Below, piece by piece: positions 1 to 26,034 of a stretch of 26,034 nucleotides of DNA. The position numbers and the translations under genes were made by a program. Source of the DNA: a virus; IMG/VR virus record IMGVR_UViG_3300006101_000057, positions 1-26,034 of that record. The stretch is one strand, 5' to 3'. The stretch's first letter is position 1; the number at the start of each line of letters is the position of its first letter. The notes under the pieces are model-generated. The model was not told the origin of the DNA, ran no database searches, and saw only the letters and a list, made by a program, of their open reading frames with translations.

Positions 1-113
1 TTGTAGGGGTTCACTCCGAGAATCGAACCTGCGTCCGAGCCTCCTAGACCCTTGCTACGGGCTTCCAGCCATTCGTCGTGACTGATTACGTCAGTCCTGG
101 TCACTACTTTCAT
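1..113 (-). CDS. YqaJ-type recombination exonuclease, N-terminus only
   Basis: Only the first 37 residues are in the window; the gene runs off the low-coordinate edge. The visible part has W at about 15, LEAR just after it, and GGSDAGSILGVNPY at about 24-37. This is the N-terminal signature of the YqaJ/lambda-exonuclease family, in which the conserved R and the GxSDAxxxLGxNPY segment open the nuclease fold. Family members degrade one strand of dsDNA and hand the ssDNA to an annealing protein. That fits the annealing-type protein and SSB encoded 5 kb upstream in the same direction. The ATG at 113 follows a strong Shine-Dalgarno (CCTGAGGAGGA), the same extended version used by other operon-leading genes here. 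The catalytic ExK region is outside the window. Confidence 0.85.
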   Translation of the reverse strand, partial: MKVVTRTDVISHDEWLEARSKGLGGSDAGSILGVNPY

Positions 114-175
114 TGTTTCCTCCTCAGGATTAGATACTGCATTGGTACTGCGAACTGTAATCATAGCCTGTGACA

Positions 176-526
176 TCAGGTTGCCGCCTTGATGCTGGAC
201 AGGAGACTGCGGAGCCCGTCGAGCCGAGACTGAGCCGCACGAAGCGCCTCTCGGCAGGTGGTCAGGCGGTTGTCGGCGATCTTGTACGCCAGCAAAAGGT
301 CGGCGCAGGCTTCGGTGGCGTAGTCCTCGACCTCGCCCACCGTCAACTTGTCCCTCGACGCTGCTCGGTAGGTCAGACGAGCCTTAGCGAACTCGGTCTT
401 GTACGCCACCTCGGACTCGGCAGCCAAGTCGCCAGCCTGGGCGATTTGGTCTACCAACTCGTCGATGCGCTTCAGGCTCTTGGCGATGCCGTTCTGGACG
501 TTGGCGACGGTGAAGAAGTCAGCCAC
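176..526 (-). CDS. small coiled-coil phage protein of unknown function
   Basis: This 116-residue protein starts at GTG (526) after AAGGACT, two bases beyond the TAA of the Rpf-like gene. It is almost entirely helical and charged, with heptad-like stretches at about 12-50 and 75-115 separated by a VGEVEDYATEAC turn. Proteins of this kind, with a conserved short turn between two helices, recur next to recombination genes of actinophages, but I know of no assigned function. The YqaJ exonuclease gene follows after 62 non-coding bases. It could be an accessory factor for recombination, which is inference from position only. Confidence 0.7.
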   Translation of the reverse strand: MADFFTVANVQNGIAKSLKRIDELVDQIAQAGDLAAESEVAYKTEFAKARLTYRAASRDKLTVGEVEDYATEACADLLLAYKIADNRLTTCREALRAAQSRLDGLRSLLSSIKAAT

Positions 527-528
527 GA

Positions 529-894
529 TTACCAGTCCTTACAGGTCGAGGTTTGGTCTGGGACGGGGAGCCCGTGCTGGATTTGTTCAGCGACGTAGAC
601 CTGCTGCTCGGGAGTTGCTAGGTACGGAGCCGAGGCAAAGCGCAAGCCGCCGTTGTGTTCCCAGTTCCATTGGGTCATCCCCAGCCCTCCCTCGTACTCG
701 CCTCGTTGCTTCCAGTTGTGGGTCTCGCAGATGTAGACCCTCGACCACGCTGCCATGATTCTAGGTGACACCAGCGACGGGCGATGAGTGACGTGGGCGA
801 CGTTGTGGATAGCGTGGGGCGTGACGTGGTGGTGGTGAACGTTGGTCGGGGAGATGAGCGTCACCACCAGCCCGACGATGAGGAACGGTCTCAT
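529..894 (-). CDS. secreted Rpf-like (resuscitation-promoting factor / transglycosylase-like) protein
   Basis: This 121-residue protein has a short hydrophobic N-terminus (about 3-15) that looks like a signal sequence or anchor. A histidine-rich stretch follows (about 20-37, eight His), then an Rpf-type domain (about 48-118). The domain has W50, the Cys56-Glu57 pair matching the catalytic Glu of Rpf, NW at 60-61, GGLGMTQWNW, and LATPEQQVYVAE at about 92-103. C118 is in place to bond with C56, as in Rpf. Rpf proteins cleave peptidoglycan glycan strands and wake dormant actinobacteria. The ATG overlaps the preceding stop by ATGA and follows GGGGGGTGG. Alternatives are a structural lysozyme or an entry hydrolase, but its location among small early-type genes argues against a virion role. 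Confidence 0.78.
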   Translation of the reverse strand: MRPFLIVGLVVTLISPTNVHHHHVTPHAIHNVAHVTHRPSLVSPRIMAAWSRVYICETHNWKQRGEYEGGLGMTQWNWEHNGGLRFASAPYLATPEQQVYVAEQIQHGLPVPDQTSTCKDW

Positions 895-1172
895 GCCACC
901 CCCCAGAGAATCGCTCGGCGGCCTGATTTAGTCTTGGTCTCGCCCACCTGGACAACGAGCCCGTCTTTGGTGAGTTCGATGCGACGTGGGCGAGCCGTGT
1001 TGGGGGCGAGTTCGAGGCGCTCGGCGATCTGCTCGTCGGTCATCGGCTGGGCTTGGAGAGCGTCCAGCACGAGGTCTCGGAGTCGGGCGGTTTTGCCGAC
1101 CATGCTCTCTGCGGCGAGGATGCTGGTCAGCGTGTCCTGATAGGCAGGTAGGTCGAACAGGCTATAGGTCAT
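891..1172 (-). CDS. winged helix-turn-helix DNA-binding protein
   Basis: This 93-residue protein starts at the ATG at 1172, which overlaps the preceding stop as ATGA. A GTG 18 bases further upstream is possible but less likely. After an acidic/hydrophobic N-terminus, residues 28-93 form a winged-helix pattern: helix RLRDLVLDAL, then MTDEQIAERLELAPNTARPR as helix-turn-helix, then the wing KDGLVVQVGETKTKSGRRA. The closing KSGRRAILW is typical of small phage wHTH proteins that select start or origin DNA. It could be a transcription factor or a replication accessory. It is one of the candidate binders for the repeated operator in this window. Confidence 0.75.
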   Translation of the reverse strand: MTYSLFDLPAYQDTLTSILAAESMVGKTARLRDLVLDALQAQPMTDEQIAERLELAPNTARPRRIELTKDGLVVQVGETKTKSGRRAILWGVA

Positions 1173-1336
1173 GACATCACCGTCAGGCACACGATGCAGA
1201 CCACCGAGTCGCCGTTCCCGTCGAGCAGGTCAGCGTCGGCTTCACGATTCCCGTGTACGTTTGTCCAGCACGTCGGGCAGAAGATCTGCCAGGTTCCGTT
1301 CGTCCAGCGTCCGAAAGCGTAGGCGGTGCGCTTCAT
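1169..1336 (-). CDS. small zinc-ribbon-like protein
   Basis: This 55-residue protein starts at the ATG at 1336, which overlaps the previous stop as ATGA and follows GGTGA. The longer reading frame upstream is not needed because it would overlap another small gene. The protein has CPTC near residue 20 and CIVC near residue 49, a CxxC-x26-CxxC arrangement suited to one zinc ion, with GRWTNGTWQIF before the first pair. Function is unknown. It sits second in the operon behind promoter-operator copy 1. Confidence 0.6.
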   Translation of the reverse strand: MKRTAYAFGRWTNGTWQIFCPTCWTNVHGNREADADLLDGNGDSVVCIVCLTVMS

Positions 1337-1458
1337 TGTGTCACCGACTTCCACCAGGCGGCCTGCTCTTTGCGCTCTTCCTCGGTGCGCATCTCTGGCG
1401 TGATGCAGCCGAACATAATGCAGTGCTTGACCAACTGCTCGCATTTCATACACTTCAT
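1333..1458 (-). CDS. 41-residue Cys-rich peptide, first gene after promoter 1
   Basis: This open frame is too short for usual gene calling. It is supported by a very strong Shine-Dalgarno (TGAGGAGGA, 4 bases before ATG) and by an ATGA overlap with the next gene. The N-terminus is MKCMKCEQLVKHC, with further Cys at 18, then an acidic/basic helix (about 22-33) and WW near 35-36. The closely spaced cysteines suggest metal binding. It is the leading gene of the transcript from the operator-bearing promoter at 1499-1528. No family recognised. Confidence 0.65.
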   Translation of the reverse strand: MKCMKCEQLVKHCIMFGCITPEMRTEEERKEQAAWWKSVTQ

Positions 1459-1476
1459 ACTTCCTCCTCAGGAACT

Positions 1477-1490
1477 CGGCGGTGTTGCCG
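1477..1490 (-). promoter_or_regulatory. leader hairpin
   Basis: The minus-strand transcript can pair CGGC with GCCG around the loop AACACC just before the Shine-Dalgarno. The same hairpin is present at the 7.37 kb copy, and a shortened form (GGC/GCC, loop AACAAT) lies at 4791-4802. Its conservation across three leaders suggests an RNA-level role such as 5' stability or translation control. Confidence 0.45.
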
Positions 1491-1498
1491 ATGTAAAA

Positions 1499-1528
1499 AT
1501 TCTATGTCCATCAGTTGGACAGATGCAA
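1499..1528 (-). promoter_or_regulatory. promoter 1 with 17-base operator-like palindrome
   Basis: On the minus strand, TTGCAT (1523-1528) and TAGAAT (1499-1504) are separated by 18 bases. The spacer is filled by TGTCCAACTGATGGACA (1505-1521), a perfect 6-base inverted repeat around 5 bases. A protein bound there would block RNA polymerase. It drives the operon starting at 1458. Confidence 0.7.
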
Positions 1529-1533
1529 GTATT

Positions 1534-1554
1534 TTCTCAAAGATTTTTTGAGAA
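1534..1554 (-). terminator. AT-rich hairpin between gene end and promoter 1
   Basis: TTCTCAA and TTGAGAA pair around a 7-base loop. It lies between the stop at 1565 and the -35 box at 1528, where the two other promoter cassettes have a strong terminator. There is no U-run on the minus strand, so it may be a weak terminator or only an A/T-rich element upstream of the promoter. Confidence 0.3.
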
Positions 1555-1564
1555 CCTGAAACCC

Positions 1565-2017
1565 CTACTGTTTGCTGGCTTTTCGGCGAGCGTCGGCGTA
1601 GCAGGCTTGGCACATTCCCGAGCGAATCCTGTCGCTGGGCGTGTTCTCCACGATGCGTCCGCACACCTTGCACTCGGTGATGACGGCCTGCTTGGCTCGT
1701 TCCTTGCCCGTCTGCACGAAGCGAGCGAGGTCGTCCAACTTCATCGAGAGGCGAGCCATCTCGTCGAGCAGTCGGCTGATGTCTCGAACTGCGTCGAAGA
1801 TGGGGTCAGAAACTCGGGCTTCGTTCATGCGGATCACTGCGGCGAGGGTCGGGTCAGAGTAGGAGCCCTTTCCTCGTGGGCCACGCTCTCCCGAAGCGTC
1901 ACGGACGGCTCGGGTTCCAGCCCGTCGGCAGAGGTCGAGCATCACGCCATCGGTGAGACGTGCCAGGTTCTTCTCGACCAACTTGCGGTCACGGATCATG
2001 CGGTCTGAGTTTCTCAT
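1565..2017 (-). CDS. phage protein with C-terminal zinc ribbon
   Basis: This 150-residue protein starts at the ATG at 2017, coupled to the preceding 23-residue gene by TAATG and preceded by GAGGGAC. The first half is basic and includes RDASGERGPRGKGSYSD (about 40-55). A helical amphipathic stretch follows (about 66-105), then a zinc ribbon of the CKVC-x16-CQAC type (C116, C119, C136, C139), and the protein ends in basic residues. The design suggests a nucleic-acid binder with an oligomerising helix. No family recognised. An upstream in-frame start would overlap the small membrane gene and lacks support. Confidence 0.65.
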   Translation of the reverse strand: MRNSDRMIRDRKLVEKNLARLTDGVMLDLCRRAGTRAVRDASGERGPRGKGSYSDPTLAAVIRMNEARVSDPIFDAVRDISRLLDEMARLSMKLDDLARFVQTGKERAKQAVITECKVCGRIVENTPSDRIRSGMCQACYADARRKASKQ

Positions 2018-2088
2018 TAGTCCCTCGACCCGAAGAGTCTCGCCAGTGATACGAACAGCACGATTGTCCACAGGATTGCTGAAAGCAT
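2017..2088 (-). CDS. 23-residue single-pass membrane peptide
   Basis: This tiny frame has TAATG coupling at both ends: its ATG uses the A of the VRR-NUC stop, and its own TAA overlaps the next ATG. GGAAGGGG lies upstream at good spacing. The product begins MLSAILWTIVLFVSLARLF and ends GSRD, that is, one hydrophobic segment of about 15-17 residues and a charged tail. It could insert in the membrane. It could also serve only to couple translation across 72 bases, but the strongly hydrophobic composition speaks for a real peptide. Confidence 0.5.
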   Translation of the reverse strand: MLSAILWTIVLFVSLARLFGSRD

Positions 2089-2420
2089 TAGTACCCCTTC
2101 CCCACGATTCTAACAATGTCATCCCAGTCGGAGGGCTTCCAGAGATAGACCTCGGCGCACGGTATAAGTCCGAGTTCGCCCATCACCTCGTCTTGGGCTG
2201 GTGAGGTGCGCCCTTTCTCACGCTTGAGTTCGGCGAAGATGAGCCGAGTGCCACGCCAAGCGGTGATGTCGGGATAGCCAGCGAGGCTCACTCGGCGGCT
2301 GTCAGGGACGGAGTAGACCGACCAGCCCTGCAGACGCATCAGGTGGCAGACCTGCTCTTGGAACTCGGCTTCGAGCATGGTGGACTTCCACACCTTCTTG
2401 CCGAACAACGGGTCAGCCAC
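2088..2420 (-). CDS. VRR-NUC domain nuclease
   Basis: This 110-residue protein is a stand-alone VRR-NUC domain (PD-(D/E)XK superfamily), the usual phage length. Visible motifs are EAEFQEQVCHLMRLQGW (about 17-33, with the N-terminal acidic residues), GYPDI (48-52, catalytic Asp), FAELKREKG (62-70, catalytic Glu and Lys) and a downstream Gln at 76, ending VYLWKPSDWDDI. The family includes structure-specific nucleases such as the FAN1 core, and phage versions are thought to process branched DNA. It starts at GTG (2420) after GGAGACG, overlapping the preceding gene by 8 bases. ATG at codon 15 is less likely because it would remove the first helix. Confidence 0.88.
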   Translation of the reverse strand: MADPLFGKKVWKSTMLEAEFQEQVCHLMRLQGWSVYSVPDSRRVSLAGYPDITAWRGTRLIFAELKREKGRTSPAQDEVMGELGLIPCAEVYLWKPSDWDDIVRIVGKGY

Positions 2421-2577
2421 GTCGTCTCCAAACTTCTTCGATGAGCATGGTCATGACCTGGTCGGCGTCGAGGCGTTTGAGGTGCTTCTTTTTTTTGCGA
2501 GGGATGCGGTGTTCTGAACTAAACCAGAACTTGAACTCGCCCTCTTGGCCTAGTAGAACTCGGCGTTTCTTAGCCAT
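2413..2577 (-). CDS. 54-residue basic protein
   Basis: This short frame overlaps both neighbours by 8 bases (ATGGCTAA at its start, GTGGCTGA at its end), a spacing also seen elsewhere in this genome. It begins MAKKRRVLLGQEGEFKFWF, has a basic patch RKKKKHLKR (about 27-35) and an acidic helix before WRRRG at the C-terminus. The Lys run is encoded by eight consecutive A, unusual in this GC-rich sequence. Small size and charge suggest nucleic-acid binding. No family recognised. Confidence 0.55.
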   Translation of the reverse strand: MAKKRRVLLGQEGEFKFWFSSEHRIPRKKKKHLKRLDADQVMTMLIEEVWRRRG

Positions 2578-2914
2578 GTCGGTACACCTCTCTTGCTCGG
2601 TCTGCTGCGATTAGGTCGGCGCTGGTGGCCCACGAGTGGACGATGAACCCATGCTCCTGAGCGAAGGCTGGGTTCTCGGTGATGAATGAGTGGCAACGTC
2701 GGCAGAGTGCCAGCACGTTGAACTCGTCGAGGATAGACCCACCCCGAGCCCGAGTCATGATCTCGTGAACGTCCGTCGCCCAGTTGGAGCATACACCTGG
2801 TATCTGGGCTTCGCAGTTGGAACGCTCTTCGAGGATGCGCTTGACGAAGATGCGGCGAGCGACGTTGAGTTTCTGCCGCTTCTTGCTCACGGGGTTCAGA
2901 GGGCTGCGCTTCAC
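2570..2914 (-). CDS. HNH endonuclease
   Basis: This 114-residue protein has the zinc pair Cys34/Cys42 and Cys71/Cys74 around the HNH core. DVHEIMTRARGG (about 48-59) carries the metal-binding His50, N66 lies in the middle strand, and CRRCHSFIT (71-79) carries the final His75. A basic N-terminus precedes it. HNH proteins nick or cut DNA; in phages they serve packaging, homing or recombination. Free-standing cargo between other small nucleases is more likely here than the packaging type, which normally sits beside terminase. GTG start overlapping the previous TGA as GTGA. Confidence 0.85.
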   Translation of the reverse strand: MKRSPLNPVSKKRQKLNVARRIFVKRILEERSNCEAQIPGVCSNWATDVHEIMTRARGGSILDEFNVLALCRRCHSFITENPAFAQEHGFIVHSWATSADLIAADRAREVYRHG

Positions 2915-3303
2915 TCGTCGTCCTCATGGTCGAACGGTTTGAAGTTCAACTCGAACGTCTCGCCAGGGAACCAGTTGCCATCGGGCCACTTGGAATTGCG
3001 CTCGAAGTATTCCAGCGTCCAGGCGAGGCACAGGTGGCAGAACATCGGGTGCGATCCCCAGTACGCCTGCGTCCGCTCCATGACCCACTGAGTACATCCG
3101 TCGCATCTACCAGGTAGCCAGTGTTCGGCCTGCGAGTAGTTTCGTGCCACCCACTCGATGACCTTCTCGTCGTTCGTGCCGAGGATGGCGAGTTTCCCCA
3201 TTGCTGGGTTTGGGTTGATACTGAGGTCGTGCTTCCACAGGTAGCAGAGCAGAGCAAGGAAGTCGTCTGGTGTCTGTGGGTTGTCCTCTTGAGCGAGTTT
3301 CAC
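2911..3303 (-). CDS. zinc-ribbon phage protein of unknown function
   Basis: This 130-residue protein starts at GTG (3303). A longer frame from TTG at 3336 is open but less convincing. It has a helical N-terminal part (about 11-27, 45-57), then CDGC (67-70) and CHLC (89-92) forming a CxxC-x18-CxxC zinc knuckle, and an aromatic, acidic tail. The start has no good Shine-Dalgarno. Instead TAGAGT lies 7 bases before GTG, a spacing that would suit a leaderless transcript, common in actinobacteria. The first gene after the 380-base non-coding gap, it leads into HNH and VRR-NUC. Function unknown. Confidence 0.6.
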   Translation of the reverse strand: MKLAQEDNPQTPDDFLALLCYLWKHDLSINPNPAMGKLAILGTNDEKVIEWVARNYSQAEHWLPGRCDGCTQWVMERTQAYWGSHPMFCHLCLAWTLEYFERNSKWPDGNWFPGETFELNFKPFDHEDDE

Positions 3304-3410
3304 AGCCCTAACTCTACAGCACAGCGTCGCTCTCAAGCCTTGAGGCGCTCGCCTGCTGGGAACTGAGGGCTCGTCACCGAGGCGAGAGCAACGTCCGCAG
3401 ACGCATGACG

Positions 3411-3443
3411 GGAACTACACGCTTCGCTGCGCTCCGTAGTTCC
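3411..3443. promoter_or_regulatory. 8-base-stem hairpin
   Basis: GGAACTAC and GTAGTTCC pair perfectly around a GC-rich 17-base loop that itself contains GCTTCGCTGCGCT. No U-run follows on either strand, so it is a structural element or RNA-processing site rather than a classical terminator. Confidence 0.5.
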
Positions 3444-3601
3444 GACCTCGCCCCACTTCACCACTTGATTTTCATCAAGGACATCCACCCGTCATGGCTC
3501 AAGGCAGGTGCTGATTATCGCACGGTTCACCCAGACGTTCTTGGGCGTGAGCCGACCTCACCGAGATCTAACCCCTGTCAATCCTCGGCCCCACCAGTCC
3601 G

Positions 3602-3631
3602 ATTATCCACCTCTGAATGGCTGCTAGTCAG
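3602..3631 (-). promoter_or_regulatory. candidate promoter for the nuclease operon
   Basis: On the minus strand CTGACT (3626-3631) and GATAAT (3602-3607) are 18 bases apart, the same spacing as the three better promoters here. The match to the -35 consensus is only moderate. It lies in the non-coding gap downstream of the WhiB genes and could make a roughly 300-base structured leader. Confidence 0.35.
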
Positions 3632-3684
3632 CCTTACTGCCGTTTGCCCTAGTGAGGGGGCTGGCGTTCGTTTGTGTCAGTCTG

Positions 3685-4224
3685 TTATAGCAGACCCCTG
3701 CGCTTCATGTCTCTCTTGTCCTTGCCGTGCTGTGAGTGTGCCAGGAGGCACTCCTTACAGGTCACGGCGTAGCCAGCGTTGTTGCCGCCCTTTGCCTTGT
3801 TGCGCAGGTACAGTACCTGGTAGCCACGCTCAGTTCCGCAGGGATGCCAGTCGGTCTCCTCTTTGGGGTTTAGGAACGCTTCGTGCGCCTTGTTGCACTC
3901 ACGGCATTGAAAGCCCATCGAGGCGGCGTAGTGGAAGCCCTGCTCGGTTCCGCAGAACTTGTGCTTCAGCAAGTCCATCGAGCGGTAGAGGTGAATCCCT
4001 CGAACCTTGCGGATGGTCGCTAGTTCGGTGGCGTTTGCGCCGCCCCAGACCCCGTGTGTTTCGTTCTCGACCCCGAGTTCGAGGCACTCCGCCCGATACG
4101 GACACTCCGTGCAGATGTCCTTCGCCATCTGTTCGAGCGTCATGCGCTGGTCTCTGGGCGTGTTGTCTGGTGGGTAGAACAGGGCCGTCTTGCCTAAGCA
4201 GGGTGGGTTCTTGAAGTTGCTCAT
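3685..4224 (-). CDS. WhiB-like regulator with two C-terminal CGT/CxxC/AH modules
   Basis: This 179-residue protein has a WhiB domain with the four Fe-S cysteines C9, C38, C41, C47 (CxxC-x5-C) and the GVWGG turn at 58-62. A long extension then carries the same small module twice: C91-GT-GF, C107-x2-C110, H114 and C129-GT-GY, C156-x2-C159, H163. WhiB proteins bind sigma factor and DNA and sense redox state; phage versions (for example in mycobacteriophage TM4) can down-regulate host WhiB genes. The usual length is about 80-130 residues, so this one is long because of the modules, which look like zinc fingers. ATGA overlap with the upstream WhiB gene and AGGAAACG before the start show co-translation. 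Confidence 0.85.
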   Translation of the reverse strand: MSNFKNPPCLGKTALFYPPDNTPRDQRMTLEQMAKDICTECPYRAECLELGVENETHGVWGGANATELATIRKVRGIHLYRSMDLLKHKFCGTEQGFHYAASMGFQCRECNKAHEAFLNPKEETDWHPCGTERGYQVLYLRNKAKGGNNAGYAVTCKECLLAHSQHGKDKRDMKRRGLL

Positions 4225-4580
4225 CGTTTCCTAATCTTGTCTGCTTGGTAGTGGCTGTGAGCGATGCGGCAGGGCTCGCAGTCGGGGACTTTGAAGCCTA
4301 GTTGCCTCAACTTGGCGAGGCGGTGGTAGCCAGCGTTCGTGCCGCATCGAGGATGCTCCTCGACCTTCGGCTTGTCGAGGCTGATGCCACGCTGCTCTCG
4401 AATGAGCCTGCGCTCTTCTGACGTAGTTCCGCCCCAGACCCCGAAGTCCTCACGGAGCAGGGCTTCATCCAGACACTCCTGTCGCTGGGCGCATCCGTTG
4501 CAGATGACCTTCGCATCTTTGACGAACGCTTCGTCGTAGAACAGGATCGTGTCGTAGCCTCGACACGCTGGGGTCGGCAT
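4221..4580 (-). CDS. WhiB-like regulator with one C-terminal CGT/CxxC/AH module
   Basis: This 119-residue protein has a WhiB domain with C6, C27, C30, C36 and GVWGG at 47-51. After a basic stretch it carries one copy of the module found twice in the next gene: C79-GTNAGY, then C101-x2-C104 and AH108. The two proteins are therefore paralogues in tandem. The ATG shares one base with the upstream stop (TGATG). The Fe-S cluster of WhiB proteins is expected to respond to oxygen or nitric oxide, and the partner is the main sigma factor. Which promoters it controls cannot be read from sequence. Confidence 0.85.
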   Translation of the reverse strand: MPTPACRGYDTILFYDEAFVKDAKVICNGCAQRQECLDEALLREDFGVWGGTTSEERRLIREQRGISLDKPKVEEHPRCGTNAGYHRLAKLRQLGFKVPDCEPCRIAHSHYQADKIRKR

Positions 4581-4771
4581 CAGTAGTTCCGCCAGGAGAG
4601 GACTGCGGCGGTGGTGACGGCTGAGACCGCCGTAGCACCTGCAGCGACGAGGAACCGAGTGTCTGGTGTCCAGTTGGTCAGCAGGGTGGCGAAGGCACTA
4701 ACGATGCCTGTCATCACTGCTACGAACTGCACCTTCTGACGGCCTTCTTGAACGGTAATCTTGCGCTTCAT
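4580..4771 (-). CDS. small two-TM membrane protein
   Basis: This 63-residue protein has a basic N-terminus (MKRKITVQEGRQK), hydrophobic segments at about 14-31 and 39-58 with a short polar loop NWTPDT, and ends SWRNY. It has the size and shape of a class II holin, but it leads an operon with WhiB genes, far from any lysin, so holin function is not supported. A role at the membrane such as exclusion or host modification is possible. The start follows GAGGAGGAAAC directly behind promoter 3. Confidence 0.65.
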   Translation of the reverse strand: MKRKITVQEGRQKVQFVAVMTGIVSAFATLLTNWTPDTRFLVAAGATAVSAVTTAAVLSWRNY

Positions 4772-4774
4772 GTT

Positions 4775-4803
4775 TCCTCCTCAGGAACTCGGCATTGTTG
4801 CCA
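4775..4803 (-). repeat. shared leader, third copy
   Basis: The leader between promoter 3 and its first gene repeats the hairpin and extended Shine-Dalgarno of the two operator-bearing copies. CCTGAGGAGGA and the preceding GCCGAGTT match exactly; the hairpin loop region differs. Confidence 0.6.
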
Positions 4804-4809
4804 CCCACG

Positions 4810-4839
4810 AAGTTAGTCGCAGGAAGTCGCCCGTGTCAA
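4810..4839 (-). promoter_or_regulatory. promoter 3 (WhiB operon), no operator palindrome
   Basis: Minus-strand TTGACA (4834-4839, perfect -35) and TAACTT (4810-4815) are 18 bases apart. The spacer lacks the palindrome found in promoters 1 and 2, so this operon may escape the shared repressor. It lies just downstream of a terminator hairpin. Confidence 0.6.
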
Positions 4840-4862
4840 GATTTTTCTCCAGAAAGCCAGAA

Positions 4863-4884
4863 ACCGCTCCCCGAAGGGAGCGGT
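4863..4884 (-). terminator. strong terminator-type hairpin after the SSB operon
   Basis: ACCGCTCCC and GGGAGCGGT form a perfect 9-base stem closed by the stable tetraloop TTCG on the minus strand, followed by TTTCT. It lies 25 bases after the stop at 4909 and before promoter 3, separating two transcription units. The U-run is short but usual for GC-rich phages. Confidence 0.75.
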
Positions 4885-4908
4885 CTCTAGTTGCCAGGGG
4901 AGCGGCGA

Positions 4909-5181
4909 TTACGGCAGGACGAGGCCCTGCTTCTTGGCGGCTCGTCGAGTCGCACGGTTCGGAGCGTTCAGTTGCTCGATGTGCTGGATGAGCCCCTGAA
5001 TCTGCAGGTGGGCGTGGAGCAGGGCGTACTGCAGCAGGTTGTGCTGTGCCAGGTCTTTGACCTTGCCCTCCTTCGTGCCCCCGTAGATTTCCGCAGCGTC
5101 CTCGGCGGACAGGGTGATGTCGCCGTAGTTCTCCTTGATGGACTGCAGGATGCTCTCGATTGCTGTTGAGGTGGTCGCCAT
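4909..5181 (-). CDS. small helical protein downstream of SSB, function unknown
   Basis: This 90-residue protein starts at the ATG at 5181, coupled to the SSB stop by TAATG; longer in-frame starts would lie within SSB and are rejected. The N-terminal part is Thr/Ser- and acid-rich (ITLSAEDAAEIYGG, about 22-35), the middle is a helix with HNLLQYALLHAHLQIQGLIQ, and the C-terminus is basic with NRATRRAAKKQG. NRATRRAA-like tails occur in many actinophage proteins. It is the last gene before the terminator. Confidence 0.65.
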   Translation of the reverse strand: MATTSTAIESILQSIKENYGDITLSAEDAAEIYGGTKEGKVKDLAQHNLLQYALLHAHLQIQGLIQHIEQLNAPNRATRRAAKKQGLVLP

Positions 5182-5567
5182 TAGAACGAATACTCCTCTT
5201 CCTGCGGTGCAACGTAGGACTTCGGGCGGCTGTCCTTCACGAAGCGCAGGTCGGCTCCGATGCCCTCGACACGGACTTCGCAGGTCGAACGCTTGTTGCC
5301 GTCCTTGTCGTCCCACGAACGCTGCTCAAGTTGCCCCGTGACGATCACACGGTCTCCCTTGCGCAGAGCGTTGGCGATGTTCTCAGCAATCTGACCGAGA
5401 GCCGAGCAGTCGAAGAACGAGGTCTGCTCCTTGTCGTTGCCGCCCTTGTCCTTCCACTTCTTCGTGACCGCTACAGCGAAGCGAGCCGCCGCAGAGCCTC
5501 CGTCAAGGAACTTCAACTCGGGGTCTCGGGTCAGGTTCCCGATGATGGTGATGGTGGCCTCAGCCAT
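5181..5567 (-). CDS. ssb: single-stranded DNA-binding protein
   Basis: This 128-residue OB-fold SSB has the family start ATITIIGNLTRDPELKF (about 4-20), then RFAVAVTKKWKDKGGN, FFDCSALGQIAENIANALRKGDRVIVTGQL (about 51-80) and SWDDKDGNKRST. The linker is short, and the acidic tip EEEYSF resembles the SSB tail that recruits repair proteins. It coats ssDNA made during replication and by the YqaJ exonuclease. The ATG overlaps the upstream gene by 8 bases (ATGGCTGA). The total length is shorter than bacterial SSB (about 170) because the linker is reduced. Confidence 0.95.
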   Translation of the reverse strand: MAEATITIIGNLTRDPELKFLDGGSAAARFAVAVTKKWKDKGGNDKEQTSFFDCSALGQIAENIANALRKGDRVIVTGQLEQRSWDDKDGNKRSTCEVRVEGIGADLRFVKDSRPKSYVAPQEEEYSF

Positions 5568-6093
5568 TGGCTGCCTCCTCTTTCTTGGTTAGGTCGGTAA
5601 TGATTTTACTGCACTCTTCTTCGGAGAGTTCCCAGAGCCCTGCGAGGGTGCGTCCAGTCTTTGCTTCGAGGAAGAACCTGCGAGAGCCAGCGTCAGGGTG
5701 GACTGACAGCAGGGTCTCACGAACCTGCTTCTGGAGTGGGCTCAGTTCGGGGTTCGGGCTCTTGGCACGAGCGACCTTCGCCATCTCCTCCTGGCTGGGA
5801 CGCTTGCCCTTCGGTGCGTAGCCAGCGTTCGCCAGCGCACGTCCGATGGCTGAGGTCTCGCAGTTCTCCAGCGCCGAGGTCTGGTTCACGCCTCGTTGCG
5901 TGACCTGCTCTTCGGCGTAGCCCGTGGCGTAGGGCTGGGTTTCGCCCTCACGGTAGAGCATGGCACGGACGAGAAACTGTCCGTCGCCGTGGTGGATGAG
6001 ATCCGTGAGGACTCGTCCGTTGGGGTGTTCCTCCCAGAAGCGAGCGAGACGAATCTCGACGGGCTCGTAGTCTGCCAGGTTGAAGTTCGCCAT
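5560..6093 (-). CDS. ssDNA-annealing-type recombination protein (Erf/Sak-like)
   Basis: This 177-residue protein has EPVEIRLARFWEEHPNGRVL (about 10-29), then FLVRAMLYREGE and ATGYAEE, and the hallmark ENCETSAIGRALANAGY (76-92), which is shared by a large phage family grouped with Erf/Rad52-like annealing proteins. Such proteins pair complementary ssDNA. SSB directly downstream and a YqaJ exonuclease further on complete a phage recombination set. The C-terminal third (about 100-177) is charged and Ala/Glu-rich, probably for SSB or self-contacts. I am sure of the family signature, less so of the exact superfamily. Confidence 0.72.
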   Translation of the reverse strand: MANFNLADYEPVEIRLARFWEEHPNGRVLTDLIHHGDGQFLVRAMLYREGETQPYATGYAEEQVTQRGVNQTSALENCETSAIGRALANAGYAPKGKRPSQEEMAKVARAKSPNPELSPLQKQVRETLLSVHPDAGSRRFFLEAKTGRTLAGLWELSEEECSKIITDLTKKEEAANG

Positions 6094-6305
6094 TACTTCG
6101 CCGCCTCAAGGATGGCCTGCATGGAGTCGGCGGTGATGCCGAGACCCTGGCAGATGAGCATGGACAGTTCCTCGACGTTGGCGAGGCTCTCTGGGATGTT
6201 CTGGCGGCGGTGTTGGGCCTCCGCTAGGACAAAGGTGAGCAACGCCACCTGCTTGATGTCGAGTTGGACATTGAGTGCCAGCACGACGGGGACTTCTTTC
6301 TTCAT
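6093..6305 (-). CDS. small helical protein, function unknown
   Basis: This 70-residue protein starts at the ATG at 6305 (MKKEVP), preceded by AGAGGAAGA at ideal spacing; starts further upstream would overlap the HTH gene. It is acidic and helical, with ALNVQLDIKQVALLTFVLAE in the middle and a C-terminal LGITADSMQAILEAAK. Stop-start coupling (TAATG) with the annealing protein downstream links their expression. Confidence 0.6.
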   Translation of the reverse strand: MKKEVPVVLALNVQLDIKQVALLTFVLAEAQHRRQNIPESLANVEELSMLICQGLGITADSMQAILEAAK

Positions 6306-6322
6306 TTCTTCCTCTTTCATTG

Positions 6323-6493
6323 TTAGTTGTGCAGCCAATAGTGAACTGCTGATTTTGAGACTGTGATTCCAGTCTCGTCCGTGAGGCACTTTGCGATCTC
6401 TCGATAACTCATGCCACCCGTCCTTGCTGAAGCGAGCCACGCTGTTAGTGACTGCCCCATGCGTTCCTCAAGAATAAGTTGCAGGTGTGACAT
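6323..6493 (-). CDS. 56-residue helix-turn-helix DNA-binding protein
   Basis: This frame is too short for many callers but well supported. It starts at the ATG at 6493 behind AAAGGTTGG and reads 56 codons to TAA. After LQLILEERMGQSLTAWLASA (about 4-23) comes GGMSYREIAKCL, a turn DETGITVS, and KSAVHYWL. This is the SWREIA..L...TGV.VS..T..RW pattern of small phage HTH proteins. It overlaps the end of the upstream gene by 26 bases in another frame, an overlap longer than usual here. It is a second candidate for binding the repeated operator. Confidence 0.7.
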   Translation of the reverse strand: MSHLQLILEERMGQSLTAWLASARTGGMSYREIAKCLTDETGITVSKSAVHYWLHN

Positions 6494-6722
6494 TCCAACC
6501 TTTCAACAGATTCGTCAGTTCTTCGCACTCACGGTTGAAGTGAATCACCGTCGTCGCTTCCTCGACATCTCTCGGCATCTTGACCGCCTGGATGATGCCG
6601 TCGCCGACTGAGAGCGAGACGTAGGTGTTCACGTTCACTCCTTCACGCTTCCAGACTTGACCGTCAGGGCCGTCATCTTCGAGTGTGTAGCCGAGTGTCC
6701 AGAGATTCTCTCGTATGCTCAT
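6468..6722 (-). CDS. small phage protein, function unknown
   Basis: This 84-residue protein starts at an ATG that overlaps the upstream stop as ATGA, after AAAGGAGG. Its sequence alternates short strands and turns (DDGPDGQVWKREGVNVNTYVSL, about 17-38) and ends in a helix with HFNRECEELTNLLKGW. It looks like a compact alpha/beta fold. No family recognised. It shares 26 bases with the HTH gene in another frame. Confidence 0.6.
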   Translation of the reverse strand: MSIRENLWTLGYTLEDDGPDGQVWKREGVNVNTYVSLSVGDGIIQAVKMPRDVEEATTVIHFNRECEELTNLLKGWNVTPATYS

Positions 6723-6946
6723 CGCTTTCCTCCTTTCTTGATAGTAGCGATTAGATCAGCAGGGAAGTGGCGGAACTTGGCGTGTTGCCATGTGCCACCG
6801 AACACCGTGACCCATAGGGTCTCGCCGCCCTCGCTGAGTTGTGCCGAGAAGAACGTGAAGTTCCCTCGAACGTTCTTGACCTTGACGGCATCGCCACGGA
6901 GTAGACCGTTCCACTCCGTGACGACTGCGCCCTTCGTTGATGCCAT
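6719..6946 (-). CDS. small beta-rich phage protein, function unknown
   Basis: This 75-residue protein is predicted as beta-strands: GAVVTEW, GDAVKVKNVRGNFTFFSAQL, ETLWVTVFGG, then FRHFPADLIATIKKGGKR. The strand pattern with an early Gly-Asp and a basic tail resembles small SH3-like barrels that bind nucleic acid or protein, but this is inference. It is coupled by TAATG to the previous gene and by ATGA to the next. Confidence 0.55.
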   Translation of the reverse strand: MASTKGAVVTEWNGLLRGDAVKVKNVRGNFTFFSAQLSEGGETLWVTVFGGTWQHAKFRHFPADLIATIKKGGKR

Positions 6947-7098
6947 TACTCACCTTCCTTGCCTGCTTTGATGAGTTGTTCAAGCGCTCGGTCAATGCGA
7001 GCCGACTCTGCTGGGGTTAGGATTGTTGTCCCTTCGGCCTGATTGCGGATGCCATCCAGAACATTGTGGTAGTTGCGGAGTGCCTGCTCGTAAGTCAT
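6946..7098 (-). CDS. 50-residue helical protein
   Basis: The ATG at 7098 overlaps the upstream stop as ATGA and follows GGTGG; the longer frame upstream would run antisense-like through the neighbour. The product reads MTYEQALRNYHNVLDGI and then helices with PAESARIDRALEQLIKAGK. It resembles a two-helix hairpin. Function unknown. Confidence 0.55.
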   Translation of the reverse strand: MTYEQALRNYHNVLDGIRNQAEGTTILTPAESARIDRALEQLIKAGKEGE

Positions 7099-7346
7099 CG
7101 TGCCGCCACCTTCCACAACGCACGAAAGAACTTGCCGTCCTCCCAACGCTTTGACGCAATCGACTTCGCGTCCTTGAGACTCGCCGCCGTTTCTGTTGGC
7201 GCAGACTCTGCCCACCAGCAGTCACAGTCGAAACCGCTTGCGTCGCAGTCGCACTCAATGATGTCCCAGTAGTCCACAACGTTCTCGGTGTCATCGTTCA
7301 TAACTGGCACGATGTGGTGGCCCTTGTAAAAGTAGCGGTTCGTCAT
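7095..7346 (-). CDS. small acidic Cys-cluster protein, leads operon behind promoter 2
   Basis: This 83-residue protein starts after CTGAGGAGGA, directly downstream of the operator-bearing promoter at 7387-7416. It begins with strands (RYFYKGHHIVPV), followed by DYWDIIECDCDASGFDCDCWW (about 25-45), where C32, C34, C41 and C43 lie close together. The second half is a basic helix. Its expression should follow the operator. Function unknown. Confidence 0.6.
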   Translation of the reverse strand: MTNRYFYKGHHIVPVMNDDTENVVDYWDIIECDCDASGFDCDCWWAESAPTETAASLKDAKSIASKRWEDGKFFRALWKVAAR

Positions 7347-7350
7347 TGTG

Positions 7351-7416
7351 TCCTCCTCAGAACTCGGCGGTGTTGCCGATGTAAAGATTCTATGTCCACC
7401 AGTTGGACAAATGCAA
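7351..7416 (-). repeat. promoter-operator-leader repeat, copy 2
   Basis: Nearly identical to 1462-1528: one base is missing in the leader beside the Shine-Dalgarno, and substitutions occur at a few positions, including one in the palindrome centre (ACTGG for ACTGA). Both arms of the palindrome, both promoter boxes and the leader hairpin are unchanged, which suggests they are under selection. Confidence 0.85.
7387..7416 (-). promoter_or_regulatory. promoter 2 with operator-like palindrome
   Basis: On the minus strand, TTGCAT (7411-7416) and TAGAAT (7387-7392) lie 18 bases apart. The spacer palindrome TGTCCAACTGGTGGACA (7393-7409) keeps both 6-base arms of copy 1. It drives the operon 7346 to 4909 that carries HTH, annealing protein and SSB. 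Confidence 0.72.
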
Positions 7417-7480
7417 GTCTTATTGCAAGAAACTTTGTAAAGCCTTGTGGCGTAAGGGGTTTGGGGGAGTAAATGCGAAG

Positions 7481-7513
7481 CCCCCGAGCCCGTTTTCTCT
7501 CGGGTCTCGGGGG
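7481..7513 (-). terminator. strong terminator-type hairpin after the permuted papain-like gene
   Basis: CCCCCGAG/CTCGGGGG and CCCG/CGGG pair with one bulged base around the loop AGAGAAAA (minus strand). It lies 47 bases after the stop at 7560 and upstream of promoter 2, so it separates the late and the next operon. No long U-run follows, which is common in GC-rich phages. Confidence 0.7.
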
Positions 7514-7559
7514 TCTCGCCATCTGAGGAAGATGAAGAAGTCAGCCGTGCTGCCGACGA

Positions 7560-8087
7560 CTAAATACTAGCGTGTGTGTATTTTTGCCAGAGTTGCGCAG
7601 GGGTCACGGTGTAGATGTCGCCCCACGCTTCGAGCCAGCCTGCGTAGCGCAGCGACTCAGCGACGAGGGCCGAGCAAATCCACGTCCCACGCCGACGGAA
7701 CGACGGGAACCAGTTAGGCGAGATGATGTCGAGCGCCACGGACACGATGGTCATGAAGCCGTAGTGACTGCCCACCTGCGCCCTGGCGAACTTCAGGATG
7801 TCGGCCCGAGGTAGGTCAGGGGTCGGCTCGATGAGCGTGTACGAACCCACTGACTGAATCAGTTTGTCGTTGGTCACGCCCGAGGGCTCGGCTTGGATGA
7901 TGTAGATTTCAGGACGGAATCCCTCGTCTACGCTGCCGACGAGTTCCACCCTGTCCACGATGAAAGCGTGATTCCACTCCGAGGGCTTCTCGCCCCAGCG
8001 AATACGCTCGCCGAAGCGGATGGCCTTGCCGAAGAACCCGTTGGAGTGTGCGAAGCCGATGTCGCCAGGTTGGGCGATGTGGCTCAC
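7560..8087 (-). CDS. permuted papain-like (NlpC/P60 superfamily) hydrolase
   Basis: This 175-residue protein has the order typical of circularly permuted papain-like enzymes (YiiX/YaeF type). QPGDIGFAHS comes at 6-15, the catalytic His in EWNHAFIV (H40), an acidic residue in QAEPSG (E67), then after VGSHYGF the nucleophile in WICSALVAESLRYAGW (C138). These enzymes hydrolyse amides, in some cases in peptidoglycan or lipids. It directly follows a holin-like gene by GTGA overlap and precedes a terminator, so a lysis role is plausible. It differs clearly from the non-permuted endolysin at 13.8-14.5 kb. A role against host lipids or proteins cannot be excluded. Confidence 0.75.
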   Translation of the reverse strand: MSHIAQPGDIGFAHSNGFFGKAIRFGERIRWGEKPSEWNHAFIVDRVELVGSVDEGFRPEIYIIQAEPSGVTNDKLIQSVGSYTLIEPTPDLPRADILKFARAQVGSHYGFMTIVSVALDIISPNWFPSFRRRGTWICSALVAESLRYAGWLEAWGDIYTVTPAQLWQKYTHASI

Positions 8088-8335
8088 TTGGCTGGGGTCT
8101 CCGTGGGGGTCGAGCCTGCCGCCTTGACGGGAAGCGCACCGAGGAGCCAGGACAACTTAGGGAACTTGACTTCCAACTGACGCACGATGGCGTAGTAGAC
8201 CGTCGAGCCAACAGGGATGACGATGGAGAGTTCCGTAGGGGTCAGGTGCTTCTCGGCCTTCGTGATCCATGCGACGACTGATGCGACAGCGACGGGGACG
8301 AAGGTGCGGACTATGTTCTTCTGGTAGTTGTTCAT
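8084..8335 (-). CDS. holin-like two-TM protein
   Basis: This 83-residue protein starts at the ATG at 8335, overlapping the stop of the 48-residue gene as ATGA. TM1 is at about 8-25 (IVRTFVPVAVASVVAWI) and TM2 at about 36-52, with charged EKH between. After KFPKLSWLLGALP comes a Thr/Pro/Ala-rich tail. The topology matches actinophage class II-type holins such as those next to lysin A/B genes. The position just before a hydrolase gene supports this; sequence alone does not prove it. Confidence 0.65.
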   Translation of the reverse strand: MNNYQKNIVRTFVPVAVASVVAWITKAEKHLTPTELSIVIPVGSTVYYAIVRQLEVKFPKLSWLLGALPVKAAGSTPTETPAK

Positions 8336-8478
8336 GCTGCTTCTTTCTTGATGCACTTGTGTCTGTCGGCTTCGAGGACGAGTTGCGGCAGACGGTTGAA
8401 AGGGATGTTCACGAGAGCCCCACTAGACAGAGTAGTCATCTTGTTGCAGTTCTCGCAGAGGTAGAGGATGTGGGCCAT
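8332..8478 (-). CDS. 48-residue CxxC protein
   Basis: This short frame was found from its ATGA overlap with the holin-like gene. It has C8, C11 and C42 (LYLCENCNKM near the start, HKCIKKEAA at the end), a half-formed zinc-ribbon pattern with a non-canonical fourth ligand (perhaps His40). The start codon directly abuts a 6-base hairpin stem, and GGAGG lies 17 bases upstream across the hairpin. Function unknown. Confidence 0.55.
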   Translation of the reverse strand: MAHILYLCENCNKMTTLSSGALVNIPFNRLPQLVLEADRHKCIKKEAA

Positions 8479-8498
8479 AGGTCTCTTATGATAGACCT
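8479..8498 (-). promoter_or_regulatory. hairpin covering the Shine-Dalgarno of the 48-residue gene
   Basis: AGGTCT and AGACCT pair around ATCATAAG on the minus strand. The GGAGG motif overlaps the 5' arm, and the ATG follows the 3' arm without a gap. Folding would either hide GGAGG or bring it near the start. The AAGAGA segment inside the structure is the only alternative ribosome site. Confidence 0.4.
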
Positions 8499-8529
8499 CC
8501 GCCCAGCGTGTTTTTCCTAGCGTTAGACG

Positions 8530-9699
8530 CTACAGAACAGCCACGTCTGACCAGCCACGGAGGTCGTGATTACCGACCAGCATGGTCAAAGTGCCGTGCG
8601 TAGACCACTTGCCCGTCATGTCGCTGAACCACTTAGAGCCCCCGTCGAGCGATGGGCATTGGAAGCGCCAGAACGCTCCGAAGTCCTCGATTGAGAGGTG
8701 GTGGCGGTGCGCAGTGATCCACAGGCGAGGCATCACCCCGTCCTCGTACTGCAGACGCTGGGCTTGACCTCGGAGCCACTCGAACTCCTTGCCACTTATC
8801 TTGTGACCGTGGGTGATAGCCACTCGAACGCCCGAGAGCGTGATGGCCTGCACCATCTCGTCGTGAGCGACGTGCCACTCGCTCGGGCCGTCATCGCCGA
8901 AGATGCGCTGGAGCGTGTCGCCCAGGTAGCCGCCCACGTTGTCGGAGTCCGAGGTGATGGGCTTCGAGCCGCCGTTGCGTGTCCATTCGCCGTGATTACA
9001 GAGAACGCTGGCGAAGATGTCGGGCTGGATGGCTGCGAGTCCCTGCGTCCACAGGTCAAGGACGAGGTTGAGTTGTGCCCTCATGTTGAGTTGGACGGTG
9101 AAGGTCTGGGCTGAGTAGTTGCCCGAGCATCCCTCACTGGGGTCGCCCATGTTGAAGATGGCGACCTTCTCGATGTTGCGGCCTGCCTTGCGCAGTTCCT
9201 TGATTCGGGTCAGACAGTCCTCGATGGACTTCTGCACCCTATCCACAGTCGCTTCCACGCCGCCGTTCTCGGACTTCCCTATCTGCCAGTCTGCCCAGTT
9301 GATGACGAACGTGCAGGGCTCGCCTGTGCCGACGGTCTTGGTGGTCTTGGGTCGCCACTTGTCTATCTTGGCTCGCAGTTGCTCCACGTCGGCTTCAGTT
9401 GCCTGGGGCGAACACCGAGCGAACCGAGCCTTGTAGGAGTAGAGCCACACCACGTCACGGTCTCCCGATTCGGTGCGCTTGGACTGTTGCCACTTGGACA
9501 TCCGAACGGTGTCGTCTACGACGTAGAACTCGTCGGGGTCGAGGCCGAAGCCCTCAAGGACTGCGTTCCAGTCAGAGGCGAGTTGGATGGGTCGGGTCAG
9601 TTCGCCCGTGGTGAACTCTCCGCCGTCAGCGCCAACCTCGATGGACGAGCGCATGACCTTCTCGGGACGGCTCTCGAACTCGCTCAGATCCGTTGGCAT
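8530..9699 (-). CDS. calcineurin-like metallophosphoesterase (Mre11/SbcD-type fold)
   Basis: I set the start at the third codon of the open frame (ATG 9699), because AAAGGG is well spaced there but too close to the first ATG; 389 residues. The N-terminal third (about 1-120) is mixed and may bind DNA or a partner. The phosphoesterase core follows: NWADWQIGK (D137, replacing the usual DxH by DxQ), NMGDPSEG (GD 185-186), CNHGEW (235-239), ITHGHK (297-300) and TAHRHH (330-334), all metal ligands. Actinophages carry this kind of protein between late genes; a DNA nuclease or phosphatase role is assumed. It follows the small HTH-like gene with a 16-base overlap. Confidence 0.8.
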   Translation of the reverse strand: MPTDLSEFESRPEKVMRSSIEVGADGGEFTTGELTRPIQLASDWNAVLEGFGLDPDEFYVVDDTVRMSKWQQSKRTESGDRDVVWLYSYKARFARCSPQATEADVEQLRAKIDKWRPKTTKTVGTGEPCTFVINWADWQIGKSENGGVEATVDRVQKSIEDCLTRIKELRKAGRNIEKVAIFNMGDPSEGCSGNYSAQTFTVQLNMRAQLNLVLDLWTQGLAAIQPDIFASVLCNHGEWTRNGGSKPITSDSDNVGGYLGDTLQRIFGDDGPSEWHVAHDEMVQAITLSGVRVAITHGHKISGKEFEWLRGQAQRLQYEDGVMPRLWITAHRHHLSIEDFGAFWRFQCPSLDGGSKWFSDMTGKWSTHGTLTMLVGNHDLRGWSDVAVL

Positions 9700-9920
9700 G
9701 AACATCCCTTTCGGCGGTGTACCATCAGCGCATTGAGGCGAAAGTTGGCCTCACGCTTTTCAGCCCAGCGAAAGATAGACGAGGTGTTGATGTCCTTTGC
9801 TTCCTGCGCCGCTACGAACTTCTCCAGGTCATCGGTAGATAACCTTTCCTGCCATCTGGCGACGATGCAGGGCTTGGCTCGGACGTTGTTTCTGAACTCA
9901 CTCAGGTCAGGCGTGGTCAT
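9684..9920 (-). CDS. small DNA-binding-type protein with C-terminal HRR..CSC motif
   Basis: This 78-residue protein starts at the ATG at 9920 behind CCTGAGGAGGA. LSEFRNNVRAKPC at about 6-18, LSTDDLEKFVAAQEAKDI at about 28-45, SIFRWAEKR and HRRKGCSC at the end form a pattern seen in many actinophage proteins annotated as HTH or terminase-small-subunit-like. The partner is unclear. It leads a transcription unit with the metallophosphoesterase after a 35-base gap. Confidence 0.65.
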   Translation of the reverse strand: MTTPDLSEFRNNVRAKPCIVARWQERLSTDDLEKFVAAQEAKDINTSSIFRWAEKREANFRLNALMVHRRKGCSCQRI

Positions 9921-9955
9921 CTGTTCCTCCTCAGGTTATCCACAGCCTGAGTGTA

Positions 9956-10303
9956 TCAGAACCCTGTCGGAGAAACCGTGATTTCGCCTTGCCAGACCGC
10001 CGAGGTGTGTGTGGTGTCCAGGCCGCTCGATGGCTGGCCTGACCAGATGACGTTCCACACGCCAGCGAGCCCCGTGGTGGAGATGTTGGCGTAGAAGGTT
10101 CCCGTTCCCGTCTTGACGATGGTGTTGGTCGGGTCGCCCGTGGGGTTCGTCCAAGTGTAGGTCAGTGGGGTCTGCCCCTGTACGGAGATCTGCAGCGTCA
10201 CCATGTCGGGCGTGACGACGGTTCCGTTGATGGCGGTGAATGGGTAGTCCGCCGTCGTAAGTTGCAGGGCAGCGCCCTCGTAGAATGTGTATGAACTGCT
10301 CAT
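9956..10303 (-). CDS. Ig-like or baseplate-type beta-sandwich virion protein
   Basis: This 115-residue protein starts at the ATG at 10303, overlapping the upstream stop as ATGA; longer in-frame starts lie inside the repeat gene. Alternating strands such as DMVTLQISVQGQTPLTYTW, GTGTFYANIST and AGVWNVIWSG match the pattern of small phage proteins that resemble BppU or Ig domains in tails. A role in the baseplate or fibre is expected from the neighbours. Confidence 0.55.
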   Translation of the reverse strand: MSSSYTFYEGAALQLTTADYPFTAINGTVVTPDMVTLQISVQGQTPLTYTWTNPTGDPTNTIVKTGTGTFYANISTTGLAGVWNVIWSGQPSSGLDTTHTSAVWQGEITVSPTGF

Positions 10304-11058
10304 TGTCCGAATGTTCCTTTCACGGAGCCAGCGTATGCCGACCCCTCGACTGTTGCTTGGTAGGCCGTACCTGTGACACTCCCAGCGTAGGCCGTCCCCT
10401 CGACGCTCGCCTGTAGCGCCACGTTGCGGACGGTTGCCGAGTAGAACGTCCCCTCGACTGTGCCTGGTGAGGGCTGGAAGTGGGTCGCCGTTCCCGATGC
10501 GGTGAACGTGAAAGTCTCGACACCGACGGCAGGGTAGTACCAAGTTGCGTTAGAACTGCCCTGAAATGCCCCTGTAAGGCTCCCAGAGGCTTCGACTTTC
10601 GCCGCACCGCTTCCGCTATAGGCGTATGAGCCAGAGCCCGTGGAGGTGATGCGAGCCGAGGCCGTTCCTGAGAATGTGCCAGCCGCCGAGCCCGTGGCGA
10701 TGTCGGCGATAGCCCACGTCGCCGACCCCGTGAAGGTTCCCGACAGCGAGCCCGTGCTTGCGAGCCTGCCCGTCGCCGACCCCGTGAAGGTTCCCGACAG
10801 CGAGCCCGTGGCAGGTTCGTCGTAAGTGGCGGTTCCTGAGCCCGAGAACGAGCCCGTGGCAGAGCCCGTCGCTGGGTAGACCACCGTTCCCGTCGCTGAG
10901 CCAGCGAACGAGCCCGTGGCAGAGCCCGTCGCTGGGTAGACCACCGTTCCCGTCGCTGAGCCAGCGAACGAGTACGAACCCGAGCCTGTGGCCGACTTCG
11001 TAGGCTCGTCATACGCCTGCCCGAGATAGGGCGCACCTAGATAGTTTGCGCCGAGCAT
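10300..11058 (-). CDS. repeat-rich virion protein, likely fibre or appendage
   Basis: This 252-residue protein opens with MLGANYLGAPYLGQ; YLG repeats of this kind start several phage tail-associated proteins. Most of the rest consists of Gly/Ser/Ala/Thr units ending ATGSATGSF or GSLSGTFTGSAT, and a second unit type, VEGTAYAGSVTGTAY, fills the C-terminus. Low complexity, period 18-20 residues and lack of charge suggest a thin beta-repeat shaft. It is followed by a coupled Ig-like gene and preceded by the main fibre gene. AAGGAGACTAG precedes the start. Confidence 0.6.
   Translation of the reverse strand: MLGANYLGAPYLGQAYDEPTKSATGSGSYSFAGSATGTVVYPATGSATGSFAGSATGTVVYPATGSATGSFSGSGTATYDEPATGSLSGTFTGSATGRLASTGSLSGTFTGSATWAIADIATGSAAGTFSGTASARITSTGSGSYAYSGSGAAKVEASGSLTGAFQGSSNATWYYPAVGVETFTFTASGTATHFQPSPGTVEGTFYSATVRNVALQASVEGTAYAGSVTGTAYQATVEGSAYAGSVKGTFGQ
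10717..10810 (-). repeat. 40-base direct repeat, offset 54
   Basis: The stretch 10717-10756 recurs identically at 10771-10810. It encodes the repeated GSLSGTFTGSATG unit (18-residue period). Such identity at DNA level in a coding repeat indicates recent unequal exchange. Confidence 0.8.
10861..10972 (-). repeat. 60-base tandem repeat
   Basis: The 60 bases from 10861 repeat from 10921 with identity over at least 52 bases, and a further about 15 identical bases precede each copy. They encode 20-residue units with GSATGTVVYPATGSATG. Unit number may vary between isolates. Confidence 0.85.
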
Positions 11059-11067
11059 CTAGTCTCC

Positions 11068-12672
11068 TTAGGCGATACGAACTGCGGTCATGCCAGTTGC
11101 ATTTGCCAGACCATTGACTGCCGCAAGAATATTTCCGTTGGCGGTGAGTGTTTGCGCGCCTAAAGTCACGGTCGACGTTCCACTTGCGACAGTGTAAGCC
11201 GTCGAGAATGAAAGCGTAATCGTTTCGTCTTGTCCAGATCCAGTTCCAAAATACGATCCAGCGCTGACCAATGTTCCAGCCGTCACTGACAAGTATCCAC
11301 TTAACGTATCGCTTGTGTTAGAAGTTTGATTTGCGCTTATTTGTGCCGTGAGCAGCCACGTACCTGCGGAAAGCGTCATGTACGCAAGTGTTCGCGCCGA
11401 TGCAGTCGAGTTGAAGTTTGATGAGATGAACGCGGAATTGACGCTGCCAATGTTTGTATAGGACGCACCGTTCCAGACAGTGGCGTTGGTCGGAATAGTC
11501 GCACCAGGAAGCGCCGCCGAAGTCCACGCCGAACCGTTCGAGGTCAAGATGTTGCCAGACGTACCAGGCGAGGTAAGACCTGTGCCACCGTTGCCGACAG
11601 GGAGCGTTCCCGTGACACCCGTGGTCAGAGGCAGACCCGTGGCGTTCGTGAGAACTCCCGAGGCTGGGGTTCCGAGGGCTGGGGTGACGAGCGTGGGGGA
11701 AGTTGCCAGGACGACTGCGCCCGAGCCAGTGGTTGAGGTCAGGCCGAACGTGGTCTGCCCGTTGGCGTAGGTGACGGTGATGTTGCCGTTGGAGTCGCTG
11801 TTGAGCGAGGGAACAGCCGAAGCCCAGTTGCCCGATGCGCCCGTGGTCTCGACGATGCCCAGCCAGTAAGCCGAGGGTGCAATCCAGACGGGGTTGTTTG
11901 CGCCTGCGCTGTCGATGCTCTGTCCCGTGCTTGGGTAGATTTTGAGCCAGTGGGTCGAGTCCGTGTTGTCTATCCAGATGCACTGACCTGCGTAGGAGAT
12001 GAACGGCAGGATGACCGCCGTGCCAGCGCCGCCGTTCGTGGTGGCGGTTGCGCCCGAGACGATGTTGTAGTTATTGGGGAGCGCCGCAGAACTGTATTGG
12101 GTCGAGCCCGTGGCGGTGACTGCGCCCGTCGTGCCGACTGTGCCGTTGCCGACTGACTGCCACGAGCCAGGTGTGCCGCTTGCCGTGCAGACCCACATTT
12201 TGCCGTACTGATCCACGATGAAGTCGCCCTTGACGAACGTTCCCGAGGTCGGTGCGCCCGATGAGGTTGCGCCTACGAAGCGACTGCCAGCCGTGGCTCC
12301 CGTCAGCCCAGAGGCGTTGAAGTCAGGCCCAGCGACTTCGCCCGTGAACGTAGCACCCGAGAGGGGAGCCAACTGTCCGAGCAGGTTTGCGTCAATGGTC
12401 TGGGCAATCTGGTAGCCCGTGGTAATGCTCTGAGCGGTCGTGCCGTACTGCGCACGAGTGATGGTGAGGGTGTCAGTAGCAACAGCCGTCACTCGGACGA
12501 TTTCGGCGTTAGTCGAAAGGGGTTGTACGCCAGAGGGCCAGATGGTTGCGTCGAACGGAGCCGCAGGGAACAGCGCACCCTGTCCACTCGTGACTGTCAG
12601 CGAGGTTCCTGTGGTGGCAGGAGACGGCGGCGTAGCCACCAGCGAGTAGGCGAAGTTCTTGAGTGCGTCCAT
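11068..12672 (-). CDS. tail fibre protein
   Basis: This 534-residue protein starts at the ATG at 12672, coupled (TAATG) to a 25-residue gene. The N-terminal part (about 1-110) has [14 protein letters not shown] and [13 protein letters not shown], typical of phage fibre attachment domains. After [10 protein letters not shown] come shaft segments rich in Gly/Thr/Ser/Ala ([35 protein letters not shown]), and the C-terminus (about 390-534) looks like a receptor-binding beta domain with [18 protein letters not shown]. The bases for the C-terminal part are clearly poorer in GC than those for the rest, so this domain may come from elsewhere. Confidence 0.8.
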
Positions 12673-12749
12673 TAGTCCTCTTTGGGTTCCTCTTCAGGGA
12701 GCGTATAAGTGGCGTGAGCCGTAGCGGTGAAAGTCTGCTCATTGGGCAT
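12672..12749 (-). CDS. 25-residue linker peptide
   Basis: This short frame is joined by TAATG on both sides: its ATG uses the last base of the upstream stop, and its TAA overlaps the fibre ATG. It encodes [18 protein letters not shown] followed by an acidic tip. The AAAGAGGAC codons form the Shine-Dalgarno of the fibre gene. It could be a small structural peptide or only a translation coupler; no independent Shine-Dalgarno is visible. Confidence 0.4.
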
Positions 12750-13120
12750 TAGGAGATGGCGACGGTGACAGCGCCCGTGGCGAAGTTCACAGAGATACCA
12801 GCAGGAAGCGAGCCCGTCAGGCCAGAGGTTGAGCCTCCGCCGATGTAGGTTCCGCCGCTTGAGGCCGACCAGAGACCGAAGTAAGGGATGCCGCCTGACT
12901 CGGCTGGCAGGTTGGTGAAAGTCTGCGAGTTGGTCGAGGCTTCTGAGCCACCCGACGCAGCGCCGAACGTAATCGACTGACGAGCGTATGAGCCGCCCGT
13001 GATTTCGCTTGCGCCCGTCTGCCCAGGCGTGGCGGAGTGGAGGCTGAGGTAGTAGGTCGTCGAGGGAACGAAGATGCTGGCGATAGCGGTGTTCTCGGCG
13101 GTGGTTGATAGAAGTGCCAT
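12749..13120 (-). CDS. small tail fibre/virion protein
   Basis: This 123-residue protein has the pattern of a widespread phage structural family: YYLSLHSATPGQTGASEITG at about 23-42, GGSYARQSITFGAASGG at about 42-58, TNLPAESGGIPYFGLW, and a hydrophobic end GISVNFATGAVTVAIS. Members are short beta-rich fibre or baseplate components. It lies between membrane/lysis genes and the main fibre. Start by TAATG coupling. Confidence 0.75.
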   Translation of the reverse strand: MALLSTTAENTAIASIFVPSTTYYLSLHSATPGQTGASEITGGSYARQSITFGAASGGSEASTNSQTFTNLPAESGGIPYFGLWSASSGGTYIGGGSTSGLTGSLPAGISVNFATGAVTVAIS

Positions 13121-13491
13121 TAGTTGTTTTCCTTATCTGTAATCTCTGGGTAATGCATGACTTCGAGGTCGGTCTCGACTCGGGTGATGAGGTCTTTGAG
13201 TTCCTCGAACTGAGATGTCTCCATCTTGAGAATCTTACGGATCACCTTTGCGTCGTTCTTGGTCTGCTCGTACATAGCGATTCCGACGACTAACTCGATG
13301 AAGACCGCCATGTAGGAGGCCGAGTAGTTCCACCACTCAAGGACGAGCGGCGAACCGATAACCCAGCAGGTCGCCGTGGCGAGCGTCACCCAACCAACGA
13401 ATGACCAGCGACGGATTCGGGCTTGCACCATCCATGAGAGGTGTTCGCCCAGTCCGATTTCATCGTTCGTGATGGGGTGCTGGTACTTCAT
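13120..13491 (-). CDS. two-TM membrane protein with cytoplasmic coiled coil
   Basis: This 123-residue protein has hydrophobic segments at about 31-52 (FVGWVTLATATCWVIGSPLV) and 58-73 (SYMAVFIELVVGIAMY), followed by a charged helical tail (about 75-115) that is probably a coiled coil. It lies two genes after the endolysin in an overlapping series, so it may be a holin or a spanin-like helper. Similar membrane proteins with a YMAVFIELVVGIAMxxQT segment occur in actinophage lysis cassettes. The function is inferred from position. Confidence 0.6.
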   Translation of the reverse strand: MKYQHPITNDEIGLGEHLSWMVQARIRRWSFVGWVTLATATCWVIGSPLVLEWWNYSASYMAVFIELVVGIAMYEQTKNDAKVIRKILKMETSQFEELKDLITRVETDLEVMHYPEITDKENN

Positions 13492-13805
13492 AGTCCTTCG
13501 TGGGCTCCGAGGTGCTTGTCGAGTTCGGTCTGCACCAGGTCGAGTTTCGTGTCCAAGCGGTTCAGCGTGGCCTCGATGCGGTTGATAGCGTCACGCATTG
13601 AACTGCCGCCATTGGGCTTGTATTGCTTCTTGATTTCCTCGATTTGCGTCTCGAGGTTGGTCAGGGCGACTGCGGCGACCTTGCCGTGCCACCACTTGAT
13701 GAACTCGTTCACCGTCTTGATGGCTCCCCAGATGATGCCGATGAGGAAGCCGATGCTGACGAGCAGTTGTACCCAGAAGTTAAACGAGTTGAGGTTGCCC
13801 ATCAT
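13488..13805 (-). CDS. single-TM, coiled-coil lysis-region protein
   Basis: This 105-residue protein has a TM segment at about 10-28 (FWVQLLVSIGFLIGIIWGA), then KWWHGKVAAVALTNLETQIEEIKK and a long amphipathic helix (about 68-100) with INRIEATLNRLDTKLDLVQTE spacing. Two adjacent ATG codons overlap the endolysin stop; either may start. It may be a second holin or antiholin partner of the next gene. One-TM, cytoplasmic-helix layouts are common in class III holins and antiholins. Confidence 0.6.
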   Translation of the reverse strand: MMGNLNSFNFWVQLLVSIGFLIGIIWGAIKTVNEFIKWWHGKVAAVALTNLETQIEEIKKQYKPNGGSSMRDAINRIEATLNRLDTKLDLVQTELDKHLGAHEGL

Positions 13806-14494
13806 GACACACTCGGCCCTTCGATGACCTCCTTGACCAAGTGTTCGATTTCGCCCAGCAGGGGGAATCCCGTCGCTGGAACGTGGTCTACCGTCTGGTG
13901 CGTAGCCTCGGCGTGAGGGGCTTCTGGGGCGGTCTGGTGGGGTTCTGGGTGAACTACGGGAGCCTCGACGTGGGGCGCAGTCTTGGTCAGGTCAGGGGTC
14001 GCCACCTTGATAGTGGGCTTGTCAAGGTCGGCAGGGGTGCGCAGGGTTCCCTCGGTGCGGAAGCGCAGGTAGCGTTGCGGCTGTCGTCCGTCCTGAGAGA
14101 CACGAACGAGGCTGGGGTCGCCCTGCTGTCCCATCGAGATCGTGAGGGGGTCGTGTCCAGCCTCGACGACGAGGGCGGTGTGCCAGCCCGTGCCAGGGCC
14201 GTAGACGATAGCGTCACCAGGCTCGACGAGTGAGAGGGGGATTTCCGTGCCGATGTTCAGTTCCGTTCCCGTGTAGCCCTCGTGTGAGCCGTAGTTGCTG
14301 TTGGTCGGGTCTGGTGCGCCAGCGAGCCAGTAGCAGAGCGTCACGAAGCCCGAGCAGTCGGTGTTGATGGGGAACTTGGGCGGCCATTCACCGATGGCGG
14401 CAAGGCGGTCTCCGCCCTCGGTGTAGTTCATCTCGGCTTTGTGCGCCATGAGCCACTTGGCCCACTCGACGACTGCGTTGCGTGTGTCTGACAT
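13802..14494 (-). CDS. NlpC/P60-type endolysin with a Pro/His-rich tail
   Basis: This 230-residue protein has an N-terminal cysteine peptidase domain (about 1-147). The catalytic Cys is in NTDCSGFVTLCYWLAG (C47) and the catalytic His in GWHTALVVE (H105). Between them is LVEPGDAIVYGPG, as usual for this family. It cleaves peptide stem bonds of peptidoglycan. Residues 160-210 form a Pro/His/Glu-rich linker (EAPVVHPEPHQTAPEAPHAE), followed by a short hydrophobic end (FPLLGEIEHLVKEVIEG), perhaps a wall- or membrane-binding element. AGGAGAACCC precedes the ATG. The following two membrane proteins complete a lysis set. Confidence 0.82.
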   Translation of the reverse strand: MSDTRNAVVEWAKWLMAHKAEMNYTEGGDRLAAIGEWPPKFPINTDCSGFVTLCYWLAGAPDPTNSNYGSHEGYTGTELNIGTEIPLSLVEPGDAIVYGPGTGWHTALVVEAGHDPLTISMGQQGDPSLVRVSQDGRQPQRYLRFRTEGTLRTPADLDKPTIKVATPDLTKTAPHVEAPVVHPEPHQTAPEAPHAEATHQTVDHVPATGFPLLGEIEHLVKEVIEGPSVS

Positions 14495-14503
14495 GGGTTC
14501 TCC

Positions 14504-14998
14504 TTAGTTAATGCCGATGACAACGAGTGATGCGTATGAGGCGTACCAGTTGCCGCCGTTGGCGTAGACGTACAGGTTGAGGTAGAAGGGCTGGATTCCG
14601 CCTGCGTTGTAGGGAATCACGCCCGAGTAGTGGTTGCGGTCACTCGTGGACGAGTAGCCGACCTCCGAGTTGTAGACGTTCATCGAAGCGCCCGTTCCCG
14701 TGTTTGTGGTCGAGATGCCTGCGTCGAGGTAGAGACCAGCCGAGGGGGCGGTGCTTCCCGAACCGAATGACCAGAAGATGAGGTAGTTGTAGAAGCCACC
14801 CGTGACCCCATAGCCGTTGGGCGAGGAGAGAACGCTCGTCAAGGCCGTCCACGATCCGTTCGAGCAGAGCGTGTTCGGCGTGTTGAGTTTCACCGAGCCA
14901 GAAGTCCATGCCGTGTTCTGCCGCCAGAAGGAAGCGTCCGACCCGTCACCGAGTGAGGTGAGTTGCGACCCGTAGGTTGTCGTGTTCTTGATGGTCAT
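14504..14998 (-). CDS. beta-rich virion protein, likely fibre or baseplate
   Basis: This 164-residue protein is rich in Ser, Thr, Gly, Tyr and Asn, with alternating strands and the motif NGSWTALTSVLSSPNG near 47-62. The C-terminus IQPFYLNLYVYANGGNWYASYASLVVIGIN suggests a jelly-roll trimerising fold such as seen in fibre tips. It is coupled (TGATG) to the large minor tail protein upstream and followed by the endolysin. No exact family recognised. Confidence 0.6.
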   Translation of the reverse strand: MTIKNTTTYGSQLTSLGDGSDASFWRQNTAWTSGSVKLNTPNTLCSNGSWTALTSVLSSPNGYGVTGGFYNYLIFWSFGSGSTAPSAGLYLDAGISTTNTGTGASMNVYNSEVGYSSTSDRNHYSGVIPYNAGGIQPFYLNLYVYANGGNWYASYASLVVIGIN

Positions 14999-17313
14999 CA
15001 GTTGCTACCGCCTGCTCGTACAGGGTACGGGTCAAGTGTAAGCGTTGTGTGCCAGTGACCAGGTTCGGCGGCGAACTCGTGCGACACCGACTCGACAGCC
15101 ATCGGCAACTTGACGAAGTTCGCCTGAGCGTTGGGCATCGTGCGCTTGAACAGAAACACCGCTCCTTGCTGGACTGCCAGCATCAGGGGCAGGTTGTAGC
15201 CCACCGTTCCGCCCGAGACCGTCTCGCTCAGGAACATCACGGAGTTCACTCGGGGGAGTGGGCTCTGGTAGATGTAGCCGAGGAAGTAGGCCGTCGAAAG
15301 TGCGTCCGTCAGCGAGGACGAGAGCGTCGAGGTCTTGGACAGCGTGGAGAAGCCCCAGCGTTGCTCGTTGCTCAGGTTCTCGTAGATCTGGTCTACGCCA
15401 GCCTGAGGGGTGATGCGCACCGTCGTCCAGGTGTCCACGTCGTCGTAGACCACTTCCAGCGATTCCCAGTCATAGATGTACGCCCCCGTGGTGTTGTCGT
15501 CCGCCAGCACAGCGAGCGACGAGTAGGGCGAGTTGAACACGGAGTTCGGAGCCCACGTTCCGCTCGGGGTGTACGGGGGAACGGCTGGTGAGAATGTCCA
15601 CGTTCCGAAGTAGTTCTGGGGGGCGAAGTAGAACACGCCGCTCGGGTCTTGATAGAACGAGCCGATGTCGGTGTCCGTGACCTGCTGAATGAGGTCGAGG
15701 GCCGTCGAACTGCTGATAGGCGAGTCCCAGTAGTAGGGCTCCGTCGCTATCGTCCCCTGCCCCGTGTTGTAGGCGTAGTTGGCGTAGGTTCCGTAGGAAG
15801 TCCAGATGCTGAAGTTCGGGACGTTGAGCGAGGACTGCGCCGAGACCGAGCCGCCCGTGATGGAGCCGAAGCCTGCCAGGGTGAGCATCTCAGCGATGCG
15901 GTCAGCCGAGTAGACCTTGTTCTTGGTCACGGGATAGCCGAGTTGGAGGATGATGCCAGCACGGTATCGCTGCTGAATCTCCTCCGCCAGCGTCGAAATG
16001 CTGGAGAGGTTCGACACCACCACTTCGTCGATTTGCCCGTTGTAGGAGGCCGTCAGCGTGGAGTCTGCGCCGAGGTAGATGTTCCCCGAGGCGTAGAGGT
16101 AGGTCGAGGTCAGCCCCAGCGAGGTGAACACGCCGTCGCAGTAGAGGTAGAGGGTTCCCGAGGAGCCCGAGCCGAGGGTGGCAAGACCGACATGATGCCA
16201 GTAGCCGTCGTTCACCTGCGAGCCGACCACCGTGGGCGTACCGTTGCTGTATTTGACTTGGATGAAGCCCTGCGTGTTGATGCCGAGGGTGATGTAGTTC
16301 ACTGGTGAGCCGTAGTCGATTTGGAGCAGGGTGTTGCCCTGTACCTGCTGACCCAGAATCCAGAAGTCGATGCCGCCGTAGTCGGGGCCGCCAGCAGGGT
16401 CGAACTGTAGCGAGCCCGTGGCGACGTTCGAGGTTCCCGAGAGGCTGACGCAGCCGTCGGTGTCGTAGATGAGAACGCCGTTGTCAGGGTAGGAGACTTG
16501 TCCGAGGAAGTAGCCAGGGGAACTGCCAACGTAGTCGTGGAGCGTAGTGATGTAGGCCACGCCTGATGAGGTCGCCGCCGTGCCGTTGGGCAGGCTGGAA
16601 GCGACGGTGAAGGCCGTGACGATACCGCCCGAGACCGTGGTTCCCGTGATGGTGACGTTCGTGACGTTGAGCAAGGTGTTGCCTGAGAGCCCCGTGACCG
16701 TGACGTTCTGCCCCGTGGTGAAGTTCACGCTGGAGTCCACAATCTGATAGGTGATGCTCGTGCCGTTGGCGACTGCCGAGGTGACGGTGGCGAGGGCGTA
16801 GTTCGAGCAGCGATACCAACTAGCCGTCGAGGTCGAGGTAGCGAAGCCTTCCCAGAATGAGGGGCGGTGCAGGTACTTGAGGCTGAGGTACTGCAGCAGG
16901 TCGCTGGCCTCGATGTCGAGGTCGGAGTTCAGAGCGTCGGCGAGTTTCTCCGTGACGCTGGAGATGATGCCGAAGAACGTTGGGTAGGTCGTCGAGTTCC
17001 ACGTTGCCTGGACAGCGATGGGCATCCGAGGGGCGATGGTGTAGGACGTGCCGTTCACCGACCCGTTCGTGAAGAAGCCCGTTCGATTGTTGAGCGTCAT
17101 GCGAAGCGTGGTGGCTTCCACTCGATCTAGGTAGTGCTGCTTCCCTGACTTGGTGGCGAAGTCACGGACATAACTGCCTATCCATGTCCAGTACGAGTTC
17201 GACGAGCCCGAGGCTGGTAGGGCCTGCTGGTTAGCGTTGGTCAGGGATGCGCCGCCCTCGGTGGGGTTGAAGGCGATCCAGACATCGAGGACGGGGAGCG
17301 AGTTCAGCGTCAC
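14998..17313 (-). CDS. large minor tail protein with LamG-like domain
   Basis: This 771-residue protein starts at GTG (17313), overlapping the previous TGA. The N-terminal region has the mark of actinophage minor tail proteins: WIAFNP, WTWIGSYVRDFATKSGKQ, LDRVEATTLRMTLNNRTGFF (about 12-81). Next comes a domain with repeated GTS/VTV strands (about 170-250) and a LamG/concanavalin-like domain (about 285-450), recognised from DGYWHHVGLATL, LYLYCDGV, IYLGAD and YNGQIDEVVVSNLSSI. The C-terminal part is similar to phage base hubs. Such proteins sit at the tail tip and bind host sugars. Confidence 0.82.
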   Translation of the reverse strand: MTLNSLPVLDVWIAFNPTEGGASLTNANQQALPASGSSNSYWTWIGSYVRDFATKSGKQHYLDRVEATTLRMTLNNRTGFFTNGSVNGTSYTIAPRMPIAVQATWNSTTYPTFFGIISSVTEKLADALNSDLDIEASDLLQYLSLKYLHRPSFWEGFATSTSTASWYRCSNYALATVTSAVANGTSITYQIVDSSVNFTTGQNVTVTGLSGNTLLNVTNVTITGTTVSGGIVTAFTVASSLPNGTAATSSGVAYITTLHDYVGSSPGYFLGQVSYPDNGVLIYDTDGCVSLSGTSNVATGSLQFDPAGGPDYGGIDFWILGQQVQGNTLLQIDYGSPVNYITLGINTQGFIQVKYSNGTPTVVGSQVNDGYWHHVGLATLGSGSSGTLYLYCDGVFTSLGLTSTYLYASGNIYLGADSTLTASYNGQIDEVVVSNLSSISTLAEEIQQRYRAGIILQLGYPVTKNKVYSADRIAEMLTLAGFGSITGGSVSAQSSLNVPNFSIWTSYGTYANYAYNTGQGTIATEPYYWDSPISSSTALDLIQQVTDTDIGSFYQDPSGVFYFAPQNYFGTWTFSPAVPPYTPSGTWAPNSVFNSPYSSLAVLADDNTTGAYIYDWESLEVVYDDVDTWTTVRITPQAGVDQIYENLSNEQRWGFSTLSKTSTLSSSLTDALSTAYFLGYIYQSPLPRVNSVMFLSETVSGGTVGYNLPLMLAVQQGAVFLFKRTMPNAQANFVKLPMAVESVSHEFAAEPGHWHTTLTLDPYPVRAGGSN

Positions 17314-17534
17314 GACAGTCTCCGCTTCGTGGTCGGCGCTGGCTTGGGCTTGTCGGCCTTAGAGCCGTACAGGTTGCCCATGCGGCGCACGTCTTTGGTC
17401 TGAGCGGTGCGGATGTGCAGGGCGATGGCCTTGATGAACGTGGGGTGCTTGACCAACTCAGCGACAATAGCGTCGATGTCGATGTTGATGTTGATGGTCT
17501 CGTCTTGACCCGAGGTGTTATCGAAGGTCGGCAT
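17310..17534 (-). CDS. small tail-region protein
   Basis: This 74-residue protein has an acidic beginning ETININIDIDAIVAELVKHP (about 12-31), a short helix and a basic tail (KADKPKPAPTTKRRLS). TAATG couples it to the tape measure gene and GTGA to the minor tail gene. It may be a tail-tip assembly helper. No family recognised. Confidence 0.6.
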   Translation of the reverse strand: MPTFDNTSGQDETININIDIDAIVAELVKHPTFIKAIALHIRTAQTKDVRRMGNLYGSKADKPKPAPTTKRRLS

Positions 17535-19171
17535 TAGGACTTAGCCTTGCCTTTCGGGGCGACGGTGACGTTGATGGTCGTCTTGCCCTTGAAGCCTGGC
17601 GAGAGTGGGCTGAGGTTGCCGAGCATGCCAGGTGCTTGAGTGCTGTTCGTGACCGTAGACCCGAGGATGGGCAGAGCAGGGATGTAGGGGTTGCCTGGCA
17701 ACTTCGTGATGACGTGGTTAGCGGCGCTCGTAATGGTGTTCACCACCAGAGCGGCGATGTCGTAGATACCGCCAGCCTTATTGCGCTGAAGTTCGTTGTG
17801 GGCCTTGAGGTAATCGGACTCGGGCTGTTTGCCGTACTTCCAGATTTCCAGAGCGCCCAGAACACCTGCCGAGACTGCCGCACCGATGAGGAGGGCTGTG
17901 CCGCCTGCGATGGTTGCGCCGAACGCTTCAGCGATGGTCACACCTACGCCAGCAGCCTTGAACGCCAGCGCACCCGAGAGGGCGGTAGCGATGCCGATGC
18001 CGATTTGACCGACAGCCGCAGGGTGCTTTGCGAGGTAGTCCATTGAGTTTGTCAGCACGTTGGCGGCGTTTGCGACGTAGGGCATGAGTTTCAGACCGAA
18101 CATAGTCGCCGAGTTGATGAGGCGTTGCTCGATAATCTTCATCTGAACGTCGAGTTGCTTCGAGGCCACAGAGAACGCAGACTGGAGACCACCACCAGAT
18201 GCGCCGCCCAGAGCCTTGACGTTGCCAGCCAACGTGCCGATGTGGTTTGCCAAGTCAGTCACCATGCCGACAGAGCCAGGGCCGAACGTTCCCGAGATGA
18301 GGGTGTTCATCGAGGTTCCCGTGCGCTTGGATACCTTCTCAAGATACTCCAGCACGTCCACGAGACCCGTGCCAGGGTGGCGAGCGGTAGTGGCGAGGGT
18401 CTGGGCGTTGATGCCGAGGAGCCCCATAGCCTTAGCGGACTTAGCAGTCGGGCTCTCAATTTTGTTCAGTCCCGTGGCGAGAGCGGTGTAGGACTTGGCG
18501 CTGTCGTATCCAGCCCGAGATGCCACTTCTGAGACTGCGGCGATTTCTGCCAGGTTCACGCCAGCCGCCGCTAGTGCGCCACCGACCTTGCCCGTCAGCG
18601 CCGAGGTGAGGGTGTCGAGCGAGCCGACGTGACGCTTGTTCGCCATCACCATAAGGTCAGAGACCTGAGCGACGCTCATGCCCTTAGCGATCTGCAGGTT
18701 CTCGATGCCAATGAGAGTTTGCGTCGTCGAGGTCACGTCGCCACCCGTGATGACGGCGGTTTCGGCTGCGTCGTTGATGAGTTGCTGCGCATGGGCCTGC
18801 GAGATGCCAGCCTTTGCCGCTTGGAGGTAGGCGCTGGCGATGTTCGATGAGGCGATGCCCGTGGCGTTGGAGATGTTGAGGATGGACTTGCCAGCCTCGT
18901 CAGCCTGCTTGGCGGTGTAGCCTGCCTGGTTCTGGAGTGCGTCGAGCGACTTCTGGAACTCGATGGCCTTGTCTACGCCATAAGCAGTGATGGCTGCGCC
19001 CACTCCGATAACAGCGTCCGAAGCAAGATTAGCGAACTTGTTGAACTTTGCCCCAGCAACGTCCGACGCAGCGCCGAACTTGCCCATCTTGTGTTCGGCC
19101 TCGTCCATCTTCGCCATGTATTCCTTCGTGTCAGCGAGGAGTGTGGCGATAACTGGAGGTAATAGAGGCAT
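17534..19171 (-). CDS. tape measure protein
   Basis: This 545-residue protein has the TP901-type core: LLADTKEYMAKMDEAEHKMGK near the start, then SNIASAYLQAAKAGIS, TGGDVTSTTQTLIGIENL and SGTFGPGSVGMVTDLANHIG. A hydrophobic, Gly/Ala-rich segment follows (about 385-450) that could cross the membrane during DNA entry. Length governs tail length; at about 0.15 nm per residue the tail would be near 80 nm, short for siphoviruses. It lies after the chaperone and gp10-like genes, as in many actinophages. AAGGGAAGCCC precedes the ATG. Confidence 0.93.
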   Translation of the reverse strand: MPLLPPVIATLLADTKEYMAKMDEAEHKMGKFGAASDVAGAKFNKFANLASDAVIGVGAAITAYGVDKAIEFQKSLDALQNQAGYTAKQADEAGKSILNISNATGIASSNIASAYLQAAKAGISQAHAQQLINDAAETAVITGGDVTSTTQTLIGIENLQIAKGMSVAQVSDLMVMANKRHVGSLDTLTSALTGKVGGALAAAGVNLAEIAAVSEVASRAGYDSAKSYTALATGLNKIESPTAKSAKAMGLLGINAQTLATTARHPGTGLVDVLEYLEKVSKRTGTSMNTLISGTFGPGSVGMVTDLANHIGTLAGNVKALGGASGGGLQSAFSVASKQLDVQMKIIEQRLINSATMFGLKLMPYVANAANVLTNSMDYLAKHPAAVGQIGIGIATALSGALAFKAAGVGVTIAEAFGATIAGGTALLIGAAVSAGVLGALEIWKYGKQPESDYLKAHNELQRNKAGGIYDIAALVVNTITSAANHVITKLPGNPYIPALPILGSTVTNSTQAPGMLGNLSPLSPGFKGKTTINVTVAPKGKAKS

Positions 19172-19180
19172 GGGCTTCCC

Positions 19181-19630
19181 TTAGAGTTGTTGTGCTGATC
19201 CGATGAGCGATGCGTAGAGACGAGTTAGTTCGTTTTTGGAATCTTCGAGTCCTGGTCGCATGTACGGGAACGAGCGAGTGGTGTAGTAGGGGAAGTGACC
19301 TGTCCCCGTGTAGCCGAGTTCCACTCTGCGCCCGTAGACCGTTGTGGGGCCTGTTTCTGAGACCCAGAACGAGCCCTGCTTGTAGACCTTAGAGACTCGG
19401 ATGGAGTTCTGTAGTTGTCCCGTGCGACGAGTGGGGATGGGCCAAGCGTCCGAGCGCCATGAGTCAGTGGCCTGCGCTTCCTTGCCACCGATGAACTGTT
19501 TGCGAGCGTTGCCAGCGATGACCTCACCGCCCTGACGGACGAAGCGTTGCGCCGCATCGCCGACGGCTTTCTTGTCCATGCGAAGTGCGTCGAGGAATCC
19601 CCCGTCATTGACCTCGATGCCGTTAGCCAT
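19181..19630 (-). CDS. HK97 gp10-like tail/neck protein
   Basis: This 149-residue protein has VGDAAQRFVRQGGEVIAGNARKQF near 22-45, then PTRRTGQLQNSIRV (about 66-79), and the end HFPYYTTRSFPYMRPGLEDSKNEL, a pattern of the gp10-like family that closes the head-tail joint (R-T-G-xL-xxSI and a final YMRPGL). The ATG overlaps the frameshifted chaperone by 8 bases. The position between chaperone and tape measure is unusual; gp10 homologues normally lie beside the connectors. It could have another tail function with the same fold. Confidence 0.7.
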   Translation of the reverse strand: MANGIEVNDGGFLDALRMDKKAVGDAAQRFVRQGGEVIAGNARKQFIGGKEAQATDSWRSDAWPIPTRRTGQLQNSIRVSKVYKQGSFWVSETGPTTVYGRRVELGYTGTGHFPYYTTRSFPYMRPGLEDSKNELTRLYASLIGSAQQL

Positions 19631-20212
19631 TCTGGGCTTCCTGTTCTATGCGAGCAATAGCGAGGAGCCAGTCTGTGACCTGCCGAGGCTGTTTGAGGAA
19701 GTCCTCGTGACTGCCGCCGTAGGTCTTGCGGAACCGATGCTCACGATAGAGGGCGAGCAGTTCAGCGTCTACCTCGGTGGACTTGCCTTCGAGGGCGGCC
19801 TTGAGTTTGCTCAGTCGGCGGTAGGGACTAAAGGGTCTATCGCTGGCTCCGTGTCCACGCTAGATCCGTTGAACTCGATGGCACACGCCTCAGAGAGTGC
19901 GTCGAACGTTGCTTTAGGCAGGTCTAACGCACTCTCCAGCGTGGGCAGTTCGCCCAGCGTCCACTGCTTCACCAGACCCACGATGAGTTGCGCCTGATAG
20001 CCGTCGAGGTTCGCCTGGTCGTCCTCGGAGATGTCGGCGAAGATGCCCCACGTCTTGGGGTCTTTGTCGTCGAAGCCGAGGATGGCAAGTTTCGCAGCCG
20101 TGCCAGCCGCCTTCATGTACGCACGAGAGATGGCCCGAGTGGTTCGCTCGGTGATTTCTTCACGGGCGCAGATGACTGCTGACTGGTTGTTTGGTAGTTG
20201 GACGATAGGCAT
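19623..20212 (-). CDS. tail assembly chaperone, long form by -1 frameshift
   Basis: Reading from 20212, ribosomes that slip back one base at CCCTTTA (19829-19835) continue in the -1 frame for 68 more codons. The product has 196 residues: 128 in frame 0, then an extension with SPYRRLSKLKAALEG, RFRKTYGGSHEDFLKQP and TDWLLAIARIEQEAQNG. The long form corresponds to lambda gpGT, which binds the tape measure and tube subunits. The extension ends in an ATGGCTAA overlap with the gp10-like gene, so frame -1 is used right up to the next gene. The frame-0 codons CCT TTA fit the X_XXY_YYZ rule exactly. Confidence 0.8.
19811..20212 (-). CDS. tail assembly chaperone, short form (gpG-like)
   Basis: This 133-residue protein has MPIVQLPNNQSAVICARE at the start, then AAGTAAKLAILGFDDKDPKTWG and DEANLD-like acidic turns (SEDDQANLDGYQAQ), ending SSVDTEPAIDPLVPTAD. 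The upstream gene is the tail tube and downstream is the frameshift extension, the standard order. AAAGGGGAAAC precedes the ATG. It is the product when no slip occurs. Confidence 0.8.
   Translation of the reverse strand: MPIVQLPNNQSAVICAREEITERTTRAISRAYMKAAGTAAKLAILGFDDKDPKTWGIFADISEDDQANLDGYQAQLIVGLVKQWTLGELPTLESALDLPKATFDALSEACAIEFNGSSVDTEPAIDPLVPTAD
19829..19835 (-). promoter_or_regulatory. -1 ribosomal slippery site CCCTTTA
   Basis: Zero-frame codons GAC CCT TTA hold the heptamer C_CCT_TTA. After a -1 slip both tRNAs re-pair on CCC TTT. It lies 15 bases before the frame-0 stop TGA (19811-19813). Confidence 0.75.
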
Positions 20213-20230
20213 GTTTCCCCTTTGGTGTTA

Positions 20231-21244
20231 TTAGTACGAGCCAGATACGCCGTTGATGATAGTCGCCTGAATAGGTGAGTATCCCGTCGTTGAGTCCGTT
20301 TGGTTGGCGTTGGCGGTGAACTCAACTTCGAGTTCCGTGAACTCCTTGCCACGGGTGCGTTTGATGTTCATAATCTGAGCAGCCGACATGGTGAACGAAA
20401 CCGAGTGGTTGGTGCTGGAGGTCTGGTCGTTGGGGTCGGTCAGCGTGACGACGATGGCCTCGGGCGAACGGGTCAGACCGTAGGCTCCTGAGCCCGTCGA
20501 GAACACGTCTGAGGTGCTGTTGATGACGAACGTGAACTTACCCGTGACCTCGATGGGCCCAGCGAACAGGTTGTAGGGAGCCTGAGTGCCGAGGGTGAAG
20601 ATGGCCTGCGTCTTGCGGTTGATGGTGATTTCGCCCGTCGAGACGTTGCTGTAGGTCGTGCCGCCGATGGTGACGACAGTGTTCCAAGCAGGAATCAGGT
20701 GTTCCGTCGAGAGGCTCTGGGTGGCGAACACCGTGGGAGCCGAGGTGTAGGAGACATAGGGGTTGCCCAGGTACTTGATGGTCGCCTCGGCAGCAGCGTC
20801 AGCGCCGAAGGTGATGCCCAGTGAGTCGGCCTGTGCGCCCGAGACGGTGAAGTAGTTCGCACCGTCGAAGTCGAGGATTGAGTAGGTGGGGGGCTGTGAG
20901 CCCGTAGCGGCGTTGTTCAAAACCTTGATGGCGTGGGTGTAGGGGCCTGAGCCAGTCTTGGTGTCTGAGCCACCGAGGATGGAGCGCACCAGAACGGGGA
21001 AGGTGTCAGCGAACAGGTAGGACTTGAACTCGAACTCGTCGTGACGAACACCCTGCACCTGGTCGTAGACCGTCGTGGGAGATCCACGAAGCGCTTCGTC
21101 TCGCAGGAACATCTGGTTCGGCGTAATCTGCGGCGACGTGACGGGGAGCCAGTAGGCCGTGCCAGTCGTCGGGAGCGTTCCCTCGGTGGTCTCGATGACC
21201 ATTCCGAGGTACGAGTTGGCTGTGAGGAAGGCGTTGTTTGCCAT
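20231..21244 (-). CDS. major tail tube protein
   Basis: This 337-residue protein starts after CTAAGGAAC. The N-terminus FLTANSYLGMVIETTEGTLP and ITPNQMFLRDEALRGSPT resemble siphophage tail tube proteins, whose first strand pair and loop join neighbouring subunits. The middle is beta-rich with NYFTVSGAQADSLGITFG and TTYSNVSTGEITINRKTQ. The C-terminus carries the helix and strand RGKEFTELEVEFTANA. It is longer than the common tube (about 200-250), so an outer domain may be inserted. It directly precedes the chaperone gene. Confidence 0.85.
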   Translation of the reverse strand: MANNAFLTANSYLGMVIETTEGTLPTTGTAYWLPVTSPQITPNQMFLRDEALRGSPTTVYDQVQGVRHDEFEFKSYLFADTFPVLVRSILGGSDTKTGSGPYTHAIKVLNNAATGSQPPTYSILDFDGANYFTVSGAQADSLGITFGADAAAEATIKYLGNPYVSYTSAPTVFATQSLSTEHLIPAWNTVVTIGGTTYSNVSTGEITINRKTQAIFTLGTQAPYNLFAGPIEVTGKFTFVINSTSDVFSTGSGAYGLTRSPEAIVVTLTDPNDQTSSTNHSVSFTMSAAQIMNIKRTRGKEFTELEVEFTANANQTDSTTGYSPIQATIINGVSGSY

Positions 21245-21253
21245 GTCTGTTCC

Positions 21254-21472
21254 TTAGTTGGTGGTGGTTGGGTCGGTGGTCGGTGTTGCGTCCGCTACAG
21301 GGGCTTCTGGGGCCGTCTGCGTGGCTTGTGGCGCAGGTGCTGAAGCAGTCCAGCGTCCGTCACCTGGGTCAGTTGCCAGGGTGGTGACGTTGGGGACTGC
21401 GACGAGGACGTTCCCCTCTGCGTCGAACAGGTTGGGGTAGATGCGCTCTTGGCTGTCGGTGAAGGTGAACAT
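21254..21472 (-). CDS. small protein before the tail tube
   Basis: This 72-residue protein starts at the ATG at 21472 (MFTFTDSQERIYPNLFDA), after CTAAGGACACCT; a longer frame would overlap the previous gene and is rejected. The first part has short strands with NVLVAVPNVTTLATDPGD, and the second half (about 40-72) is Ala/Pro/Thr-rich and probably disordered. A decoration or tail-tube helper role is possible but unproven. Confidence 0.55.
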   Translation of the reverse strand: MFTFTDSQERIYPNLFDAEGNVLVAVPNVTTLATDPGDGRWTASAPAPQATQTAPEAPVADATPTTDPTTTN

Positions 21473-21480
21473 AGGTGTCC

Positions 21481-22008
21481 TTAGGAGATGTACGAGTTGG
21501 AGTTGGTGATTTCGATGATGCGAACACGAACCGACGAGACTACCTGCGTAGCACTCGCTGATCCGTTGATTTGGCGTGGGTAGTACGCCGTGACCTCGAT
21601 GTCTGTGCCACCGTTGGTCGCTCCCTCTCCCCACTGGAAGATAGGGCCGTTGCCGCCGCAGTTCTTCGACGCACGGATGGCGTTCGTGAACGAGTCGAGG
21701 AAGGTCTCAGCGTCTACGCCAGCGTCCTCGGTCTTGCGCTTGTTGGAACGGAAGATGCAGGTGAACACCACCTCGTAGGTGATTTCCTTGCCGCCGCCCG
21801 TGGCTCCCGTCAGTTCGATGCGCTTCTCGCTCTGCGTCTCGATGTAGGGGTAGACGATGCAGCCCTGCTGGTGTCCTGGGTCTTGTCCCTCGTAGAAGTC
21901 GCCCTCGGGGGTGAACTTCGCTGGGAAGTTCTTGACCTCTGACAGATAGGTGATGCCAGCGTTGTTGAGGTAGTCGATGAACTGCGCTCGGACTGTTGTG
22001 CGGCTCAT
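21481..22008 (-). CDS. neck or tail-terminator-like protein
   Basis: This 175-residue protein has AQFIDYLNNAGITYLSEVKNFP near the N-terminus, then GCIVYPYIETQSEKRIELTG, GGKEITYEVVFTCIFRS and DAETFLDSFTNAIRAS. The last region is beta-rich with VRVRIIEITNSNSYIS. Alpha/beta arrangement and position just downstream of the connector suit a tail terminator such as gpU. ATGA overlaps the connector stop. Confidence 0.6.
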   Translation of the reverse strand: MSRTTVRAQFIDYLNNAGITYLSEVKNFPAKFTPEGDFYEGQDPGHQQGCIVYPYIETQSEKRIELTGATGGGKEITYEVVFTCIFRSNKRKTEDAGVDAETFLDSFTNAIRASKNCGGNGPIFQWGEGATNGGTDIEVTAYYPRQINGSASATQVVSSVRVRIIEITNSNSYIS

Positions 22009-22916
22009 TGACGACCACCGATGACCTTGAACGGTTCGAGCATGTCGTAGGCTCGCATCTCGTCGGTCATCGAGGACTGCTCACGGCTTGAGACTGCGCC
22101 TGGCTCGCCGATTTCGTTGATGACCAGACCGCCCTGCCCACGTTCCTTAATCATCGCTACGACGAAGTGGATGACGGCCTGCTTGACTGCGGCAGGCATG
22201 GTCGAGACGTTCACGCCTGCGCCGTGGTTGTATTTCGTCGGCGAGGTCAGGACGATGCTCGTGCCGCTCACCTCTGAGACGGTGACGTACTCGTCGTTCA
22301 TGCCGTCCCAGATAGTGAAGTTCATGCCAGGGTAGATGCCCGTAGCGTCGTTCACGACGAGCGTGGTCGAGCCTGCGGTGGTCGAGGTCGAGGTGAACGA
22401 GTTGAACCAGCCGTTGATGTAGGTGTATTGACACCACATGTTCGTCTGGTATCCCCAGCGTCCACCAGCGATGCCGAGGTTGCCGAAGTAGAGCCCGAGC
22501 GTCGAGGGGGCGGTGAGGGTGAACTGGTCACGGTCGATGGCGACGTTGGACGAACTGAGGGTGATGTCGCTCAGGCCGTCACCAGGCCCCCAGCCGACTT
22601 GGATGTCGGTGACTGCGAGGATTGGTGAGAACGAGGGGGTGAACACGAGGTTCCCGTCACGGTTCGGGCGATACCAGCCGTTCTCGGTGTTCGAGGTGGC
22701 GTTCAGTGTGCCGAGTTTGCCGTAGCAGTAGGTGTCGGCCTTTGACGAGGCTCGCACGATGGTCTCTTGGAGCGCACGGTCTTGGGCCACCTGAGAGGCG
22801 TTCTCGATGAGGTTGCTGAAGTCGATGGCTGCCGCCGTGGCGGAGAACTTGACTTCGTTGAGGGAGACGTATGGCTCGACGATGCCTTCGGTGCTGAAGA
22901 ACGGGGCGATGACCAT
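22005..22916 (-). CDS. head-tail connector/adaptor-like protein
   Basis: This 303-residue protein has helices with PYVSLNEVKFSATAAAIDFS and QETIVRASSKADTYCYGKLG in the first 75 residues, as in gp6-like adaptors. A central beta insertion follows (FTIWDGMNDEYVTVSEVSGT, about 195-215), and VKQAVIHFVVAMIKERGQGG lies near the C-terminus. The inserted domain makes it longer than the usual adaptor (about 110-150). It directly follows the zinc-ribbon protein with GAGGAAGCC before the ATG. Confidence 0.65.
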   Translation of the reverse strand: MVIAPFFSTEGIVEPYVSLNEVKFSATAAAIDFSNLIENASQVAQDRALQETIVRASSKADTYCYGKLGTLNATSNTENGWYRPNRDGNLVFTPSFSPILAVTDIQVGWGPGDGLSDITLSSSNVAIDRDQFTLTAPSTLGLYFGNLGIAGGRWGYQTNMWCQYTYINGWFNSFTSTSTTAGSTTLVVNDATGIYPGMNFTIWDGMNDEYVTVSEVSGTSIVLTSPTKYNHGAGVNVSTMPAAVKQAVIHFVVAMIKERGQGGLVINEIGEPGAVSSREQSSMTDEMRAYDMLEPFKVIGGRQ

Positions 22917-23174
22917 CTAGGCTTCCTCTAAGTTCGTGCCGTCGCATTTGCCGCAACGGTCTTTGATGAGTGCGTTGAAGCCACAGTCGAGGCACTTGAA
23001 GCCCTGACGGACGTGGCTGAAGTTCGTTCCTGCGACAGCGAAGTCGCCCGACTTGACGAGCATCCGTGCTGTCTCGCCCTCGACGTGGAACGTGCCGTCT
23101 TTCTGGCGTTGGATTACTGCACCGTCATTGACGGTCACTTCTTTGAGGCCTCTGTCTGAGCCGACGAGTTTCAT
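22917..23174 (-). CDS. zinc-ribbon protein after the capsid
   Basis: This 85-residue protein starts at the ATG at 23174, behind AAAGGAGAAAAC; a GTG-type start further upstream would run into a hairpin region. The N-terminal half is beta-rich (KEVTVNDGAVIQRQKDGTFH, ETARMLVKSGDFAVAG), and the C-terminus has CLDC (61-64) and CGKC (74-77), a compact ribbon. The position after the capsid suggests a decoration or connector part. Confidence 0.6.
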   Translation of the reverse strand: MKLVGSDRGLKEVTVNDGAVIQRQKDGTFHVEGETARMLVKSGDFAVAGTNFSHVRQGFKCLDCGFNALIKDRCGKCDGTNLEEA

Positions 23175-23204
23175 GTTTTCTCCTTTCGAGGAGGGGAGCA
23201 AGGC

Positions 23205-23235
23205 GGCGGAGGAAAGGGGAGGAAACCCCACCGCC
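23205..23235. other. nested inverted repeat in the capsid 3' gap
   Basis: GGCGG/CCGCC encloses GGGG/CCCC with A/G-rich internal loops. It lies in the 130-base gap between capsid and zinc-ribbon genes. It could be an RNA structure ahead of the next ribosome site. The pairing is sequence-based only. Confidence 0.4.
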
Positions 23236-23251
23236 CTGCTCAACCCTCGGT

Positions 23252-23291
23252 GCTAGTCCCCTGCGGCGCTCAGCCTGTCCAGGGGACTAGC
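23252..23291 (-). terminator. 11-base-stem hairpin after the major capsid gene
   Basis: GCTAGTCCCCT pairs with AGGGGACTAGC around an 18-base loop. It lies 14 bases beyond the capsid stop. No U-run follows, so it may be a partial terminator or a shield against 3' decay that raises capsid mRNA over downstream genes. Confidence 0.6.
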
Positions 23292-23304
23292 GATGGGTGG
23301 GTTA

Positions 23305-24966
23305 TCAGCCCGTGATACCCGTGATGATTCCCGACCAGGCTGGCGCACGGAAAGCGAGCGAGCCGTAGGTGTAGGAACTGATGTCGTAGGTGAAGCCGAT
23401 CTGAGGCCACTCGATAATCATCGAGTCTACGACGTTGTGGACTTCGACGGTCTGCGACACGCCAGAGTCAGGGAAAGGCAACTGCTTCTGGTGGATGACC
23501 ATCGTGCCTTGTGGGATGAAGCGGTGCGTGACCAAATCGAGCATGGTTCCCGTCGCTTCGTTTGCAACGCCCGTCACCATCGCACCGATGCTCACGCCGT
23601 CGGAACCCGTGGCGTAGTTGAAGCGGTAGGAGGTGCTGGAGACAGCCGTGGACTGCAGGGCCTTCGAGAGCGCACGGCGAACCGAGGCGCTGGTGAAGAT
23701 GACTTCAGGGTCAGCCATCGTGCTGTTGTAGAGGCTCACGAGAGCGTCCTGCACGAAGCCAGCAGGCTCGCTCTGTGACGACACGGTGTTGTTGAACTGA
23801 GCCTGGTAGCCACCAGACTGAGCGATGGTGCTGATGAAGCCGTCGTAGCCTGAGCCCGAGTTAGCGCCAGCAGCGTAGGCGTTGTATGAGCCGTCAGCAG
23901 CAGGAACGCCAGCAGCGTAGGTTGCGAAGGCAAGGCCCGTCACACCCGAGGCGAGCGACACCGTTGAAGCACGGTAGACGGTCGAACCGACGGTGACGTA
24001 GATGTTCACAGCAACAGCGCCGTAAGGAGCAGTTCCCGTCCAAGTGACCTTTGCACCAGTTCCAGCGCAGGTGATGGTTCCAGCCGAAACAGGCAGGGTC
24101 TCACCGTAAGCCGAGGACAACGTGACCTGCACAGTACCCGTGCCAGAGGCAGGGAGACCTGAACCCGTCGAGTCCACAGCACCAGTGGCGGTGCCGAGGC
24201 CCGTGGTGGGCAGAGCGGTCGAAACAGCGTTCATCATGTTGCGCTCTTCGGCGAGGAAGTGCGACCAGATGAGAGCCGTGTGTGACAACTGACGAAGGTC
24301 GGTGTAGCCCTGTCCAGCGAAGGAAGCCTGGAGCGAAACGCTGTCAGACAGACCCTGCTCGACGAACGACTTGACAATCTTGTCGGCTGCGTAGGTGATC
24401 TTGGTAGGACGGTTCAGCGAAACGCCACCGAACGAAGTCGAAGCCGAGGTCGAGGAGAAGAACGACGAGGTTTGACCCACGCCACCAACGCCTGCGTTCG
24501 ACAGACCCGTGATGCGGCGGAACTCCAGAGCCTGGCCCTGAGCCTTGATACGGGCGATGCTGTTGCGAAGGTACAGTTCCTTCGGGATGAGCAACGACAG
24601 AACAGGGTCGAGGTCGTAAGGTACGAGACCCGAGACGCCCGAGATGCTGCTGTTCAGAGGGCTGGTCAGCGTCAAGTCCTTCTGCAAGTCGGCGAGGCCG
24701 TCGAGCGAGGACTGAACGGCGGCCAACTGGTCGCCTGAAACAGCCTTAGTGATTTCGTTGGTCAGTTCAGCGACACGGTTGGCGGTCGAGACTGACTTGT
24801 TGATGCCACGCTGTGGGTCGAAGGAGATTTCTCCACGACGGTGAGCAGCGAGGGTGTTGGACTGGACGGTGCTAAGGGCTGACTTGTAAGCCTCAAAGCG
24901 CTTGACCTGCTCGTCGGCTGGGAGGCCTGAGAACATCTGGTCAAGGGAGGGAGCGGCGAGTGCCAT
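23305..24966 (-). CDS. HK97-type major capsid protein with an inserted domain
   Basis: This 553-residue protein starts after AAAGGAACC. Residues 1-105 are helical and charged, like a delta/scaffold region. The HK97-type core begins with GLVPYDLDPVLSLLIPKELYLRNSI (about 113-137) and continues with KIVKSFVEQGLSDSVSLQA. Residues about 252-360 are Gly/Thr/Val/Ala-rich, with SAYGETLPVSAGTITC and VAVNIYVTVGSTVY, and look like an inserted Ig/Big-like beta domain. The core then resumes with FISTIAQSGGYQAQFNNT and ADPEVIFTSASVRRALSKAL to LAFRAPAW. Usual size without the insert is about 400. It is followed by a strong hairpin. Confidence 0.85.
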   Translation of the reverse strand: MALAAPSLDQMFSGLPADEQVKRFEAYKSALSTVQSNTLAAHRRGEISFDPQRGINKSVSTANRVAELTNEITKAVSGDQLAAVQSSLDGLADLQKDLTLTSPLNSSISGVSGLVPYDLDPVLSLLIPKELYLRNSIARIKAQGQALEFRRITGLSNAGVGGVGQTSSFFSSTSASTSFGGVSLNRPTKITYAADKIVKSFVEQGLSDSVSLQASFAGQGYTDLRQLSHTALIWSHFLAEERNMMNAVSTALPTTGLGTATGAVDSTGSGLPASGTGTVQVTLSSAYGETLPVSAGTITCAGTGAKVTWTGTAPYGAVAVNIYVTVGSTVYRASTVSLASGVTGLAFATYAAGVPAADGSYNAYAAGANSGSGYDGFISTIAQSGGYQAQFNNTVSSQSEPAGFVQDALVSLYNSTMADPEVIFTSASVRRALSKALQSTAVSSTSYRFNYATGSDGVSIGAMVTGVANEATGTMLDLVTHRFIPQGTMVIHQKQLPFPDSGVSQTVEVHNVVDSMIIEWPQIGFTYDISSYTYGSLAFRAPAWSGIITGITG

Positions 24967-24986
24967 TCTGGTTCCTTTGGTTGTAG

Positions 24987-26034
24987 TTAGTTGTTGAGTG
25001 CTTCCAGAGCCTGAGCAGTTGTCAGGTACTGGCTGCGGAGTGCAGGGTCGGTCACTTGCTTGGCGATGTTGCGGAGGCGCTGTGCTTCCACTTCGTTCGC
25101 AAGGACTGTTGCTGACTTGCTGGTCTGTTCACGGGTTGCACGAAGTGCAGGCCCGCCAGGTACAGCCATCTGCTTCACTTCGTCGAGGGCGGCCTTCAGG
25201 AGTTGGATCTCCTCTTTCGCCTCACTCAACTCTGCCTTAGCAGTCATGACTTCTTCAAGGCCCAGCGCCTTGACGATCTCGTTGCGCAGTTCGTTCTTGA
25301 CCTCGGGGGTCGCCGATTCTGCGCTTGCGGTCTTGATTAGGTCGGCTGAAACGCCGAGTCCGATGTATGCCATCATGTCTCCTGTGTTGTCGGTGTCGTC
25401 CCAGCCCGTGAATGGGGCTTCGGTCTGGTTCTCTGATGCCTCGTCCGTCCACCATGCGAGGAACATGTCGAGGGTGCAGAGCAGTTCACGGATGTCGGCG
25501 ATTTCGTTGTCGTCGCCTGCGAGCATCTCGTCGAGTTCTGCCTTGATGCAGTTGATGAGGCCAGCCTGAATCTGCTTGAGTTCGTCAGCGTCGTGAACCT
25601 GGTCTTCGGCGGCCTTTGCCACGTCAGCGTCAGCGCCCTTCCAGTTGTCGGGGATTAAGTCCTCACGGCCCAGCGCCTCAGCACGAGCCTTGATGTGAGC
25701 CTTCGCCTTTGCTGGGTTCTTGGCACGTCCAAATGACTGGATAGCGTTCTTCAAGTCCTTGACGGTCTTGATGGGGAACGAACCGTCGGGGAGTGCCTGA
25801 CCTGCCTCGGCAGCGTCCGCACGTTCAGCGTCGGAGTAGTCCTTCTTGGCGAGTTCGGGCTCAGCGTCCTTCATGTCTCGGTTGTCGAGTTCCTGAGGGA
25901 TGCTCTGGCGGTTGGGCTCGTCGAACTCTGAACGGCCCTCGGGCTGCTCACCAGTGCCACCGCAGACATCGCAGTCCGTCTCTTGGGTGTTGCCCTCGAC
26001 GTTGGACTTCTTGCCAGTGCCAGAGCAGGCTCGG
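24987..26034 (-). CDS. capsid protease/scaffold-like protein, 5' end missing
   Basis: The frame is open to the high-coordinate edge, so the ATG at 25874 is internal. From the edge the protein first has ACSGTGKKSN and CDVCGGTG, two C..GTG repeats as in the zinc-binding region of DnaJ (CxxCxGxG). It then has an acidic linker, then FPIKTVKDLKNAIQSFGRAK and AHIKARAEALGREDLIPDNW, a motif I recognise as DUF6582, which is often attached to phage prohead proteases and scaffolds. The C-terminal half is acidic and helical (AKAELSEAKEEIQLLKAALDE), like a scaffold. The position before the major capsid supports this. The catalytic domain, if any, would be outside the window. Confidence 0.7.
   Translation of the reverse strand, partial: RACSGTGKKSNVEGNTQETDCDVCGGTGEQPEGRSEFDEPNRQSIPQELDNRDMKDAEPELAKKDYSDAERADAAEAGQALPDGSFPIKTVKDLKNAIQSFGRAKNPAKAKAHIKARAEALGREDLIPDNWKGADADVAKAAEDQVHDADELKQIQAGLINCIKAELDEMLAGDDNEIADIRELLCTLDMFLAWWTDEASENQTEAPFTGWDDTDNTGDMMAYIGLGVSADLIKTASAESATPEVKNELRNEIVKALGLEEVMTAKAELSEAKEEIQLLKAALDEVKQMAVPGGPALRATREQTSKSATVLANEVEAQRLRNIAKQVTDPALRSQYLTTAQALEALNN

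Follow-up and report, generated by a model that had tools for sequence, protein, structure and literature searches.

The closest described arrangement to the locus presented here is that of the lambda repressors Cro and CI and other small phage helix-turn-helix (HTH) repressors, in which a dyad operator, its half-sites about one turn apart, overlaps a promoter. A dyad between the -35 and -10 boxes is also the hallmark of MerR-type promoters, which have over-long spacers (19-20 nucleotides) and a fixed geometry. Among actinophages, the immunity repressors of cluster A mycobacteriophages (L5, TipsytheTRex) have sites at early promoters, and their stoperators comprise more than twenty asymmetric 13-mers, to which a protein that has two DNA-binding domains attaches as a monomer (PMC9283540).

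In the window, by which we mean the whole stretch of 26,034 nucleotides that was analyzed, from an uncultured phage of actinobacteria, palindromes occupy the spacers of two predicted promoters, and a small HTH protein, hth56, is encoded within an early operon thought to be repressed by it. The likeness to lambda Cro and CI resides in this arrangement and not in sequence similarity. Unlike in lambda, all genes lie on one strand with no divergent cI-like repressor noticed, most of the phages have a single dyad per promoter, and no tyrosine or serine integrase was found in 12 records (several near full length, others fragments), from which we judge the group to be probably lytic. Unlike the numerous, genome-wide stoperators of cluster A, the sites are symmetric, number two or three (two in the window) and occur only at promoters.

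Two promoters sharing a palindrome

A sequence-only reading had described two minus-strand promoters with a common -35 box (TTGCAT), -10 box (TAGAAT) and 18-nt spacer, each spacer being filled by a palindrome of which one central base differs between the sites, and this description was confirmed. On the minus strand, promoter P4 (1499..1528) reads TTGCAT-C-TGTCCAACTGATGGACA-TAGAAT, with the -35 box at 1523-1528, the palindrome TGTCCA-N5-TGGACA at 1505-1521 and the -10 box at 1499-1504. Promoter P2 (7387..7416) reads TTGCAT-T-TGTCCAACTGGTGGACA-TAGAAT, with the corresponding elements at 7411-7416, 7393-7409 and 7387-7392. Both promoters are predicted from sequence, and their architecture recurs in relatives. 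When the whole window was searched, exact matches to the palindrome were found nowhere but at these two promoters, and 100 dinucleotide shuffles gave none. A chance origin was therefore rejected; the exact site pair is real, far beyond chance. Allowing three mismatches yielded 16 matches in the window against 11.75 expected, which is background, so that only the exact pair is meaningful. The WhiB operon has its own promoter, P3 (minus strand, 4810..4839; TTGACA-N18-TAACTT, with TTGACA at 4834-4839), which contains no palindrome and serves as an internal negative control.

The genes downstream are all on the minus strand. The P2 operon starts with an 83-aa protein of unassigned function (7095..7346) and includes the 56-aa hth56 (6323..6493), a single-strand DNA-binding protein (5181..5567; PF00436, E 6.2e-30) and a protein assigned as Erf-like from motifs judged by eye (5560..6093), which matches phrog_11717 (E 1.2e-35), a family of unknown function. 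The P4 operon starts with a Cys-rich protein of about 41 aa (MKCMKCEQ..., 1333..1458) and includes a winged-helix protein with weak Pfam HTH matches (891..1190) and an Rpf-type transglycosylase (529..894; PF06737, E 4.5e-9). The proposal of a small phage regulon joining two operons thus stood for the recombination operon and the transglycosylase operon, but not for the nuclease genes that had been placed in the latter: a VRR-NUC-like gene (2088-2420) and an HNH gene (2570-2914) belong to the upstream WhiB operon.

Each promoter is part of a cassette in which an A+T-rich stretch precedes the -35 box, the operator separates this box from the -10 box, and a 5' hairpin and then the CTGAGGAGGA ribosome site follow. 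The ribosome sites of the first P2 gene (7351..7360, minus strand) and the first P4 gene (1462..1471, minus strand) are of a kind common to the leaders of this phage group. The P2 leader hairpin, UCGGC-AACACC-GCCGA (7364..7379, minus strand), lies a few bases past the predicted start, and that of P4 (1476..1491, minus strand) is identical in sequence. In relatives the stems are exchanged for other paired stems (mean z of the leader set, -2.8), and an Rfam search gave no match. Both palindromes also fall within an 86-nt direct repeat (1472-1557 and 7360-7445, 83% identity) that had escaped the sequence-only reading and that includes the hairpin and ribosome site as well; within the window alone, the likeness of the two promoters could therefore reflect one duplication.

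Conservation of the palindrome in related phages

Related viral contigs carry the palindrome at the same two operon heads, and it is kept at equivalent positions in about ten related phage lineages. Several of these contigs came to light through homology, independently of the motif, while L353, L398 and L073/G005 were pulled from IMG/VR by the motif and then proved to be relatives; the first pattern scan of that collection returned 118 stretches, mostly chance, of which only those with a leader and ribosome site were kept. Among isolated phages, the capsid protein matched just two THSA-485A records, at 23%. Together, 25 sites yield the consensus GTCC-N7-GGAC, the center of which varies, and information reaches 2 bits at TCC (positions 3-5) and GGAC (13-16) against 0.03-0.5 bit in the center, in a set partly picked by similarity, which favors apparent conservation. 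Changes within the dyad are paired at positions 6/12 (p 0.003), 7/11 (0.02) and 1/17 (0.02), as in TGTCCTA-CGC-TAGGACA and CGTCCA-N5-TGGACG. These symmetric half-sites around a free center are in keeping with the earlier suggestion that selection for protein binding acts on the arms. Two other classes of promoter in these genomes, P3 and P5, have no palindrome. The P2 site of G038 is degenerate, with three mismatches, and two-mismatch sites in L471, L491 and L498, which are A+T-rich and in contigs without hth56, were taken as chance. A possible variant palindrome, GTCCG-G-CGGAC, was seen at the P2 promoter of G039, in one occurrence only.

Since relatives keep the arms while the center and flanks change, the doubt raised by the 86-nt repeat is removed. 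We accordingly consider it very improbable that the palindrome is no protein site at all, being either incidental to a duplicated promoter cassette or an RNA hairpin or terminator. Beyond the location of both window copies inside the repeat, such a view could draw on the terminator-like score of site 1, which arises because TAGAATTTTT follows it. All other sites lack the T run, though, transcription is predicted to start downstream of the palindrome, terminator matches in the window are at background, and the arms persist through paired changes while the leader diverges.

In all 21 sites with confidently assigned boxes the palindrome is flanked by the -35 box on one side and the -10 box on the other, overlapping the predicted promoter of the genes it would regulate. 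The boxes are 16-19 nucleotides apart (18 in 14 of the 21), and the dyad is located 8-13 bp from the -10 box. A dyad in this position would also be expected of a MerR-like activator that twists a poor spacer into register, and 18-nt spacers are slightly long. We regard such an activator as unlikely, however, as good boxes that are in most cases 17-18 apart need no realignment; the dyad center drifts by 5 bp, unlike the fixed dyad of MerR promoters; and the best Pfam matches of hth56 are to homeodomain-like or winged HTH families, all below threshold. Constant box spacing combined with a floating dyad fits occlusion better than a fixed-geometry activator. As had been argued from its placement in the window, a protein bound to the palindrome would exclude RNA polymerase, and the position between the boxes across relatives is consistent with this.

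Candidate binding proteins

The operator was detected in seven of eight hth56-positive clusters and in none of 58 others (Fisher 1e-8, a value that overstates independence because the lineages are related). Relatives of hth56 were sought by a single-protein scan. The eighth cluster, G005, does have operators, but they fail the -35 filter, and none of eight control palindromes tracked the hth56 clusters. Because the site is kept in relatives and co-occurs with hth56, it is most likely the off-switch through which hth56 acts on these genes, although the co-occurrence could reflect membership in one early module.

The AlphaFold model of hth56 is a four-helix HTH (pLDDT 93.9), and this predicted fold, together with the position of the gene inside the putatively regulated operon, would suit a Cro-like autorepressor. 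No Pfam family reached its gathering score (best, HTH_32 and HTH_33), Foldseek gave no match to the model at E<=0.001, and a PDB sequence search returned no meaningful match. A second structural look gave a best Z of 6.6, to small-terminase and transposase HTH domains. Identity with a small terminase is not favored, since in G002 the large terminase is immediately preceded by another HTH protein (3629-4063). In the hth56 alignment the last helix opens with an invariant VSKS; in G039 this helix reads VGRT and the site is absent.

Two further regulators encoded in the window, the WhiB protein (3685-4580) and the winged-helix protein, which is within the P4 operon itself, could in principle bind the palindrome, and the sequence-only reading had named both, alongside the HTH protein, for binding tests. 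Their distribution across relatives rules against both, and we give this possibility little weight: 17 of 22 records contain WhiB, the majority of them without the operator, and only one of 22 contains the winged-helix protein, which has no match in the operator carriers G017, G024, G025, G038 and G040.

Phages do use host operators. A captured site bound by a host regulator, which would make early genes respond to host state, is accordingly a somewhat better contender, since hth56 is linked to the palindrome here by co-occurrence; we nevertheless think it unlikely. The operator tracks a phage gene, and searching 84,980 species genomes with the pattern CTTG-N3-5-TGTCCA-N5-TGGACATA returned 23 scattered matches, none titled Actinobacteria, which is close to chance by our estimate for the one promoter form scanned and in a collection from which the true host may be missing.

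Proposed early shut-off

We consider it probable that a dimeric HTH protein encoded by the phage, most likely hth56, uses the palindrome as its operator in a Cro-like shut-off of P2 and P4. From the comparisons above we infer the identity of the binder, its dimerization, repression on binding and the timing. Each hth56 subunit would read one half-site, the two being about one helical turn apart, and as hth56 built up it would shut off its own recombination operon (P2) together with the second operon (P4), giving a Cro-like early shut-off in a probably lytic phage. At 56 aa, hth56 may be too small for unaided dimerization.

The hth56-operator pair appears to be undescribed; the underlying principle is already known. 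We see roughly even chances that an undescribed family of 56-62-residue phage HTH repressors runs early shut-off through GTCC-N7-GGAC in uncultured, probably lytic actinophages, with two or three operons each headed by a cassette that combines the spacer operator and a 5' mRNA hairpin, and with helix and operator changing together. Regulation in such phages is almost unstudied, and here sequence comparison alone led to a candidate regulator, the site it would recognize and the promoters it would act on, which a single small protein and DNA of 30 bp would suffice to test. The motif retrieves distant relatives among millions of contigs and is thus useful for phage classification, and an operator in a spacer of normal length with a minimal HTH protein would make a compact repressible promoter.

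Rhodococcus phage Whack encodes one weak relative of hth56, gp41 (E 0.03; 34% across part of the sequence). This protein differs in its length (about 69 aa) and last helix (VTREALRQW), and no GTCC-N7-GGAC was seen in its promoter stretch. Its gene adjoins a divergent immunity repressor and integrase, which is the position of Cro.

Promoter layout and the paired palindrome

The window is an entire IMG/VR record of 26,034 bases in which the phage genes lie on the minus strand. Five minus-strand promoters, P1 (about 9934), P2 (7416), P3 (4839), P4 (1528) and P5 (about 175), give rise to leaders that, read along transcription, close with CTGAGGAGG just before the start codon. The sequence-only reading had claimed that two of these promoters share their boxes and an internal palindrome, and this was borne out: at both P2 and P4, TTGCAT and TAGAAT flank an 18-nucleotide spacer containing TGTCCA-N5-TGGACA (7393-7409 and 1505-1521). 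A motif search over the window found the exact palindrome solely at these two promoters, and it occurred 0 times in 100 dinucleotide shuffles. Since both sites fall within an 86-nucleotide repeat, the window by itself cannot tell selection from recent duplication, a distinction that relatives can make. Directly upstream of the -35 box in many operator promoters, in the window (about 1530-1552) and in relatives, we also observed a conserved A+T-rich stretch resembling AAAAAATCTTTG, possibly an UP element.

The palindrome is absent from P3 (TTGAC-N18-TANNNT), which in most of the genomes compared precedes the WhiB operon, and likewise from P5, ahead of a YqaJ-like exonuclease gene, where another conserved element, TGTCACA, is found instead. 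The palindrome is thus not a by-product of the host promoter consensus. The P5 arrangement (154-174, minus strand), ATGTCACA-N9-TANNNT, is conserved in the related records G002, G004, G008, G011, G016 and G018, mostly without a normal -35 box, and possibly marks a second, activator-dependent regulon.

The whiB gene is regarded as an actinophage marker (PMC10202952), and the WhiB genes of the window, two of them adjacent in one operon (3685-4580), point to an actinobacterial host; several relatives also carry two WhiB genes. Searches for tyrosine and serine integrases in twelve records from the phage group, some of them close to 37 kb long, found none, which makes a lytic life style likely though unproven. 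The putative capsid protein (phrog_13692; 23305-24966) had no relative among isolated-phage records except THSA-485A (23%), and a putative tail or fibre gene contains imperfect direct repeats (10657-10990) spaced mostly 54-60 nucleotides apart.

Conservation and symmetry of the site in relatives

Four kinds of scan brought in the relatives, using the Erf-like gene as a protein query, motifs, an alignment of the Erf-like family, and the metallophosphoesterase-like gene that stands upstream of P2. The search of relatives proposed by the sequence-only reading was positive in about ten lineages (G000/G006, G012/G013/G014, G002/G001, G004, G008, G011, G016, G024/G025/G040, G005/G003, G017, G018 and G038), with the palindrome placed in front of the same operons. 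Gene order is common to relatives across most of the genome; the P2 site precedes recombination genes and the P4 site a small-gene operon with a winged-helix and an Rpf-type protein. G005/G003 carry an additional, third site ahead of an operon that includes GroES-like, HslV/proteasome-like and terminase genes (locus L271 of G003, 1484-2919), and in the distant G017 a site precedes an operon containing methyltransferase, proteasome-like and terminase genes.

Across 25 sites, TCC and GGAC never vary, the bases next to them on the outer and inner sides show a strong bias and those at the centre are free, a conservation that is inflated because several sites were gathered by their resemblance to the motif; in sites found by homology (G008, G011, G024 and G038) the core is unchanged. 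Arm changes tend to be paired (permutation p of 0.003 for one of the three informative pairs and 0.02 for each of the other two), as in TGTCCTA-CGC-TAGGACA (loci L507-L511), TGTCCT-AGCGT-AGGACA (G018), CGTCCA-GTAGT-TGGACG (G038) and TGTCCGA-AAA-TCGGACA (second site of the G005 leader). Paired arm changes of this kind are one sign that a two-fold symmetric protein would recognise the operator. As to how such a protein might act, the -35 and -10 boxes stand 18 apart in 14 of 21 sites, whereas the distance between the dyad centre and the -10 box ranges over 8-13 bp, and for this reason steric exclusion of polymerase fits better than a geometry-dependent activator. Two operator-like dyads were seen at the single P2 promoters of G038 (locus L428, 2583-2635) and G005 (P2 leader, near 6510-6550), the second lying past the start but ahead of the ribosome site.

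Association of hth56 with the operator

Among the HTH-type proteins, hth56 alone, a 56-residue protein encoded in the P2 operon (6323-6493, minus strand), tracks the operator. The comparison covered 66 clusters of loci, picked out through the Erf-like protein, through the metallophosphoesterase-like protein or through hth56. Where a VSKS-type hth56 was present, 7 of 8 clusters had an operator-type promoter; where it was missing, 0 of 58 did (Fisher 1e-8, which, the clusters being non-independent, denotes strong association and not a calibrated probability). The eighth hth56 cluster, G005, has operators that fail the -35 rule used in the count, and none of eight control palindromes appeared in this comparison. 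hth56 was present in 7 of 22 whole records, six of which contain operator sites; in the remaining one, G039, the operator is missing and the hth56 helix has diverged to VGRT. The P2 promoter of G039 (locus L431, 3189-3199) carries one copy only of a different palindrome, GTCCG-G-CGGAC, possibly an operator co-evolved with the VGRT helix. One site, near chance expectation, occurs in G037 (138 kb), which is without hth56. Relatedness in general does not account for this link, since G026-G028 have neither hth56 nor the site despite a metallophosphoesterase closer to that of the window (68% identity) than those of G011 (40%) and G017 (31%).

WhiB and the winged-helix protein, present in 17 and 1 of the 22 records, respectively, were rejected as binders, as neither follows the site.

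hth56 is predicted (pLDDT 93.9) to form four helices, the last two of which (30-41 and 47-55) make up the helix-turn-helix; the VSKS opening the last helix is, like the operator core, invariant in seven aligned relatives. A Pfam search with hth56 reached no cut-off, and a PDB comparison found no close match. In Rhodococcus phage Whack, a protein weakly related to hth56 adjoins a divergent immunity repressor and an integrase, occupying the place where Cro, the small autorepressor of lambda, would be.

Proposed feedback and the leader hairpin

The comparison itself shows the sites, with their symmetry, conservation and placement, and their association with hth56. From these we infer that P2 would fire early and that hth56, produced together with the recombination proteins, would bind as a pair to the operators in the P2 and P4 spacers, shutting off both promoters, with P3 and P5 probably outside this mode of control. 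Neither repression exerted from within a promoter spacer nor Cro-like feedback is new in principle; for the hth56-operator pair and the phage group, the searched family libraries and records of isolated phages gave no match, and a limited literature search found nothing on the pair.

The predicted P2 and P4 transcripts also have in common, weakly with P3, a small hairpin a few bases past the start, such as UCGGC-AACACC-GCCGA (1476-1491 and 7364-7379). Folding of 17 leaders gave a mean z of -2.8, and in relatives the stem is swapped for other paired stems (GGGC/GCCC, UCACC/GGUGA, AUCAGC/GCUGAU, UCGCC/GGCGA and UAAGGC/GCCUUA), so that compensating pairs keep the hairpin structure, which would likely act in mRNA stability or translation.
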